Shown here: positions 1-64,000 of the stretch, one piece after another
Layout: every line of letters starts with the position of its first letter
Position numbering within the stretch: the first letter of the stretch is position 1
NCBI RefSeq assembly: GCF_008710035.1
Contig: NZ_VYKI01000008.1
Location: forward strand, 36,681-100,680
DNA length: 64,000 bases
Reading direction: 5' to 3'
From: Stenotrophomonas cyclobalanopsidis
GTDB taxonomy: Bacteria > Pseudomonadota > Gammaproteobacteria > Xanthomonadales > Xanthomonadaceae
Notes under the pieces: model-generated
What the model was told of the DNA's origin: nothing
The model's input: only the letters and a program-made list of their open reading frames with translations
Database searches by the model: none
Made by a program: the position numbers and the translations under genes

Positions 1-56
1 TGTCCTTTTTTTTTTTCGCCCCTTGCTCGAGTGCGGGGGGGGTGTCGCGAACGGCT

Positions 57-78
57 GTCGAGCATGGCTCGACTCTAC
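57..78. repeat. SMAG-type palindrome
   Basis: A hairpin (gtcgagc-atg-gctcgac) ends in CTAC, that is GTAG on the minus strand. It lies in the 220-base leader before the first gene. Apart from a T tract and a G tract in the first 42 bases, I see nothing else clear in 1-220. Confidence 0.8.
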
Positions 79-220
79 AGGGCACGATTTCGGAACGATC
101 CTGCTTCTTAATCCCGCCATCGTTCCATTTCCAGCACAACTAAACGCAACGTCGATGCTATTGCCGTCAGAAAACTTGCTCTATCGTTGAGGCCGATTTC
201 GGTTTTCGGGGATACACCGC

Positions 221-2053
221 ATGGCGGTAGAAGCAGCGACCAGCGAGCTGGTCAAGGTCGTGGCCCTGTTGGGCGCGGCGGTGGTGATGGTGCCCTTGTT
301 CCGCAGGCTTGGCCTGGGTTCGGTGCTGGGTTACTTCGCCGCGGGCCTGGCGATCGGACCGTTCGGCCTGGGCTGGTTCTCCGACCCGCAGGCGATCCTG
401 CATACGGCCGAGCTGGGCGTGGTGATGTTCCTGTTCGTCATCGGCCTGGAAATGCGCCCCTCGCATCTGTGGAGCCTGCGCAAGGAAATCTTCGGGCTGG
501 GCACGCTGCAGATCGTCACCTGTGCGCTGGTGCTGACCAGCATCGCCAAGCTGTTCGGCCTGCCGTGGCAGGTCGCCTTCATCGGCGCCACCGGCTTCGT
601 GCTCACCTCCACCGCGGTGGTGATGCAGCTGCTGGCCGAGCGCGGTGACATCGCGCTGCCGTCGGGGCAGAAGATCGTCTCCATCCTGCTATTCGAAGAC
701 CTGCTGATCGTGCCGCTGCTGGCCCTGGTCGCGTGGATGGCACCGAGCGCCGGCAGTGCCGATGGCGAGGGCTCGCGCTGGTTGTCGGTGGCGATCGGCG
801 TCGGTGCCATCGTCGGCCTGGTGCTGGTCGGCCGCTTCCTGCTCAATCCGCTGTTCCGCCTGCTTGCCGAATCGAAAGCGCGCGAAGTGATGACCGCCGC
901 CGCGCTGCTGGTGGTGCTGGGTGCGGCGCTGCTGATGCAGCTGTCCGGCCTGTCGATGGCGATGGGCGCGTTCCTTGCCGGCGTGCTGCTGAGCGAATCG
1001 ACCTTCCGCCACCAGATCGAAGCGGACATCGAACCGTTCCGCGGCATCCTGCTGGGCCTGTTCTTCCTCAGCGTGGGCATGGCGCTGGACCTGGGCGTGG
1101 TGGCCGGCAACTGGCCCATGATCGTCGGCCTGGTGCTGGCGCTGATGGCGGCCAAGGCGCTGTGCATCTACGTGGTGGCGCGCCTGATGGGCAGCGACCA
1201 CGCACAGGCGATGGACCGTGGCGTACTGATGGCGCAGGGTGGCGAATTCGCCTTCGTGCTGTTCTCTGCCGCCGCCAGTGCCGGCGTCATCGACGTGGAC
1301 ATCAATGCCAACTTCACCGCCGTGGTGGTGCTGTCGATGGCGCTGACTCCGCTGGTGGTGCTGGTCTACAAGCGCGTGGCGCCCAAGCCCGAGGTGAGCC
1401 TGGAAGGCGTGGACACCGCCGACGGCCTGTCCGGCAGCGTGCTGATGATCGGCTTCGGCCGCTTCGGCCAGGTGGCCAGCCAGTCGCTGCTGGCCCGCGA
1501 CGTGGACGTGACCATCATCGACAACGACGTGGACATGATCCACAACGCCGAGCGCTTCGGTTTCAAGATCTACTACGGCGATGGCACCCGTCTTGACGTG
1601 CTGCACGCCTCGGGTGCAGGTTCCGCGCGGGCGATTGCGGTGTGCGTGAACAATGCCGAAGATGCCGACCGCATCGTTGAGCTGGTCGCGCATGAATTCC
1701 CGCAGGCCAAGCTGCTGGTGCGCTCGTTCGACCGCGAGCACTCGCTGCGGCTGATCCATGCCGGTGTCGATTTCCAGATCCGCGAAACGTTTGAATCGGC
1801 GCTGATGTTCGGCCAGGCCGCGCTGATGGAGCTGGGTGCGGACGAGGACGACGCACAGGAGATCGCCGAGCAGATCCGCGAGCGCGATGCCGAGCGTTTC
1901 GAACTGGAAATGGCCGGCGGCAGCCTGCGTGCCGGCGCACACATGGTGTTCGGCAGCGCGCTGCCGGGCGTGCCGACGCCGACCCCGTTCACCGCGCCCA
2001 AGCGCAAGGCCCGCACGTTGAACGCGGACCAGGTGCCGGAAGAAGAAGAGTAG
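221..2053 (+). CDS. Kef-type CPA2 monovalent cation:proton antiporter
   Basis: This 610-residue inner-membrane protein exchanges K+ (or another monovalent cation) for H+. The first ~390 residues are a chain of hydrophobic helices. Around residues 268-276 the loop HQIEADIEP matches the inhibitory loop (HALESDIEP) of E. coli KefC. From about residue 405 comes a Rossmann-type RCK/TrkA-N domain with GFGRFG, which in Kef proteins binds nucleotide and glutathione. The length fits KefB/KefC (about 600-620). No KefF/KefG ancillary oxidoreductase is next to it, so glutathione gating is inferred only. The stop codon TAG is part of the GTAG head of the SMAG repeat that follows. Confidence 0.93.
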   Translation: MAVEAATSELVKVVALLGAAVVMVPLFRRLGLGSVLGYFAAGLAIGPFGLGWFSDPQAILHTAELGVVMFLFVIGLEMRPSHLWSLRKEIFGLGTLQIVTCALVLTSIAKLFGLPWQVAFIGATGFVLTSTAVVMQLLAERGDIALPSGQKIVSILLFEDLLIVPLLALVAWMAPSAGSADGEGSRWLSVAIGVGAIVGLVLVGRFLLNPLFRLLAESKAREVMTAAALLVVLGAALLMQLSGLSMAMGAFLAGVLLSESTFRHQIEADIEPFRGILLGLFFLSVGMALDLGVVAGNWPMIVGLVLALMAAKALCIYVVARLMGSDHAQAMDRGVLMAQGGEFAFVLFSAAASAGVIDVDINANFTAVVVLSMALTPLVVLVYKRVAPKPEVSLEGVDTADGLSGSVLMIGFGRFGQVASQSLLARDVDVTIIDNDVDMIHNAERFGFKIYYGDGTRLDVLHASGAGSARAIAVCVNNAEDADRIVELVAHEFPQAKLLVRSFDREHSLRLIHAGVDFQIRETFESALMFGQAALMELGADEDDAQEIAEQIRERDAERFELEMAGGSLRAGAHMVFGSALPGVPTPTPFTAPKRKARTLNADQVPEEEE

Positions 2054-2138
2054 AGCCGAGCCGATGCTCGGCTGCTCTTCAGTCAGGTTGCGATAGAGCC
2101 GCGCTGCGCGCGTGATCCGAGCATAGGCTCGGCTCTAC
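2050..2138. repeat. Pair of SMAG palindromes
   Basis: Two inverted GTAG-headed hairpins occur, at 2050-2073 (gtagagccgagc stem) and 2117-2138 (gctcggctctac stem), facing each other. The first supplies the stop codon of the antiporter gene. Confidence 0.85.
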
Positions 2139-2228
2139 AAGGGCGGGCGGATCGGTGCCGTGGCGGTGGGCGAGGGGGGGCTGAATCAGGGACAATAGCG
2201 TCCCCGCCGCCGCCTGCCCCCACACTCG

Positions 2229-3104
2229 ATGACTGACTCCGCCCCCCAGCTTCCTGCCCGCATCCTCGATGGCCGCCGTATCGCCGAGAACCTGCTCGAC
2301 AGCCTGAAGGTGCGCGTCGACGCCCGCGTGGCCGCCGGTGGTAGCCGCCCTGGTCTGGCCGTGGTGCTGGTGGGTGGCGACCCGGCCTCGACCGTGTACG
2401 TACGCAACAAGCGTCGCGCGGCGGAAAAGGTCGGCATCGAAGCCTACGATTACGATCTGCCGGCCGGTACCACCGAAGCCGAGCTGCTCGACCTGATCGA
2501 CCAGCTGAATGCCGACCCCAAGATCAACGGCATCCTGATCCAGCTGCCGCTGCCGGGCATTCCCGACGCGCGCCGCCTGATCCAGCGCATCGACCCGCGC
2601 AAGGACGTGGACGGGTTCCACCCGGAAAACGTCGGCCACCTGGCCCTGCGTGAATTCGGCCTGCGCCCGTGCACCCCGCGCGGCATCACCACGCTGCTGG
2701 GCCATACCGACCAGCCGGTGCGTGGCCGCAACGCCACCATCGTGGGCGTGAGCAACCACGTGGGCCGGCCGATGGGTCTGGAGTTGCTGATCGCTGGCTG
2801 CACCGTCACCAGCTGCCACAAGTTCACCCCCAAGGACGTGCTGGAACAGGCCGTGCGCAACGCCGACATCCTGGTGGTGGCCGTGGGCCGCCCGGGCATC
2901 GTGCCGGGCGAATGGGTGAAGCCGGGCGCCGTGGTGATCGACGTCGGCATCAATCGGTTGGACGATGGCCGGCTGGTGGGCGATGTCGGGTTTGAGGCTG
3001 CGGCCGAGCGGGCGAGCTGGATCACCCCGGTGCCGGGCGGCGTCGGCCCGATGACCGTGGCCACGTTGATGCAGAACACGCTGGAAGCGGCGGAAGCGTC
3101 CTGA
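2229..3104 (+). CDS. folD: Bifunctional methylenetetrahydrofolate dehydrogenase/cyclohydrolase FolD
   Basis: FolD interconverts 5,10-methylene-THF, methenyl-THF and 10-formyl-THF in the cytoplasm, feeding purine synthesis and formyl-Met. The protein has 291 residues, the normal length. Seen in order: the YVRNK segment around residues 58-62 carrying the catalytic Tyr/Lys region, the family signature GILIQLPLP near 98-106, the DVDGFHP segment, and the NADP-binding [10 protein letters not shown]. The C-terminal [10 protein letters not shown] signature is intact. It is one of a run of one-carbon/purine genes with guaB and guaA. Confidence 0.98.
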
Positions 3105-3124
3105 TTCAACCGCGCCGCTGCGCT

Positions 3125-3278
3125 CGCCGGGCATGGCCCGGCGCTACCGGGGCGGCGTCGGCCTGCATGACCCGCTCCTGGTAGGTGCCAACCTTGGTTG
3201 GCACGATTTGTCCGGCGCCTGGGCCCCAGATGGGGTGACGACCTCTCCCTGTTTGTGCCAACCAAGGTTGGCGCCTAC
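3125..3278. repeat. Three SMAG palindromes of two subtypes
   Basis: A CGCCGGGC-type element is at 3125-3147. An inverted pair of the gtgccaacc/ggttggcac type lies at 3181-3204 and 3255-3278, with GTAG ends pointing outward. They fill the folD-guaB intergenic gap. Confidence 0.85.
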
Positions 3279-3342
3279 CAAAGGCGTCGCCCGCGCGACA
3301 CTGCGTCGCATCCACCCCCTCCCACGGGGCGTGAAAAAGGGG

Positions 3343-4836
<1,494 letters not shown>

Positions 4837-4845
4837 CGCGGGCCG

Positions 4846-4887
4846 GAGAAAGAGGAACGAGGAATCTGATTCCCGTTCCTCTTTCTC
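4846..4887 (+). terminator. Long hairpin between guaB and guaA
   Basis: Perfect 14-base arms gagaaagaggaacg (4846-4859) and cgttcctctttctc (4874-4887) enclose a second inner stem, ggaat/attcc. There is no long T tract after it, so it may be a weak terminator or attenuator, or may protect the guaB mRNA 3' end. Confidence 0.6.
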
Positions 4888-4947
4888 TATGCGCTGTTGA
4901 AAAAGCATTCGAAGTTTTCGTTTTCCCTACTGCATTGCCAGGGCGCC

Positions 4948-6513
4948 ATGACCAACATCCATAACGACAAGATCCTGATCCTCGATTTCGGCGCGCAGTA
5001 CACGCAGCTGATCGCCCGCCGCATCCGCGAGCTGGGCGTCTACTGCGAAATCTGGGCCTGGGACCACAACCCGGCTGACATTGCCGCGTTTGGCGCCAAG
5101 GGCATCATCCTGTCCGGTGGCCCGGAATCGACCACGCTGCCGGGCGCCCCGGCCGCACCGCAGGAAGTGTTCGACAGCGGCCTGCCGATCTTCGGCATCT
5201 GCTACGGCATGCAGACCCTGGCCGCGCAGCTGGGCGGTGCCACCGAAGCGGCTGACCAGCGCGAATTCGGCCACGCCGAAGTGAACGTCATCCACCCCGA
5301 TGCACTGTTCAAGGGCCTGAGCGACCACGGCGGCGAGCCGAAGCTGAACGTCTGGATGAGCCACGGCGACCATGTCTCCGTTGCACCGCCGGGCTTCACC
5401 ATCACCGCCACCACCGACCGCATTCCGGTGGCCGCCATGGCCAACGAAGAAAAGCGCTGGTACGGCGTGCAGTTCCACCCGGAAGTGACGCACACCCTGC
5501 AGGGCCAGGCGCTGCTGCGCCGCTTCGTGGTGGACGTGTGCGGTTGCCAGACCCTGTGGACCGCCGCCAACATCATCGACGACCAGATTGCTCGCGTGCG
5601 CGAGCAGGTAGGCGATGACGAAGTGATCCTGGGCCTGTCCGGCGGCGTCGATTCGTCCGTCGTGGCCGCGCTGCTGCACAAGGCCATCGGCGAAAAGCTG
5701 ACCTGCGTGTTCGTGGATACCGGCCTGCTGCGCTGGCAGGAAGGCGACCAGGTGATGGCGATGTTTGCCGAGCACATGGGCGTAAAGGTCGTGCGCGTGA
5801 ATGCCGCCGACCGTTACTTCGCCGCGCTGGAAGGCGTGAGCGACCCGGAAGCCAAGCGCAAGATCATCGGCAACCTGTTCGTTGAGATCTTCGATGAAGA
5901 ATCGAACAAGCTGAGCAACGCCAAGTGGCTGGCGCAGGGCACCATCTACCCGGACGTGATCGAGTCGGCCGGCAGCAAGACCGGCAAGGCGCATGTGATC
6001 AAGAGCCACCACAACGTTGGCGGCCTGCCGGAGCACATGAAGCTGGGCCTGGTGGAGCCGCTGCGCGAGCTGTTCAAGGACGAAGTGCGCCGCCTTGGCG
6101 TTGAGCTGGGCCTGCCGCGCACCATGGTCTACCGCCATCCGTTCCCGGGCCCGGGCCTGGGCGTGCGTATCCTGGGCGAAGTGAAGCGCGAATACGCCGA
6201 ACTGCTGGCCAAGGCCGATGCCATCTTCATTGATGAGCTGCGCAAGGCGGATCTGTACGACAAGACCAGCCAGGCGTTTGCCGTCTTCCTGCCGGTGAAG
6301 TCGGTGGGTGTGGTGGGCGACGCGCGCGCTTATGAGTGGGTGATTGCGCTGCGTGCGGTGGAGACGATCGACTTCATGACCGCACATTGGGCGCATTTGC
6401 CGTATGAGTTCCTGGGGACGGTTAGTAATCGGATCATCAACGAGTTGCGGGGGGTTTCAAGGGTTGTCTATGACATCTCGGGGAAGCCGCCGGCTACTAT
6501 TGAGTGGGAATGA
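4948..6513 (+). CDS. guaA: GMP synthase (glutamine-hydrolysing) GuaA
   Basis: GuaA aminates XMP to GMP using glutamine and ATP. The ATG at 4948 ([17 protein letters not shown], 521 residues) is preferred. A possible start 17 codons upstream adds an unusual K/F/S-rich extension that runs back into the hairpin region. The N-terminal class I glutamine amidotransferase has the nucleophile motif FGICYGMQ and the HPEV histidine. The ATP-pyrophosphatase domain has the P-loop GLSGGVDSS, and the C-terminal dimerisation domain ends in PPATIEWE. The last ~35 codons use AT-ending codons (GTT, AGT, AAT, TCA, AGG) unlike the rest of the gene. Confidence 0.98.
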
Positions 6514-6518
6514 GTTGA

Positions 6519-6800
6519 AAGAACGAGGGCGCCGAGAGGCGCCCTCCTTGTTCTAGGGGCGAGCGAGAGCTTCACTATTTACAGAATTCCATCGATGGGG
6601 CTCAGCCAGTCATCCCTGCCACAGAAAACGCGGCACAGCTCGGTGACCCAACGATGATCCGGACCGTCGGCGCGAGAATGCTCCGCCTGGATTGGCGAGC
6701 CCTGGCTGAGCGGGCGTTTGTGCACCTGCCAGACCTTGTGGTGGAAGATTCGCTGTCCGGTGATCTTTTTATGCCCAACAATGCAGCGGCAGTGAGGTAG
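6519..6800 (+). pseudogene. Unidentified coding remnant downstream of guaA
   Basis: One forward frame stays open from just after guaA to a TAG at 6798-6800. From about 6600 it reads like real protein (motifs such as MIRTVGARMLRLDWRALAER), with good codon bias. It has no sensible start: the only in-frame ATG before the conserved-looking part is at 6654, and the 5' part crosses the guaA terminator. I take it as the 3' end of a gene truncated by insertion or deletion. I do not recognise the family. Confidence 0.4.
6525..6546 (+). terminator. Rho-independent-like terminator after guaA
   Basis: Perfect 9-bp stem gagggcgcc/ggcgccctc with a GAGA loop begins 11 bases after the guaA stop. It is followed by cttgttct, a modest T-rich tail. 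Confidence 0.75.
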
Positions 6801-7372
6801 CCGAACGAAGGTTCGTCGATCATCCCCTTAATTGGCTCAGGCAGCTTGGCTTTGACTTGGGCCGCGCTTTCGGTCGCCCTGTAGTACGTCGTCCGACGCG
6901 GTGCACCGAACCACTGGCACGGCTAATTGTCGGAGCGGCAACACCGTCGTTGTTCGGGCCCTGCTGGACCGAGAGCAGCAGCTCTCATCCTTCCCTGGCA
7001 GGGATGCCAGATTTTTTCCGACATGGATCGACTGCATCCCGTCGTCATGAGCTTCCTGCAGGTCCTTCATGCCTGCGCACCTCCTAGGACTTGGATTGCC
7101 GGGCTTTTTCCATACCGTGTTTGCCTTCTTCATCTCTCGATCTCGGTTGGGGGAAGGATCGCGGCCGTAAGGCACCTATGGTGATAACATCTTCAGCGAC
7201 CTTGTGTACCCAGCATCTGACGACACGTAGAGCCATACGACGATGGGGCGGTCAACGGGGCTGAGCGTCTGACCGGAGGGCGGGTACGCCGAATGGTCGG
7301 TGCAAAAATCAATGTGCTGGCGACTGGCAGAAGCTTTGCCATCTTGTTTGGATGCGAGGGGACGCATTGCCA
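6801..7372. other. Gap with no recognisable gene
   Basis: About 570 bases between the remnant and the large NTPase gene. Several short frames are open on both strands, but none has convincing codon use, start and ribosome site together. A fragment ending TYGDNIFSDLVYPASDDT near 7236 looks protein-like but is bounded by stops. The region probably consists of eroded island sequence. Confidence 0.4.
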
Positions 7373-10300
7373 ATGCTCGAACGATCTGTAGTTCTCCTAA
7401 AGGAATCTGGGGACAAATTGCGAAAAATAGTCGCAAAGATGGCGGGTCGGCGTGGCCGCTCGACACAAACTGCCGAACTCCCGACCAAGTTCATCGATCT
7501 TGCGCCGACCAGCAAGGCAGACGAGGCCGGCGTCTACTCGGAAGCGCTCGTCTACGCGACAGATAATCCCCGCGTGTCAAACATTGCGCTGACCGGGCCA
7601 TATGGATCGGGCAAGAGTAGTATTATAAAGTCGTTCGTGCAGAGGTATCGGCGCCCGGTTCTGCAGATATCTCTTGCAGCCTTTCTCGCGGAGTCTGCTC
7701 CCTCTAAAGGGAAAGTTAGCAAGCAGGAGATAGAGCGGAGCATCCTGCAGCAGATGCTCTATGGAGCAGATGCGAACCAGCTCCCGCTCTCACGCTTCAA
7801 AAGGATAGAATCGCCCGGGAGGTGGTCGATCCTGTTTTCTCTTTTTGCAATCATTGGCGCAACTGCATCTTGGAACATCTTCCAAAAGCGCGATGAAATT
7901 ATCGATGGAACATATTTTCTTCCGGTTTCCATCGGCAACTTGCCGCATTACATTTGGTTTGCGATCGGCGCTTCTTTCCTGTGGATAACTATATATAAAG
8001 TCTACAAGGCGAGCTTCGGTGTCTCGCTCAAGAGTATTTCACTGAAAGATATCGAGATCACTCCTGCTGCAGTTAGTCAGGAGTCAATACTAAATAGGCA
8101 TCTCGATGAGATTGTTTATTTCTTTCAATCCACGAATTATGATCTCGTAATTATTGAGGATCTTGATCGGTTCGATGATCCTGATATCTTTGTAACCCTG
8201 CGTGAAATTAACAGTCTCGTAAACGCGAATGCTGGAGTGAAGCGACCTATCCGTTTCCTGTACGCACTGCGTGACGATATGTTTATAAACACAGAGAGAA
8301 CGAAGTTCTTCGAGTTTATCATTCCTGTCATACCTATTATCAATTCATCAAATTCGATTGATAAGGTTCTGGAACAGGGAAAGCGCCTGTCACTCGACAG
8401 TCGCTTTGACCAGCAGTTTCTTCGCGAAGTGTCGCGCTATCTAAATGACCTCAGGCTCATTCATAACATATTTAATGAGTATGCGATTTATGCTGCGAAC
8501 CTGGAGCTTGATGATGAAAATGTTCTAGACGCGAACAAGCTTCTGGCCGTCTTGATCTATAAGAATGTCTTCCCAAGAGACTTTGAGAGTCTGCATAGCG
8601 GGAAGGGCAATCTCGCAAAGATTCTTGCTCGCCACGATGAGTTGATCGCCCGCGCCGAGGTGAAAAATCGGTCAGAAATAGATGAAGTAGAGGCCAGTCT
8701 AGCTTCGGCAGAGAGACAGGTTCCAACCGATCTGCTTGAGCTGCGTCGGATCTACGCAATGGCGTTGGTCGAACGGCTGCCCCCGTTGGCATCTCGAGTC
8801 GGCCGGAACAGCCAAACTATGATTGAGATCGGCAATCTTGTGAGAAGCGACGATTTCGATCAGATCATTTCCGCCGAGCAGGTGGTAGTAACAATCAATA
8901 ACTATTACGGCGCCAGCAACCAGAACGTCGATATTTCCGGGCTGCAGTCTGAAGTCGATAGCCTGCGGGCGTTCAGTGATCGACAGAAAGAGATCCAACG
9001 GCGCGCGGCAGAGTTCAAAAGTCTTGCTGCCAAAAAGCTTCAGTCGCTGCGGATGAGCGGTGCCGGACTGCGTTCAGCAAAATTCAATGAAATCATCAGG
9101 ATCAGCGCAGAGGAATTGGAAGACATTTTCAACGATTTCGGCGATGGTCACGAGTTGGCTCGTTTTCTTATTCTGGAAGGGCACATCGACGATACCTACT
9201 ATCAGTATACGTCGCTGTTTCACGCGGGTCGGATGTCTCCGAATGACAATAAATTTTTGATCAAGATACGTGGCTTCATTGTCCCGCCCCCCGACTTCCC
9301 AATTGACAATGTTAAGGAAGTCATTGCCGGAATGCGGGGCGAGGATTTCCGGCAACCCTACGTCCTGAATGTGAAGATCGTAGACTGCCTGCTGAGTAAC
9401 GCCACAACTTATAGAGAGCAGTTGGCCAAGATGTTCACTTACATGGCCTCGGACTTCGATAATTGTGAGGCGTTTTTCGCAAGCTACTATGTGGCTGGCG
9501 CGGAGATCCCCAAGTTGGTGGACGGCCTTCAGGCAACCTGGCCCGGCTATGTTCCTGCTATTCTCGACGAACGCGGTTTTTCCCATATCGGCCAGGTTAT
9601 CGCCCATCTTTCTGAGCAGGCACTCGAGGCTTTGCCGGTCACGTATCCCAAGGTGTCGCAGTTCGTATCAGATAAGCTGGCTCGAGTTCTCGCTCTTGGA
9701 ATTGACTTTGATCCGTCTCGGCTTGCGCTGCTCGGGATTGAAGTTCAGGACCTGTCGAGTGTGGAAGGCTTTCCCGGAGTGGCCCGGTTCCTCTTCGAAG
9801 AGGGCTTTTACACACTCTCGATCGAAAACCTGGAGTTCATTTTTCACGCAATTTTGGGTGTCAATGATCTCACCCCCCTGCGCACCCAGAACTTCACCAC
9901 GGTGACTGGCATGGATAATCCCCAACTGATTTCACGGATTGAGGACGGCTTCGAGCTGTATCTGAAAGACGTGCTCCTCCCGCTGCATAGCGATACGCGC
10001 GAAAGCGTTGCGGCCATCCTTAACCTGCTTGGGCGAGAGGATGTGGATTTTGACGTTATAAGTACAATTCTTGAGAGGCAGTCAGCGACCATCCAGTCAT
10101 TCGATGACGTGCCCGTCCGCTTCCAGTCCCTTGTCTTCCAACTGGGTAGGATCGAGGCCAGCTGGGAAAACTGCCGTGCCTTCATGAACAGTGATGCCTT
10201 TGATGCGGGCGTTCTTACCGGTTTCCTAGAGACGAAAGCAGCGCTTGACGCTTTGACCGCACAGCCCATCGCAGGTGATGATAAGACCGCGAAGCTTCGC

Positions 10301-11008
10301 CTTTTCTTGATCAGCAATAATGCGTTGGAGGACACTACCTACCGCGCATACGTCAAGCAGCTCCCAAGGACCTTCAGTAAATTCCCGGACGAGCTTGACG
10401 CCAGTAAATGGAGAATTTTGATCGAGGAGGCGCGTATTAGCTTCTCCAATGACACGGTATCGGCGCTCGCGGAACAGATCGATCTTCAGCTGCTATTTGT
10501 GGCGAAGAATATTGACAAGTATCTTATGGAAGTCGCGGAGTTCGGGCTTGACGATGATTTCCGGGAGAAGCTTCTCAGCGAGAATATCGGGGACGCCCAA
10601 AAGTTGGCGACTATCCGGGCGATGGATCTGACCTCACTAGGTGGCTTACCGGCGCGGGCCGGCAAGGTGGGGATGATCCTTGAGCAAATAGGGGCAGATA
10701 CCGTTATGCTCAATGCTGAGGGAGCCCGGGCCGCTATTGTCAATTCAGAGCCCGTCCGCATACAGATCTCGCTGTTCAACAGGTACGAGAAGATCTTGAG
10801 TTCGGCAGAGGTTCGCGGGATCTTGGCGGAACTCCCGAGGCCATATTCCGAGATTAACGTCGGGTATCACAAGCCTACAATTGAGAATAATGTTCAGAAC
10901 GTTGAACTCGTCAATTGGCTTAGAAGGAGGAAGATCATCTCGTCCTGGAGACTGTCCCTATTGGGGGATATTCGCATCAATCTATTCAGGTCCAGCGGCA
11001 ATGCGTAG
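7373..11008 (+). CDS. YobI/KAP-type membrane P-loop NTPase
   Basis: A 1211-residue protein when started at the ATG at 7373, which has AGGGG 11 bases upstream. An ATG at 7352 is possible but lacks a ribosome site. Walker A GPYGSGKSS is at about residues 75-83. Two hydrophobic segments follow (151-170 and 190-210) inside the NTPase domain, a hallmark of KAP/YobI proteins. Walker B YDLVIIEDLDRFDD is near 257-268 and a sensor-like FLYALRDD near 295-302. A charged, probably coiled-coil stretch follows (about 430-580), then a long helical C-terminal half with no known motif. GC content and codon use are clearly lower than in neighbouring genes, and the gene sits by the guaA island hotspot. Many such NTPases lie in defence or conflict loci; that role is inference here. 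Confidence 0.85.
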   Translation: MLERSVVLLKESGDKLRKIVAKMAGRRGRSTQTAELPTKFIDLAPTSKADEAGVYSEALVYATDNPRVSNIALTGPYGSGKSSIIKSFVQRYRRPVLQISLAAFLAESAPSKGKVSKQEIERSILQQMLYGADANQLPLSRFKRIESPGRWSILFSLFAIIGATASWNIFQKRDEIIDGTYFLPVSIGNLPHYIWFAIGASFLWITIYKVYKASFGVSLKSISLKDIEITPAAVSQESILNRHLDEIVYFFQSTNYDLVIIEDLDRFDDPDIFVTLREINSLVNANAGVKRPIRFLYALRDDMFINTERTKFFEFIIPVIPIINSSNSIDKVLEQGKRLSLDSRFDQQFLREVSRYLNDLRLIHNIFNEYAIYAANLELDDENVLDANKLLAVLIYKNVFPRDFESLHSGKGNLAKILARHDELIARAEVKNRSEIDEVEASLASAERQVPTDLLELRRIYAMALVERLPPLASRVGRNSQTMIEIGNLVRSDDFDQIISAEQVVVTINNYYGASNQNVDISGLQSEVDSLRAFSDRQKEIQRRAAEFKSLAAKKLQSLRMSGAGLRSAKFNEIIRISAEELEDIFNDFGDGHELARFLILEGHIDDTYYQYTSLFHAGRMSPNDNKFLIKIRGFIVPPPDFPIDNVKEVIAGMRGEDFRQPYVLNVKIVDCLLSNATTYREQLAKMFTYMASDFDNCEAFFASYYVAGAEIPKLVDGLQATWPGYVPAILDERGFSHIGQVIAHLSEQALEALPVTYPKVSQFVSDKLARVLALGIDFDPSRLALLGIEVQDLSSVEGFPGVARFLFEEGFYTLSIENLEFIFHAILGVNDLTPLRTQNFTTVTGMDNPQLISRIEDGFELYLKDVLLPLHSDTRESVAAILNLLGREDVDFDVISTILERQSATIQSFDDVPVRFQSLVFQLGRIEASWENCRAFMNSDAFDAGVLTGFLETKAALDALTAQPIAGDDKTAKLRLFLISNNALEDTTYRAYVKQLPRTFSKFPDELDASKWRILIEEARISFSNDTVSALAEQIDLQLLFVAKNIDKYLMEVAEFGLDDDFREKLLSENIGDAQKLATIRAMDLTSLGGLPARAGKVGMILEQIGADTVMLNAEGARAAIVNSEPVRIQISLFNRYEKILSSAEVRGILAELPRPYSEINVGYHKPTIENNVQNVELVNWLRRRKIISSWRLSLLGDIRINLFRSSGNA

Positions 11009-11246
11009 ATTTATGCTTAGATGCTAGGGAAAAGCGCTTCGGAGCGATCCACAGGATGCACATCGGGAAGTGGGGCAGCGGTTGGTCGAGCGACTGTAGT
11101 AAGGCGGCTTTTCCATCGCATGTGGCGCCGTGGCACCATGGCGCACCGGCTTCGTCCTTGGGACGCGGCCGGCGCGCGTGGCGTGGATCAGTCGCCCCAC
11201 GCGACCGGGTGGTCGCCAATGCTGAATGTTGATCCAGGAGTTCTGT

Positions 11247-11723
11247 GTGCCGAGCACACTGGTAGTTGTGAAAACCGTGGCCGTCGCTGCCCTTGCGGCA
11301 CTTCCGTTGCTTACCATCTGGCTCATTCATCGGCGTGCGTCACTGAAAGCCCGTTCTGCGTTGGGATCAGGGCTGCGTCTGAACCCGCCTCGCCGGATCT
11401 CCGGTAGCTCCATGACCTTAGCGATGGTCGATGGAAAAGAGGATCGCGAGCACTACTTCTTCGATACGGAAGCTTTCTATCTGCGGCGGGGGCCGGTGCC
11501 CACGGCGGTTCCACTTTCGCAGATCACCTCAGTCACACGAACGTCCGACAGGATCTACGGGCGCTATGTCTGGCAGGTGTGCTTCAGCAAAGCAGCGGGC
11601 CGAAAGTGCGTGACGTTTACCAACAACTTGACGCTGTTCAACCGCGACTTCCTGCTCTTCCTTGAGGCGGTGCGGAAGGCCAGTCCACTGGCGACCGTTG
11701 ATCGGGCGGGCCTGCGGTTCTAG
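11247..11723 (+). CDS. Hypothetical single-pass membrane protein
   Basis: I place the start at GTG 11247 because AGGAG lies six bases before it. The resulting 158-residue protein begins MPSTLVVVKTVAVAAL and has one N-terminal membrane helix (about residues 4-26). A basic segment and a soluble C-terminal domain of about 110 residues follow, rich in beta strands and possibly PH-like. No family was recognised. GC content is back to the chromosomal norm, so it may mark the right edge of the accessory patch, but the preceding 240 bases hold no visible repeat of the guaA 3' end. Confidence 0.65.
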   Translation: MPSTLVVVKTVAVAALAALPLLTIWLIHRRASLKARSALGSGLRLNPPRRISGSSMTLAMVDGKEDREHYFFDTEAFYLRRGPVPTAVPLSQITSVTRTSDRIYGRYVWQVCFSKAAGRKCVTFTNNLTLFNRDFLLFLEAVRKASPLATVDRAGLRF

Positions 11724-11743
11724 CTGCGGGCCGACGCGGGGGA

Positions 11744-11768
11744 GCATCCACGCGTGGCGTGGATCTAC
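11744..11768. repeat. SMAG palindrome
   Basis: Stem atccacgc/gcgtggat followed by CTAC, just after the hypothetical membrane protein gene. A related sequence (gcgtggcgtggatc) occurs near 11172-11190 without a full stem. Confidence 0.75.
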
Positions 11769-11799
11769 ACTTGGGCCTCCGTCCCAAGGAAGCTTGCCC

Positions 11800-12582
11800 A
11801 TGTTCAGTGGAAAGGTCGCGGTAGTCACTGGCTCAACCAGCGGTATCGGCCTTGGCATTGCCACGGCCCTGGCGAGGCAAGGCGCCGACATCGTGCTGAA
11901 TGGGTTTGGCGATCCGCAGGAGATCGAACGCATCCGCTCCAGCCTGGAAGGCGAGTTCGGCGTGCGGGTGACGCATGATGGCGCCGACCTTTCCCGTGGC
12001 GACGCGGTACGCGAAATGATCGACCGCGCCGTTGCCACGTTGGGGCGCATCGACATCTTGGTGAACAATGCGGGCATTCAGCACACCGCCTCGATCGAGG
12101 AATTCCCCGTTGAGAAGTGGGATGCGATTCTGGCGCTGAATCTGTCGGCGGTATTCCATGCAACGGCGGCGGCCTTGCCGCACATGAAGCAGCGGGGATG
12201 GGGCCGCATCATCAACATCGCGTCGGCGCACGGCCTGGTGGGATCGGTGAACAAGTCGGCCTATGTGGCCGCCAAGCATGGCGTGGTCGGGTTTACCAAG
12301 GTCACCGGGTTGGAGACCGCGGGCACGGGCATTACGGCCAACGCCATTTGCCCGGGCTGGGTGCGGACCGCGCTGGTGGAGAAGCAGATTACCGCGTTGG
12401 CGGAGCGGGGAGGAACGGACCAGGAATCCGCTGCACGTGAGCTGTTGGCCGAGAAGCAGCCATCGCTGCAGTTCGTGACGCCGGAGCAGCTTGGGGAGAT
12501 GGTGGTGTTTCTCGCGTCGGATGCCGCGGCGCAGATGACAGGCACGGCGCTTCCGATGGATGGCGGTTGGACCGCGCGCTAA
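11800..12582 (+). CDS. bdhA: 3-hydroxybutyrate dehydrogenase (SDR family)
   Basis: A 260-residue NAD-dependent short-chain dehydrogenase, predicted to interconvert (R)-3-hydroxybutyrate and acetoacetate. The ATG at 11800 has AAGGA nine bases before it. Cofactor motif TGSTSGIG is at residues 10-17, NNAG follows, and the catalytic Ser and YVAAK are present. The segment NAICPGWVRTALVEKQI, followed by a glutamine-rich stretch, is characteristic of D-beta-hydroxybutyrate dehydrogenases. No polyhydroxybutyrate or ketone-body genes are adjacent, so the physiological use is not shown. Confidence 0.88.
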   Translation: MFSGKVAVVTGSTSGIGLGIATALARQGADIVLNGFGDPQEIERIRSSLEGEFGVRVTHDGADLSRGDAVREMIDRAVATLGRIDILVNNAGIQHTASIEEFPVEKWDAILALNLSAVFHATAAALPHMKQRGWGRIINIASAHGLVGSVNKSAYVAAKHGVVGFTKVTGLETAGTGITANAICPGWVRTALVEKQITALAERGGTDQESAARELLAEKQPSLQFVTPEQLGEMVVFLASDAAAQMTGTALPMDGGWTAR

Positions 12583-12609
12583 GCGTGGCTGCAAGGGACG
12601 TTTGGTTTT

Positions 12610-13168
12610 CCGCCGGGCATGGCCCGGCGCTACCGTGCAGGGTGGTGGTAGCGCGGGGCCATGCCCCGCGAGCGCGCGGCGCGGCGCGTTGGGGTTATCC
12701 GCCGGGCATGGCCCGGCGCTACCGGTGCGAGATGGTGGTAGCGCGGGGCCATGCCCCGCGAGCGCGAAGCGCGGCGCGTGTGGGTTTCCCGCCGGGCATG
12801 GCCCGGCGCTACCGTGCAGGTGGTGGTAGCGCGGGGCCATGCGCCGCGAGCGCCCGGCGCGGCGCGTTCGGGTTTTCCGCCGGGCGTGGCCCGGCGCTAC
12901 CGGTGCAGGGTGTTGGTAGCGCGGGGCCATGCCCCGCGAGCGCGCAGCGCGGCGCGTTTGCGTTTCCCGCCGGGCATGGCGCGACCGGTGCAGGGTGGCG
13001 GTAGCGCGGGGCCATGCCCCGCGAGCGCGCAGCGCGGCGCATTCAGTTTTTCCGCCGGGCATGGCCCGGCGCTACCGGCGAAGGGTGGTGGTAGCGCGGG
13101 GCCATGCCCCGCGAGCGCGCAGCGCGGCGCATTCGGGTTTTCCGCCGGGCATGGCCCGGCGCTACCGT
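12610..13168. repeat. Tandem array of paired SMAG palindromes, ~90-bp period
   Basis: CCGCCGGGC hairpins begin at about 12610, 12699, 12789, 12877, 12967, 13052 and 13142 (steps of 85-90 bases). Each is followed about 30 bases on by an oppositely oriented GGTAGCGCGGGGCC hairpin and a GCGCGGCGCG spacer. The unit is therefore an inverted SMAG dimer. The copies differ by point changes, and the fifth has lost part of its stem. No gene is present; the open frames crossing it are artefacts of the GC-rich repeat. Confidence 0.92.
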
Positions 13169-13183
13169 GCGGTTGCCGCATCG

Positions 13184-13540
13184 TCAGGCCGGCCTGACTT
13201 CCCTGCAAACCAGCTCTGCCAGCTCTCGGCAGGCGAAGAACAACCCCTCAACCACGCCTTCGTCGAGGTGTCGGCTGGGCGTGGCCACCGACTCGCACCG
13301 GCGTGCTGCATGCAGCATCTCGACCCCCGTCAGAATCGCCACGGCGGCACGATCAATCCGGGCCAGCGACTGCCTGCGGCCTTCGGTAAGGTTCTCCTCA
13401 GGCCACAGCATTCCATCGGAGCCTTCGCCATCGCGGATGCGCTTGAGGCAACCCTGAAAGGTGCTGAGGTCAGAGGAAGGGTTGTTGTCGTCGTTGATGG
13501 GGTCATCGACGGAGAAGGGCGGGTTCTTGCGAATGGTCAT
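13184..13540 (-). CDS. Hypothetical small soluble protein
   Basis: The 118-residue protein starts MTIRKNPPFSVDD. The frame stays open a further 65 codons upstream, but that DNA forms several strong hairpins, so I start at 13540. The protein is acidic at the N-terminus. The C-terminal half is predicted helical (RIDRAAVAILTGVEMLHAAR, then LDEGVVEGLFFACRELAELV) and resembles in style the small DUF3077/DUF6124 proteins of pseudomonads, without a firm match. Function unknown. It points away from the HxlR gene and ends beside the SMAG array. Confidence 0.55.
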   Translation of the reverse strand: MTIRKNPPFSVDDPINDDNNPSSDLSTFQGCLKRIRDGEGSDGMLWPEENLTEGRRQSLARIDRAAVAILTGVEMLHAARRCESVATPSRHLDEGVVEGLFFACRELAELVCREVRPA

Positions 13541-13570
13541 GGCGTCGGCTTCCGTGGCTGTACTTAACAG

Positions 13571-13800
13571 CGCCACCACGCGGAAGCGGGTGGCGGACGG
13601 TGCGTGGCTGCAAACCGGGATGCAATATGTGCCATTGGCCGGTGGGTACGAATACCCCCACGCACCGCCCGCCATACAGGCCGACGGATTGCCCGCCGGT
13701 ACCGGTTTCCGGGCGGTACCGGCGGGCAAGCGCAAACAACAGGCACATCAATGCATCGCGGGTTTGCAGACCCGGCCACTCGTTGTCAGTGGCATGCCAT
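13571..13800 (-). ncRNA. Structured leader or RNA element upstream of the small protein gene
   Basis: Several inverted repeats are stacked here: cgccacc/ggtggcg (13571-13577/13589-13595), a perfect 10-bp outer stem cggtgcgtgg/ccacgcaccg (13598-13607/13658-13667) enclosing GGGTA-TTCG-TACCC on the minus strand (a UUCG tetraloop hairpin), and a perfect 15-bp stem (13689-13703/13715-13729). Two short hairpins follow near 13768-13799. None carries the GTAG signature of SMAGs. It could be a 5' leader, a small RNA or a DNA cruciform element. Confidence 0.5.
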
Positions 13801-14126
13801 GGTGTTTACGCCTGCTTGTTCGATGCAATGAGAAAAATCCGAAGATCATGAGGACATTGGCGAGGCAGGCGCGAGTGTCGCATGCTTCATCCCGGACGCA
13901 CGCGACAGTGAATGACGCCATCGGGCTTTACTTACGCCGTTCACGACTAGGAATGACGCAAAGTGCGCGGCGAGCGCAGGCGCTTGTGACGCTTCCCGCT
14001 TACTAGTTCTTGTATGAAGCGGCCTTGCCGAACGCGTTGACGGCGTGAGGTGTGCCTTGAAGCGACCTGAGCGGCGCTGTTGGCGAGCCGGATGCGACAG
14101 CTGATGGGTAGCGGCGCCGCTGCGCT
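13801..14126. other. Intergenic DNA with nothing recognised
   Basis: Short open stretches on both strands lack starts with ribosome sites, or lack protein-like composition. No repeat or hairpin comparable to the flanking elements was seen. Confidence 0.4.
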
Positions 14127-14149
14127 CGCCGGGCATGGCCCGGCGCTAC
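14127..14149. repeat. SMAG palindrome overlapping the HxlR stop codon
   Basis: The hairpin cgccgggc-atg-gcccggcg is followed by CTAC. The minus-strand TAG of this GTAG (14148-14146) is the stop codon of the HxlR-family gene. Confidence 0.85.
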
Positions 14150-14541
14150 CTTGCCTGGTCGTACTCAGCCTGGGCGCGCTCCATCTCCGGCCCGTAGTGC
14201 AAGGCCCAGTCGTACAGCGCGGTGAACGGCTGCTGCAGCGAACGCCCCAACGCGGTGATGGTGTATTCCACGCCCACGGGCGTGGTCGGCAGCACATGCC
14301 GTTGAATCAAGCCATTACGCTCCAGCCGCTTCAACGCATCGGCCAGCGCTTTGTGGGTGATGCCGTCCAGCCGGCGCATGATTTCGTTGAATCGTGAAGG
14401 GCGCGAACACAGCACGGTGAGGATGAGGATCGACCACTTGCTGGCGATCTGTTCGAGGATCGGGCGCGAACGGTGCACGTCGATCAGCGCGTCTTCGGCA
14501 ACGCAGTCGGTACGGGTATGCGGGCGGGCAGGGCGGGCCAT
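14146..14541 (-). CDS. HxlR-family transcriptional regulator
   Basis: A 131-residue winged-helix protein of the HxlR class. The recognition region includes WSILILTVLCSRPSRFNEI and ITHKALADALKRLERNGLI, the canonical HxlR signature, followed by the beta-wing VEYTITALGRSL. It is divergent from the SDR gene at 14638, so it most likely represses that gene in response to a small electrophile or redox signal. Other than the start Met I see no cysteine-rich sensor; one Cys lies in the N-terminal tail and one in the helix. The TAG stop is provided by a SMAG repeat. Confidence 0.92.
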   Translation of the reverse strand: MARPARPHTRTDCVAEDALIDVHRSRPILEQIASKWSILILTVLCSRPSRFNEIMRRLDGITHKALADALKRLERNGLIQRHVLPTTPVGVEYTITALGRSLQQPFTALYDWALHYGPEMERAQAEYDQAR

Positions 14542-14570
14542 CGGTTTACTCCACGATATCTACGCTAGCT

Positions 14571-14621
14571 TAAGTGCGTATTCTGCCGTAAGTATAAGCT
14601 GTATATCATCGACCGCACTTA
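14571..14621. promoter_or_regulatory. Candidate HxlR operator half-sites
   Basis: The inverted octamers taagtgcg (14571-14578) and cgcactta (14614-14621), with a third copy-like gtaagtat between them, lie in the AT-richer gap between the divergent HxlR and SDR genes. Binding is inferred from position only. Confidence 0.4.
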
Positions 14622-14637
14622 CCCAAGCGAGGTCGTA

Positions 14638-15375
14638 ATGAAAAGATTGCAGGACAAAGTGGCCCTGGTGACCGGTGGCGGCTCAGGCATTGGTGGCGCG
14701 ATCGCGCTGCGCTTCGCCGCCGAGGGCGCAACGGTGTACGCCACCAGCCGCTCAGCCGGGGAGGCCGCGCCGCAGCCCTCGGCGGAAACGGGAACCGGGC
14801 GCATCCACCCGCTGCGCGCTGATGCGGGCACGACGGCTGGGCTTGCACAGGTGTTCAATCACATCCGTGCGGAGGCAGGCCGCATCGATGTGCTGGTCAT
14901 CAACGCCGGTATTTCCGAGTTCGCGATCCTGGGCGACGTCAGCGAAGACCTGTTCGACCGCACCTTCGCGCTGAACGTGCGCGCGGCACTGCTTGCCGCG
15001 CAGGGTGCGCTTGATCTGATGCCGGCCGGTGGCAGCATCGTGTTGATCGGCTCCATTGCCGGGGCCATCGGAACGAAGGGCTACGGCGTGTATGGCGCGA
15101 GCAAAGCGGCACTGCGCGCGTTTGCGCGCACCTGGGCGAATGAGCTGGCGCCGAAGGGCATCCGCGTGAATGTCGTCAGCCCCGGCCCGGTGGATACCGC
15201 GATGTTCGATGCGGTGAGCGACGAGGTGCGCGAAGCGATTACCGGTCTGGTGCCGATGGGGCGGTTGGGCCGGGCCGAGGAAGTGGCCGCGGCCGCGCTG
15301 TTCCTGGCCAGCAGCGAGAGCAGCTTCACCACCGGCGCCGAGCTGGCGGTGGATGGGGGCATGGCGCAGGTATGA
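14638..15375 (+). CDS. SDR family oxidoreductase under HxlR control
   Basis: A 245-residue classical short-chain dehydrogenase. Residues 12-19 are TGGGSGIG. NAG is altered to INAGIS, the catalytic Ser lies in VLIGSIAG and the YGASK catalytic pair is present. The C-terminal AVDGGMAQV closes the fold. The basic TSRS segment after beta strand 2 favours NADP(H). HxlR/SDR divergent pairs are common, often in detoxification of carbonyls or quinones, but the substrate is unknown. ATG 14638 is preceded by GCGAGGTCGTA. Confidence 0.9.
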   Translation: MKRLQDKVALVTGGGSGIGGAIALRFAAEGATVYATSRSAGEAAPQPSAETGTGRIHPLRADAGTTAGLAQVFNHIRAEAGRIDVLVINAGISEFAILGDVSEDLFDRTFALNVRAALLAAQGALDLMPAGGSIVLIGSIAGAIGTKGYGVYGASKAALRAFARTWANELAPKGIRVNVVSPGPVDTAMFDAVSDEVREAITGLVPMGRLGRAEEVAAAALFLASSESSFTTGAELAVDGGMAQV

Positions 15376-15398
15376 GTGCGTCTGCCTGACCGGTGTCG

Positions 15399-16286
15399 TC
15401 AGCTCTTGCCGGCACTGCGCTGTTGAATGCGCGCGACATCCTTGGCTGGCGGGTGCCCGAACGCGCGCGCGTATTCGCGACTGAACTGGGTGGGGCTTTC
15501 GTAGCCCACGGTGTGCGCGGCGCGGATGACGCTGCAGCCGGAGGCCAACAGATGCGTGCGAGCCTGCAGCAGGCGCACCTGCTTCTGGTACTGCACCGGG
15601 CTGAGGGAGGTCACCGCCTTGAAGTGGCGGTGGAAGGCGGAAACGCTCATGGCCGCATCGGCGGCCAGGTCTTCCACCCGCCAACTGCGGGCATAGTCGC
15701 GGCGGATCGCCTGGATGGCGTGGTTGACCCGCGCCAGTGCGCTGTCGGGGCTGGCGATATCGCGCAGCATCCAGCCCATCGGGCCCTGCAGCACGCGGTA
15801 GAGGATTTCGCGCTCGTAGGCCGGGGCCAGTGCCGCAATGTCGGCGGGGTGCTGCATCAGGCGCAGCAGCCGCACCCAGGCGTCGAGCAGCGGCGGGGTC
15901 ACGGCCGCCACGGAAAAAGCCTTGGCCTGCGCGGCCGGGGCAGGCGGGGGCAGGTCGGCCAGGAGGCCTGACAGCTGCACCGGGTCCAGGCTGAGGGCGA
16001 CCGCCAGATACGGTGCACCGGCAGCGCTGCTGCGCACCACGCCGGCAGCGGGCAGATCCACGGACATCACAAAGTAGGTGGCTGGGTCGTAATGCAGGGT
16101 CTGGTTGCCCACGGTCATCGACTTGCTGCCCTGCAGGATCAGGTTGACCATCGGCTCGTAGACGGCGGCAAGTTCGTGCTCGGGTACGGCGCCCTGCACC
16201 ATCGATACGCGCGGGATGCCCGTCTCCGTTCGGCGGTTCTGGGCATGCGCCGTCAACGCGCGCAGTTCTTCAAGCTGGGTTTGCAT
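15399..16286 (-). CDS. AraC-family regulator (AraC_N type)
   Basis: A 295-residue protein starting MQTQLEELRALTAHAQ at 16286. An N-terminal cupin-like AraC_N domain includes PMVNLILQGSKSMTVGNQ and YFVMSVDLPAAG. A C-terminal double helix-turn-helix follows, with DLAADAAMSVSAFHRHFKAVT and then VGYESPTQFSREYARAFG. This arrangement is typical of regulators that sit divergent to an SDR/aldo-keto gene. Here it is divergent from the operon starting at 16419. Its 3' end faces the SDR gene ending at 15375. Confidence 0.93.
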   Translation of the reverse strand: MQTQLEELRALTAHAQNRRTETGIPRVSMVQGAVPEHELAAVYEPMVNLILQGSKSMTVGNQTLHYDPATYFVMSVDLPAAGVVRSSAAGAPYLAVALSLDPVQLSGLLADLPPPAPAAQAKAFSVAAVTPPLLDAWVRLLRLMQHPADIAALAPAYEREILYRVLQGPMGWMLRDIASPDSALARVNHAIQAIRRDYARSWRVEDLAADAAMSVSAFHRHFKAVTSLSPVQYQKQVRLLQARTHLLASGCSVIRAAHTVGYESPTQFSREYARAFGHPPAKDVARIQQRSAGKS

Positions 16287-16418
16287 GCCGGCATTGGACG
16301 CTTCGCGCGGCGCGTGCGCAAGGCACAAAGCAGGATTGGGCAGGAATGGGCGAGGATCCGGACGGCCGCTGCGGGCCCGTTTGCCTAAGGTGAGGGCTGT
16401 CCCCAATACGGAGTGTCC

Positions 16419-17162
16419 ATGTCCATCACCCTCATCACGGGCGGCAGCCGCGGCATTGGCGCCAGCACCGCCCGGGCCTGCGCACGCCGCGGCCACGGCA
16501 TCATCCTGACCTGCCAGCAGAACGCAGAGGCTGCCCAGGCCGTGGTGCGGCAGATTGCCGACGAAGGCGGCCCGGCTGTGGCGCTGCCGCTGGATGTGGG
16601 CCAGGTGCACACCTTTGCCGGCTTCCGCGCGGAGGTGGAACATGCCCTGGCTTCACACTGGCCCACCGCGCAGTTGACCGGGCTGGTAAACAACGCCGGC
16701 CATGGCCTGTTCAACCCCATTGCCACGGTGAGCGAGGCGCAGTTTGATGGCCTGTTCAACGTGCACCTGAAAGGCCCCTTTTTCCTGACCCAGATGCTGC
16801 TGCCGCTGCTGGGCCCGCAGGCGTCCATCGTCAATGTCAGCAGCGCCACCACGCGGGTGGCGACGGCCGGGGTGGCGCCGTATGCGGCCTTCAAGGGCGG
16901 GCTGGAAGTGCTGACACGCTACATGGCCAAGGAGTTCGGGCCGCAGGGCATTCGCGTTAATTCGGTATCGCCGGGGCCGATCCGGACCGAGCTGGGCGGC
17001 GGCCTGGACGCGGCGTTCGAAACCGCGCTGTCTGCGCAGACCGCGCTGGGCCGGGTGGGCGAGCCGGAGGAAGTGGCCCGGGTCATTGCATCGCTGCTGT
17101 GCGCGGACAGCGGATGGGTGACGGCGCAGAACGTGGAAGTGTCCGGCGGCTATGTCATCTGA
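16419..17162 (+). CDS. SDR family oxidoreductase, first gene of the AraC-controlled operon
   Basis: A 247-residue classical SDR. I use ATG 16419 (MSITLITGGSRGIG) with GGAG five bases before it, rather than GTG 16413. Motifs: TGGSRGIG, VNNAGHG, NVSSAT, and YAAFKGGLE as the catalytic Tyr/Lys. PGPIRTEL follows. The operon (SDR, VOC, NTF2-like, VOC) with gaps of only 5-28 bases suggests a pathway handling one small oxidised compound. Its substrate cannot be told from sequence. Confidence 0.9.
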   Translation: MSITLITGGSRGIGASTARACARRGHGIILTCQQNAEAAQAVVRQIADEGGPAVALPLDVGQVHTFAGFRAEVEHALASHWPTAQLTGLVNNAGHGLFNPIATVSEAQFDGLFNVHLKGPFFLTQMLLPLLGPQASIVNVSSATTRVATAGVAPYAAFKGGLEVLTRYMAKEFGPQGIRVNSVSPGPIRTELGGGLDAAFETALSAQTALGRVGEPEEVARVIASLLCADSGWVTAQNVEVSGGYVI

Positions 17163-17183
17163 TCACTGCACAGGAGCCCTCTG

Positions 17184-17585
17184 ATGCTGGACCATGTATT
17201 TCTGACCGTTGCCGATACGCAGCGAGCCATCGCCTTCTACAGCCATGTGCTGCCGCTGCTGGGCATCGACCGCCGGCTGGATTACGACGGCCGCCAAGGC
17301 CCGCCCGGCCACCCGGATCTGAAGGGGTTCGGCGCGGGTGGGCGAATGTTCTTCTGGCTGCGGCAGGGCGTGCCGGCACCGCAGGCGGTGCATGTGGGCT
17401 TTGCCGCCGCTTCCACGGCGCAGGTGGACGCGGCGTTCGCCGCGGCGCTGGATGCGGGCGCCACGGTGATGCACCTGCCGGGCGCACAGCTGCACTACGA
17501 CCGGCGCTACTACGCTGCACAGGTGCGGGATCTGGATGGCTACAGCCTGGAATTCGTGCACAAACCCTGGCAACACGGAGGATGA
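17184..17585 (+). CDS. VOC-family (glyoxalase-like) protein
   Basis: A 133-residue single VOC module: MLDHVFLTVADTQRAIAFYS at the start gives the first metal-ligand His, and DLDGYSLEFVHKP at the end gives the second half-site Glu. Such proteins are metal-dependent lyases, dioxygenases or resistance proteins. It lies 21 bases after the SDR stop. Confidence 0.88.
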   Translation: MLDHVFLTVADTQRAIAFYSHVLPLLGIDRRLDYDGRQGPPGHPDLKGFGAGGRMFFWLRQGVPAPQAVHVGFAAASTAQVDAAFAAALDAGATVMHLPGAQLHYDRRYYAAQVRDLDGYSLEFVHKPWQHGG

Positions 17586-17590
17586 TACGT

Positions 17591-17938
17591 ATGCCTGCTT
17601 CGATGGAAAGGATGCGCAGCACTGCCGACGCGCTGGTGGCGGCGACCAATGCATTCGACGTGGATGCGGCCGTGTCGCTGTTCACGCCGGATGCGGTAAT
17701 TGATGACCCGTCCACCGGCCACCGTTTTGACGGCGCGGCCGGCGTGCGGGACTACATTGCGCGCTATTTCGTGGCGTACCACACGGTGACCCGCATTCTG
17801 GCGGTGGATGCCGACGCCCGCGGGCGGGGTTGCGTGCGGGTCGATTTCAAGGGTGACTTCGGCCATGAGACTGGCCGCCTGGTGATGACGCTGGACACGG
17901 CGGGGCGTATCACGCGTATCGATGCGGACCTGGAGTGA
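17591..17938 (+). CDS. NTF2-like / SnoaL-fold protein
   Basis: A 115-residue protein from ATG 17591, with GGAGG at 17577-17581 as the ribosome site. The pattern ADALVAATNAFDVDAAVSLF, VIDDPSTGHRFDG, then FKGDFGHETGRLVMTLD fits the SnoaL/NTF2 cone fold of small hydrolases, isomerases and binding proteins. It sits five bases after the VOC gene. Catalytic residues cannot be assigned. Confidence 0.8.
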   Translation: MPASMERMRSTADALVAATNAFDVDAAVSLFTPDAVIDDPSTGHRFDGAAGVRDYIARYFVAYHTVTRILAVDADARGRGCVRVDFKGDFGHETGRLVMTLDTAGRITRIDADLE

Positions 17939-17966
17939 AGCACCACACCACCATGAGGAGCGTGCG

Positions 17967-18344
17967 ATGAGCTTGCTGGACCACATTGAATTTGCCGTGC
18001 GCGATGCGGCGGTTTCCCGCGCGTTCTATGCCTGTGCACTGGCACCGTTGGGCATCGTGCATGTGCTGCAGGTGCGGACGGCCACAGGCGGTGCGCGCCA
18101 TGGTTTCGGCGCTGAGGGTTACCCCTGCCTGTGGTTCCACGATAAGGGCGTGCCAGGGCAGGGCACCCACATTGCCTTTGCGGCCGCAACGCGGGCCCAG
18201 GTGGACGCGTTTCACCAGGCGGCGCTGGGCGCAGGGGGCGTCGATAATGGAGCCCCCGGCATACGCGAACGCTACCACCGCGGCTATTACGCGGCGTATG
18301 TGCTGGACCCGGATGGGGTGAATGTGGAAGTGGTGTGCCAATAG
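17967..18344 (+). CDS. Second VOC-family protein
   Basis: The 125-residue protein begins MSLLDHIEFAVRDAAVSRAF at ATG 17967, preceded by GAGGAG. The first His is in LDHIEF, a middle HIAFAA follows, and the end reads YVLDPDGVNVEVV, so one complete VOC module is present. It is the last gene of the AraC-controlled operon. It is only distantly similar to the VOC protein two genes upstream, so a recent duplication is unlikely. Confidence 0.87.
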   Translation: MSLLDHIEFAVRDAAVSRAFYACALAPLGIVHVLQVRTATGGARHGFGAEGYPCLWFHDKGVPGQGTHIAFAAATRAQVDAFHQAALGAGGVDNGAPGIRERYHRGYYAAYVLDPDGVNVEVVCQ

Positions 18345-18375
18345 GCCGCTGCGCGCGCGGCGCAGGGTGAGGCGG

Positions 18376-18675
18376 CTAAGGGCCGTAGAGCGCTTCGGGG
18401 TCGATTCCGGCGAGGACGAGTACGCGGTCCCGCCGTACCTGTTGTACCCACGCGGCAAAGATGCGCGCCTCGGTCAACGTGCCGGTGTTGCCGCAGTGGG
18501 CGCAGGTCAACTCGATGTCCAGGCCGACCTGCCGCAGACCGCCAGGTTGGGAATAGCGAGCCTGGTGTCCACAGTTCGCGCAGGCGCCGTGCAGCACATC
18601 CACCCGCTCGACGGTGCCGTTGAGGCGCAGCAGCGGCCGGATGCGGAGCACCCGGAATGCAGAAGGTGAGTTCAT
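18376..18675 (-). CDS. Small zinc-ribbon-like protein
   Basis: A 99-residue protein with two CxxC knuckles, CANC and CAHC, about 25 residues apart in the middle, consistent with a zinc ribbon. The C-terminal AAWVQQVRRDRVLVLAGID may be a short beta/helix cap. It stands alone, convergent with the VOC operon. No specific function recognised. Confidence 0.6.
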   Translation of the reverse strand: MNSPSAFRVLRIRPLLRLNGTVERVDVLHGACANCGHQARYSQPGGLRQVGLDIELTCAHCGNTGTLTEARIFAAWVQQVRRDRVLVLAGIDPEALYGP

Positions 18676-18781
18676 GTGTCGAGCCGGTAGAGGGCTAGAC
18701 AGGGGAACGAAGGATTCGCACCGCAGAGGAGCCAGATGGCGCCACCCTACAGCACGCGTTGCGAGGGCGGCGAGAAGGGGG

Positions 18782-18858
18782 GTAGGCCCGAGCCCACGCT
18801 CGGCTCAACGTTGCCGGGCGTGATGGGCAAGAACAGCCGAGCGTGGGCTCGGCTCTAC
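18782..18858. repeat. Inverted pair of SMAG palindromes
   Basis: gtaggcccgagcccacgct... (18782-18805) and the mirror element ending ggctcggctctac (18835-18858) have their GTAG ends outward. They lie just downstream of the CheW-like gene. Confidence 0.85.
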
Positions 18859-18863
18859 ACGGG

Positions 18864-19310
18864 CTACGCGGCGATCAACAACATCGGGTCGATCAGCGGT
18901 ATTTCGCCGTTGTCGGCCATGGCAATGCTCTGGCTGCAGAACACATACCCCAGCGGATTTTCCGCCCGCAGCTGTTTGCGGGGGACGCTTTCGATGTCGC
19001 CCACTTCATCCACGGCCAAGCCGATTACGTCACTCCCCGCGCGCACCAGCACCATTGCCGCACAGGTGTAGGTGAACGGGGCCAGCCCGCTGAGGCGGCG
19101 CAGATCGGCCACGCGCAGGGCGTCCCCGCGGACGGTCAGCCTGGGCCCGCCTTCGCCCACCGGGCGGTCAAAGGTCTCCGGGCCGCGGATCTCGACGGCG
19201 GCCTGGACGTCCACCGCGAACCACTGCTCACCGGCCCGTACGGCCAGGTACTCAAAGAAGGTACGCGACGGCGAGGCCGGTGATCCGGCCGAGGGGGAAG
19301 ACGGCTGCAA
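18864..19310 (-). CDS. CheW-like chemotaxis coupling protein
   Basis: A 148-residue CheW-fold protein. A short Ser/Pro-rich N-terminus is followed by YLAVRAGEQWFAVDVQAAVEIRG, RLTVRGDALRVADLRRLSG and VIGLAVDEVGDIESVPR, which match the two beta barrels of CheW. The C-terminus ends in IPLIDPMLLI as in scaffold CheW proteins. No CheA or receptor gene is near, so it probably serves a remote array or is an orphan coupler next to the cyclic-di-GMP genes. The start could lie slightly later. Confidence 0.85.
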   Translation of the reverse strand: MQPSSPSAGSPASPSRTFFEYLAVRAGEQWFAVDVQAAVEIRGPETFDRPVGEGGPRLTVRGDALRVADLRRLSGLAPFTYTCAAMVLVRAGSDVIGLAVDEVGDIESVPRKQLRAENPLGYVFCSQSIAMADNGEIPLIDPMLLIAA

Positions 19311-19424
19311 AGGGAATCCAGTGGAAGGGGCATTGCTGCTACGCCGCCATCATGCCCGCTTCGCCTAGACAACAGTGTGCGAAGAAGATGAACGCACTCA
19401 GCCCCGTTCAGCCCGGCGTATGAC

Positions 19425-21191
19425 TCACGCCAGAACGTACGGCGCCGTCTGCAATTGGGCCAGCTCCGTGGCGCTTACCGGGCGCGACAACGCAAAGCCC
19501 TGGATCTCGTCGCAGCCGTACGCCTGCAGCAGGGCCACCTGCTCATGGGTCTCGGCACCTTCGCCCACCGTGTTGTAACCCAGGCCTTGAGCCAGTCTGA
19601 TGACCGCCTGCACCTTCAGTTGCGCGCGGGTATCCGTGGACAGGTCGTCGATCATCGACTTGTCCAATTTGATGGTGTGGATGGGCAACTCAGTGAGGTA
19701 GCCAAAGTTGCTGTAGCCACTGCCGAAATCATCCACGGCCAGGCGCACTCCAGCGGCTGCCAGCTCTTTCAGTTGCTCGCCGGGCGGCGAATCCGCACGG
19801 AGCCACTCGCCTTCGGTAATTTCGATTTCCACATCCTGGCAACGCAGGCCGTGCCTCTGGATATGTGCAAGCAGGCGGGTGGACATGCCAACACGTGCAA
19901 CATCACGCGGTGACAGGTTGATGGACAGCACCATCGAAATCCCTTCCCGACGCCATTGGGCCAATTGCGTCAATGCACGGTCGAGTACCCAGTCGGTCAC
20001 CACCTCCATCAGTGCAGTGCGCTCAAACACGGGAATGAATTCGGCCGGGCTCACTGCGCCCAGGTCGGGATGGTTCCAGCGCAGGAGTACCTCAGCGGCC
20101 ACCGGCACCAGATCCCGCGCGCGATAGCGCGGCTGGTACACCAGATAGAATTCATCATTCAGAAGTCCTCGCTCCGCGTCGGTCGCCAGACGATAGCCGC
20201 GCTTCAAGCCGGCATCCCGGCTGGCCGAGTACCAGCAGAACGGTGCGCCGGTGCTGTGCGCGCAGTGCAGGCCGATCAGCATGCGTCGGAGGACATCGTC
20301 GGCGCTGTGGCGGTCCAGTTCGATCTCGCACAGGCCGGCATGGAACATCGGGGACATCGGTACGGCGGCAGCAAGCATGGGGCGGGTCAGGCGGCCCTGC
20401 AGCTCGTTCACCATCCGCTCGGCAGCCTCACCATCAGACTTCCTCAGCACGAATGCAAACCGGGTCACCCCCACGTGGTAGACCTCGGCGACGCCTTCCA
20501 GGGCGGACTTGATGCGCGCACCTGCGCGGCGGATGAGCGCTTCCAGCGGAGCCATGCCGAGCACCTGCCCAGCTTCATTCGCCCTTGGTAGATCCAGCAC
20601 GTCTACCAATACGGCCACACACACGCGCTGTGGGGCGCGTGCCGACCAGGCGGCATAGTCCAGCGAGAACTGATGGCGGTTGGGCAGTCCGCTGACAGGG
20701 TCGCGGCGGCCCGTGAGGACCCGCAGCTCAAGCTCGTTCATGACCGCAATGGCCAGTGTCTGAAGCTGCCTGCGGTCGTCTTCGGAAAACGTTCGGGTTG
20801 CAGGGTCCATCACGCAGAGGGCGCCAATGGCTACGCCATTCTTGGCCAGCAACGGCGCGCCGGCGTAGAACCGAAGATGTGGCGGCTTCACCACCAGCGG
20901 GTTGCCAGTGAAGCGAGGGTCGGCGCGCAGGTCGGCGACCACCATGCCCTCGGCGGAGCGGATGGTGTGGGCGCAGATGGAATGCTCGATCTGCATCTCG
21001 GCAACGTCCAGGCCCTGCCGGGCAATCATCCGCTGGCGGTCGGTCTCAACGAGGGAAACGAAGGCCACGTCGGTCTGGAACAGGCGCGTGGCCAGTTCAG
21101 TGAGGCGGTCCAGTGAACTGCTGACAACCTCGTCCAGGGCATCCAGGCTGCCCAATGTCGACATGCGTTCTTCAGAGCGGGTAGGGGCCAT
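19425..21191 (-). CDS. GAF - degenerate GGDEF - EAL protein
   Basis: A 588-residue cytoplasmic protein. An N-terminal GAF domain (about residues 25-160; SICAHTIRSAEGMVVADLRAD, FYAGAPLLAKNG) precedes a GGDEF-like domain whose signature is lost (VGVTRFAFVL at the position of GGDEF). The C-terminal EAL domain is variant at the name motif (AEVLLRW instead of EALLRW). It keeps SINLSP, EIEITE, VDDFGSG, KLDKSMID and EGAE, so cyclic-di-GMP phosphodiesterase activity is plausible. It lies 120 bases downstream of a diguanylate cyclase gene on the same strand. Confidence 0.92.
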   Translation of the reverse strand: MAPTRSEERMSTLGSLDALDEVVSSSLDRLTELATRLFQTDVAFVSLVETDRQRMIARQGLDVAEMQIEHSICAHTIRSAEGMVVADLRADPRFTGNPLVVKPPHLRFYAGAPLLAKNGVAIGALCVMDPATRTFSEDDRRQLQTLAIAVMNELELRVLTGRRDPVSGLPNRHQFSLDYAAWSARAPQRVCVAVLVDVLDLPRANEAGQVLGMAPLEALIRRAGARIKSALEGVAEVYHVGVTRFAFVLRKSDGEAAERMVNELQGRLTRPMLAAAVPMSPMFHAGLCEIELDRHSADDVLRRMLIGLHCAHSTGAPFCWYSASRDAGLKRGYRLATDAERGLLNDEFYLVYQPRYRARDLVPVAAEVLLRWNHPDLGAVSPAEFIPVFERTALMEVVTDWVLDRALTQLAQWRREGISMVLSINLSPRDVARVGMSTRLLAHIQRHGLRCQDVEIEITEGEWLRADSPPGEQLKELAAAGVRLAVDDFGSGYSNFGYLTELPIHTIKLDKSMIDDLSTDTRAQLKVQAVIRLAQGLGYNTVGEGAETHEQVALLQAYGCDEIQGFALSRPVSATELAQLQTAPYVLA

Positions 21192-21311
21192 GTGCTTTAA
21201 CCGGTTGAACGGGAACGCGGGAGCCAGATCGTCGCAATGCCTTGAACCATGGGCGTTGCCAGATTTGCAGGTGTATTGCGGTGGTGCCGTGTAGACGCAG
21301 CAAGCACCACG

Positions 21312-22904
21312 TCAAGAGGGCGCTGCAGGCCGATGGTTGCGACTGCGGTAGAGCACGGCACGGTTGCGGCCGCCGTGCTTGGCGCGGTAGAGCGCCTTGT
21401 CGGCCTGGCGGATGGCCAGATCGGGGTCGGTCTCGGTTTCCGGGTAGTGGCTGACGCCGGCGGAAATGGTGATGTGCCCGACCTTGGGGAAGGCCTGCGC
21501 TTCGATGGCGGCACGCAGTCGCTCGGCCACCTGCAGCGCGGTATCAGCGGTGACCTCCGGCAGCAGCACCAGGAACTCCTCGCCACCCAGGCGGCACAGC
21601 ACGTCCTGCGGGCGGGCATTGGTGCGCATGCTCTGGGCGACGCCGGCGATGACCTGGTCACCGGCGTCGTGGCCGTGGCGGTCGTTCACATCCTTGAAGT
21701 GGTCCACGTCGAGAGTGATGACCCCGAACGGCACGCCGGAGGCAGTGAGCGCACTGAGCGCCCGTTCCAGCCCGCGCCGGTTGAGCAGCTGGGTGAGGGG
21801 ATCGGTGAGCGCAGCCAGGTCGAGCTTGCCGATGCGGTCGCTGAGGTTGCGGAAGCTGACCAGCACCGCCTGCTTCAGCTGGGCGGCTTCGAAATACCAT
21901 GAATTGACCGCCTTGACCCGGGAGATGGCGGCGCCGACATCGCCTTCCTGCGCGTGCCGGGCCAGCTGCTGCAGCGGCGCGGCGATGCGTCGCGAGCAGA
22001 GCCAGATGAGGACCAGCGACAGCAGCCCCAACGGCGCGGCATTGCGCAGCACGGTGACGAACAGGCTGCCCATGGGCGCGGTGGCGGCCTCGATGGGGCG
22101 CTGGGCGACGATGCCCCAGCCGGCAGCGGGCACCGGTGCGAAGCCAGCCAGCATGTGCATGCCGCGGCTGTTGTGCGAATGCACTGCGCCGGCACGCCCT
22201 TGGCTGAGCGCATCGAAGGCGGCATTGCGGGTGGCGGGCTGTCCGACCCGGTCCGGCTCGGGGTGGTAGAGCACGGTGCCATCGCGGCTGACCACGTAGA
22301 GGTATGAGCCATCCTCGTAGGGGTGCGTGCCAAGCAGGGAATGCAGGACGTTCGGGTCGCGCAGGTGGATGGAGGCGGTGATGTAGCCGGCGTAGTCGCC
22401 GTCGGCATCGAATACCGGGTGGGAGAGGGTGACGACCAGGTTGCCGGTGTGGGCGATGAACGGATCGCTGACCATCGGCAGTCGCTGCTGCAGTGCCTTG
22501 CGGTTGGCGGCGCTGGTGAGTGCCTTGCCGTGCAGTTCCGGCAGCGCGGGCGAGGTGCCGACCACCACGCCTTGGGCATTGACCGAGATGACGCTGTTGA
22601 AGGCATCGGTCTGCAGCTTGATGCGTTCCACTTCATCATCGTGTGCTGCCGGCTGGTCGAGCCTGCGGCTGAGGCGCTCGGCCCCGACCGCGAGCTGCTG
22701 CTGCGCGTTCAGCACGAAATGCTGGGTGGACTGGGCCAGCGAGTGCGCGTAGACGCGGTTGGCTTCCAGGCTTCTTTCAATGAGCTGCTGGCGTTGCACC
22801 TGGTAGCTGGCCCACAGCGTGTTGCCCAGCATGACCAGTGCCGACAGCGTGGCGAGCGCGAGGATCAGCCGCTGCAGGTTCACCTGCCGGATCGATGCAT
22901 TCAC
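21312..22904 (-). CDS. Membrane dCache sensor diguanylate cyclase
   Basis: A 530-residue inner-membrane protein. One helix near residues 13-32 leads into a periplasmic dCache domain (FNSVISVNAQGVVVGTSP, DPFIAHTGNLVVTLSHPVFD, GWGIVAQRP). A second helix lies near 285-305, then a linker, then a GGDEF domain with an intact GGEEF. An RPQD autoinhibitory I-site lies exactly five residues before it. It should make cyclic di-GMP in response to a periplasmic ligand. With the downstream EAL gene it forms a possible make/break pair. Confidence 0.94.
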   Translation of the reverse strand: MNASIRQVNLQRLILALATLSALVMLGNTLWASYQVQRQQLIERSLEANRVYAHSLAQSTQHFVLNAQQQLAVGAERLSRRLDQPAAHDDEVERIKLQTDAFNSVISVNAQGVVVGTSPALPELHGKALTSAANRKALQQRLPMVSDPFIAHTGNLVVTLSHPVFDADGDYAGYITASIHLRDPNVLHSLLGTHPYEDGSYLYVVSRDGTVLYHPEPDRVGQPATRNAAFDALSQGRAGAVHSHNSRGMHMLAGFAPVPAAGWGIVAQRPIEAATAPMGSLFVTVLRNAAPLGLLSLVLIWLCSRRIAAPLQQLARHAQEGDVGAAISRVKAVNSWYFEAAQLKQAVLVSFRNLSDRIGKLDLAALTDPLTQLLNRRGLERALSALTASGVPFGVITLDVDHFKDVNDRHGHDAGDQVIAGVAQSMRTNARPQDVLCRLGGEEFLVLLPEVTADTALQVAERLRAAIEAQAFPKVGHITISAGVSHYPETETDPDLAIRQADKALYRAKHGGRNRAVLYRSRNHRPAAPS

Positions 22905-23027
22905 CCTCGCGCCTCCTTGGCTGCTGGTAGGCGCTCAGGCTACAACCGGGGGGAGGGCGAACCGTGCGCACGGCCTTCACGCGGACCGGGGAGCCGGCAG
23001 CGTGCCGACCAACAGGGTCGTGCCCCG

Positions 23028-23050
23028 GTAGCGCCGGGCCATGCCCGGCG
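23028..23050. repeat. SMAG palindrome
   Basis: A gtagcgccgggc-cat-gcccggcg element lies in the gap between the cyclase gene start and the SDR gene end. Confidence 0.85.
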
Positions 23051-23070
23051 AGCGCAGCGGCCAGGCCGGC

Positions 23071-23910
23071 TCAGCCGTCGGTGGAACGGCTCAGGCCCTC
23101 CCACGCCTCGATACCGGCGGCCAGATCCTGCAGCTTGCCGCGCACCAGCTGCACCGCATCGCTGCCCAGCAGCAGGTGGGTGGGCGGGGCGGGGCTGTCG
23201 ATCAGCTGCAGCATGGCCTGCGCGGCCTTGACCGGGTCGCCCAGCTGCTGCCCGCTCTTGGCCTCGCGCGCGCTGCGGATGGGGTCGAACAGGGCGTCGT
23301 AATCTTCGATCGCGCGTGGCGAGCGCACCATCGAGCGGCCGGCCCAATCGGTACGGAACGAACCGGGCGCGACGGCGGTGACGTGGATGCCGAAGCCGGC
23401 CACTTCCTTGGCCAGCACTTCGCTGATGCCTTCCAGCGCGAACTTGCTGCCGCAGTACCAGGCGATGCCCGGCATCGTGATGAATCCGCCCATCGAGGTG
23501 ATGTTGAGGATGTGGCCGCGGCGGCGCGCGCGCATGTGCGGCAGTACGGCCTTGATGAGGGCGGCCGGGCCGAACACGTTCACCTCGAACTGCTGGCGCA
23601 GATCGGCGAGCGAGGATTCCTCGAGGACGCCTTCGTGGCCGTAGCCAGCGTTGTTGACCAGTACGTCGATGGCGCCGATGTCGGTTTCGATATGGCGGAC
23701 GAGGGCATCGATGGCGTCGGCATCGGTGACGTCCAAGAGGCGCGCGAACGCCTGGCCGGGGGCGAGGGCTTCGAAGTCGCTGCGGGCGGTTTCGCTGCGC
23801 ACGGTGCCGAGCACGCGATGGCCGGCCTGCAGGGCCTGCTCGGCCAGGGCACGGCCGAAGCCGCTGCTGACACCGGTGATGAGGAGGAGGCGAGAGATCG
23901 TCATGGTCAT
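23071..23910 (-). CDS. SDR family oxidoreductase
   Basis: Begins MTMTISRLLLITGVSSGFG; an ATG eight codons upstream is also possible. About 279 residues. Motifs TGVSSGFG, VNNAGYG, NITSMGG and WYCGSKFALEGISE (catalytic Tyr and Lys) are intact. The C-terminal ~60 residues form the longer substrate loop seen in SDRs annotated as oxidoreductases of the DltE/YdaD kind. The preference may be NADP(H), given the R after the second strand (GTVRSE). It is divergent from the AraC gene at 24005, its likely regulator. Confidence 0.9.
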   Translation of the reverse strand: MTMTISRLLLITGVSSGFGRALAEQALQAGHRVLGTVRSETARSDFEALAPGQAFARLLDVTDADAIDALVRHIETDIGAIDVLVNNAGYGHEGVLEESSLADLRQQFEVNVFGPAALIKAVLPHMRARRRGHILNITSMGGFITMPGIAWYCGSKFALEGISEVLAKEVAGFGIHVTAVAPGSFRTDWAGRSMVRSPRAIEDYDALFDPIRSAREAKSGQQLGDPVKAAQAMLQLIDSPAPPTHLLLGSDAVQLVRGKLQDLAAGIEAWEGLSRSTDG

Positions 23911-24004
23911 GGGTCTCGGTTGCGGGACTTGCACGTTAGTGCTTGCCTGGACGACGGCCCAGACCTAGGATTCGGCCATTCTTGCCTATTCCTATGAGGT
24001 GCCC

Positions 24005-24946
24005 GTGCCCGCTGTTGAACCGTCGATGCAGGCGCGCATGGTCGGCCTGCTGCGGGTGCAGGCCACGCAGGAGGGCTACACGCTGACGGCCCTGCCGGGC
24101 GTGCGCCTGCTGCGCTCGGACCGCCCACTGCCGCGGACGCCGGTGCTGTATGACCCGGGCATCGTGATCGTCTGCCAGGGCGTGAAACGCGGCTACATGG
24201 GCGCGAAGGTGTACCAGTACGACGCGCAGCATTACCTGGCGGTGTCGGTGCCGGTGCCGTTCACCATGGAAACCGAGGCGAGCGCCGACGCGCCGCTGCT
24301 GGCGATCTACCTGCACCTGGACCTGCAGCTGGCCGCGGAGCTGATGCTGGAGCTGGAGGCGCTCGTGGACACGGTGCCTGCACCGGCGCAGAGCATGATG
24401 GCCAGCCCGATGGAGCCGGCGATGCAGGCCACCGTGCTGCGCCTGCTGGAGGCGCTGGGCGATCCGCTGGAGGCGGCGCTGCTCGGCCCGGCGCTGGTGC
24501 GCGAGCTGTATTTCCGCGTGTTGACCGGTGCACAGGGCGGCGCGATGCGCGAGGCACTGGCGATGCGGGGGCGCTTCGGCCGCATCGGCAAGGTGCTGCG
24601 GCATATCCATGCGGCCTACGCGACGGCGCTGGATGTGGATGCGTTGGCGGCGGAGGCGGAGATGAGCGTGCCGACCTTCCACGATCACTTCCGTGCCATT
24701 ACCGGTACCTCACCGATGCAGTACGTGAAGTCGACCCGGCTGCACCAGGCGCGCCTGCTGATGCTGCGCCAGGGCATGACGGCCGAGGCGGCGGCGCTGG
24801 GGGTGGGCTACGCCAGCGCGTCGCAGTTCAATCGTGAGTTCAAGCGGTTGTTCGCGTTGCCGCCGGCAGCCGAGGTGGCGCGGATGCGGCGCAGCTTCGC
24901 ACTGCCGCCGGCGCCGGTGGACGCGATGTATGTGTCGTCGCATTGA
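24005..24946 (+). CDS. AraC-family regulator (AraC_N type)
   Basis: About 313 residues. GTG 24005 is preferred because GAGG ends six bases before it; GTG 23999 is also in frame. The N-terminal AraC_N domain shows PVLYDPGIVIVCQGVKRGYM and YLAVSVPVPF, followed by a double HTH with ALAAEAEMSVPTFHDHFRAI and GVGYASASQFNREFKRLFAL. It has the same architecture as the AraC protein at 15399-16286. It is divergent from the SDR gene, a common arrangement in which the regulator activates the SDR. Confidence 0.92.
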   Translation: MPAVEPSMQARMVGLLRVQATQEGYTLTALPGVRLLRSDRPLPRTPVLYDPGIVIVCQGVKRGYMGAKVYQYDAQHYLAVSVPVPFTMETEASADAPLLAIYLHLDLQLAAELMLELEALVDTVPAPAQSMMASPMEPAMQATVLRLLEALGDPLEAALLGPALVRELYFRVLTGAQGGAMREALAMRGRFGRIGKVLRHIHAAYATALDVDALAAEAEMSVPTFHDHFRAITGTSPMQYVKSTRLHQARLLMLRQGMTAEAAALGVGYASASQFNREFKRLFALPPAAEVARMRRSFALPPAPVDAMYVSSH

Positions 24947-25033
24947 GGACTGACCGGACGCAGATGTCGGCTGATAGTCACAAGACCCGCACGGGCGGCT
25001 GGCTAACGTGTCGCACACGTCTGCTCGTTCGCC

Positions 25034-25055
25034 GTGACGCGCTGCGCCGCGTCAC
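25034..25055 (+). promoter_or_regulatory. GC-rich inverted repeat before the first BLUF gene
   Basis: gtgacgcg (25034-25041) and cgcgtcac (25048-25055) form an 8-bp stem 20 bases before the BLUF start. It could be an operator or a leader hairpin. It lacks the GTAG of SMAGs. Confidence 0.35.
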
Positions 25056-25075
25056 CCTCACTTCCGGAAGTACAC

Positions 25076-25507
25076 ATGTCCGCCCTGCCTTTGCGTGCGC
25101 TGGCCTACCAGAGCACCGCGTCGTGCCCTCTGGCCGCCGATTCGATAGACGACCTGCTCATCACCGCCATGGCGCGCAACCAGGCATTGTCGGTGACTGG
25201 TGTGCTGCTGTTTGATGGGCATCGGTTCTTCCAGTATCTGGAAGGCCCGCACGTTGCTATCGACCAGGTTTTCGGCCGGATCGAGCGGGATACCCGACAT
25301 GAGCGTGTGGGGGTGCTGTTTGATGAAGCGGTGAACGAGCGCTATTTCCGCAACTGGTCGATGGTCTGCCGCAGCGTGGACGTATCGGCCCTGCATGCCA
25401 TCGCGGCAGGCAAATGGAAGCGGCAGTTTCCGGCCGTGCGCGATGATCGCCGTGCGGTACCGGGACTGGGGGCACTGGTAGATTTCTGGGAGCGGGCCCA
25501 TGCGTGA
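25076..25507 (+). CDS. BLUF-domain blue-light sensor protein
   Basis: A 143-residue protein of BLUF domain plus a short C-terminal helix region. The FAD-site residues are present: Tyr in LRALAYQS, Asn in ARNQALSVTGVLL, and Gln in RFFQYLEGP. Such short BLUF proteins bind FAD and signal through partner proteins in trans. The start ATG 25076 follows a small inverted repeat. A second BLUF gene lies on the other strand 370 bases away, and a large histidine kinase follows. Confidence 0.93.
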   Translation: MSALPLRALAYQSTASCPLAADSIDDLLITAMARNQALSVTGVLLFDGHRFFQYLEGPHVAIDQVFGRIERDTRHERVGVLFDEAVNERYFRNWSMVCRSVDVSALHAIAAGKWKRQFPAVRDDRRAVPGLGALVDFWERAHA

Positions 25508-25570
25508 GCGTGATCACTCCGGCATGACGGGGTAAGCCGTTACGGTGGCTGCTCACACAAGGGGGGAAGC

Positions 25571-25855
25571 ATGGAAGAATCGAATGGGGGTATGGTGCGC
25601 TGGCTGAGTTTCCGGCTGCGCAATGGTCAATCGATCGGCCCGGAACGGTTGCGCGAGGCCTGGACCTGGGCCTGCCAGTCGCCGCGTTCGGGTGTGCGCC
25701 GCGAGCAGCTGGGCGAAGACCACTGGGTCTACGCCCTGTACGGCCCAGAGCTGATCTCCTGCCCAAGGACGGCCGAGCAGCGCATGCGTGGCTTCCTGCT
25801 GGAGGCGGGCTATATCTTCACGATGGGTTCGCTGGGGCGGCGCGAGGCCGCCTGA
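25571..25855 (+). CDS. Hypothetical protein between two BLUF genes
   Basis: A 94-residue protein starting at ATG 25571 after a strong AGGGGGGAA site. It has aromatic and arginine-rich segments (RWLSFRLRNGQ, WTWACQSPRSG, DHWVYALYGPE) and no hydrophobic helix or known motif. It lies 63 bases after the first BLUF gene on the same strand, so co-transcription with the photoreceptor is likely. Function unknown. Confidence 0.65.
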   Translation: MEESNGGMVRWLSFRLRNGQSIGPERLREAWTWACQSPRSGVRREQLGEDHWVYALYGPELISCPRTAEQRMRGFLLEAGYIFTMGSLGRREAA

Positions 25856-25873
25856 CGCTGCGCTCAACCTTGC

Positions 25874-26305
25874 TTACGCTGCTGCACCGCCCAGGGCAGG
25901 AAAGTGCGGGCGCAGCAGCGATGCAAGCAGCTCCATGCCGGGGCTGGCCACGGAGGCGCGGCGCCCGAACTCGTCCCACTGCGCGTTGACCAGGCCGGAG
26001 ACGATGGTTTGGCCGGTTTCGACCCGGGTCATTGCCCAGTAGGGCACCGCACGGGTTTCGATGGGTGCATCCAGCACCTGCACCAGGGTGTGGTGTGAGC
26101 GGCTTTCGTGGATGCGATGCATGACGGTCGTCAGTCCGTCAGGGGGGGCCTCGAGATACTGGAAGAACTGCTGCCCACTGATGAGCAAAGCCCCAGTGAC
26201 GCCTGCAACGCGATTGAACGAGGCCGATTGGGAGATGATGCTGCGGATTTTTTCATCGGAAAGACCCGCCGGCATGTGGCTTGAGTACGCAAATGCGCGG
26301 AGCAT
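25874..26305 (-). CDS. Second BLUF-domain protein
   Basis: A 143-residue short BLUF protein. MLRAFAYSSHMPAG carries the key Tyr, SFNRVAGVTGALLI the Asn and QQFFQYLEAP the Gln. It is similar in length and layout to the BLUF protein at 25076-25507 but clearly diverged. It is transcribed toward it and away from the histidine kinase gene, so the kinase and this gene may share a promoter region. Confidence 0.92.
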   Translation of the reverse strand: MLRAFAYSSHMPAGLSDEKIRSIISQSASFNRVAGVTGALLISGQQFFQYLEAPPDGLTTVMHRIHESRSHHTLVQVLDAPIETRAVPYWAMTRVETGQTIVSGLVNAQWDEFGRRASVASPGMELLASLLRPHFPALGGAAA

Positions 26306-26520
26306 GGAAGGGGTTCGTATGTGACGGGCGTCACTATACGGAGCCGCCTTCTGGGAGGCGTGAGGCTTTGCTCACGCGTTCTGCGGGCGAGCGCTGCGCG
26401 GGTGATCCGTTGACGGCGGCGTGCTCCCCGATGCCGTACATTGGTGCCGACAGTCTCACTTTCTGCAGCGGGCCGGATGCCCCGGGGTGCTGCGACTCCC
26501 GCTTTTCTCCAGGAATTGAA

Positions 26521-29421
26521 GTGCAACCCTATTTTCCCGCATTTCCCCGTGCTGCAGGCGTTGCGGCGGATCGCGTCCGTCATTACGACTGGTCCTCCAC
26601 ATCGCTTGGGCCTACGGCGCAATGGCCCGCGTCGCTGCGCTGCGCGGTGGAATTGATGCTCAATTCCCCGGAAAGCATGTACCTGGTCTGGGGCGACGAG
26701 CTGGTTTTCCTCTTCAATGATGCGTACGCACCGATCCTGGGGCCGCGCCTGGACCATGCGATGGGAGCACCGCTGCGCAGCCTGTGGGCGGATGCGTGGT
26801 CTGCGGTACGCGAGCCGATCGAGCAGGCCTTTGCCGGGCAGGGGTCGCGGTTCGAGAATGTGCCGGTGGCGATGAACCGCTATGGGACGCCGGAAGACAC
26901 CTGGTGGACGTTCTCGTTCTCCCCTTTGCATGGGGACGAGGAAACGGTCGCGGGCGCCATCTGCGTGACCAAGGAAGTGACCGGGATGGTGGTGGCGCAG
27001 GATCGTCTGGCACGCGAGAACGAACGGCTGATCGCGCTGTTCGAGAAATCCCCGCTGTTCATGGCGTTCCTGACCGGGCCTGAACACTGCATTGAGCTGG
27101 TCAATCCGGGCTATGCGAGCCTGATCGGGCACCGCGAGGTGATTGGCCGGCCCATTGTCGAGGCGCTGCCGGAGGTGCTGGACCAGGGGTATCTGGATCT
27201 GCTGGATGAGGTGTACCGCACCGGTGAGCCGTACATCGGGCGCAAGGTGGCCTATGACAGCGGCATCGCGCAGGCCGGCATCGATCCGCGCCATATTGTC
27301 GACGTGGTGTTCCAGCCATGCAAAGACGAGGTGGGGCGGGTCAACGGCATCTTCGTTCAGGGGCTGGACCTGACCACGCAGGTCGCGCTTGAGCGTCACC
27401 TCTCGCTGACCGAGGCGCGGCACCGGCAGATCATGGACAGTGCCCGTGACTACGCGATCATCGCCTTCGACATGGACGGTCTGGTGACGCTGTGGAACCG
27501 CGGCGCGGAGGAGATTCTCGGTTGGCACGAATCCGAAGTGCTGGGCCGGCATGGTGAGGTGCTGTATCTGGACGACGACCGGCAGGCTGGCCGCTTCCAC
27601 CACAACATGGACCAAGCGCTGTTGCGGGGTGGTCTGAGCGGTGAGCGCTGGCTGCGCCGCCGCGATGGGGGACGGTTCTGGGCGCATGGCTCGATGACGG
27701 TTCTGCGTGGCCATGAAGGCGAGGCCGTAGGCTATGTGGTGGTGTTCCGCGACCGCACGGCTGAGAGACACGCCTCCGAAGCGCTGGTGCAGAGCGAGCG
27801 ACGACTGGGGGCGCTGGTTGCTGCGGCGACGCAGTCGCTGTACGCCATTTCTGCCGATTGGCAGCAGGTGCACCTGATCTATCGCCAGGGTGGCGCTGCG
27901 GACCTTCGCGAGGGCGGCGGGTCGTGGCGCGATCAGTTGATCCACCCTGCCGATCGTGACGCGGTAGATGCCGCCATCAAGCAGGCACGCGAGACGGGTT
28001 CGGCGCTGGAGGTGGAACACCGCAGCCTGATGCCCGACGGCGGGGTTCGCTGGTTGCAGATGCGTGCCGTGCCGCTGCTGGATGAAGACGGGCAGGTACG
28101 GGAGTGGTTCGGTGCAGCGGCTGACATCAGTGACCGCCGCATTGACCAGCAGCGTCTGCAACAGCTGACCCTGACCCTTGAAGAGCGGGTGCAGGCACGA
28201 ACGGCCGAACTGATGGCCATGGAAGAGCGTCTGCGGCAAAGCCAGAAGATGGAATCGCTGGGCCAGTTGACCGGCGGCATCGCGCACGATTTCAACAACA
28301 TGCTGACCGCTGTTTCGATGGGTCTGGAGCTGCTGGAACTGCGGGTGGGGCAGGGACGCGTGGAGGATCTGCAGCGTTACCTCGAGATGGCCCGAGGTGG
28401 CGCCGACCGGGCTGCGGCACTGACTCAGCGGCTGCTCGCGTTTTCGCGGCGGCAGACCCTGGCGCCATCGTCCGTGCGCGTTTCCACGCTGGTAAGCGGC
28501 ATGCTGGACATTCTCAGTCGTTCCATCGGGCCCTCGATCGGCATTGAAACGCGGCTGCAGGACGGCGGCGATGACGTACTGGTGGATGCGCCGCAGCTGG
28601 AGAACGCCCTCCTCAACCTCTGCATCAACGCGCGCGACGCCATGCCCGAAGGCGGAACGCTGGTCATCGCCTCGGACATCGAGGTGGTGACCAGCGCACG
28701 CGGTGAGCAGCTTGGACTGCCCGCAGCGACATATGTACGCCTTTCCGTGTGTGACACCGGCACCGGTATGGATGCCAGCGTGCTGCAGAAGGTGTTCGAA
28801 CCGTTCTTCACCACCAAGCCGATCGGCCAGGGTACCGGGCTCGGCCTTTCGATGATCTACGGGTTCACTCGGCAGTCGGGCGGGCAGGTGGACGTCGAAT
28901 CCACGCCGGGGCAGGGCACCACGATCAGCCTGTATCTGCCTCAGTTCAGTGCCGCGCCGGCGACCTGCGCCGAGCCCGTGGCGGATGCTTCAACCATGCC
29001 ACTGCTCTCGGGCCGCTCGGTGCTGCTGGTTGAGGATGAACCATCCATCCGGGCGCTGGTGCGCGATGTGCTGAGTACGCAGGGGCATCACGTGACCGAA
29101 GCGGCGAATGGCAGCGAGGCGCTTTCGTTGTTGGCGACTGATCATTCGTTCGACCTGCTGGTGACGGATGTGGGCCTGACGGGAACATTGAATGGGCGGC
29201 AGGTTGCCGACGCGGGTCGGCAGTCGCGACCGGCGATGCCCGTCCTGTTCATCACCGGCTATGCAGCATTTGCGGCGGTGGGCGGTGAGCATCTTGAGGC
29301 GGGGATGGAGATTCTGACCAAACCCTTCTCTGCCGTCGAACTCGAGCGGCGCGTGGACCGGTTGCTGGCAGGGGAATTCAGATCGTGGCGTGCACCGACT
29401 TCAGAAGTTCCCGCAGCGTAA
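26521..29421 (+). CDS. Multi-PAS hybrid histidine kinase
   Basis: About 966 residues from GTG 26521, chosen because AGGA lies six bases upstream; the open frame continues back but that part overlaps the BLUF gene promoter. It has no membrane helix. Several PAS-type domains occupy the first ~540 residues (for example WNRGAEEILGWHESEVLGRHG). A coiled region leads to the H-box GGIAHDFNNML (His near residue 587). The ATPase domain has N-box NLCINARDAMPEGG, the G-box GTGLGLS and FEPFFTTK. A C-terminal receiver starts VLLVEDEPS near residue 832. None of the PAS domains shows the LOV Cys motif. It overlaps the 3' end of the response-regulator gene tail to tail by 44 bases. Confidence 0.94.
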   Translation: MQPYFPAFPRAAGVAADRVRHYDWSSTSLGPTAQWPASLRCAVELMLNSPESMYLVWGDELVFLFNDAYAPILGPRLDHAMGAPLRSLWADAWSAVREPIEQAFAGQGSRFENVPVAMNRYGTPEDTWWTFSFSPLHGDEETVAGAICVTKEVTGMVVAQDRLARENERLIALFEKSPLFMAFLTGPEHCIELVNPGYASLIGHREVIGRPIVEALPEVLDQGYLDLLDEVYRTGEPYIGRKVAYDSGIAQAGIDPRHIVDVVFQPCKDEVGRVNGIFVQGLDLTTQVALERHLSLTEARHRQIMDSARDYAIIAFDMDGLVTLWNRGAEEILGWHESEVLGRHGEVLYLDDDRQAGRFHHNMDQALLRGGLSGERWLRRRDGGRFWAHGSMTVLRGHEGEAVGYVVVFRDRTAERHASEALVQSERRLGALVAAATQSLYAISADWQQVHLIYRQGGAADLREGGGSWRDQLIHPADRDAVDAAIKQARETGSALEVEHRSLMPDGGVRWLQMRAVPLLDEDGQVREWFGAAADISDRRIDQQRLQQLTLTLEERVQARTAELMAMEERLRQSQKMESLGQLTGGIAHDFNNMLTAVSMGLELLELRVGQGRVEDLQRYLEMARGGADRAAALTQRLLAFSRRQTLAPSSVRVSTLVSGMLDILSRSIGPSIGIETRLQDGGDDVLVDAPQLENALLNLCINARDAMPEGGTLVIASDIEVVTSARGEQLGLPAATYVRLSVCDTGTGMDASVLQKVFEPFFTTKPIGQGTGLGLSMIYGFTRQSGGQVDVESTPGQGTTISLYLPQFSAAPATCAEPVADASTMPLLSGRSVLLVEDEPSIRALVRDVLSTQGHHVTEAANGSEALSLLATDHSFDLLVTDVGLTGTLNGRQVADAGRQSRPAMPVLFITGYAAFAAVGGEHLEAGMEILTKPFSAVELERRVDRLLAGEFRSWRAPTSEVPAA

Positions 29422-29749
29422 AGGGCTTGCGCAGAAGGGGACAGTGACGGGGCAAGATCTCAGGGTCGCCCGCCAGCTGTCCGGCATAACCGGTCATCAG
29501 CAGGACGCGCAGCGCGGGGTCACGGCCCTGCGCGTGGCGCGCGAGCTCACAACCGTTCATGCCTGGCAGCCGGATGTCTGAAATCAGAAGATCGAATGAC
29601 CCGGCGCTGCATAGCGCAGCAACCGCCGCTTCTGCATCGCCAACCGCCGTGATGTCGTAGCCGCTCTCGGACAGGACATCCTCGGTAAGTTCGCGGATGG
29701 CCGTGTCATCCTCTACCAGCAGGATGCGTTGCGTGGTCGGTGGAGTCAC
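29378..29749 (-). CDS. Single-domain response regulator (CheY-like)
   Basis: A 123-residue receiver. ILLVEDDTAIRE gives the acidic pocket, DLLISDIRLPGMNG the phospho-Asp, LLMTGYAG the Thr and LRKPFTLREL the Lys. There is no output domain. It resembles the receiver fused to the neighbouring hybrid kinase. Its 3' end lies inside the 3' end of that kinase gene on the opposite strand, so the two mRNAs would be complementary over 44 bases. Confidence 0.93.
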   Translation of the reverse strand: MTPPTTQRILLVEDDTAIRELTEDVLSESGYDITAVGDAEAAVAALCSAGSFDLLISDIRLPGMNGCELARHAQGRDPALRVLLMTGYAGQLAGDPEILPRHCPLLRKPFTLRELLKSVHATI

Positions 29750-29847
29750 AGCGGGGAAAGTTCTCGATGCATGTGGCGGAGCTGCAGATGCCCTCGACTG
29801 AGGGCACCCGGATGCCGCGTGGTGGGGCGCGGCGGTATCCCAGTGAC

Positions 29848-30018
29848 TCAGTGGCGCGCGTCATCCTTGGCTTTGCCGACGGCGCTCTGCACTTTTCCAA
29901 CGCCCTTCTGTGCCTTGCCTTCAAGTTCCTGCGTCTTGTTGCCGGTGACCTTGCCGGCCACTTCCTTCACCGTGCCCTTGACCTGGTTCTTGGCACCTTC
30001 GGTACGATTCTTGTCCAT
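29848..30018 (-). CDS. CsbD-family stress protein
   Basis: A 56-residue, highly charged protein starting MDKNRTEGAKNQVKGTVKE at 30018. It shows the CsbD-family repeat pattern of GxxK/VxGxxxxxEGKAQ. CsbD-like proteins accumulate in general stress and biofilm states and are intrinsically helical. ATG 30018 is preceded on its own strand by AAGGTGTTC. Confidence 0.9.
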   Translation of the reverse strand: MDKNRTEGAKNQVKGTVKEVAGKVTGNKTQELEGKAQKGVGKVQSAVGKAKDDARH

Positions 30019-30118
30019 TGCAGAACACCTTTCTGGAAAGCCCGGGATTGGGGCTTCGATCCTGCGTGCGCGGGGGTGGCGTGCCAGTGAAAGAAATGCG
30101 AGCGCCATCCTCACGCCG

Positions 30119-30218
30119 GTAGCGTCGGGCCTCGCCCGGCGCGAATCGCGGCGCGGCACCCCCGGTGGCGCCAAGCCATGCCAGGACCCCTGGTAGCGCC
30201 ACGCCACGCCTGGCGGGC
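30119..30218. repeat. Two degenerate SMAG elements
   Basis: gtagcgtcgggcctcgcccggcg (from 30119) and gtagcgccacgccacgcctggcg (from 30193) keep the GTAG head but have mismatched stems. A third weak copy lies between them. Confidence 0.7.
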
Positions 30219-30247
30219 TTGACATTTGGACTACCTACTAGTAGGTT
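30219..30247 (+). promoter_or_regulatory. Autoregulated promoter of the TetR gene
   Basis: TTGACA (30219-30224) is spaced 17 bases from TAGGTT (30242-30247). The perfect 14-bp palindrome acctactagtaggt (30233-30246) covers the spacer and the -10. The start codon at 30254 lies only 6 bases beyond, so the transcript may be nearly leaderless. Confidence 0.7.
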
Positions 30248-30253
30248 GACCCC

Positions 30254-30841
30254 ATGAAAGACCCGCTCTCCCCCAAAGCCCACGAGATCCTCGCCCACGC
30301 CCGTTCGCTGCTGGAAGCCGGCGGCTACAACGGTTTCAGCTACGCCGACATCTCGGCGCGGGTGAACATCAGCAAGGCCAGCATCCATCACCACTTCCCC
30401 AGCAAGGCGGAGCTGGTGCGTACGGTGGTGGTGCTGTACCGGGCCGAGGCGCGCGAGGGCCTGGCGCTGCTCGACCGGCAGCTGGGCGACCCGCTTCAGG
30501 AGATCAATGCCTACGTGGATTACTGGTCCAGCTGCATTGCCGGCGGCACCTCTTCTTTCTGCATCTGCGCGATGCTGGCCGCCGAGGCGCCGATGATTCC
30601 GGCCGAGATCGCCGATGAAGTGCGCGGCCATTTCGAGGATCTGAGCGGCTGGCTGGCGCTGACCCTGGAGAAGGGCACGGCGACGGGCCAGCTGCGGCTG
30701 CAGGGTTCGGCAGCAGACGAGGCCAAGGCGTTCATGTCCTCGGTGCACGGCGCGATGCTGGCTGCGCGCGGCCTGGGTGATTCGGCCACGTTTGCGGCGC
30801 TGGCGCGCCTGGCCATCGCGCGGTTCACCGCGGCGGCCTGA
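30254..30841 (+). CDS. TetR/AcrR-family regulator
   Basis: A 195-residue repressor. The N-terminal HTH (YADISARVNISKASIHHHF) is typical, and the C-terminal ligand domain contains a CIC pair near residues 98-100 that might sense thiols or metals. The same 14-bp palindrome sits at its own promoter and at that of the next gene, so it very likely represses both. The gap to the membrane-protein gene is 92 bases. Confidence 0.93.
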   Translation: MKDPLSPKAHEILAHARSLLEAGGYNGFSYADISARVNISKASIHHHFPSKAELVRTVVVLYRAEAREGLALLDRQLGDPLQEINAYVDYWSSCIAGGTSSFCICAMLAAEAPMIPAEIADEVRGHFEDLSGWLALTLEKGTATGQLRLQGSAADEAKAFMSSVHGAMLAARGLGDSATFAALARLAIARFTAAA

Positions 30842-30895
30842 GGTTTGTGTGATGGGCCTGCGGCAGCGCGGGCCTTCTTTTTACCTTTTAAACCT

Positions 30896-30909
30896 ACCTA
30901 CTAGTAGGT
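30896..30909 (+). promoter_or_regulatory. Second TetR operator
   Basis: An exact copy of acctactagtaggt, with an extra half-site aacctacc directly before it, lies 24 bases upstream of the membrane-protein gene. A T-rich stretch precedes it. Confidence 0.75.
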
Positions 30910-30933
30910 TGTTACCATCAGCGGAGACCTCCC

Positions 30934-31425
30934 ATGGCACACCCCCTTTCCAACCTCGGCGCGATCCACACCGCCGTAAGCCTGATCCCGGTCCTGGCCG
31001 GCCTGTATGGCTTCATCCGCCATCGCGCGATTGACCCGGCCACGCGCTCGGGCAAGCTCTACGTGCTGGGCCTGGTGCTGTCGGTCGCGACGGCCTTCAC
31101 CGTTTCCAGCACCGGCGGATTGAACCCCGGCCATGCATTCGGGGTAATCGTGCTGCTGGTCGCTTTCGGCGGCGTGCTGGCGGGGCGGCTGCGTTTCCTC
31201 GGCCGTATGGCGCCGTACCTGTCGACGTTCGCGTTGTCCTTCAGCTTCCTGCTGTCGCTGGTACCGGGCACCAATGAGACATTGACGCGTTTGCCGGTGG
31301 GACATCCGATTGCCGCCGCGCCGCTGGCACCGGTGGTGCTGCAGGTGCTGCTCGGCTGCGCGGTGGTGTTCGTGATCGGCTTCGCCGCGCAGTGCTGGCG
31401 GATCCGTTCGCGCCAGGTGCGTTGA
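30934..31425 (+). CDS. Predicted multi-pass membrane protein
   Basis: A 163-residue inner-membrane protein with four or five hydrophobic helices (for example AVSLIPVLAGLYGFI, LYVLGLVLSVATAF, FGVIVLLVAFGGVLAG, VVLQVLLGCAVVFVIGFAA). Its layout recalls DUF2306-type proteins. The ATG at 30934 is preceded by GGAGACC. It is the apparent target of the upstream TetR protein. Transport or redox roles cannot be distinguished. Confidence 0.75.
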   Translation: MAHPLSNLGAIHTAVSLIPVLAGLYGFIRHRAIDPATRSGKLYVLGLVLSVATAFTVSSTGGLNPGHAFGVIVLLVAFGGVLAGRLRFLGRMAPYLSTFALSFSFLLSLVPGTNETLTRLPVGHPIAAAPLAPVVLQVLLGCAVVFVIGFAAQCWRIRSRQVR

Positions 31426-31437
31426 TGCGTATGGCGA

Positions 31438-32430
31438 TCAGCAGCCGACCAGCCGGTCCGGACTGAGCGCACCGCGATGCAGATTGCGGTATTCCGTCGG
31501 GCTGGCATCGACCAGCCCACGGAAATGCCGGCGGAAGGATTCCTGCGAGCCGAAGCCGGCCTGCTCGGCTACCCACTGCAGCGGTCGGTCGGTGGATTCC
31601 AGCAGCTCGCGGGCAAACGCCACGCGCTCGCGGATGAGCCAGTCGATGGGTGACAGGCCGGTGGCTTCGAGGAACTGCCGCTGCAGGGTGCGCTGGCTCA
31701 ACGCCGCCTGCTCGGCAAGACTGCCCAGCGAATGCGTCTCGCGCAGGTTGTGGCGCATCCATTCCATCAGCTTGGCCAGCCGCGTGGGTTCGCCGTTGGG
31801 GATGGCCCGGCTGACCCGCTGGCTGCGCTCGGCATCGCGCCACGGCGCCAGCACCAGACGCTCGGCCACCAGGTTGGCCACGCGCGCGCCGTAGTCCTTG
31901 CGGACCATGTGCAGCATCATGTCCATGCCGGTGGCCGAGCCGGCCGAGGTGATGATGTCGCCGGTGTCGACGTACAACACATCCTCGCGCACGTGGATGC
32001 GCGGGAACTCCCGCGCCAGTGCTTCGGTGAGCCGCCAGTGGGTGGTGGCCTGGCGACCATCGAGAAGGCCGGCCCAGGCCAGCACGAAGGCCCCTGAGCA
32101 GATGGAGGTGATGCGTGTGCCACGCGCGTGGGCGCGGATGAGCGCGTCCAGCAGCGCCTGCGGTGGGCGTTCGCTGGGCTCGCGCCATCCGGGGATGACG
32201 ATGATGTCGGCGTCGTCGATAGCGTCGAGCGAGTAGGGCAGCTGCACCTGGGCGCTGCCGAGCATGCGCAGTGCACCGGGTTCGCCAGCGCAGAGCTGGG
32301 TGCGATACCAGGCCACCCCCAGTTCCGGGCGGATGGGCGCAAACAGTCCCACCGCGCAGCCGAACTCGAACAACCCCTGGCCGTGGCAGGCCACGATGGC
32401 GACGGTGGGCGCGGTCGGGTCGATGCTCAT
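31438..32430 (-). CDS. ftrA: FtrA/GlxA-type AraC regulator with DJ-1/PfpI domain
   Basis: A 330-residue protein. The N-terminal class I amidotransferase-like (DJ-1/PfpI) domain shows the nucleophile elbow ITSICSGAFVLAWAGLLDGR and ATTHW. The C-terminal AraC double HTH has SLGSLAEQAALSQRTLQRQF and VAEQAGFGSQESFRRHF. This matches FtrA, the transcriptional activator family named for glutathione-type responses, and other GlxA proteins. The assignment to FtrA over related regulators is moderate. It is divergent from the TonB receptor gene, about 290 bases away with a SMAG pair between. Confidence 0.88.
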   Translation of the reverse strand: MSIDPTAPTVAIVACHGQGLFEFGCAVGLFAPIRPELGVAWYRTQLCAGEPGALRMLGSAQVQLPYSLDAIDDADIIVIPGWREPSERPPQALLDALIRAHARGTRITSICSGAFVLAWAGLLDGRQATTHWRLTEALAREFPRIHVREDVLYVDTGDIITSAGSATGMDMMLHMVRKDYGARVANLVAERLVLAPWRDAERSQRVSRAIPNGEPTRLAKLMEWMRHNLRETHSLGSLAEQAALSQRTLQRQFLEATGLSPIDWLIRERVAFARELLESTDRPLQWVAEQAGFGSQESFRRHFRGLVDASPTEYRNLHRGALSPDRLVGC

Positions 32431-32518
32431 GGCGTGATGCTACCGAGGCGGCTGCGGTGCGCGCAGTGGCGTGCGGGCATGTGCAGATGCCGGCGGGGCA
32501 TATGGTGGAGGCCGAAGG

Positions 32519-32578
32519 GTAGAGTCGACCGTTGGTCGACTGCTGGTAGCGCGATAGTCGACCAACGGTCGAATCTAC
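32519..32578. repeat. Inverted pair of SMAG palindromes
   Basis: gtagagtcgaccgttggtcgact and its mirror ending gaatctac form a pair of gtcgacc/ggtcgac hairpins between the ftrA-like gene and the TonB receptor gene. Confidence 0.88.
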
Positions 32579-32721
32579 CCGGCGGGGGCTTGCGTAAGGT
32601 CATGACCAGCGGTCATGTGGCTGGCCGGATATGACGGTTGGGTGACGCGATATCGGCTGTTGCGTTGCCGGCCGGGGTCTTTGAATGGAGGTGTGTCTCC
32701 GGCCCACCCCCACGAGCCCCC

Positions 32722-35301
32722 ATGCCTGCCGCCCATTCGCCTGTCCTGAATTCCCTTGCTGTCCTGATTGCAGCCGCGCTGGCTGCTGCCTCTGCCCATG
32801 CTGCCGAGGCAGATGCCCCCGCAGACGCGGCGACGGCCACGTCCGCCACGCTGGCCGCCTCCACCCTGGATGCAGTGGTGGTCACCGGCTCACGCTCCAG
32901 CACGCGCACGGTCAAGAACAGTTCCACGCCCATCGACGTGATCTCCGCCGAGGATCTGGCGGCCACTGGCCAGGCCAACCTGCTCGAAGCGCTGCAGCGC
33001 AGCCTGCCGTCGCTGAGCCAGATCGGTGGCTACCAGAGTGACCAGGAGAGCCTGATCCGCGGCTACCAGCTGCGCAATCTGTCGCCGGGTTACACGCTGG
33101 TGCTGGTGAACGGCAAACGCCGCAATGCCAGCGCCTATGTCAGCGGTGCAAATGGCGGTGGCTATCCCGGCCATGCCTGGGCCGACCTCGCGTTGATTCC
33201 GGTGGCGGCCATCGACCATGTCGAAGTGCTGCGCGATGGTGCCTCGGCCATCTACGGCTCCGATGCCATCACTGGCGTGGTCAACGTGATCCTGAAATCG
33301 CAGGCGCATGGAGGCGATGTTTCGGTGGAAAGCGGGCAGAGCATCGACGGCGACGGTACGCGGACCAGCGTGCGTGCAAACGTCGGCCTGCCGTGGGGTG
33401 AGGATGGCTTCGTCAACCTGTCCGGTGAGACCACCCGCCAGCGCCACGCCATCCGCACGCGCCGCTACATCGGCGGCTACCTGAGTTACCCAGCGGTGGA
33501 TGCCAACGGCAACCTGGTCGCGCTGCGGCCGAACAACCAGCTGCCCGCCGGTGCCACGCCGAACCCGGCCGAGGCCACGCGCGATGCCGAAGCCAACACC
33601 ATCCTCAGTTCGCCGTCGTATTCGCTGAAGTCCTTCGCGCTGAATGCCGGCCACGGCCTGGGTGAGAACGCCCAGTTCTATGCCACTGCAACGGCGAGCG
33701 ATCGCAGCGCGCAGGCGATCCAGAACTTCCGCCTGCCGGCGACCATCTTCACCACCTACAAGGCGCCGAGCGTGCTGAGCGTGTGGCCCGATGGCTTCCT
33801 GCCGGTGCTGGAAACCAAGGAGAAGCAGTACACCGGCAGTGCCGGGGTGAAGGGCCAGCTGGTGGGCTGGGACTACGACGCCAGCCTGACGGGCAACCGC
33901 AGCACGGTGCGCACCTACACGCGCAACTCGGCCAACTTCTCGCTGCCATACCCGGGCTCGCCCACCGATTTCTACGACGGCAAGCTGGATTTCCAGCAGG
34001 GCATCGCGAACCTGGACCTGCGCCGCGGCTTCGAGGTCGCAGCACTCGCTTCGCCCCTGGAAATGAGTGCCGGCGCCGAGTACCAGCATGAACAGTACGA
34101 GCGCGGGGCAGGGCAGTGGGAGTCGTACACTGGCTTCGGTGCCGCCGCCTTCGTCGGCTACTCGACCGCTGATGCGGTGAAGGCCACGCGCAACAGCAAG
34201 GCGATGTACGTGGGCGCGGCCAGCAACATCACCTCGCGCTGGTACCTGGATGCGGCCGCGCGCTGGGAAGACCATTCGGACTTCGGCAGCGTGTCGACCG
34301 GGCGCCTGACCACGCGCTTTGATTTCACCGATGCGCTGGGGGTGCGCGCAACGGTCAGCAACGGCTTCCATGCGCCGAGCTTGGGGGCACAGTTCTACCA
34401 GGCCACCGGCAGCTGCCCCTGCGGCACCACGCTGGTGGCGCAGGTTTCATCGCCGGCGGCGGTTGCCCTCGGTGCGACGCCGCTGAAGCCTGAGAAGGCC
34501 ACCAATTACAGCCTGGGTGTGACCTGGGACCCGAGCCCGGCCTTCCATCTGGCGGTGGACGCCTACCAGATCGATATCCGCGGGCAGCTGGGCCAGTCCA
34601 GCCAGATCGGCTACAACGCGCAGGACCCGGCCAACATCACCGACAACAGCGGCACGGTGCTGACCGCGGCGCAGAAGAACACCATCGATGCGCTGCTGCG
34701 TACGGCCGGCATCAGCATCCTGCCCGGCGATGCGTTCTATGCCAGCTACTTCACCAATGTGGGCAACACCCGCACGCGCGGCGTCGAGCTGACCCTGGAA
34801 GCGAACCAGGACGCCGCGTGGGGCAAGCTGCGCTGGACCTACGCGGCCAATGTGGGCCGCACCACCATCCAGAAGGTCAGCGATATTCCTGCTGCACTGC
34901 AGGGTCTGCCGAACATCAACCTGCTGACCAAATCCAGCGAATACGCATTGCGCTTCCGCACGCCCAGCTACACACAGGTGGCAGGCCTGGGCTGGCAGAA
35001 CGGGCGCTGGCGCTCGAACCTGGACTTCACTTACTACGGCCCGATCAAGCGCCTGAACAACGGCGTGGAATACAAGCAGCCGCCGGTACTGGTGACCCAT
35101 CTGTCCGGCGGCGTCGAGCTGGGCGGCGGCTGGAGCGCGGCGCTGGGCATCAACAACGTGTTCGACAAGCGCACCCGCAAGGTGCCCGGGTACGCGCGCA
35201 GCGCCAGCGACGTGGCCAGCATCGAAACCACCTGGGATACCGGCGATGTGCTGAGCACGGTGGGTGCGTTCTGGTACGGGCGGGTCAACTACCGGTTCTG
35301 A
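32722..35301 (+). CDS. TonB-dependent outer-membrane receptor
   Basis: About 859 residues from ATG 32722. The start gives a clean signal peptide (SLAVLIAAALAAASAHA, cut before AEAD). A TonB-box-like stretch LDAVVVTGSRS follows, then a plug domain with the RGYQLRNLSPGYTLVLVNGK and VLRDGASAIYGSDAITGVVN segments, then a 22-strand barrel ending in the aromatic Phe of VNYRF. Such receptors import scarce nutrients. Given the sulfur-type operon directly downstream on the same strand, an organosulfur ligand is my inference. A SMAG element lies between it and the FMN reductase. Confidence 0.95.
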   Translation: MPAAHSPVLNSLAVLIAAALAAASAHAAEADAPADAATATSATLAASTLDAVVVTGSRSSTRTVKNSSTPIDVISAEDLAATGQANLLEALQRSLPSLSQIGGYQSDQESLIRGYQLRNLSPGYTLVLVNGKRRNASAYVSGANGGGYPGHAWADLALIPVAAIDHVEVLRDGASAIYGSDAITGVVNVILKSQAHGGDVSVESGQSIDGDGTRTSVRANVGLPWGEDGFVNLSGETTRQRHAIRTRRYIGGYLSYPAVDANGNLVALRPNNQLPAGATPNPAEATRDAEANTILSSPSYSLKSFALNAGHGLGENAQFYATATASDRSAQAIQNFRLPATIFTTYKAPSVLSVWPDGFLPVLETKEKQYTGSAGVKGQLVGWDYDASLTGNRSTVRTYTRNSANFSLPYPGSPTDFYDGKLDFQQGIANLDLRRGFEVAALASPLEMSAGAEYQHEQYERGAGQWESYTGFGAAAFVGYSTADAVKATRNSKAMYVGAASNITSRWYLDAAARWEDHSDFGSVSTGRLTTRFDFTDALGVRATVSNGFHAPSLGAQFYQATGSCPCGTTLVAQVSSPAAVALGATPLKPEKATNYSLGVTWDPSPAFHLAVDAYQIDIRGQLGQSSQIGYNAQDPANITDNSGTVLTAAQKNTIDALLRTAGISILPGDAFYASYFTNVGNTRTRGVELTLEANQDAAWGKLRWTYAANVGRTTIQKVSDIPAALQGLPNINLLTKSSEYALRFRTPSYTQVAGLGWQNGRWRSNLDFTYYGPIKRLNNGVEYKQPPVLVTHLSGGVELGGGWSAALGINNVFDKRTRKVPGYARSASDVASIETTWDTGDVLSTVGAFWYGRVNYRF

Positions 35302-35311
35302 TTGAACCGAA

Positions 35312-35333
35312 GTCGAGCATGGCTCGACTCTAC
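35312..35333. repeat. SMAG palindrome
   Basis: gtcgagc-atg-gctcgac followed by CTAC lies 13 bases before the FMN reductase start. Confidence 0.85.
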
Positions 35334-35346
35334 AACGGAGGTTTGC

Positions 35347-35928
35347 ATGTCATCTGCATTGAACGTGGTTGCACTGATTGGCTCGCCGACGAGTTCGGCG
35401 ACGTCGCGGACGCTGCTGCTGGTGCGGCACCTGCTGGACGCACTGCAGGAGCGCCTGCATGCCAGCGTGACTTTGGTGGAGCTGGCGTCGATCGCGCGCT
35501 CGCTTGGGCAGTCGCTGACGCGTGGAGAGGTTGAGCCGTTCGTTGAACAGGCGCTGGCCACGGTGGAATCGGCGGATCTGCTGGTCGTGGCCACGCCGGT
35601 GTATCGCGGTTCCTACCCGGGGCTGTTCAAGCACCTGGTGGATTTCATCGGGCTGGAGGCGCTGGTGGATACGCCGGTGCTGCTGGCCGCCACCGGTGGC
35701 AGCGAACGCCATGCATTGGTGATCGACCACCAGCTGCGACCGTTGTTCAGCTTCCTGCAGGCGCACACGCTGCCGATAGGGGTGTATGCCACGCCGGCGG
35801 ATTTCGATGGCGCGCAGATCAACAGCGCGGCGCTGCAGGCGCGTATCGCGCTGGCGGCCGAACGTGCCGCTGGGCACCTGACGGTGCAGGCGCTCGCTGC
35901 GCCGGCGCCGTTGCGGCGCATCGCGTGA
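35347..35928 (+). CDS. msuE: NADPH-dependent FMN reductase (MsuE/SsuE type)
   Basis: A 193-residue flavodoxin-like protein from ATG 35347. The FMN phosphate site GSPTSSATSRTLLLV follows the first strand, with ATPVYRGSYPGLFKHLVDFI and LLAATGGSERHALVIDHQL as in MsuE/SsuE. It would supply reduced FMN to the two luciferase-like monooxygenases downstream. It is the first enzyme gene of the 35.3-43.4 kb operon. SsuE and MsuE are hard to separate by eye. Confidence 0.88.
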   Translation: MSSALNVVALIGSPTSSATSRTLLLVRHLLDALQERLHASVTLVELASIARSLGQSLTRGEVEPFVEQALATVESADLLVVATPVYRGSYPGLFKHLVDFIGLEALVDTPVLLAATGGSERHALVIDHQLRPLFSFLQAHTLPIGVYATPADFDGAQINSAALQARIALAAERAAGHLTVQALAAPAPLRRIA

Positions 35929-36096
35929 GTAGCGAATGCGCGGCATAACCGGCGGCGCTTTGCTTATGGCCAAGGCGCATCTGCGTGGCCGGATCTGACC
36001 GCCGATTGTCGCGCGATGGCGCTGATGCAGCGCCGCCCTTCTCTAGCATCAAAGACGAAGCGGCACTGCGGTGCCGGACCTGATGAGGACGACCCC

Positions 36097-36459
36097 GTGG
36101 CTGAAGACGCAACCCCCAAACCCATCCTGTTCCTGCTGGACCGCGAGTTCGAGGACGGTCAGCTGCCCGGTCAGCGCTTCTTCTGCCGCCACAGTCTGTT
36201 GCTGGAAGGCGCACTGTCGAGCATCGACGGTCTGGATACACATCTGGACGTGCGCCGGATCGGCTTTGCCCGGCCGCGCCGCGAGGTGATTGCCGAGATC
36301 GGCGAGCAGGACCAGTCGCTGCCCAAGCTGGTGCTGCCGCAGGGCGTGCACAGCGAACACGCCAACGGTGCCCACCACGAGCGCCTGTACGTGTCTGGTG
36401 CCGAACCCATCCTGGCTGCCCTGAACGGGTTGCTCGGCATTCCCGTGGCCCACCCCTGA
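36097..36459 (+). CDS. DUF3088 protein, possible glutaredoxin-like partner
   Basis: A 120-residue protein. GTG 36097 follows GAGG with 8-base spacing. The start KPILFLLDREFEDGQLPGQ, then FFCRHSLLLEGALSS, then RPRREVIAEIGEQDQSLPKL fits the DUF3088 family. The single Cys sits where a thioredoxin-fold CxxC would lie, but the second Cys is replaced (CRHS). In the B. subtilis ytm operon a glutaredoxin-like protein (CmoI) occupies the equivalent place, so I suspect a thiol or persulfide handling role. That is inference. Confidence 0.75.
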   Translation: MAEDATPKPILFLLDREFEDGQLPGQRFFCRHSLLLEGALSSIDGLDTHLDVRRIGFARPRREVIAEIGEQDQSLPKLVLPQGVHSEHANGAHHERLYVSGAEPILAALNGLLGIPVAHP

Positions 36460-36473
36460 GCGAGGACGCGCGC

Positions 36474-37451
36474 ATGAGCTATCTGATCAGCGTATTGGAC
36501 AAGAGCCCGGTGGCCGATGGCGGCACGCCCGAGCAGGCGCTGCGCTATAGCCTGCAGCTGGCGCAGCGTGCCGAACAGCTGGGCTACCACCGTTACTGGT
36601 TCGCCGAACACCATGCCGCGCCAACCCTGGCCAGCCCGGCGCCGGAAGTGCTGGCGGCGTGGGTGCTGGCGCAGACCCGGCGCATCCGCATCGGCAGCGG
36701 TGGGGTGATGCTGCGCCATTACGCTCCCTACAAAGTGGCCGAGAACTTCAATCTGCTGGCGGCGCTGGCGCCGGGCCGCGTGGATCTGGGCGTGGGAAAG
36801 GCCCCCGGTGGCCTGCCGGCCTCGACCGCAGCGCTGGCCGCGGGCCGACCGGCCTTCGCCGATTTCACCCAGCAGCTGCGTGATCTGGAAGGTTATCTGT
36901 CCGGCACACAGGAAGACGCGCAGGCGCGGCCCGTGCCGCAGAGCGCACCCGAGCGCTTCCTGCTGGGCGCCAGCCCCCAGAGCGCGCGACAGGCGGCCGA
37001 GCTCGGTTGGCGCTTCGTCTATGCCGCGCACTTCGATGGCGATCCAGCCCATATCGAGGCGGCCTTCGAGGCCTATCGCGCGGTGTCTGCACATCCGCCG
37101 CTGCTGGCCACCGTCGCCTTCGCTGCCCCCACGAGCGAAGCCGCCGCACGCCACATCGGGGCACTGCGCGTCTACAAGTTGCATCTGGGGCCGGGGCAGA
37201 CAGTGAACCTGCCCAGCCCGGAAGCCGCCGCAGAGTACGCGCGGCAGGTCAAGGTGAGCCACTTCCGCATCGAGGAAACCCGTCCCAGCGTGCTGTCCGG
37301 CGATGCCGCGCACGTTCGGGGCGAGCTGGACGCACTGCACCGGCGCTTCGGCGTGGGTGAATTCATCCTGGACGCCCCCGTGGCCGACCTGGATGCCCGC
37401 CTGACATCCCTTGAACTGCTGTCGCCCGCGCCGCGCGCGGCGGTGGCCTGA
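36474..37451 (+). CDS. Luciferase-like flavin monooxygenase (MsnO8/YtmO type)
   Basis: A 325-residue bacterial-luciferase-fold protein. MSYLISVLDKSPVADGG, YHRYWFAEHHAAPTLASPAP, RIRIGSGGVMLRHYAPYKVAE and GRVDLGVGKAPG are the signatures of the MsnO8-type LLM class, to which YtmO/CmoO also belongs. It uses reduced FMN and O2. It follows the DUF3088 gene by 14 bases and precedes a second LLM oxidase by 18. Confidence 0.92.
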   Translation: MSYLISVLDKSPVADGGTPEQALRYSLQLAQRAEQLGYHRYWFAEHHAAPTLASPAPEVLAAWVLAQTRRIRIGSGGVMLRHYAPYKVAENFNLLAALAPGRVDLGVGKAPGGLPASTAALAAGRPAFADFTQQLRDLEGYLSGTQEDAQARPVPQSAPERFLLGASPQSARQAAELGWRFVYAAHFDGDPAHIEAAFEAYRAVSAHPPLLATVAFAAPTSEAAARHIGALRVYKLHLGPGQTVNLPSPEAAAEYARQVKVSHFRIEETRPSVLSGDAAHVRGELDALHRRFGVGEFILDAPVADLDARLTSLELLSPAPRAAVA

Positions 37452-37469
37452 CCTGCAGGAGCGACCCCC

Positions 37470-38813
37470 ATGAGCACCACTCCGCGCCACATTCCGTTCG
37501 GCATCATGCTGCAGGGCCCCGGCAGCCACATGCATGCCTGGAAGCACCCTTCCAACCCGACAGACGCCAGCGTCAACCTGCAGTTCTACATCGACATCGC
37601 GCGCACCGCCGAGGACAACGGCATCGCCTTCGGCTTCGTGGCCGATGGCCTGTACATCAACGAGAAGTCGATCCCACACTTCCTCAACCGCTTCGAGCCG
37701 ATTTCGCTGCTGTCCGCGCTGGCAACCGTGACGAAGAAGATCGGCCTGGCCGGTACGCTGTCGACCTCCTACAGCGATCCGTTCACCGTCGCCCGCCAGT
37801 TCGCCTCGCTGGATCTGCTCAGCGGCGGCCGCGCCGGCTGGAACGTGGTGACCTCGCCATTGGAAGGCTCGGGTCGCAACTACGGCCGCCCGCATCCGGA
37901 GCACGCGCTGCGCTACCAGATTGCCGATGAGTACCTGGACGTGGTGCAGGGCCTGTGGGACTCGTGGGATGACGATGCGTTCGTGCGTGAGCGCGACAGC
38001 GGCACCTTCTTCGCGCCGGAAAAGTTCCGCCGCCTGGACCACAAGGGGAAGTTCTTCCAGGTCGAAGGCCCGTTGAACATCCAGCGCTCGCCGCAGGGGC
38101 AGCCGGTGATCTTCCAGGCTGGTTCGTCCGATGATGGTATCGCGCTGGCGGGCAAGTACGCCGATGCGGTGTTCACCCACTCGCCTTCGCTGGAGGAAAC
38201 GCGTGCCTTCACCCAGAAGGTGAAGAACTCGGCCATTGCCCACGGCCGCAGCGGCAACGATGTGAAGATCTTCCCCGGCATCGGCCCCATCGTCGGCCAC
38301 ACGGAGGCCGAAGCCGAGGCCAAGTACCAGGCCATTGCCGCACTGGCCAGCCTGGATGATGCGCTGGCTTACCTGGGGCGATTCTTCGATCACCATGATT
38401 TCAGCCAGTACGACCCGGATGCGCCGTTCCCCGAGCTGGGTGACATTGGCAGCAACTCGTTCCGCTCCACCACCGACCGCATCAAGCAGGACGCCCGCGA
38501 GCAGGGCCTGACCCTGCGCCAGGTGGCGCTGCAGGCGGTGAGCCCGCGCCCGAACTTCATCGGCACGCCGCAGCACGTGGCCGACGAACTGATCCGCTGG
38601 TTCGATGCCGGTGCCAGCGACGGCTTCATCCTCGGCTTTGCCGCGCAGCGCGAAGGCCTGGATGATTTCGTGAAGCTGGTGCTGCCGATCCTGCAGGCGC
38701 GTGGCTACCACCGGCGCGAGCTGCAGGGGCAGACCCTGCGCGACCATCTGGGCCTGCCGCGCAAGGCCAGCCGCCATGCAACCGACGCCGAACCGGCGCG
38801 GAAGGCGGGGTAA
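37470..38813 (+). CDS. Luciferase-like monooxygenase (NtaA/SnaA/DszA family)
   Basis: A 447-residue two-component flavin monooxygenase. IPFGIMLQGPGSHMHAW, GLAGTLSTSYSDPFTVARQFASLD, SGGRAGWNVVTSP and HFD-region variants match NtaA/SoxA/DszA and B. subtilis YtnJ/CmoJ. Family members attack C-S or C-N bonds using reduced FMN from a partner reductase. The length is usual. In this operon I infer the oxidative dealkylation step on an N-acetylated S-substituted cysteine. Confidence 0.92.
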   Translation: MSTTPRHIPFGIMLQGPGSHMHAWKHPSNPTDASVNLQFYIDIARTAEDNGIAFGFVADGLYINEKSIPHFLNRFEPISLLSALATVTKKIGLAGTLSTSYSDPFTVARQFASLDLLSGGRAGWNVVTSPLEGSGRNYGRPHPEHALRYQIADEYLDVVQGLWDSWDDDAFVRERDSGTFFAPEKFRRLDHKGKFFQVEGPLNIQRSPQGQPVIFQAGSSDDGIALAGKYADAVFTHSPSLEETRAFTQKVKNSAIAHGRSGNDVKIFPGIGPIVGHTEAEAEAKYQAIAALASLDDALAYLGRFFDHHDFSQYDPDAPFPELGDIGSNSFRSTTDRIKQDAREQGLTLRQVALQAVSPRPNFIGTPQHVADELIRWFDAGASDGFILGFAAQREGLDDFVKLVLPILQARGYHRRELQGQTLRDHLGLPRKASRHATDAEPARKAG

Positions 38814-38817
38814 GACG

Positions 38818-40131
38818 ATGACGATCCTGCACCGGGCTTTATTGGATGCAACGCGCGCCGGGCATGGCCCGGCGCTACCGGATCGTGGCGGCGACGGGCA
38901 TGGGCGCGCTCTGGAGCGCACGGACCCGGTAGCGCCGGGCCATGCCCGGCGGAACCCGACGGCAACAGGCGTGCTGCCGCAGATTGCAGCACGCGCCGAA
39001 GAGGCCATCGCGCTGCGCCATGACCTGCACCGCCACCCCGAGCTGGCGTTCAAGGAACATCGCACCAGCGCCCGCGTGGCCGAGCTGCTGCAGCAATGGG
39101 GCTACGCGGTGACCACCGGCATTGGTGGCACCGGTGTGGTGGGCACGCTGCAGCGCGGGCAGGGCAATCGTCGGCTGGGCCTGCGCGCGGACATCGACGC
39201 ACTGCCGATCCAGGAGGATTCCGGCCTTGCATATGCCAGCCAGAACGAAGGCCTGATGCACGCTTGCGGCCACGATGGCCACACCGCAATCCTGCTGTCG
39301 GCGGCGCACTACCTGGCCCATCATGGGCGCATCGACGGCACCCTGCAGCTGGTGTTCCAGCCGGCCGAAGAGACCGGTTCGGGAGCCCTGAAGATGATCG
39401 AGGACGGCCTGCTCGAGCGCTTCCCGGTGGATGCCATCTACGGCCTGCACAACTGGCCGGGCGTGCCGGTGGGGCACTTCGGTTTCGTCGATGGTCCAGC
39501 GATGGCGTCGGTGGACTGGGCGCGGCTGAAGGTGCTCGGCAAGGGCGGCCACGGCGCCGAGCCGCAGGGCAGTGTCGATCCGATCCTGGCTGCCGCGCAC
39601 ATCATCACTGCGCTGCAGAGCGTGGTGTCGCGCAATGTGGACCCGCGGCAGATGGGTGTGGTCACCGTGGGGTCGATCCACGGTGGGCAGGCGGCCAACG
39701 TGATTCCCGACGTGGTGGAGCTGAAGCTGACCGTGCGCGCCTACCTGCCGGAAGTGCGCGACACCCTGCGCCGTCGGGTAACCGGCATTGCCGAGCAGAC
39801 CGCCGCTGCCTTCGGCGCGCGTGCCGAGATCGAATTCCCGCGCGGCTTCCCCAGCGTGATCAATCATCCGCAGGAGACCGCCTACATCCGCGAGGTCGCA
39901 CGGCAGGGCTTTGGTGAGGCGCAGGTGGTCCCGGCGTTCGCGCCGCGTACGGCCAGCGAGGACTTCGCGTTCCTGCTGCAGGCGCGCCCCGGCAGCTTCG
40001 TCTTCGTCGGCAACGGCGACAGCGCGCCGCTGCACAGCCCGCGCTACGTGTTCAACGACGCAGCCATCGCCCCGGCAGCCAGCCTGTGGGCGCGCCTGGC
40101 CGAGCACTACCTGGTGGAGGACGCGGCATGA
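38818..40131 (+). CDS. M20-family amidohydrolase with SMAG-derived N-terminal insert
   Basis: A 437-residue metallo-amidohydrolase (YtnL/SndA, YxeP, HipO group), expected to remove an N-acyl group. Zinc-site motifs: ACGHDGHTA, QPAEETGSG, and the late SEDFAFLLQ. The body starts at about residue 52 (VLPQIAARAEEAIALRHDLHRHPEL). Between MTILHRALLDAT and it lie about 35 residues coded by two inverted SMAG palindromes, read in frame (RAGHGPALP, VAPGHARR). ATG 38818 is four bases after the previous stop. It overlaps the next gene by ATGA. Confidence 0.9.
   Translation: MTILHRALLDATRAGHGPALPDRGGDGHGRALERTDPVAPGHARRNPTATGVLPQIAARAEEAIALRHDLHRHPELAFKEHRTSARVAELLQQWGYAVTTGIGGTGVVGTLQRGQGNRRLGLRADIDALPIQEDSGLAYASQNEGLMHACGHDGHTAILLSAAHYLAHHGRIDGTLQLVFQPAEETGSGALKMIEDGLLERFPVDAIYGLHNWPGVPVGHFGFVDGPAMASVDWARLKVLGKGGHGAEPQGSVDPILAAAHIITALQSVVSRNVDPRQMGVVTVGSIHGGQAANVIPDVVELKLTVRAYLPEVRDTLRRRVTGIAEQTAAAFGARAEIEFPRGFPSVINHPQETAYIREVARQGFGEAQVVPAFAPRTASEDFAFLLQARPGSFVFVGNGDSAPLHSPRYVFNDAAIAPAASLWARLAEHYLVEDAA
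38856..38951. repeat. SMAG pair inside a coding region
   Basis: The inverted elements cgccgggc-atg-gcccggcgctac (38856-38878) and gtagcgccgggccatgcccggcg (38929-38951) lie wholly inside the amidohydrolase reading frame and contain no in-frame stop. Confidence 0.88.
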
Positions 40132-40688
40132 GCGTGCAGTTTGACAACGAGCGTTTCCTCTACACCTCGGTGGATGACCCGCTGGCGCGACCGCTGTTCG
40201 ATGGCCTGGAGCAGGAGTACGACAGCCGCTACGCCGATGTGCGCGGACGCGTCGGTGGCAGCGCACGCGAGGAGCTGCAGCGCTACCCGGCGCAGGCGTT
40301 TGCCGCACCGGTGGGGGCTTTCGTGTTGCTGCTGCGCGATGGCGGGGCGATCTCCGGCGGCGCGTTCATGCCGCACCGCGATGCGCACACCGCCGAGTTC
40401 AAGCGGATCTGGACGCTGCCCGGCCTTCGCCGCCAGGGCATCGCCCGCCGCGTGCTGCAGGAACTGGAAGACCAGGCCGCACGGCAGGGCTATCGCCGCG
40501 TGTTCCTGACCACCGGCTTCCGCCAGCCCGAGGCGGTGGGCCTGTACCTCAGCCATGGCTACACGGCGCTGTTCGACCTGCACGCCGACCCGGAGACGAT
40601 TGCGCACCTGCCGTTTGAGAAACACCTGCACGCGTCGGCGCCGTTGCCGGCGGCCAGTGCTGCACTGCTGCACGGAGCCCATGCATGA
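40128..40688 (+). CDS. GNAT-family N-acetyltransferase
   Basis: A 186-residue GNAT. The acetyl-CoA pyrophosphate motif LRRQGIARRVLQELE and the later FRQPEAVGLYLSHGY are clear. It starts with ATGA overlapping the stop of the M20 gene and ends with ATGA overlapping the ABC gene, so translation is coupled. In the B. subtilis ytm and yxe operons the GNAT member (SnaA, YxeL) acetylates the amino group of S-substituted cysteines, which the M20 enzyme later reverses. Confidence 0.92.
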   Translation: MSVQFDNERFLYTSVDDPLARPLFDGLEQEYDSRYADVRGRVGGSAREELQRYPAQAFAAPVGAFVLLLRDGGAISGGAFMPHRDAHTAEFKRIWTLPGLRRQGIARRVLQELEDQAARQGYRRVFLTTGFRQPEAVGLYLSHGYTALFDLHADPETIAHLPFEKHLHASAPLPAASAALLHGAHA

Positions 40689-42436
40689 GCACGCCTTCCA
40701 CCGCGCTGGAGGGCATCGCCGCCCTCCCAGCAACCGCGTCCACACCGGCCTTGAGGATCGTACCGGTGCGGCACCCGCTGCAGACCGTCGGCACGGTGCT
40801 GGCGCTGGCCCTGATCCTGATCGGGCTGCAATCGGTTCTGGGCAACCCGCGATGGGGCTGGGGCACGTTCGCCGAGTGGTTCTTCGCGCGCCCGGTGCTG
40901 GAAGGACTGGGCCGTACCCTTCTGCTGACCGCGCTGGGCACCGGCCTGGGCTTCGCGCTGGGTACGCTGCTGGCCCTGGCGCGCGTCTCCGGTTCGCCGC
41001 TGCTGTCGGCGGTGTCGTGGGGCTACGTGTGGCTGTTCCGCTCGATTCCGTTGCTGGTGCTGTTGCTGCTGCTGAACAACCTTGGCTATCTCTACAGCAC
41101 CATCGAACTGGGCGTGCCGTTCACCGGCATCAGCCTGTTCTCGTACCCGACCACGCAGCTGATCGGTGTGTTCACTGCGGCGGTACTGGGCCTGACCTTG
41201 AACCAGGCGGCGTTCTCGGCCGAGGTCATCCGCGGCGGCATTCTGTCGGTGGACCACGGGCAGTACGAAGCAGCCGCGGCGCTGGGCCTGCCGCGCGGTC
41301 GCCAGGTACGCCGGATCATCCTGCCGCAGGCAATGCGTTCGATCCTGCCGGCCGCCTTCAACGATGTGATCGGGCTGGCCAAGAGTACCTCGGTGGTCTA
41401 TGTGCTGGCACTGCCCGAGCTGTTCTACACCGTGCAGGTGATCTACCGCCGCAACCTGGAAGTGGTGCCGCTGCTGATGGTGGCCACGGTCTGGTACCTG
41501 GTCATCCTCACCGTGCTGTCGCTGCTGCAGCGGCGGGTGGAGCAGCGTTTCGCACGGGGCCAGATGCAGCGCGAACGCAGCATCTCGCGTGTGTCTTCAC
41601 CGGTCAGGCCCGTGGTGCGGAGCGAGGCGCGCGTGGCCAGCCGCCCGCGTGTCGCGGCCCAGGTCGAGCCCGGGCAGGGTGCTGCAGTCGGACTGCATGG
41701 TGTCGGAAAGGTGTTTGGCGAGCAGACCGTGCTGGAGGATGTGAACCTGGAACTGCGCGCCGGCAGCGTGACCGTGCTGATCGGTCCTTCGGGCGCAGGC
41801 AAGTCGACCCTGCTGCGGTTGATCAACCATCTGGAGCGCGCCGACAGCGGCTATGTGAACGTGGGCGGACAGCTGATCGGCTACCGCCGCGACGGTGACA
41901 CGCTGCATGAGCTGCCCGAGCGCGAGATCCGCCGCCGTCGTGCCGAGGTCGGCATGGTGTTCCAGGGCTTCAACCTCTTCCCGCACCTGACCGCGCTGGA
42001 GAACATCATCGAGGCGCCGATCGCGGTGCGTGGCCTGCCGCGTGTGCAGGCCGAGCAGCAGGCGCGCGACCTGCTGCAGCGTGTCGGCCTGGCCGACAAG
42101 GCCGATGCCTTCCCGCGGCAGCTCTCCGGTGGCCAGCAGCAGCGCATCGCCATTGCCCGTGCACTGGCGCTGCAGCCGAAGGTGCTGCTGTTTGACGAGC
42201 CGACCTCGGCGCTGGACCCGGAACTGGTGGCCGAAGTACTGAGCGTGATCGAGGAGCTGGCCAGCTCCGGCACGACCCTGGTGATCGTCACCCACGAACT
42301 GAGCTTCGCCCGCCGCGTGGCCGACACCGTGGTGATGATGGACCAGGGGCGGGTGATCGAGCAGGGCAGCCCCGAGGCGCTGTTCGAGCGGCCGCGGCAG
42401 CAACGTACAGCTGATTTCCTGGCCAAGACTCTGTAA
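40685..42436 (+). CDS. Fused amino-acid ABC transporter permease-ATPase
   Basis: A 583-residue fusion. Residues 1-~295 form a HisM/GlnP-type permease (PVLEGLGRTLLLTALGTGLG, WLFRSIPLLVLLLLL, EVIRGGILSVDHGQYEAAAALG as the EAA loop). After a basic linker, residues ~335-583 form an ATPase: Walker A GPSGAGKS, signature LSGGQQQR, Walker B VLLFDEPTSALD. Permease and ATPase are normally separate genes (TcyL/M and TcyN in B. subtilis). The fusion would work with the binding protein that follows 13 bases later. Confidence 0.94.
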   Translation: MSTPSTALEGIAALPATASTPALRIVPVRHPLQTVGTVLALALILIGLQSVLGNPRWGWGTFAEWFFARPVLEGLGRTLLLTALGTGLGFALGTLLALARVSGSPLLSAVSWGYVWLFRSIPLLVLLLLLNNLGYLYSTIELGVPFTGISLFSYPTTQLIGVFTAAVLGLTLNQAAFSAEVIRGGILSVDHGQYEAAAALGLPRGRQVRRIILPQAMRSILPAAFNDVIGLAKSTSVVYVLALPELFYTVQVIYRRNLEVVPLLMVATVWYLVILTVLSLLQRRVEQRFARGQMQRERSISRVSSPVRPVVRSEARVASRPRVAAQVEPGQGAAVGLHGVGKVFGEQTVLEDVNLELRAGSVTVLIGPSGAGKSTLLRLINHLERADSGYVNVGGQLIGYRRDGDTLHELPEREIRRRRAEVGMVFQGFNLFPHLTALENIIEAPIAVRGLPRVQAEQQARDLLQRVGLADKADAFPRQLSGGQQQRIAIARALALQPKVLLFDEPTSALDPELVAEVLSVIEELASSGTTLVIVTHELSFARRVADTVVMMDQGRVIEQGSPEALFERPRQQRTADFLAKTL

Positions 42437-42449
42437 CCCGAGGACTTCC

Positions 42450-43421
42450 ATGAGCCCTGCAGCATCGCGCCGTCCCTCGCGCAGCACTCTGTTGATCGGC
42501 GCCGCGCTGGTCATCGGCATCGCCGGCATCGTTTACTCGCGCGTGCGCGGGCCCGCAGATGCGCCTGCCGCCAGTGTGACCCTGGCCGGCGCCGATGCGC
42601 CTGCACTGACCGGCACGACTGACCCGAAAGCGCAGGCCCTGATTCCGGCGGGCTATCGTTTCGTGACCCCCGGTGTGCTGACCGTGGCAACCCATCCGGC
42701 GCAGCTGCCGCTGGCCGACTACGGTGCCGACAGCAAGCAGGTGGTGGGGGTCGAGCCGGACATCGCCAAGCTGATTGCCGATGGCCTGGGGCTGAAGCTG
42801 GTGCTGGTGCCGGTGGCATGGCCGGACTGGCCGCTGGGGCTGGAATCCGGCAAGTACGATGCGGTGCTGTCCAATGTGACGGTGACCGAGGAGCGCAAGA
42901 AGAAGTTCGACTTCTCCAGCTACCGGTTCGACCTGCTGGGCATCTACACCCGCACCGACGGGCCGATCCAGAAGATAGAGAAGCCCGCGGACGTGGCCGG
43001 GCTGAAGGTGGTGGTGGGCGCCAGTACCAACCAGGACCAGATCCTGCGGCACTGGGACCAGCAGAACATCGCCGCGGGCCTGAAGCCGGTAGAGTACCAG
43101 TACTTCGACGATGCCGTGGTGGGGCGGCTGGCGGTGATCACCGGTCGTGCCGATGTGTCGTTCGAGCCGAATGCCACGGGCGCCTATTCGGCGCGCGATG
43201 GCAAAGTGCGCCGGGTGGGCCTGTTCCCCGGCGGCTGGCCGGATGCCGCGGCGATCTCGGCGACCACGCGCAAGGGTAGCGGTCTGGCCGATGCCATCAC
43301 CGCAGCGTTGAACACGCAGATCCGCACCGGCACTTATGCGCAGGCGCTGGCGCGCTGGAACCTGGCCGAAGAGGCCGTCCCGGAGTCGCAGACCAATCCG
43401 CCGGGCTTGCCGGATCTGTGA
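42450..43421 (+). CDS. ABC transporter solute-binding protein (family 3)
   Basis: A 323-residue polar-amino-acid binding protein. An uncleaved or signal-type N-terminal helix (STLLIGAALVIGIAGIVYSR) lacks a lipobox Cys, so it may stay anchored in the inner membrane. The mature domain has GVLTVATHPAQLPLADYG, EPDIAKLIADGLGLKL, YDAVLSNVTVTEERKKKFDF and VGASTNQDQIL. It is the last gene of the operon, and a SMAG array follows. Confidence 0.92.
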   Translation: MSPAASRRPSRSTLLIGAALVIGIAGIVYSRVRGPADAPAASVTLAGADAPALTGTTDPKAQALIPAGYRFVTPGVLTVATHPAQLPLADYGADSKQVVGVEPDIAKLIADGLGLKLVLVPVAWPDWPLGLESGKYDAVLSNVTVTEERKKKFDFSSYRFDLLGIYTRTDGPIQKIEKPADVAGLKVVVGASTNQDQILRHWDQQNIAAGLKPVEYQYFDDAVVGRLAVITGRADVSFEPNATGAYSARDGKVRRVGLFPGGWPDAAAISATTRKGSGLADAITAALNTQIRTGTYAQALARWNLAEEAVPESQTNPPGLPDL

Positions 43422-43431
43422 CTACGCTTTG

Positions 43432-43593
43432 GTAGCCGTCGACCTTGGTCGACGAAACGCGCCAACCAAGGTTGGCCTCTACCAGAGCGAATGGAGCGCC
43501 AACCAAGGTTGGCCTCTACCAGAGCGAACGGAGCGCCAACCAAGGTTGGCCTCTACCAGAGCGAACGGAGCGCCAACCAAGGTTGGCCTCTAC
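43432..43593. repeat. SMAG plus 37-bp tandem SMAG array
   Basis: One gtagccgtcgaccttggtcgacg hairpin is followed by four units at a 37-bp period (starts 43459, 43496, 43533, 43570). Each contains the ccaaccaaggttgg palindrome and CTAC. Copies differ at single bases. The last CTA is the minus-strand stop codon of the LysR gene. Confidence 0.93.
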
Positions 43594-44483
43594 AGGGCTG
43601 CCAAGCGCTCGCGCAGCCATCGATGCGCGGGATCGCGGTGCACGCGCTCGTGCCAGAACAGCATCATCTCGAATCCCGGCACGTTGATCGGTGCCTCCAC
43701 CGCCTTCAACGCAGGGTCAGCCTCCACAAAGCGTGAAGGCATCATCGCGACCAGGTCGGTGCGTAGCAGGGCACTGCGCAGGAACAGGAAGTGCGGCACC
43801 GACAGCACGACCTCGCGGCGTGCACCTACATGCGCCAACGCGCTGTCCGTGTTGCCGTGGAAGCCTCCGCCATCGGGGGACACGATCGCGTGCTGCAACG
43901 CGCAGAACTGCTTCAGCGTCGGTCGCCGCTTCAATTTCGGATGGTCGCGCCGGCCGGCCAGTACATAGCGTTCCTGGAACAGCGGACGCTGATGCAGTGA
44001 CGGCGGCGCTTCAGAAGCGATGTGGATGGCAAGGTCGATCTCACCACGCTCGGCCTGCGCCACCATCTGCGCCGGCGCAAGGCTGACCACCGCCAAGCGT
44101 GTGCCCGGCGCGGCATCGCGGATGCCTGGGAGTGCCGGTAGCACAACGGTGGATTCGCCGAAGTCCGACGCCATGATCCGCCAGGTCTGTTGGGCACTGG
44201 CCGGATCGAATGACTGCACGGGCGCGACGGTGCGCCGGATCGCATCCAGTGCTTCAGCCAGCGGCTCGCGCAGCGCCTCGGCGCGGGCCGTGCAGCGCAT
44301 GCCGCGTGAACCCGGTAGCAGCAGCGGATCATCAAACAGGCCGCGCAGCCGCGCCAGCTGGATGCTGACCGTGGGTTGGGCCAGATGCAGGCGTTCGGCC
44401 GCACGGGTCACGTTCTGTTCTTCCAGCAGCGCCTGCAGGGTCACCAGCAGGTTGAGGTCGATGCGACGCAGGATATTGTCCAT
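43590..44483 (-). CDS. LysR-family transcriptional regulator
   Basis: A 297-residue LysR protein. The N-terminal winged HTH reads LNLLVTLQALLEEQNVTRAAERLHLAQPTVSIQLARL, a NodD-like subfamily style, with an effector domain after. Its divergent neighbour (84-bp gap) is an NAD(P)H quinone oxidoreductase gene, its most likely target. A role in the organosulfur operon on its other side is possible but less likely from orientation. The TAG stop comes from the SMAG array. Confidence 0.93.
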   Translation of the reverse strand: MDNILRRIDLNLLVTLQALLEEQNVTRAAERLHLAQPTVSIQLARLRGLFDDPLLLPGSRGMRCTARAEALREPLAEALDAIRRTVAPVQSFDPASAQQTWRIMASDFGESTVVLPALPGIRDAAPGTRLAVVSLAPAQMVAQAERGEIDLAIHIASEAPPSLHQRPLFQERYVLAGRRDHPKLKRRPTLKQFCALQHAIVSPDGGGFHGNTDSALAHVGARREVVLSVPHFLFLRSALLRTDLVAMMPSRFVEADPALKAVEAPINVPGFEMMLFWHERVHRDPAHRWLRERLAAL

Positions 44484-44567
44484 GGCAATGAGTGCAATTG
44501 CAGGAATTCATTTCAACTATAGCGCGATACTGCCTATCGTCACCGGCATTCCCCACTGTGGTGCTCC

Positions 44568-45347
44568 ATGAACGTTCTGCTTGTCTACGCCCATCCCGAA
44601 CCCACCTCGCTCAACGGCACGCTGAAGGACTTCGCCGTGCAGCGCCTGCAGGCGGCGGGCCATGCCGTGCAGGTGTCAGACCTGTATGCCATGCGCTGGA
44701 AGGCGCCGATCGATGGCGATGACCACCCGGGGCGCGATCCGCAACGCCCTTTCCATGCCTCTCTGGATTCGCGCGAGGCCTATGCCAATGGCCGGCAGAG
44801 TGACGACATCGCCGCCGAACAGGAAAAGCTGCGCTGGGCCGACACGGTCATCCTGCAGTTTCCATTGTGGTGGTTCTCGATGCCGGCCATCCTCAAGGGC
44901 TGGGTCGACCGGGTCTATGCCTATGGCTTCGCCTATGGCGTGGGTGAGCATTCGGACCGCCACTGGGGCGACCGCTATGGCGAGGGCGCGATGGCCGGCA
45001 AGCGCGCGATGCTGGTGGTGACGACCGGTGGCTGGGAGTCGCACTACGCCGCCCGCGGCATCAACGGTCCAATCGATGATCTGCTGTTCCCGATCCAGCA
45101 CGGAATCCTGTTCTATCCAGGTTTCGATGTGCTGCCGCCCCACGTGATCTACCGCAGCAGCAAGGTGGGCGAGCAGAACGTGGCGGACGTGCTGGAAGGT
45201 CTGGGCAGGCGATTGGATGGCCTGGCCGTTGACGCGGTGATTCCATACCGCCGGCAGAACGCAGGGGATTACCTGATTCCCTCGCTGGAGCTGCGGCCGG
45301 GTCTGGCCGAGGGGGCCAAGGGACTTGGCATTCACCAGCGAGGGTGA
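44568..45347 (+). CDS. NAD(P)H-dependent quinone oxidoreductase (flavodoxin_2 fold)
   Basis: A 259-residue NQO1/KefF-like protein. MNVLLVYAHPEPTSLNGTLK gives the FAD site, with DTVILQFPLWWFSMPAILKGW and GKRAMLVVTTGG. It probably performs two-electron quinone or electrophile reduction. It is preceded by the divergent LysR gene and a short AT-richer promoter gap. Confidence 0.92.
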   Translation: MNVLLVYAHPEPTSLNGTLKDFAVQRLQAAGHAVQVSDLYAMRWKAPIDGDDHPGRDPQRPFHASLDSREAYANGRQSDDIAAEQEKLRWADTVILQFPLWWFSMPAILKGWVDRVYAYGFAYGVGEHSDRHWGDRYGEGAMAGKRAMLVVTTGGWESHYAARGINGPIDDLLFPIQHGILFYPGFDVLPPHVIYRSSKVGEQNVADVLEGLGRRLDGLAVDAVIPYRRQNAGDYLIPSLELRPGLAEGAKGLGIHQRG

Positions 45348-45365
45348 ATGGCTGTGGGTGCTCTG

Positions 45366-45417
45366 GTAGCCGTCGACCTTGGTCGACGGAGGGCGCCAAC
45401 CAAGGTTGGCCGCTACC
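45366..45417. repeat. Two SMAG palindromes of different subtypes
   Basis: gtagccgtcgaccttggtcgacgg and gcgccaaccaaggttggccgctac lie back to back between convergent genes. The same two subtypes pair up at 43432-43482. Confidence 0.85.
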
Positions 45418-45422
45418 TAGGT

Positions 45423-46496
45423 TCAGCGTGAGGGTTCCCACCATCGCGTACCCGCCACAGGCGCCTGCATGTCCAGCGCCTGGCCCATCATCGGCGTGGC
45501 CACGGGCACGTTCTTCGCCGCCGCCAGCGCGGTAATCCGCTCGAACGGTTGCTGCCAGGCGTGCAGGGCCAGGTCGAAGGTGCCGTTGTGGATCGGCAGC
45601 AGCCATTTGCCGCGCAGGTCCAGGTGCGCCTGCAGGGTCTGTTCGGGCTGCATGTGCACGAAGGCCCAGCGCTTGTCGTAGGCGCCGGTCTCGATCATGG
45701 TCAGGTCGAACGGGCCGTACTTCTCGCCGATGGCCTTGAAGCCGTCGAAATAGCCGGTGTCGCCGCTGAAGAAGATGCGGAAGTCGCCGTCCTGGATCAC
45801 CCACGAGGCCCACAGGCTGCGATCGCTGTCACCCAGGCCGCGGCCGGAGAAGTGCTGGCCCGGGGTGGCGGTCAGGCGCAGGCCATTGGCCTCGGTCGAC
45901 TGCCACCAGTCCAGCTGCTCGACCTTGGCAGCATCCACGCCCCAGGCAATCAACTGGTCGCCCACGCCCAGCGGCGCGATGAAGCGCGCGGTCTTGCCGG
46001 CCAGCTGCATCACCGCGGCATGGTCCAGATGGTCGTAATGGTTGTGCGAGAGGATCACGCCCGCGATTGGCGGCAGGTCTTCAATGCTGATGGGTGGTGC
46101 GTGGAAGCGTGCCGGGCCCATCCACTGCACCGGCGAGGCACGCTCGGAGAAGACCGGATCGGTCAGCCAGTACTGGCCGCGCAGCTTCAGCAGGATCGTG
46201 GAGTGGCCAAGCCGGAACAGGGTGCGATCCGGTGCGGCGTCCAGCGTGGCACGGTCCAGCGCCTGCACCGGAATCGGCTGCGTGGGCACGGTGCCATTGG
46301 GCTTGTTGAACATGAAGGCCCACCAGATCTCCAGACCATCACGCAGGCCCGTGGCGGGCTTTGGTAAAACATTGCGGAACTTGCCATTGCGGAATTGAGG
46401 CGAGTCCGGGAAGCGGGGCAGGGACCACGACTTGCAGAAGGTGTAGGCGGTCACGGCAAGGGTTCCGATCAGGAGGATGAGGAGCAGGCGCTTCAT
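45423..46496 (-). CDS. MBL-fold hydrolase (NAPE-PLD/UlaG-like)
   Basis: 357 residues from 46496. A signal or anchor helix (LLLILLIGTLAVTAYTF) is followed by a metallo-beta-lactamase domain. The zinc motif SHNHYDHLD is complete, with TPGQHFSGRG, FFSGDTGYF and LPIHNGTFD later. This set fits N-acyl-phosphatidylethanolamine phospholipase D-like proteins. The protein probably faces the periplasm. It is divergent from a TetR gene. Confidence 0.92.
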   Translation of the reverse strand: MKRLLLILLIGTLAVTAYTFCKSWSLPRFPDSPQFRNGKFRNVLPKPATGLRDGLEIWWAFMFNKPNGTVPTQPIPVQALDRATLDAAPDRTLFRLGHSTILLKLRGQYWLTDPVFSERASPVQWMGPARFHAPPISIEDLPPIAGVILSHNHYDHLDHAAVMQLAGKTARFIAPLGVGDQLIAWGVDAAKVEQLDWWQSTEANGLRLTATPGQHFSGRGLGDSDRSLWASWVIQDGDFRIFFSGDTGYFDGFKAIGEKYGPFDLTMIETGAYDKRWAFVHMQPEQTLQAHLDLRGKWLLPIHNGTFDLALHAWQQPFERITALAAAKNVPVATPMMGQALDMQAPVAGTRWWEPSR

Positions 46497-46513
46497 CGGG
46501 GACGTCCGCTGGG

Positions 46514-46529
46514 TACACTGCACAGTGTA
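46514..46529. promoter_or_regulatory. Candidate TetR operator between MBL and TetR genes
   Basis: tacactg-ca-cagtgta is a perfect 7+2+7 inverted repeat close to the MBL start. A second partial site, gtatactggtcggtgtaa (46552-46566 region), lies nearer the TetR start. Confidence 0.5.
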
Positions 46530-46600
46530 GTTTCCGACTTCTGAAAAGTATACTGGTCGGTGTAAAATCTGTGCATCTGTTCAGTTACCAGGCCCCCGCC

Positions 46601-47212
46601 ATGTCCCGTGCTCTGCAACGCCTGACCGACCGCAAACGCGAAGCCATCGTGCGCGCGGCGGTGGAGGAGTTCCGCAGCGCCGGCTTCGAGGCGACCAGCA
46701 TGGACCGCATCGCGGCGGCGGCCGGCGTGTCCAAGCGCACGGTCTACAACCATTTCCCCAGCAAGGAAGCGCTGTTCGGCCACATTCTGGAAGAGCTGTG
46801 GGAAAGCAGCATGGCCGCCGTCGTGCTGCCGTACCGCGCCGACCAGCCGCTGGACGTGCAGCTGCTGCAGCTGATCGGGCAGAAACTTGACCTGCTGGGC
46901 GATGCCAACTTCATCGATCTGGCCCGCGTGGCGATGGCCGAGATCATCCATTCGCCCGAGCGTGCGCAGGCGATTGTCTGCCGCATGGGTGAAAAGGAAG
47001 GCGGCGTGAGCGCATGGATCCGCGCCGCCATCGCCGATGGACGCCTGCGCGAGGTCGATCCGGAATTCGCCGACCACCAGCTGCAGGGCCTGGTGAAGGG
47101 CTTCGCGTTCTGGCCGCAAGTCACCATGGGCCAGCCGCCGCTGGGCCCGGTCGAACGGCGCAAGGTCGCCGAATCGGCGGTGGCCATGTTCCTGGGGTTC
47201 TACGCACGCTGA
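46601..47212 (+). CDS. TetR/AcrR-family regulator
   Basis: 203 residues from ATG 46601; an in-frame start ten codons earlier is less likely because it cuts into the operator region. The HTH ATSMDRIAAAAGVSKRTVYNHF is classic. The C-terminal domain has the form of the AefR-like TetR_C group (FIDLARVAMAEIIHSPE, FAFWPQV). It likely represses itself and the divergent MBL hydrolase gene. Confidence 0.93.
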   Translation: MSRALQRLTDRKREAIVRAAVEEFRSAGFEATSMDRIAAAAGVSKRTVYNHFPSKEALFGHILEELWESSMAAVVLPYRADQPLDVQLLQLIGQKLDLLGDANFIDLARVAMAEIIHSPERAQAIVCRMGEKEGGVSAWIRAAIADGRLREVDPEFADHQLQGLVKGFAFWPQVTMGQPPLGPVERRKVAESAVAMFLGFYAR

Positions 47213-47338
47213 GCTGCGCCTGCGACTGCGACATATCAGCGCATCGCTGTCCACTGACGCAATGTTGTGACGTGATCGCCACCGAGCCGACTTGGCCATC
47301 TGCGACACTGCGTCAGGATTCCACGGCAAGACCGCCCC

Positions 47339-48346
47339 ATGTCCTTTGCGTCGGCGCAGCAGATCAACGAAGTACTGCAGCAGTCCTACGGCATCACCGC
47401 CACCGCGGTGGTCCCGCGCGTGGTGGGCGCCGACGCCAACGCGAGCGTGTTCCGCATCGATGCGCGCGGCAGCCAGTGGTGGTTGAAGTGCCGCAGCTAC
47501 CAGGTGGCGCCGCAGGTGTGGGACGGCCTGCACTGGCTGCGCGGTACGCTGGGCATCGAGGAGATCGTGGCACCGTGGCCGGCCATGACCGGTGGTGCGT
47601 CGGTGCAGCGCTGGGGTCTGCAGTTCACCCTGTTTCCCTATATCGAAGGACAGTCCGGTTTCGAGGCACCGCTGAGTGCGATGCAATGGCGGCGTCTCGG
47701 TGAAGTGCTGCATCGCCTGCACACCGCGCGGTTGCCGCAGGCGCTGGCCGAAGGGTTGCCGCGGCAGTCGCTGTCCTGCGAGGCACTGGATACGGTAGGG
47801 CACTGGCTGCAGGAACCAGCGACCTTGCCGGCCGCGCAGGATCGATGGGGGCGTGCCTTCCACGCGGTGTGGGCGCGGCAGCGCGTGCGCATCGCCGCGC
47901 TGCACCAGCGTGCGCTGGCGCTGCGGCAGGCGCTGGCGGAGCGGGAGCCGCTGCTGCATCCCTGCCATACCGATCTGCACGCGGGGAACCTGTTGATGGG
48001 TCACGACGGGGCGCTGCACCTGATCGACTGGGATGGGCTGTCATTGGCGCCGCGCGAACGCGACCTGATGTTCGTCGGGGCAGCGGTGGGTGGTCGTTGG
48101 GGGCGCGAGCGTCCGCAGGGGTTTGCCGATGGGTATGGCGATGACCTGGGCGATGCGCAGTGGATCGCGTGGTATCGGCATGCGCGCATCCTGCAGGATC
48201 TGGTGGCGTTCCAGCAGATGCTGATGGGGGGCGATGGCGATTACAGGCCACCGCAGCAGCGTCGGCAGGCGCTGCATCACCTGGGGGAGTTGTTCGCGCC
48301 TGGGAATGTGTTCTGTGCGGCGGAGCGGGCTTACAGCGCGATGTAG
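47339..48346 (+). CDS. aph(9): APH(9)-type aminoglycoside (spectinomycin) phosphotransferase
   Basis: A 335-residue kinase-like protein. The start SAQQINEVLQQSYGI, the catalytic loop HPCHTDLHAGNLL (Asp near residue 210), the metal-binding LIDWDGLSLAPRERDLMF and the late WYRHARILQDL align closely, as I recall them, with the Legionella APH(9)-Ia sequence. APH(9)-Ic has been described from S. maltophilia, and this may be it or a relative. No mobile-element signature is adjacent, so it looks like an intrinsic chromosomal gene. Spectinomycin activity is inferred, not shown. Confidence 0.85.
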   Translation: MSFASAQQINEVLQQSYGITATAVVPRVVGADANASVFRIDARGSQWWLKCRSYQVAPQVWDGLHWLRGTLGIEEIVAPWPAMTGGASVQRWGLQFTLFPYIEGQSGFEAPLSAMQWRRLGEVLHRLHTARLPQALAEGLPRQSLSCEALDTVGHWLQEPATLPAAQDRWGRAFHAVWARQRVRIAALHQRALALRQALAEREPLLHPCHTDLHAGNLLMGHDGALHLIDWDGLSLAPRERDLMFVGAAVGGRWGRERPQGFADGYGDDLGDAQWIAWYRHARILQDLVAFQQMLMGGDGDYRPPQQRRQALHHLGELFAPGNVFCAAERAYSAM

Positions 48347-48934
48347 GGCTTCGGCAGGGCTGCGCCCGGCACCTGATCAATGCAACGGCAACGTCAACGT
48401 CAACGTCAACTTCAACTTCAAAAGCGGGCCTTCCGTGGGATGGCGGGGTGGGTCCGGTTGAGGGAGACGCCGTAAACACGTCCATGTAGGCTTGGTCGCG
48501 GCTTGCTCGTGTGCGCTGTCCTGCGCACACGGCAAGACCGGGGTTGGGCGTCCTGCCCAACCCGCCCGAGGCATGCCTCGGGCCCATGCCGCTCACACAC
48601 CCCGCCTTCGACAGACCTCCGCGATCTGTCAGAACGGCATTCTGCTTTGGTGGGTGCCGACCGTTGGTCGGCACGGAGGAATTCATTCGATATCTGATGG
48701 AAAAATCGTGTCGACCAAGGTCGACACCTACCAACCGCCTGTCGCAGTAGAGCCACGCCATGCGTGGATGAATTCATTCGATATCTGACAGATGTGCCGA
48801 CCAACGGTCGACACCCACCACCAGCAGTTCCCAACAGCCGCCATCCCACGGAATGCCGCTCTTGCTCTTGAGGTTGCCGGCCAGCGGCCGGCACTTCCGG
48901 CAGGTGCAGGGCTGCAAGCCCTGCCGAACAACCT
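48347..48934. other. Repeat-rich intergenic region
   Basis: About 590 bases without a supported gene. They hold a hexamer run of the gtcaac/ttcaac type (48382-48420), a set of non-SMAG hairpins (for example 48505-48540) and a cluster of SMAGs. Several open frames cross the region but are repeat artefacts. Confidence 0.7.
48654..48814. repeat. Mosaic of four SMAGs with a 19-bp direct repeat
   Basis: Hairpins lie at 48654-48674, 48708-48731, 48747-48770 and 48794-48814, from at least three subtypes. The same 19 bases, gaattcattcgatatctga, follow the first (48679-48697) and the third (48770-48788). Confidence 0.85.
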
Positions 48935-49858
48935 TTATTCCGCCGGCTTCGCGGCCGCCGTCGCTGCCACGCTCGCGGCGCGCCGCGCCAGCACTGCCTC
49001 GCGATGCGCGATATACGCATTCGCCGCCAGGATGATGCCGGCACCGATCAGCGTCCAACGGTCCACGCTTTCATCAAACAACAGCCAGCCACACAGCGTC
49101 ACCAGCGGCAGCTGCAGGAAACTGATCGGGGTCAGGGCCGATACCTCGCCCAAGCGCAAAGCGCGCGTCCACAGCAGCTGGCCGACCGTACCCATCACGC
49201 CCGTCACCACCAGCCACACCCACGCAACGCCCGTGGGCCAGACCCACACGAACACGGCCGGCACCAGCGACAGCGGCACCCAGAACACGTAGGTGTAGAG
49301 CACCACGGTGTCGGCGCTGTCCACACGGGTCAGCTGCTTGATCTGGATGGCCACCAGCGAACTGAGCAGGGCCGCGGCCACGGCGATCAGGCTGCCGGCG
49401 GAAAAGCCCGCCGTGCCCGGCCGCACGATCACCAGCACGCCGATGAAACCCACCACCACCGCCGCCCAGCGCCGCACGCGCACGGTTTCACCCAGCCACA
49501 GCACCGCGGCGATGGTCACGAACAACGGTGTGGAATAGGACAGCGACACCGCCTGCGCCAGGGGCAGGTGGCCCAGCGCCCAGAACGCGCACAGCATCGA
49601 GCCCAGGCCGATCGCGCTGCGCACGAAATAGCGCGGCAGCTGCTGGGTCTTCAGCGGCGCACGGCCCGGGCGCAGCAGCATCGGCAACAGTGCCAGCAGG
49701 CCGAACGCGTTGCGGAAGAACGCGACTTCCTGGGTCGGCACGTGGCGCGTCGCATAGCGGATGGCGATGGCCATCAGGCCAAACGCCATCGTGCTGGCGA
49801 GCATCAGCAGCGCCGCCCGCGCCGGGGTGGCGAGCGCGGGCCGTGCCGTGGCGTTCAC
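48935..49858 (-). CDS. DMT-superfamily (EamA) transporter
   Basis: About 307 residues with ten predicted helices in two EamA repeats ([17 protein letters not shown]..., then [16 protein letters not shown]...). A GTG at 49858 overlaps the murB stop by GTGA and is preferred over the GTG one codon upstream. Substrate unknown; EamA members export metabolites. Coupled translation with murB is likely. Confidence 0.9.
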
Positions 49859-50919
49859 CACTGGGCGCCGAGCAGGCGCGGCTCCGGTTCGATCGGTACG
49901 CCGAATTTCTCCAGCACCGAGGCGGAGATGCGCCGCGCCAGGTCCAGCAATTCGGCGCCGGTGGCGTTGCCGTGATTGACCAGTACCATGGCATGGCTGG
50001 GGGCCACGCCGGCGTCGCCTTCGCGGAAACCCTTCCAGCCGCAGGATTCGATCATCCAGGCCGCCGAGACCTTGCGCTGGTCATCGCGCTCGGCCGGGAA
50101 CACTGGCAGTTCGGGGAAGTGCTGCAGCAGCACGTCCACCTGTTCCAGCGGCAGCACCGGGTTCTTGAAGAAGCTGCCAGCGTTGCCCAGCACGTCCGGG
50201 TCGGGCAGCTTGCGACGGCGGATGGTGATGACCGCATTGGCCACGTCCACCGCGCTGGGCAGTTCCACGCCCTGTGCCTGCAGTTCCTCGCGGATGCCGG
50301 CGTAGTCCATGCGCAGGGCGTGCAGCAGCGGCAGTCTCAGTTCGATGGCGGTGATCAGGTAGCGGTCGGGCTGCCGCTTGAACACGCTTTCGCGGTATCC
50401 GAAGCCACACTGTTCGTTGTCCATGCGCACCCAGGCCTGCTCCTGGCAGTCCCAGGCTTCGACGGTCTGAATGAACTCGCCCACCTGCGCGCCATAGGCA
50501 CCGATGTTCTGGATCGGCGCCGCACCGGCGGTGCCGGGAATCAGCGCGAGGTTTTCCAGGCCGGACAGGCCTTCCTGCAGCGAAAACATCACCAGGCCGT
50601 GCCAGGACACGCCGGCGCCGGCGCGGATCACCGCGTGGTCGGCACGGTGTTCGAGGAAGCTGATGTCGCGGTTGCCGAACACCAGCACGGTGCCCGGCAG
50701 GTCATCGGCGATGAGCACGTTGCTGCCGCTGCCCAGCACCAGCAGCGGGCCATTGGCCACGCTGGGCAGGGCCAGCACCTCCGGCAGCAGGGCAGGGTCG
50801 TGCAGTTCCAGCAGCTGCGCCGCGTTGGCGCGCACGTGGAAAGTGTTCAGCGCCTGCAGCGGGGCGTTTTCGGTAAGGGTCCAGCGCAGCGGTGCGGCGG
50901 AAGTGTCGTGGCCGTTCAT
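49855..50919 (-). CDS. murB: UDP-N-acetylmuramate dehydrogenase MurB
   Basis: MurB reduces UDP-GlcNAc-enolpyruvate to UDP-MurNAc with NADPH and FAD in peptidoglycan synthesis. I start at ATG 50919 ([13 protein letters not shown], 354 residues); the open frame upstream overlaps pyrD and is unsupported. FAD-site motifs [13 protein letters not shown] and [15 protein letters not shown], the catalytic Ser region NAGSFFKNP and a type I length are all present. It lies between pyrD (8-base gap) and the DMT transporter. Confidence 0.97.
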
Positions 50920-50927
50920 GGGCGCGC

Positions 50928-51983
50928 TCACAGCGGCGCCACCGCACCACGGCTGGGCGCTTCGCGGCGGCGACGGATCGCCTCCACGCACTCGGCCACC
51001 AGCGACGGGCCACGGTAGATCAGGCCGCTGTAGCACTGTACCAGGGCGGCACCGGCGGCCATCTTGGCCACCGCGTCGGCGCCGGAGAGGATGCCGCCCA
51101 CGCCCACCAGCGGCACCGATTCGGGCAGGCGCGCGCGCAGGCGACGCAGCACCAGGGTCGACTGGTCCAGCACCGGCGCACCGGACAGGCCGCCGGCCTC
51201 GCTGGCCAGCGGATCGCCAGCGATGCGGCTGCGATCAATGGTGGTGTTGGTGGCGATCACGCCGTCCACCTCCAGTTCCGCCAGCACGCGGGCGGCAGCA
51301 TCGATGTCGCGCTCGCTCAGGTCAGGCGCCACCTTCACCAGCATCGGCACGCGGCGACCGTGCTGCGCGGCCAGGGTTTCCTGGCGGTCACGCAGCTGGC
51401 TGACCAGCTGGCGCAGCGCGGTCTCTTCCTGCAGCTCGCGAAGGCCGGCGGTGTTGGGCGAGGAGATGTTGACGGTGATGTAATCGGCCAGCGCATACAC
51501 CTTGTCCAGGCAGGTGATGTAGTCATCCACCGCCTGCTCGTTGGGGGTGTCCTTGTTCTTGCCGATGTTGATGCCGAGCAGGCCGCGGCGGTTGCGCGCG
51601 CGCTCGACGTTGCGCACCAGCGCATCGACACCGGCATTGTTGAAGCCCATGCGGTTGATGATGGCCTGGTGCGCCGGCAGCCGGAACAGGCGCGGCTTCG
51701 GGTTCCCGTCCTGCGGGCGCGGGGTGATGGTGCCGATCTCGACGAAGCCGAAGCCCAGCGCGAACAAGGCATCGATGTGCTCGCCGTTCTTGTCCAGGCC
51801 GGCGGCCAGGCCGACCGGATTGGGGAAGGTCAGCCCGAACACGGTGCTCGGCATCGGCGCGATGCGTGCGGCCAGCAGCGGCGTGGTGCCAGTGCGGTAG
51901 GCCGTGTCCAGTGCGGACAGGCCGAGGCCGTGGGCGCGCTCGGCGTCGAGCGAGAACAGGAAGGGGCGGGCAAGCGAATACAT
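50928..51983 (-). CDS. pyrD: Dihydroorotate dehydrogenase (quinone), class 2
   Basis: A 351-residue membrane-associated flavoprotein of pyrimidine synthesis, oxidising dihydroorotate to orotate with quinone. The N-terminal short helical region and [25 protein letters not shown], and [14 protein letters not shown] (catalytic Ser of class 2) are present. Near the C-terminus it has [20 protein letters not shown]. It is followed by murB on the same strand. Confidence 0.97.
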
Positions 51984-51991
51984 GCGTCGGT

Positions 51992-52762
51992 TCAGTCCAG
52001 CGTGCCGAGGAAGGCTCGGGTTCGATATTCAAAGGCGACCTGTCCATCCACCGCATGGGCGCTGAACAGGTCCTGCAGCGCAGCCAGCATCGGCGCATGG
52101 CGCGGGTGCCCGGGCTGCGGTGCGTAGGAAGAAGACAGCAGGCGCCCGCGCAGGGCGTCGAAGTCCAGGTGCTGCACGTTGGGCAGCTCGATCATGCCGC
52201 GCAGGCCGGGGCCGAACCAGGCCTGCATGGTGGCATCGTCCTGGTAGCGCTCGGCCACCGCGGTGTAATCGGTGCCGTAGTCCAGCAGCAGCTGCTCGTA
52301 GCCGACCAGGAACGGGCTGGCATCGAGCAGGCGCGAATTCCAGTAGATCAGGGCCAGTCCGCCCGGGTGCAGGAAGCGCTGCCATTCGGCACGCACTGCT
52401 ACGGTGTCGAACCAGTGGAAGGCCTGCGCGGCGCTGACCAGATCGACGCTTGCATCGGCCAGCCCGGTCGCCTCGGCGCGGCCATCGACGGCGCGGAACA
52501 GTGGAAACTGCGGTGCCAGCCACTGCTCGGCGGCTGCGCGCATGGGTGCATTGGGCTCCACCGCCACCAGCGGATGGCCGGCGGCCAGGAACTGGCGGCT
52601 TGAAATGCCGGTGCCCGCACCGATGTCGGCGACGAGCGCCGAGGTGGGCACGGCCATCGACCCGTGCAGCCAGTCCATCAGGGCAGCGGGATAGTCCGGG
52701 CGGTAGCGCACGTAATCGGCGACCCGGCTGCTGAAGCGTTCAGTGCTGTCCGACGCGCTCAT
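51992..52762 (-). CDS. SAM-dependent class I methyltransferase
   Basis: 256 residues from 52762. SAM-binding [26 protein letters not shown] and the post-motif AAQAFHWFD are present. The C-terminal half is not diagnostic. It is similar in style to UbiE/Tam-like methyltransferases that act on small acids. It lies eight bases upstream of pyrD and five bases after the DUF4190 gene. Confidence 0.9.
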
Positions 52763-52767
52763 GGCGG

Positions 52768-53052
52768 TCAGTTCGACAGCGTGGCCAGCCAGGCCAGACC
52801 GCCGAAGAACAGGACGATGACCAGCAGGCCCAGGCCCAGCATGATCACGTTCAACCAGCCCAGGATGAGGCCGGTCAGGGCCAGTCCGTCGCCTTCCAGC
52901 TCGGCGGGGCGGCGGCGGATCTCGCTGCGGGCCATGTGCCCGGTGATGATGGCCACGATGCTGGCCACGAAGGGCAGCACGGTCCAGCTGGCGATGCCCA
53001 GCACCAGGCTGAGGACGGCCAGGCCGCTTGTCTGTCGGGGTGCCACGCTCAT
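52768..53052 (-). CDS. DUF4190 membrane protein
   Basis: A 94-residue protein from 53052, where AAGGAGG sits before the start. Two hydrophobic helices (GLAVLSLVLGIASWTVLPFVASIVAII and LALTGLILGWLNVIMLGLGLLVIVLFF) flank GHMARSEIRR, the DUF4190 signature. Function unknown; the protein is in the inner membrane. It is the first gene of a run ending with the DMT transporter. Confidence 0.88.
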   Translation of the reverse strand: MSVAPRQTSGLAVLSLVLGIASWTVLPFVASIVAIITGHMARSEIRRRPAELEGDGLALTGLILGWLNVIMLGLGLLVIVLFFGGLAWLATLSN

Positions 53053-53123
53053 GGGGATCCTCCTTGGCAGTGCACACATGATAGTGCCTGCGGGCCAGCA
53101 AGCCCATGGGCGAGACGGCAGCG

Positions 53124-53146
53124 GTAGCGCCGGGCCATGCCCGGCG
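53124..53146. repeat. SMAG palindrome
   Basis: gtagcgccgggc-cat-gcccggcg lies between the DUF4190 and SDR genes. Confidence 0.85.
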
Positions 53147-53167
53147 AGCGCGGCGCGCGACCCGGGT

Positions 53168-53929
53168 TCAGCCCATCAACACCTGGCCACCATCCACGTT
53201 GAGCACGTGGCCGGTGATCCAGCGCGCCAGCGGCGAGCACAGGAACAGCGCGGCGTCGGCGATCTCGCGCGGGTGGCCGAAGCGGCCGAACGGTATCTTC
53301 GCCAGGGTGCCGTGGTAAAGCTCGGGATCTTCCACGCGGCGTCGGGCCCACAGGCCATCGGCAAACTCGATCGAGCCCGGCGCGATGGCATTGACCCGGA
53401 TGCGGTCCGCCGCCAATGCCAGCGCCTGCGAGGTGGTGTAGTGCGAGAGTGCGGCCTTGGCCGCCGCATACGGCGCGCCACCGGGGCGGGGCTGCTGGGC
53501 GGCGATCGAGGACAGGTTGAGGATGCAGGCGTCATCCGAGGCCCGCAGCCAGGGCAGCGCCAGGCGGGAGGCACGCACGGCGGCCATCAGGTCGATCTGC
53601 AGGCTGGCGGCCCAGCCGTCCTCGTCGTCGGCCATGCCGTAGCCGGTGGCGTTGTTGACCAGTACGTCGATGCCGCCAAGCGCATCGGCGGCGGCCTGCA
53701 GCCAGCCGCCGATCTGCTCGATCTCGGCCAGATCGGCCGCGGCAACATGGAGGGGCGTGCCCTGTGCCTCGGCATCGGCCTGAAGTGCCTGCAGCCCGGG
53801 CAGGCCGCGGGCGCAGACCGAGACCCGTGCGCCGGCGCCGGCGAATGCCAGCGCCAGTTCACGGCCGATGCCCTTGCTGCCGCCGGCGATCAGTACGCGG
53901 CGGCCGCTGAAGTCGAGGGTCGGCTTCAT
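53168..53929 (-). CDS. SDR family oxidoreductase
   Basis: 253 residues from 53929 (MKPTLDFSGRRVLIAGGSKG). The cofactor loop AGGSKGIG, the altered VNNATGYG, LNLSSIAA with catalytic Ser and PYAAAKAAL with Tyr/Lys are present, as is the C-terminal VDGGQV. The AR in VCARG after strand 2 suggests NADP(H). Substrate unknown. Confidence 0.92.
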   Translation of the reverse strand: MKPTLDFSGRRVLIAGGSKGIGRELALAFAGAGARVSVCARGLPGLQALQADAEAQGTPLHVAAADLAEIEQIGGWLQAAADALGGIDVLVNNATGYGMADDEDGWAASLQIDLMAAVRASRLALPWLRASDDACILNLSSIAAQQPRPGGAPYAAAKAALSHYTTSQALALAADRIRVNAIAPGSIEFADGLWARRRVEDPELYHGTLAKIPFGRFGHPREIADAALFLCSPLARWITGHVLNVDGGQVLMG

Positions 53930-53934
53930 ACCTT

Positions 53935-54009
53935 GTGGAGCCGAGCCATGCTCGGCTGCACTTCCTGCAGTGTTCATGGCCCGTCCTGCCGAGCATGGCT
54001 CGGCACTAC
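53935..54009. repeat. Inverted pair of SMAG palindromes
   Basis: gtggagccgagc-cat-gctcggct (head altered from GTAG to GTGG) and gccgagc-atg-gctcggcactac lie between the SDR start and the aldehyde dehydrogenase end. Confidence 0.8.
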
Positions 54010-54018
54010 AAAACAGCG

Positions 54019-55551
54019 TTACAGGTCGAACTTGATGCCCTGGGCCAGCGGCAGCGAATCCGAATAGTTGATGGTGTTGGTCTGGCGGCGCATGTAGACC
54101 TTCCATGCATCCGAACCCGACTCGCGACCACCGCCGGTGTCCTTCTCGCCACCGAAAGCGCCACCGATCTCCGCACCGGACGTGCCGATGTTGATGTTGG
54201 CGATGCCGCAGTCGCTGCCGGCGGCCGAAAGGAACTTCTCGGCGGTCTTCAGGTTCTGGGTGAAGATCGAGGACGACAGGCCCTGCGGCACGCCGTTCTG
54301 CATGTCGATGGCTTCATCGAGGCTGTCGTACGGCATGACGTACAGGATCGGCGCGAAGGTTTCGTGCTGGACCACCGCGTCGCTGTTCTTCAGGCCCGAC
54401 ACAATGGCCGGCAGCACGAAGTTGCCTGCACGATCGATGCGGGTGCCGCCGGTTTCGATGGTGCCGCCGGCGGCCTTGGCCTGGGCGATGGCATCGAGGA
54501 ACTGCTGCACGGCGCCGTCACTGTTCAGCGGGCCCATCAGGTTGGCGGCATCGGTCGGGTCGCCAATCTTGCCTTCCACCTGCTTGTAGGCCTTGACCAG
54601 GGTGGCCAGCACGTCGGCGTAAATGGAGCGGTGCACGATCAGGCGGCGGGTGGTGGTGCAGCGCTGGCCGGCGGTACCGACCGCGCCAAACACGATGCCC
54701 GGCACAGCCAGCTTCAGGTCGGCGGTCTCGTCCAGGATGATCGCGTTGTTGCCACCCAGCTCCAGAAGGCAGCGGCCGAGGCGGCGAGCGACCTTCTCGT
54801 TGACCGTGCGGCCGACCTGGGTCGAGCCAGTGAAGCTGATCAGCGGCACGCGACGGTCTTCCACCAGCGCTTCCGACAGGGCGGTGCCTGCATCGTTGAC
54901 CAGGAAGAAGATGTCCGGGAAACCGGCTTCGCGCAGCGCGTCGTTGCAGATGCGCATGGAGGCGATGGCGGTCAGCGGGGTTTTGTTGGACGGCTTCCAG
55001 ATGCAGATGTCACCGCAGATGGCGGCCAGGAAGGCATTCCAGCTCCACACCGCGACCGGGAAATTGAAAGCCGAGATGATGCCGACCAGGCCCAGCGGGT
55101 GGTACTGCTCGTACATGCGGTGGCCGGGGCGCTCCGAATGCATGGTGTAGCCGTACAGCATGCGACTCTGGCCCACGGCGAAATCGGCGATGTCGATCAT
55201 CTCCTGCACTTCGCCGTCGCCTTCGGGCTTGCTCTTGCCCATTTCCAGCGCGACCAGCGAGCCCAGGGCGTCCTTGTGCTTGCGCAGTGCTTCGCCACAC
55301 AGGCGCACGGCTTCGCCGCGGCGCGGGGCCGGCGTGGTGCGCCAAGTCTTGAAGGCTTCCTGGGCACGGGCGACGACGGTTTCGTACTCGGCCTCGGTGG
55401 TCGCGCGGACCTGCGCGATCGGCTCGCCGGTGGTCGGGTTGACCGGGGTGATCAGCTCACCGGCGGTGGCGCTCGACCATTCCCCGTTGCCCAGGTAGGT
55501 GCCAGCGTTGATCGCGTCCAGACCAAGGGACTTGAGCAGCTCGGAAGACAT
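54019..55551 (-). CDS. amaB: Aldehyde dehydrogenase, ALDH7 (aminoadipate semialdehyde) family
   Basis: A 510-residue NAD(P)+-dependent dehydrogenase. The sequence follows the antiquitin/AmaB group rather than the betaine or succinate semialdehyde group: [37 protein letters not shown] with the general-base Glu264, [12 protein letters not shown] with the nucleophile Cys298, and [20 protein letters not shown] near the end. The probable role is oxidation of L-2-aminoadipate 6-semialdehyde in lysine degradation. No other lysine catabolic gene is in the window. Confidence 0.9.
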
Positions 55552-55930
55552 GCAGACTCCTGTGTTTCGTTACGTAGTTGTTGCCGCCACGGGCAGGTGG
55601 GGGATGCGGCGGACTGAACCGGCGATGGTAGCAGAGGGATGTGGCGGGGCTTGGTGCAGTGCGGGGTGGGGCGCCAAAGGCTTGACGGGCCTGCGTCACG
55701 ATTTTAGCCCGGGCCAGTTGATCCAAAGTGATATAAATCATGGGCCTGCGTCTCGCTTGATGTCCAGGTGCGGCACATAAGCCCCAGCCGGCTGCTATCT
55801 TTTGTGACGGACTTCAGACACAATCACGCAGTACTCAATAGAACCGCAACGAAATGCAGGCGCCGGCTGGGGAGACCGGGGCCGCTTTGGATCTCGCCCG
55901 GATCTGCGGAACGTTCATAGGAGTTGTCTC
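55552..55930. other. Promoter region between ALDH7 and the exopolysaccharide locus
   Basis: 379 bases between divergent genes, AT-richer than the surroundings from about 55690 on. It holds the Clp-like site described separately and a tatctt hexamer at 55796-55801, but no confident -35/-10 pair. No small gene is seen. Confidence 0.5.
55803..55818 (+). promoter_or_regulatory. Clp/CRP-like binding site
   Basis: TGTGA-cggact-TCAGA matches the TGTGA-N6-TCACA consensus with one mismatch, 113 bases before the GTG of the sugar transferase gene. Clp is the Xanthomonad CRP homologue and activates the Xanthomonas gum operon; its action here is inference. Confidence 0.45.
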
Positions 55931-57388
55931 GTGCTACATGGATCCGTAGAAGGGCTCGCCAGCCACCCCAGTCGGTCACGCAGGCGCGTCGAAGCGCGGG
56001 CCGCCCTCGAGCTGGCGCTTCGCCTCGGCGACCTGATCGTCGTACCAATTTCGGCCATCCTCTCCCACGTTCTCTTCTATGGCTCGGCAGCGCCGGACCC
56101 GTCGCAGCGCGTAGTGTTTGGTGCCTTGCTGCTGAGCGCGATGGTCTGCTTCATGATCGGGCCGGTTTACCGCGCGTGGCGTGGCCGCGGCCTTGTGGTG
56201 GATCTGTGGATACTGCTGCTGGCGTGGTCGTGCAGCTTCGGGTTGTTCTCCTTCTATGCTGTCCTGGTCGATATGGCCGGGGCCGTTCCGACGCGCTGGC
56301 TGCTGACCTGGTATGTGTCAGGCCTGATCGGCATGGTCGGCGTTCGCGTATTGTTGCGGGTGCAACTGCATCGCCTGCGCGCCCGCGGCCTGGATCGCGA
56401 GCGCGTGCTGCTGGTCGGCCTGCGCTCGTCGGGGTTGAAGCTGCATCGTCTGCTGCGCGGCAAGCCTGAGCTGGGCAAGGAAGTGGTCGGCTACTTTTCC
56501 GCTAAGGGCGATCTTGCTGTTCGCCGCGGCGGTGATGCGCCCCGTTGCCTAGGGGTGCTGGCCGACCTGCCGCGCTACATGGACCAGCATCGTGGCGAAT
56601 TCGATCAGCTCTGGGTGTCGATGACCCCAGGTGATGCCGGTGACATGAAGGCCATGCTTAAGCAGATCGAACGCTACCCGGTGCCGGTGCGGCTGATTCC
56701 GGACACTACAGGTTGGGGTACGCTGAATCCGGGTGTGCACCAGGTCGGCAACGTGCCGATGATCGGTGTGCGCCAAGGCTTGGCGGACCACAATTTCCGG
56801 CTGGCCAAACGCGTGGAAGACATCCTGGTGGCGGGTCTGGCGCTGATCGTGCTGGCCCCGGTGTTCGCCGTGTTGGCCATTGGCGTCAAGCTGAGCTCGC
56901 CTGGCCCGGTGTTGTTCCGCCAGCGCCGCCATGGCCTGGGGGGCAAGGAGTTCTCGATGCTGAAGTTCCGCTCCATGCGGGTTCATGCGGAAGGTTCTTC
57001 GGACAAGATCACCCAGGCCACCCGGAACGATCCGCGCGTGACCCGCTTTGGTGCCTTCCTGCGCCGCAGCAGCCTGGACGAGTTGCCGCAGTTCTTCAAC
57101 GTGCTGGGCGGCAGCATGTCGGTGGTAGGGCCGCGGCCGCATGCCGTGCAGCACAACAATCACTACGAGCGCCTGATCGATCGCTACATGCACCGCCACT
57201 ACGTCAAGCCGGGCATCACCGGTTGGGCACAGGTGCACGGATTGCGGGGCGAGACCCCCGAGCTGCGCTCGATGAAGAAGCGCGTGCAGTACGACATCGA
57301 TTACATCCGCCGCTGGAGCCCAACATTGGATGTGCGCATCATCGTGATGACGGCATTCAAGGTGCTGGGGCAAAAGTCGGCGTATTGA
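55931..57388 (+). CDS. Undecaprenyl-phosphate glucose phosphotransferase (WcaJ/GumD type)
   Basis: A 485-residue polyisoprenyl-phosphate hexose-1-phosphate transferase that starts the repeat unit of an exopolysaccharide. GTG 55931 has AGGAG seven bases before it. Four or five N-terminal membrane helices are followed by a soluble Rossmann-like domain. The C-terminal catalytic domain has KRVEDILVAGLALIVLAP, MLKFRSMRV, RRSSLDELPQFFNVLGGSMS and VKPGITGWAQV. GumD/WcaJ-type glucose specificity is likely, though galactose cannot be excluded. Confidence 0.94.
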   Translation: MLHGSVEGLASHPSRSRRRVEARAALELALRLGDLIVVPISAILSHVLFYGSAAPDPSQRVVFGALLLSAMVCFMIGPVYRAWRGRGLVVDLWILLLAWSCSFGLFSFYAVLVDMAGAVPTRWLLTWYVSGLIGMVGVRVLLRVQLHRLRARGLDRERVLLVGLRSSGLKLHRLLRGKPELGKEVVGYFSAKGDLAVRRGGDAPRCLGVLADLPRYMDQHRGEFDQLWVSMTPGDAGDMKAMLKQIERYPVPVRLIPDTTGWGTLNPGVHQVGNVPMIGVRQGLADHNFRLAKRVEDILVAGLALIVLAPVFAVLAIGVKLSSPGPVLFRQRRHGLGGKEFSMLKFRSMRVHAEGSSDKITQATRNDPRVTRFGAFLRRSSLDELPQFFNVLGGSMSVVGPRPHAVQHNNHYERLIDRYMHRHYVKPGITGWAQVHGLRGETPELRSMKKRVQYDIDYIRRWSPTLDVRIIVMTAFKVLGQKSAY

Positions 57389-57537
57389 GGCTCTGTTGAG
57401 CGGGGAACTGCGACGTAATGCCATGAATTTGCTGGCCATTTCATCGCGCGTAACGTCATCGTAAGGTATCCTGTCTGGCTGCTGCCGACCCAATTCGGGG
57501 CCGCGGCGCTGCATGGATTGCCACAGGGTTGAAGTCA

Positions 57538-57972
57538 GTGTTCAAGAACGTTCTATTCGTATGTGTCGGCAACATCTGCCGCAGCCCGTCGGCTGAGGTC
57601 ATGCTCAGGCAGGCTGTTGCTGGCAAGGGCATCCAGATTTCCTCCGCAGGGCTGGGGGCGCTGGTCGGCCATGGCATTGATGCCACGGCACAGGAATTGC
57701 TGGTGGAGCAGGGCATGGATGGTCTGGCGCACCGCGCCCGGCAGATCGATGACGCCATCCTGGGGGCGGCCGACCTGGTGCTGACCATGGAGCGCAAGCA
57801 TGTGCGCCGCATTGCCGAAATCGCGCCACAGGCCTCGGGCAAGACGTTCCTGCTGGGTAAGTGGCAGCAGGAGCGGGAGATTCCTGATCCGTACCGACAG
57901 CAGAGGCCGGCATTCGAGCATGTCTACAAGCTCATGGCCGAAGGTGTGGGGAGTTGGGCGCGTCACCTTTGA
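57538..57972 (+). CDS. Low-molecular-weight protein tyrosine phosphatase (Wzb type)
   Basis: 144 residues from GTG 57538, with AGGG nine bases before it; a TTG three codons earlier is also possible. The P-loop VCVGNICRSPSA carries the catalytic Cys and Arg, and IPDPYRQQ the general-acid Asp. It should dephosphorylate the Wzc-like kinase encoded next, the standard pair that controls polymer export. Confidence 0.93.
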   Translation: MFKNVLFVCVGNICRSPSAEVMLRQAVAGKGIQISSAGLGALVGHGIDATAQELLVEQGMDGLAHRARQIDDAILGAADLVLTMERKHVRRIAEIAPQASGKTFLLGKWQQEREIPDPYRQQRPAFEHVYKLMAEGVGSWARHL

Positions 57973-58030
57973 CTGCAGCCCCTCAGAAGCATCTCGCAGA
58001 CCAGCAAACTGAATAACTGAACAGATAAAG

Positions 58031-60241
58031 ATGAAGACCAATCCCCGCATCAACTTGGAAGACGGAAGCGACGAGCTCGATTTGCGGCAGCTTCTAGGCA
58101 CGCTCCTTGATAATCGTTGGTGGATTCTCGCGAGTACGCTTGCTTGCTTTGCGATCGCGGCAGGTTACGCATTGTTTGCGGCTCCAATCTATCGCGCGGA
58201 CGCGGTGGTGCAGGTGGAGTCGAAGATGCCTTCGATTCCAGGCCTGACCGATGTGAGCAAGTCGTTGGGATTGGGTTCGGGAGCCGGAGAGGCAACGACT
58301 GAAATCGCCCTGATAAAGTCCCGTGCGGTTGTTGGAAGTGCGGTTGATGCCCTAAATCTGGATGTTGAGATCTCGCCGAAACGGTTCCCTGTGGTCGGAG
58401 GATTCTTTGCCCGGCGTGCCGAGGCAGTGGATCCGGAAGCCCTTTCCGCGCCGGTGCTTGGCATCAGTCGCTATGGTTGGGGTGGAGACGAGCTGAAGAT
58501 TCATCGCCTCGATGTTCCGCGCTCCTTGACGGAGGAGACCCTGACTTTGGTGGCTGGCGAAAATGGTGTGTTTTCGCTGCAAGGTCCGGGCGGCGAGAAG
58601 ATCCTGGATGGACGTGCTGGTCAGCTGATCAAGGCGAGGGGGGTGACCTTGGAGGTTGCCGAGTTGCGCGCCAATCCGGGAATGCGATTCGCGGTGGTGA
58701 AGCGCCGCCAGTTGGCCGTCATCAACGACTTGCAGGACAAGATTGGTATCGCAGAGATCGGCAAGGACTCCGGGATTCTGGGGTTGTTCTATGAGAACAA
58801 GGATCCTGCTGCAGCAGAGGCATTCCTGCGCCAGATCGCCTTGGCCTACGTCCGCCAGAATGTTGAACGAAACTCCGCAGAAGCTTCGGCTCAGCTCAGC
58901 TTTGTAAAGGAGCAGCTCCCGGGCATTCGTCTTCAGGTAGAGGCCTCGCAGAAGGCGCTTAGTGAATTCCAGATGCGTGAGAATTCCGTAGACCTTTCAC
59001 TGCAGACAAAGGGTCTGCTCGATCAAGGCGTTGCCGTCGAAACCAGCATTCAGCAGCTTCGCCTGCAGCAGGCTGAGATGGATAGAAAGTTCACTCGCGA
59101 TCATCCGGCCTATCAAGCATTGATGCGTCAGATCGGCGAGCTGGAGGCCCGTAAAAATGGCTTCCAGGGTGAAGTGAAGCAGCTGCCCAAGGCCCAGCAG
59201 GAGTTGTTGCGTCTGACTCGTGATCTGGCAGTTGCGAATGAAATGTACACCGTAATGCTCAGTCAGGCGCAGCAGTTGGATGTCGCACGGGCAGGTACCG
59301 TCGGCAATGTGCGCGTAGTCGATGAAGCGCGGGTTGATGACAGTACTCCAGTGAAGCCGAAGAAGAGTGTCATCGTTCTGATTGGCGCATTTGCCGGCTT
59401 CCTGCTCGCGGTGCTCGCAATTCTGCTCCGACAGATGATCAATCGCGGCATCGAAGATCCTGCGTTGATTGAGGAGCTTGGCATTCCGGTCTACGCGTCG
59501 ATTCCGGCCAGCGAAAGCCAGGCAAAGGATTCCGTGCGCGGCAAATTCCGTCAAGATGGCAACCTCCATCTGCTCGCGGTGAAGGATCCGGCCGACCTCG
59601 CCATTGAAGCATTGCGAAGCTTGCGTACCAGTCTTCACTTCGCGCGCTTGGAGGCTAAGAACAATATCGTCCTGATCTCTGGTGCCAGCCCGAATGCAGG
59701 TAAAACCTTCGTATCCACGAACCTTGCAACAGTCATTGCGCAGTCAGGGCAGCGTGTTCTGATCATCGACGCAGACATGCGCAAAGGAACAATGCACCGT
59801 GCCTTTGGCGTTGCTCAGACTCCTGGCCTGTCGGAGGCTATCGCAGGGACTGTTCAGGTGAATGATGTCATCCGCTCATTCGGTCCTGTCGATGGGTTGG
59901 ACTTCATTGCGCGCGGCGAAGTGCCTCCGAATCCCTCCGAGCTGCTCATGCATCCGAACATGACTCGACTGCTGGAGGAGGTCTCCTCTCGCTATGACCT
60001 TGTGATCGTGGACACGCCGCCAATCCTAGCTGTAACTGACGCCGCCATTCTTGCTGCGCAAGCCGGGACTTCCCTTCTGGTAGCAAGGTTTGGCCTGAAT
60101 CAGCAGAAGGAAATAGCACTCGCACGAAAGCGCTTCGAGCAGAACGGTGCGGTCATCCGTGGCGCGATCTTCAATGCGGTCCAGAAGCGTTCGACTGGCT
60201 ACTACAGTTACGGATACTACGAGTACAAGTCGACCGAGTAA
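58031..60241 (+). CDS. Wzc-type polysaccharide co-polymerase and tyrosine autokinase
   Basis: A 736-residue inner-membrane protein. An N-terminal Wzz region with a helix near residues 33-53 (NRWWILASTLACFAIAAGYALF) leads to a long periplasmic coiled domain. A second helix lies near 445-465. The cytoplasmic BY-kinase has Walker A SGASPNAGKT (about 549), Walker A' DADMRKG and Walker B VIVDTPP. The tail STGYYSYGYYEYKSTE holds a Tyr cluster for autophosphorylation. Codon use is less GC-biased than upstream of the locus. No wza gene is next to it. Confidence 0.95.
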   Translation: MKTNPRINLEDGSDELDLRQLLGTLLDNRWWILASTLACFAIAAGYALFAAPIYRADAVVQVESKMPSIPGLTDVSKSLGLGSGAGEATTEIALIKSRAVVGSAVDALNLDVEISPKRFPVVGGFFARRAEAVDPEALSAPVLGISRYGWGGDELKIHRLDVPRSLTEETLTLVAGENGVFSLQGPGGEKILDGRAGQLIKARGVTLEVAELRANPGMRFAVVKRRQLAVINDLQDKIGIAEIGKDSGILGLFYENKDPAAAEAFLRQIALAYVRQNVERNSAEASAQLSFVKEQLPGIRLQVEASQKALSEFQMRENSVDLSLQTKGLLDQGVAVETSIQQLRLQQAEMDRKFTRDHPAYQALMRQIGELEARKNGFQGEVKQLPKAQQELLRLTRDLAVANEMYTVMLSQAQQLDVARAGTVGNVRVVDEARVDDSTPVKPKKSVIVLIGAFAGFLLAVLAILLRQMINRGIEDPALIEELGIPVYASIPASESQAKDSVRGKFRQDGNLHLLAVKDPADLAIEALRSLRTSLHFARLEAKNNIVLISGASPNAGKTFVSTNLATVIAQSGQRVLIIDADMRKGTMHRAFGVAQTPGLSEAIAGTVQVNDVIRSFGPVDGLDFIARGEVPPNPSELLMHPNMTRLLEEVSSRYDLVIVDTPPILAVTDAAILAAQAGTSLLVARFGLNQQKEIALARKRFEQNGAVIRGAIFNAVQKRSTGYYSYGYYEYKSTE

Positions 60242-60336
60242 GGCGCTTCGCACCAGCGTGGGCAGAGTCTCCTGCATCTGGCCTGTAGCAACGGTGCAGG
60301 CCGGCGAATCCAGGCACCATTCGAATAGACCTTTCC

Positions 60337-61776
60337 ATGAAGTTTGGCAGTAACCTGAAATGGACGTCGCTCGCACAGGCCTCAAAACTCTGTGCTCAGT
60401 TCGTGGTCGTCTTCGTTCTTGCTCGGCTGCTCGAGCCGAGCGAGTATGGTGTCGTGGCGATGGCGACAGTCGTTGTCAATTTTTCGTTGATGTTTCGCGA
60501 CATGGGGTTGGGCGCAGCGCTCATCCAGAAGCAAGATCTGGAGCATGGTGACATCGAGTCGGCCTTCCGGATCTCGCTTGGAGCCGGGGTACTAGTCTGT
60601 GCCCTGGTGATGCTCTTGGCCAACCCGCTTGCGCTGTACTTTTCTACGCCCCGACTGGTTCCGCTGCTGATCGCTCTGGCTCTGAGCTTCCCAGTTGCAA
60701 GTTGCGCGATTGTCCACCAGGCGCTGCTCGAGCGCGCAGGGAGCTTTCGGACCATTGCCAGGATCGAAGGTAGTGCGAACCTCGCGGGTGGTGTACTAGG
60801 ACTGGTGTCTGCAGTTGGGGGGGCAGGAGCTTGGAGCTTGGTCATCCAACTGGCATTTGTCTCTGTAGCAACCAGCGTCCAGCTCTGGATGGCGTCAGAT
60901 TGGCGCCCCCGCAGAGGTCGTGCAACTGGATACAAGACGTTGGCGGAGTTCGGGTCAGGCGTTCTTGGCTTTAACCTGGTCAATTATCTGGCGCGAAATC
61001 TGGATAGCGTTCTTGTGGGCAGGTATTTTTCCACGACAGTCTTGGGTAACTACTCTCTCGCTTATCGCTTGATGCTGTTTCCGCTCCAGAGCATTACGCT
61101 TGTCGTCTCCCGATCTCTTCTTCCGGTTCTTTCACGGTTGCAGGATGATGCGAACGGCAGGGTTGAGGCCTATAAAATCGCCGTTGGTGGAGTGTCCGTT
61201 GTAGTTGCTCCCATGATGATCGGTCTGTTTGTCCTTAAGGAGCCCTTCGTCCGATTGACTTTCGGGGATGGGTGGGAGCTCGCCCAGCAACTCATTGCTT
61301 GGTTCGCTCCGACGGCACTTCTTCAATCGGTTATGAGTACCACCGGCGTGGTGTTGATGGCCGCTCGTCGTACGAGAACCCTGCTTTATCTTGGTGTTGC
61401 CGGGGCAGTGCTGCAGATTGCTGCCTTCCTGCTCGGCATAGTTCATGGCGTAGTGGTCATGGCTGCGTTGTATCTACTCGCCAACATCCTGAACTTCATA
61501 CTCGTCACGTCTGTCTGCTCGCGGGTGCTTGGCGCGGCTCCTGCGGACGTGCTGCGGCCCGCGATCATGCCGATGATTGCAGGCTTGCTGATGGGCTGCA
61601 TCCTACACATCTATGTGCAGCAGGCGCAGGCAATCCAGAGTTTGATTCTGCTTGCCTTTGCTGTCGGTGCGTCCGCATTGATCTACGCAGTCATTCTGCT
61701 TTCCCTCTCGCGGCAATGGCGGCGGCGGATAGCGGCTGCCGTAAAGTGGCGCAGTCGCGTGCCTGGGCAGCCTTAG
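60337..61776 (+). CDS. Polysaccharide flippase, WzxC/MOP family
   Basis: 479 residues with about 12-14 membrane helices. LKWTSLAQASKLCAQFVVVF at the start and RLLEPSEYGVVAMATVV are typical of the MOP-superfamily lipopolysaccharide/EPS flippases. NYLARNLDSVLVGRYFS lies in the middle. It should move lipid-linked repeat units across the inner membrane. It lies 95 bases after the Wzc gene; no terminator was seen between. Confidence 0.92.
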   Translation: MKFGSNLKWTSLAQASKLCAQFVVVFVLARLLEPSEYGVVAMATVVVNFSLMFRDMGLGAALIQKQDLEHGDIESAFRISLGAGVLVCALVMLLANPLALYFSTPRLVPLLIALALSFPVASCAIVHQALLERAGSFRTIARIEGSANLAGGVLGLVSAVGGAGAWSLVIQLAFVSVATSVQLWMASDWRPRRGRATGYKTLAEFGSGVLGFNLVNYLARNLDSVLVGRYFSTTVLGNYSLAYRLMLFPLQSITLVVSRSLLPVLSRLQDDANGRVEAYKIAVGGVSVVVAPMMIGLFVLKEPFVRLTFGDGWELAQQLIAWFAPTALLQSVMSTTGVVLMAARRTRTLLYLGVAGAVLQIAAFLLGIVHGVVVMAALYLLANILNFILVTSVCSRVLGAAPADVLRPAIMPMIAGLLMGCILHIYVQQAQAIQSLILLAFAVGASALIYAVILLSLSRQWRRRIAAAVKWRSRVPGQP

Positions 61777-61834
61777 TGGGAATCTATTCTCAGATGCCAA
61801 GTCATTCCTGCTGTGGCTCTACTGGAAAAATGTC

Positions 61835-62941
61835 ATGAAGATCGTATGCGTACATCAAAGTTCGGAGCTATATGGTTCTGACCGAAGCTTCCTCGCTGCG
61901 GTTGAGGCTATGGCCAAGAATCACCCGGAATCTTCCGAGATTGAGGTGGTAATCCCTGATCATGGACCTCTTGTGGATCTCATTGCAGCTGCAGGTGGAT
62001 CCGTTGTCTATGAGCCTCAGGGATACCTCCGAAGAAGCTTGCTTCGTACGCCGGTTGCGTTTGTGATCGGCCTGCTCGCTGCCGCAGGTCGTCTGAGGCG
62101 TAAGTTCCGCAACGCAGATCTTGTCTACGTCAATACATTGGTATGTGCTTCGGCACTGTTGGCATGTGTATTCACTGCTCGTGCTGCGCGCAAGGTTCTG
62201 CACGTGAGGGAAATTCCAGGTCCGAGGGAGTTGGCGCTGTTTCGTGTTTTGATCCGCCTGTCTGGTGCAGAAGTCGTATACAACTCGATCGCAACGATGA
62301 AGGCCCTTGGGCTCCCAGGTACTGTGATCTACAACGGAGTTCCGGGCCCATTTGAGGCGGCTGGCGAGGATTTGGCTGCCGGCGAGCTAAGGCTTCTGAT
62401 GATTGGTCGCATAAACGCCTGGAAAGGCCAGAAGTTTCTGCTTGAGGCTCTATCGTCAAGTTCGCGCCGCATCCAGCTGCGGATCGTCGGTTCTGCCATT
62501 GATGCACAGATTCATCTTGTAAAGGAGCTTCGTGAGCTAGCAAAGACGATGCCTGAGACATTTCAGTGCGACTTCTTCGAGTTCTGTGAAGACCCGTCTG
62601 AGCACTACCGCTGGTGCAACTATGTAGTTGTGCCATCGACGAGTCCGGAGCCCTTTGGGCGAGTCGCGATTGAAGGTCTTTCGTACGGCAAGCCGGTGGT
62701 GGCGGCAGGACATGGCGGACTGCTCGAGATCATCAGTGACGAGAAGGATGGCTTTATTTTCTGCCCGGGTGATCATGGCCATTTGCTCAAGATCATTACC
62801 ATGCTTCCCGATACCCGATCGTCAGACTACGTCGAGCTTAGTAAGGCGGCCCATCAGACATTCAGCTCTCGATTCTCCTCCGAAAGCTATTCGCGTCAGA
62901 TCGTCAGCCTGCTTCCCCATTCGGCAGGGGGGCGGGGATGA
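61835..62941 (+). CDS. GT4-type glycosyltransferase
   Basis: A 368-residue GT-B fold enzyme. MKIVCVHQSSELYGSDRSFL at the start, LRLLMIGRINAWKGQKFLLEAL in the middle and VVPSTSPEPFGRVAIEGLSYGKPVVAAGHGG near the C-terminus contain the EX7E-type donor site. Sugar and linkage are unknown. The gene uses few rare codons but is AT-richer than the housekeeping genes. Confidence 0.92.
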   Translation: MKIVCVHQSSELYGSDRSFLAAVEAMAKNHPESSEIEVVIPDHGPLVDLIAAAGGSVVYEPQGYLRRSLLRTPVAFVIGLLAAAGRLRRKFRNADLVYVNTLVCASALLACVFTARAARKVLHVREIPGPRELALFRVLIRLSGAEVVYNSIATMKALGLPGTVIYNGVPGPFEAAGEDLAAGELRLLMIGRINAWKGQKFLLEALSSSSRRIQLRIVGSAIDAQIHLVKELRELAKTMPETFQCDFFEFCEDPSEHYRWCNYVVVPSTSPEPFGRVAIEGLSYGKPVVAAGHGGLLEIISDEKDGFIFCPGDHGHLLKIITMLPDTRSSDYVELSKAAHQTFSSRFSSESYSRQIVSLLPHSAGGRG

Positions 62942-63029
62942 AATCGTGTCTGCACCGTCGTTGTGGTTCTGGCTATAAGCGGCAAAGTCCCCCTTACTTG
63001 CGGCTTCTTCTTTCGGGGATGTCTCGCGC

Positions 63030-64000
63030 ATGATTTTTGCCCTGGCTTGTATCGGCGCCATGCTGATCATTCTGTTCTTCCGTCGGGCTGTCCTTCTCAT
63101 GCCCGCATGGATGATGTTGACTCCTAAAGCACTTTTGCTTGTGGATATTCCGGGTATTCCTGTCCTTAGCGTTTACCGTTTCCTGATGGCAATAGTTTTG
63201 GTCATGTACGGGATAACGCTGGCGCTTGCCCGCAGGGGCGCGTTGACGCGAGGTCCTTTCTTCGCAGGCTTGGTGATCTTTTTTGGCACCGCGGGTGTGT
63301 CCGTCATCATGAACCTGGGTAGTGCCACGGCCGGCGTCATGACTTGGATTGCACTACTTCTTGAAGTGGGTGTGCCTGTGATGGCCTTCGCGCACTTTGC
63401 CGGTGGCATGCGTCTTGACGAAGCGAGGGCACTGCTGAGGGTCTACGTAGTCTTCTTCACTCTGCTGGCGATGTACGCAATTGCTGCATATCTGGTGAAT
63501 TGGAATCCCTACATCGATTTCATCAACTCAACCACGCAGACCGGACGAGTGATGGCGCGGACATATGCTGACACTCTGCGTGGAATGCGTGCGCAGGGGA
63601 CGACTTCGCACCCGATCACCTACGGTGCACTGGTCGCCATGCTGCTTCTCTGCTACTACGTCGTGAAGTTGTGTGCCCGGATTCGCCCGCGTCAATTGAT
63701 CGCGCTTGGTCTCTTCTCAGGGGTAATCGTTACTTCGGTTCTCCTCACTAATTCTCGCAGCCCATTGATACTCTACTTCTTCGCGCTGCTGGTTTTTGGG
63801 GTCTCGGTCGGTATCATCAAGTCGTTGAAGTATTCACTATTGGGTGCAGTTTTGTTTGTTGCTGCCCTCGCAAGTTCAGATGTTTTCCTGGAGAAGGTTC
63901 TCTCCGTGGTCAACATTTTCGACTCCTCGATTGGTGTGGAACAAAATGGCTCAGACCTGGCTATGCGCGCCGGACAGTTTGCAGTTTCACTTTCCTATTT
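63030..64000 (+). CDS. Wzy-like O-antigen/EPS polymerase, partial at the window end
   Basis: The reading frame opens at ATG 63030 (MIFALACIGAMLIILFF) and continues to the last base with no stop, so about 323 residues are visible. It is almost wholly hydrophobic, with about eight to nine helices. A larger loop with NWNPYIDFINSTTQTGRVMA and a GTTSHPITYGALVAML motif fits the Wzy/WaaL (O-antigen ligase-like) family. A GGGGA site precedes the start by about 10 bases. Confidence 0.85.
   Translation, partial: MIFALACIGAMLIILFFRRAVLLMPAWMMLTPKALLLVDIPGIPVLSVYRFLMAIVLVMYGITLALARRGALTRGPFFAGLVIFFGTAGVSVIMNLGSATAGVMTWIALLLEVGVPVMAFAHFAGGMRLDEARALLRVYVVFFTLLAMYAIAAYLVNWNPYIDFINSTTQTGRVMARTYADTLRGMRAQGTTSHPITYGALVAMLLLCYYVVKLCARIRPRQLIALGLFSGVIVTSVLLTNSRSPLILYFFALLVFGVSVGIIKSLKYSLLGAVLFVAALASSDVFLEKVLSVVNIFDSSIGVEQNGSDLAMRAGQFAVSLSY

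Follow-up and report, generated by a model that had tools for sequence, protein, structure and literature searches.

The ytm pathway of Bacillus subtilis was reportedly described in a 2014 paper. In excerpts of PMC10863075, the B. subtilis pathway follows the order acetylate, oxidise, cleave, reduce, deacetylate, and CmoO and CmoJ perform an unusual flavin-dependent C-S cleavage. We analyzed a 64,000-nucleotide stretch of Stenotrophomonas cyclobalanopsidis DNA, referred to as the window, in which nine genes occupy positions 32722-43421, all on the + strand. A sequence-only reading had proposed here a Gram-negative counterpart of the Bacillus salvage of S-modified cysteines. At the pathway level this proposal holds, because CmoJ falls in the YtnJ clade, CmoO is reciprocally matched, relatives are found in a Listeria operon, and a syntenic core is kept beside CmoJ. 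We are fairly confident that this is a CmoO/CmoJ-type cysteine-salvage locus, a reading drawn from sequence: the gene block of this Gram-negative soil bacterium very probably imports an S-substituted cysteine, strips the attached group and returns usable cysteine. We found no paper describing this locus in open-licence full texts.

The nine genes lie on one strand where the sequence-only reading had placed them, and the two ATGA overlaps that it noted are real (40128-40131 and 40685-40688). Its tight run starting at the FMN reductase is wrong, as close spacing begins one gene later, at DUF3088. A leader riboswitch or other known RNA was rejected, since an Rfam scan of 31000-44500 gave no family at gathering score.

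Paired monooxygenases and the conserved core

The NtaA/DmoA-family LLM (37470..38813, +; TIGR03860, 524 bits for a cut-off of 280), a predicted CmoJ-like sulfoxide C-S monooxygenase, is 57% identical to B. subtilis YtnJ (1TVL), and a search of its own genome gave no second match at E<=1e-60. A tree that we computed from 43 sequences groups it with YtnJ and Listeria CmoJ in a clade of 28 (support 0.93), with 15 paralogues outside. We regard it as the CmoJ (YtnJ) orthologue, an assignment that bears on the true nature of many 'nitrilotriacetate monooxygenase family' annotations. Its family also includes DmoA, BdsA, EmoA and nitrilotriacetate monooxygenase, and the locus might then scavenge or detoxify another organosulfur or N-containing compound (a sulfone, a thioether xenobiotic, an aminopolycarboxylate), with both LLMs acting on a non-cysteine substrate. 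In favor of this alternative, we counted that other kinds of organosulfur use also involve TonB-dependent receptors and MsuE. However, a PDB search returned a Burkholderia relative (632 bits) and YtnJ (533 bits) well apart from the first chain beyond them (291 bits) and from BdsA (270), DmoA (227) and EDTA monooxygenase (211); furthermore, coupled acetylase, deacetylase and amino-acid importer genes suit an amino-acid substrate. We consider a non-cysteine substrate very unlikely.

The MsnO8-family LLM (36474..37451, +; TIGR03558, 330 bits for a cut-off of 167) is a predicted CmoO-like S-oxygenase. In a reciprocal comparison, it and Listeria CmoO were each other's best match (38% identity), the reverse search giving 223 bits for the top match and 130 for the next. 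We read it as the CmoO orthologue, standing beside CmoJ.

How widely this pair is kept was computed from loci of CmoJ relatives in other genomes. The best 80 of at least 547 were retained, so that the survey leans to close relatives. The loci bear 27 genus labels taken from record titles, three of them above genus level (Lysobacterales, Rhodobacteraceae, Hyphomicrobiales); L057 bears the title Bacillus subtilis but entered the count under Stenotrophomonas, and short contigs make up some of the loci (L060, L108). A strict recount accepted only genes that lie no more than 8 kb from CmoJ on its strand and pass identity and length limits. Of these best 80 loci, 78 have CmoO, 78 GNAT, 77 the binding protein and 76 the permease-ATPase fusion. 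When any LLM, GNAT or ABC protein within the flank is accepted, the numbers become 79 for CmoO, 79 for GNAT, 78 for ABC and 77 for the binding protein, again of the best 80. Since CmoO, GNAT, binding protein and fused transporter stay beside CmoJ in 76-78 of the best 80 loci, the arrangement is far beyond chance, and a conserved Gram-negative version of the pathway can be shown under 27 genus labels in this set.

Another cysteine-directed alternative is an scm/yxe-type S-(2-succino)cysteine locus, which would keep the acetylate-cleave-deacetylate logic but have a YxeK-like cleaving enzyme that acts without prior sulfoxidation. GNAT, M20 and ABC importer genes are common to yxe, according to excerpts of PMC9706529, and YxeP is the nearest M20 protein in the PDB. 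Against this, two monooxygenases, one of MsnO8 type, occur together in 78 of the best 80 loci, and CmoJ falls in the YtnJ clade of a tree built without YxeK. Among the ten scanned genes of the locus, no lyase was found. We judge an scm/yxe-type locus highly improbable.

Predicted acetyl-group transfer and the DUF3088 protein

For the CmoO/CmoJ-type pathway, the GNAT protein (40128..40688, +; PF00583) is the predicted N-acetyltransferase: it probably acetylates the amino group of S-alkylcysteine, the SnaA role. It and the Listeria operon GNAT are mutually best but weak matches (E 2.5e-5, 29% over 100 residues); conversely, the Listeria GNAT finds the window GNAT at E 0.04, its only match at E<=1 in that genome. 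The M20 amidohydrolase (38818..40131, +; TIGR01891, 361 bits for a cut-off of 154) is of the subfamily expected for an N-acetylcysteine deacetylase, its probable role. The 5' end of its gene carries an in-frame REP-like hairpin. In the PDB, its best match is YxeP/ScmP (263 bits), followed by an M20 peptidase that we take to be of S. aureus type (246 bits), an auxin-conjugate hydrolase (223 bits) and an N-acyl-glutamine aminoacylase (222 bits); with 223 bits for the auxin-conjugate enzyme against 263 for YxeP, specificity is not readable from sequence. YxeP/ScmP, YhaA and YtnL have N-acetylcysteine deacetylase activity, as stated in excerpts of PMC12757645. The sequence-only reading had counted a grouping of GNAT and M20 proteins with unrelated substrates against itself; no such grouping was found, which for M20 the sequence by itself cannot exclude.

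Among the best 80 loci, 44 carry M20 and 20 an AspA/DoeB-type (aspartoacylase-type) deacylase, the latter limited to Burkholderia and Paraburkholderia; none carries both, and neither kind lies in the flank of 16. That one or the other deacylase is used, never both together, argues for N-deacylation as a fixed pathway step. The AspA-type replacement may have been a single event, and a second deacylase type in Burkholderia becomes a new testable role.

The DUF3088 gene (about 36097..36459, +; PF11287, 98 bits for a cut-off of 26.4) has an uncertain start, with GTG at 36097 and the reading frame opening at 36016. We computed its fold with AlphaFold (pLDDT 92.9). Four hits exceeded Z 8 in a fold search, all GST-type or DHAR (Z 8.1, rmsd 2.5-2.9, 79-89 residues), and Foldseek listed thioredoxins first, with a best E of only 0.02. 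Cys29 and Pro75 are invariant in the alignment (31/31); the window copy reads CRHS at the cysteine site, and a second cysteine (CPYC and variants) is present in 8 of 31 members. The model thus shows a predicted thioredoxin/GST-N fold with a redox-type cysteine at helix 1 and a conserved proline, and excerpts of PMC3091736 place DUF3088 in the thioredoxin-like clan. GST-omega, dehydroascorbate reductase, CLIC and glutaredoxin domains are alike in fold, helix-1 cysteine and proline, but DUF3088 lacks the C-terminal GST domain and identity is 6-23% over 50 listed rows; we do not assign it to any of these families and claim no membership.

A comparison by hhalign with the Bacillota glutaredoxin was not significant (probability 0.8%), and DUF3088 as a plain CmoI homologue was rejected on this non-significant profile comparison. 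A two-sequence CmoI profile matched none of the best 80 loci at E<=0.01. DUF3088 is absent from the flank in 55 of the best 80 CmoJ loci and is therefore not indispensable. It was found in 19 of 39 searched genomes of non-xanthomonad loci, which is not an unbiased rate because the sample (40 of 66 loci submitted, 39 searched) holds most such loci with a nearby DUF3088 (9 of 11 submitted, 8 searched). Of the remaining 31 genomes searched, 11 encode DUF3088 at another place; genomes of other lineages supply the class background of 2/274. We propose DUF3088 as a candidate N-acetylcysteine-sulfenate reductase, a functional substitute where Listeria has a glutaredoxin. This gives the sulfenate-reduction step a new testable player, from a family with no prior assigned function.

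Proposed uptake, flavin supply and regulation

The cluster holds an amino-acid/cystine-type ABC importer, its scores lying below the TcyN and cystine-binding equivalog cut-offs. Permease and ATPase are fused (40685..42436, +; nearest TcyN, NF008428, 310 bits for a cut-off of 406), relatives having a median length of 598 aa, and an SBP_bac_3 periplasmic binding protein follows (42450..43421, +; PF00497, 84 bits; nearest cystine-binding NF008426, 64 bits for a cut-off of 312). Identity with the Listeria operon is 45% for the ATPase, 37% for the permease and 23% for the binding protein.

The block opens with a TonB-dependent outer-membrane receptor (32722..35301, +; PF00593, 125 bits; PF07715, 70 bits) and an MsuE-type NAD(P)H:FMN reductase (35347..35928, +; TIGR03566, 223 bits for a cut-off of 212.5), which we infer to supply reduced flavin to both monooxygenases. 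Both are lineage extras, missing from most of the best 80 related loci: on the strand of CmoJ, the receptor is beside it in 21 and MsuE near it in 13, all Stenotrophomonas. A dedicated FMN reductase, which the sequence-only reading gave to the Gram-negative counterpart, is neither general in that form, given the same 13 of the best 80, nor special to it, as the Listeria operon has ssuE. A receptor gene lies immediately upstream of CmoO in Paraburkholderia and two Burkholderia loci too. Searched against the window's genome, the cmo-linked Paraburkholderia receptor scores 410 and 370 bits with two other receptors, 220+166 bits (two pieces) with the window receptor and 97 bits with the next; strict orthology was rejected, as three receptors match about equally. 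Ten ORFs were scanned around the other two, seven having no match at E<=1e-20 and some perhaps being wrong frames; apart from a gene for O-acetylhomoserine sulfhydrylase some 2 kb beyond one of the two receptors, no clear organosulfur link emerged.

Divergent from the receptor gene, and outside the coordinates of the sequence-only reading, lies an AraC-type regulator with a DJ-1/PfpI domain (GlxA-like; 31438..32430, -; PF12833, 77 bits; PF01965, 60 bits). Three more loci, in different genera of the family, likewise have it next to the receptor gene (71-74% identity). Because CmoJ and DUF3088 occur in 19 of 37 same-genus genomes and the regulator (E<=1e-80) in precisely these 19, we assign it to the locus as a candidate dedicated regulator; this co-occurrence may also come from common descent within a single Stenotrophomonas clade. 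A LysR gene downstream (43590-44483, -) was rejected as regulator: it resembles BsrA/LeuO and stands divergent to a gene of flavodoxin fold. Of 13 Stenotrophomonas loci, 3 hold a relative of it (70-83%) some 3-4 kb beyond the gene for the binding protein, and none was found in the flank of the remaining 10.

An operator-like motif of 22 bp occurs in two exact copies in the genome: copy 1 (CATNTGNNTGGCCGGATNTGAC; 32614..32635, +) upstream of the receptor gene, and copy 2 (35978..35999, +) upstream of DUF3088. With up to four mismatches, it precedes DUF3088 in all 17 of the other loci looked at. The pattern was drawn from the two window copies, so that the window expectation of 0.06 is not independent; its support is recurrence at other loci and lack of exact copies elsewhere in the genome. 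Compared with the sigma-54 consensus, GG-to-GC spacing is one base short in the copies that resemble it most and GC is not conserved, and a sigma-54 reading was rejected. The regulator with its candidate operator is another new testable role.

Since one motif precedes both genes and has no other exact genome copy, two co-regulated units with two promoter regions are predicted, receptor-MsuE and DUF3088-to-binding protein. These could instead be two neighboring systems, the receptor and MsuE serving sulfonates or another ligand and being merely co-regulated with the salvage unit. A gap of about 168 nt (given the uncertain DUF3088 start) with its own motif copy separates them, receptor and MsuE have the low counts given above for the best 80, and other close receptors exist in the genome. 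The identical motif before both units, the receptors directly before CmoO outside Stenotrophomonas and ssuE within the Listeria operon all speak against two separate systems, which we consider unlikely.

For a single salvage system, we propose the following route. Judging from the protein families, the receptor would take up an S-substituted cysteine, or else a larger conjugate of one, through the outer membrane, and import into the cytoplasm would fall to the binding protein with the fused permease-ATPase. There, GNAT would acetylate the amino group, CmoO would oxidise the sulfur to a sulfoxide, and CmoJ would cleave the C-S bond to yield an aldehyde and N-acetylcysteine sulfenic acid, with MsuE providing FMNH2. 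The single cysteine of DUF3088 would, as proposed here, reduce the sulfenic acid, and M20 would strip the acetyl group to release cysteine. Control probably lies with the divergent AraC/DJ-1 protein, which would respond to substrate or to sulfur state and act through both motif sites. Substrate, reactions, regulation and DUF3088 role are all inferred. The route bears on sulfur recovery from alkylated cysteine by soil and plant bacteria. Speculatively, and as a possibility that we would not yet favor, DUF3088 may be a new single-cysteine sulfenic-acid reductase family dedicated to organosulfur C-S cleavage and, jointly, Stenotrophomonas and neighboring lineages of its family may run a self-contained, AraC/DJ-1-controlled intake and dealkylation of S-conjugated cysteines, with their own receptor and a locus-only operator, the substrate possibly being plant cysteine sulfoxides or glutathione-derived conjugates.

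Comparison with described systems

The B. subtilis scm (yxe) operon for S-(2-succino)cysteine resembles the window locus in its GNAT, FMN-dependent monooxygenase, M20 deacetylase and ABC importer, in excerpts of PMC9706529 and PMC12757645. It uses YxeK/ScmK or the lyase 2SL, whereas the window has two monooxygenases, the main one CmoJ-like. The Pseudomonas msu/sfn/ssu clusters share an MsuE-type FMN reductase and group C flavin monooxygenases with the window. To our knowledge, and unlike the window locus, they have no acetyltransferase/deacetylase pair.

The closest likeness is to the B. subtilis ytm/cmo operon (SnaA, TcyJ-N, CmoO, CmoI, CmoJ, SndA/YtnL) and its Listeria form, with CmoO, CmoJ, GNAT and an amino-acid ABC importer in common; for B. 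subtilis our own comparison covers YtnJ and YxeP, through the PDB. The Listeria operon reads ssuE-GNAT-SBP-permease-permease-ATPase-CmoO-glutaredoxin-CmoJ, and all nine window genes except the receptor, DUF3088 and M20 match one of its members. The FMN reductase is common to Listeria and the window; the M20 deacetylase role, probable for the window, is common to it and B. subtilis ytm/cmo, no M20 gene being annotated in the Listeria stretch. Compared with both, the window locus has an outer-membrane receptor, a fused permease and ATPase and a different gene order; it has DUF3088 where the Bacillus and Listeria forms have glutaredoxin, and an AraC/DJ-1 regulator where a LysR gene sits beside the Listeria operon.

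CmoJ and the two units of the locus

The NtaA/DmoA-family monooxygenase of the window, hereafter CmoJ, is 57% identical to B. subtilis YtnJ. In a PDB search with CmoJ, YtnJ scored 533 bits and 3sdo, a Burkholderia chain under the title nitrilotriacetate monooxygenase, 632 bits; the next chains scored far lower (291 bits, then BdsA at 270 and DmoA at 227). A FastTree phylogeny of 43 sequences (midpoint rooting, none of them a YxeK) groups the window protein in a 28-member clade, with a support of 0.93, containing YtnJ, the CmoJ proteins of Listeria, Niallia, Paenibacillus and Pantoea, and a Gram-negative set. Fifteen paralogues fall outside this clade.

Gene calls and family scans bear out the nine genes of the sequence-only reading, their order and their common strand, the plus strand: TonB receptor, FMN reductase (msuE), DUF3088, the MsnO8-family protein CmoO, CmoJ, M20, GNAT, a fused permease-ATPase and a binding protein. 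The tight spacing proposed from msuE onwards holds from DUF3088 to the binding protein and fails between msuE and DUF3088, where the sequence leaves 168 nt, measured to a GTG start. Beyond this point, junctions read from the sequence are 14 nt (DUF3088-CmoO), 18 nt (CmoO-CmoJ), 4 nt (CmoJ-M20) and 13 nt (transporter-binding protein), and the two ATGA overlaps previously noticed do lie at M20/GNAT and GNAT/transporter. The receptor and msuE genes are separated by 45 nt holding a short palindrome, agtcgagcatggctcgact. From these lengths, the tightly packed unit runs from DUF3088 to the binding protein, and the receptor and msuE genes are a separate unit ahead of it. The transporter (40685-42436) is a single protein in which the permease of a polar-amino-acid importer is fused to its ATPase; the median length of its relatives, which span 25 genus labels, is 598 aa.

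The locus also bears REP-like sequences. At the 5' end of the M20 gene, an inverted dimer is embedded in frame (38856-38951); its 29-nt arms are 97% complementary, and the energy predicted for 120 nt is -84.6 kcal/mol. Several relatives have one shorter piece (VAPGHARR), others have none, and the CmoJ-relative locus L056 has more copies. Tandem 37-nt repeats (GCGCCAACCAAGGTTGGCCTCTACC...) occupy 43459-43593, shortly past the binding-protein gene, and a further hairpin is found at 32512-32585.

A conserved core with an apparently exchanged deacylase

A genome_contigs scan yielded at least 547 CmoJ relatives, of which we took the best 80, carrying 27 genus labels. A neighbor counted if it shared the strand of CmoJ, lay no more than 8 kb away and passed identity and length limits. 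Among these best 80 loci, CmoO and GNAT are each present in 78, the binding protein in 77 and the fused transporter in 76; M20 is found in 44, the TonB receptor in 21, DUF3088 in 20 (25 when either strand of the flank is considered) and MsuE in 13, all Stenotrophomonas. Of three loci retrieved from the wider Xanthomonadaceae, L182 and L184 contain MsuE relatives and L183 does not. A third LLM belongs to the cluster in 34 of the best 80 loci, under 20 labels; it is not part of the window's locus, and one example (L073:14211-15287) is TIGR04027-like, below the model cut-off.

Twenty M20-less loci of the best 80, from Burkholderia and Paraburkholderia, carry an aspartoacylase/DoeB-type deacylase (PF24827; TIGR02994 scores 240 bits, under its cut-off of 403). 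None of the best 80 combines this deacylase with M20, and 16 have neither. It looks as if the deacetylation step was swapped to an unrelated enzyme in a single lineage.

At E<=1e-100, CmoJ is matched in only 21 of 247 genomes of the window's family, 11 of these matches, own genome counted, reaching at least 81% identity. An entire Stenotrophomonas-type locus, with a CmoJ 89% identical, is found in an assembly titled Bacillus subtilis SK7B5 (L057, contig JAHREJ010000022.1), which is probably mislabelled or contaminated; this contig also has a third LLM, between FMN reductase and DUF3088. In Aquitalea (L104:7119-8674), DUF3088 adjoins a porin gene, in divergent orientation to CmoO; this porin occupies the place of the Stenotrophomonas TonB receptor.

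DUF3088 and a candidate regulator

DUF3088 is present in exactly those 19 of 37 same-genus genomes that have CmoJ, and one additional genome, from another family, has it too. It is rare in the class (two of 274 genomes, the window's own being one). Nine of 19 other DUF3088 sites have a CmoJ-family LLM in the 7-kb flank, five above 250 bits and four weak. The family was earlier assigned to the thioredoxin clan (PMC3091736). In an alignment of 31 members, Cys29 and Pro75 are invariant and a second cysteine is kept in eight (CPYC, CPFC, CPHC, CPDC, CPEC), the window's protein having CRHS. Its AlphaFold model (pLDDT 92.9, pTM 0.86) retrieved thioredoxins with Foldseek at E 0.02. Upon realignment, Z was 8.1 with GST-omega-like LigG, other GST-type chains and dehydroascorbate reductase, and 6.9 with E. 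coli glutaredoxin 3. A Z of about 8 is modest for a fold match, but nearly all the structural matches listed belong to thioredoxin-fold families.

In the B. subtilis pathway (PMC10863075), N-acetylcysteine sulfenic acid must be reduced after CmoJ, and for this step the Listeria and Niallia loci have a glutaredoxin, presumably CmoI. The best 80 of at least 547 loci yielded no CmoI-like protein, and homology between DUF3088 and CmoI-type glutaredoxins is not detectable. We therefore tentatively propose DUF3088 as a functional substitute for the glutaredoxin, a possibility we hold to be somewhat improbable.

Divergently upstream of the receptor gene, a minus-strand gene (31438-32430) encodes a DJ-1/PfpI-AraC protein. 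At E<=1e-80 its distribution in the genus coincides with that of CmoJ and DUF3088 (the same 19 of 37 genomes), and in 17 of the 19 it shares a contig with CmoJ. Three loci of other genera in the family have a relative, 71-74% identical, next to the receptor gene. The motif CATNTGNNTGGCCGGATNTGAC is present at 32614 and 35978, its only exact copies genome-wide; four more matches have three mismatches. Allowing up to four mismatches, it lies upstream of DUF3088 in all 17 other loci (13 Stenotrophomonas, L060 and L182-L184) and upstream of the receptor in 12 of 13 Stenotrophomonas loci (L057 excepted), L182 and L184, not L183. L182 has a third site upstream of FMN reductase. In the consensus of 34 sites, TGGC and flanking AT pairs are invariant. 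Gene neighborhood makes the AraC protein a candidate for binding this motif. Outside Stenotrophomonas, a relative was seen once, weakly, in Paraburkholderia among the best 80 loci, so regulation differs elsewhere.

Proposed pathway and known counterparts

Following PMC10863075 and PMC12757645, substrate uptake would be followed by N-acetylation by GNAT and S-oxidation of the acetylated substrate by CmoO. CmoJ would then cleave the C-S bond, giving an aldehyde and N-acetylcysteine sulfenic acid, which DUF3088 might reduce before M20 deacetylates the product; MsuE would supply FMNH2. We infer every catalytic step in this organism. The simplest guess for the need of an outer-membrane receptor is that porins would not suffice for the substrate, because of either its size or its scarcity.

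The pathway itself is already known and, in PMC10863075, is termed widely distributed in soil bacteria. Searches of open-licence texts brought up neither this locus in its Gram-negative form nor the association with DUF3088, the exchange of deacylases or the regulator and its motif.

The best PDB match of M20 is B. subtilis YxeP, at 263 bits. Lower scores go to another M20 peptidase (246), an auxin-conjugate hydrolase (223) and an N-acyl-glutamine aminoacylase (222); the order ranks candidate substrates and does not settle between them. A differing CmoJ cluster on a Pantoea sp. At-9b plasmid (L173) comprises GNAT, an ABC importer of other layout, CmoJ, M20 and a second NtaA-type enzyme, with CmoO neither annotated nor matched.

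In the Listeria record, ssuE, GNAT, binding protein, two permeases, ATPase, CmoO, glutaredoxin and CmoJ form a single run. Identity to the window is 54% for CmoJ, 38% for CmoO (E 1e-75), 45% and 37% for the ATPase and permease parts of the transporter, 29% across 100 residues for GNAT (E 2.5e-5), 29% across 89 residues for MsuE against the operon's protein, and 23% for the binding protein. In reverse searches against the whole genome, Listeria GNAT finds the window's GNAT as its sole match, a weak one (E 0.04), and Listeria CmoO ranks the window's CmoO top, at 223 bits versus 130 for the next.
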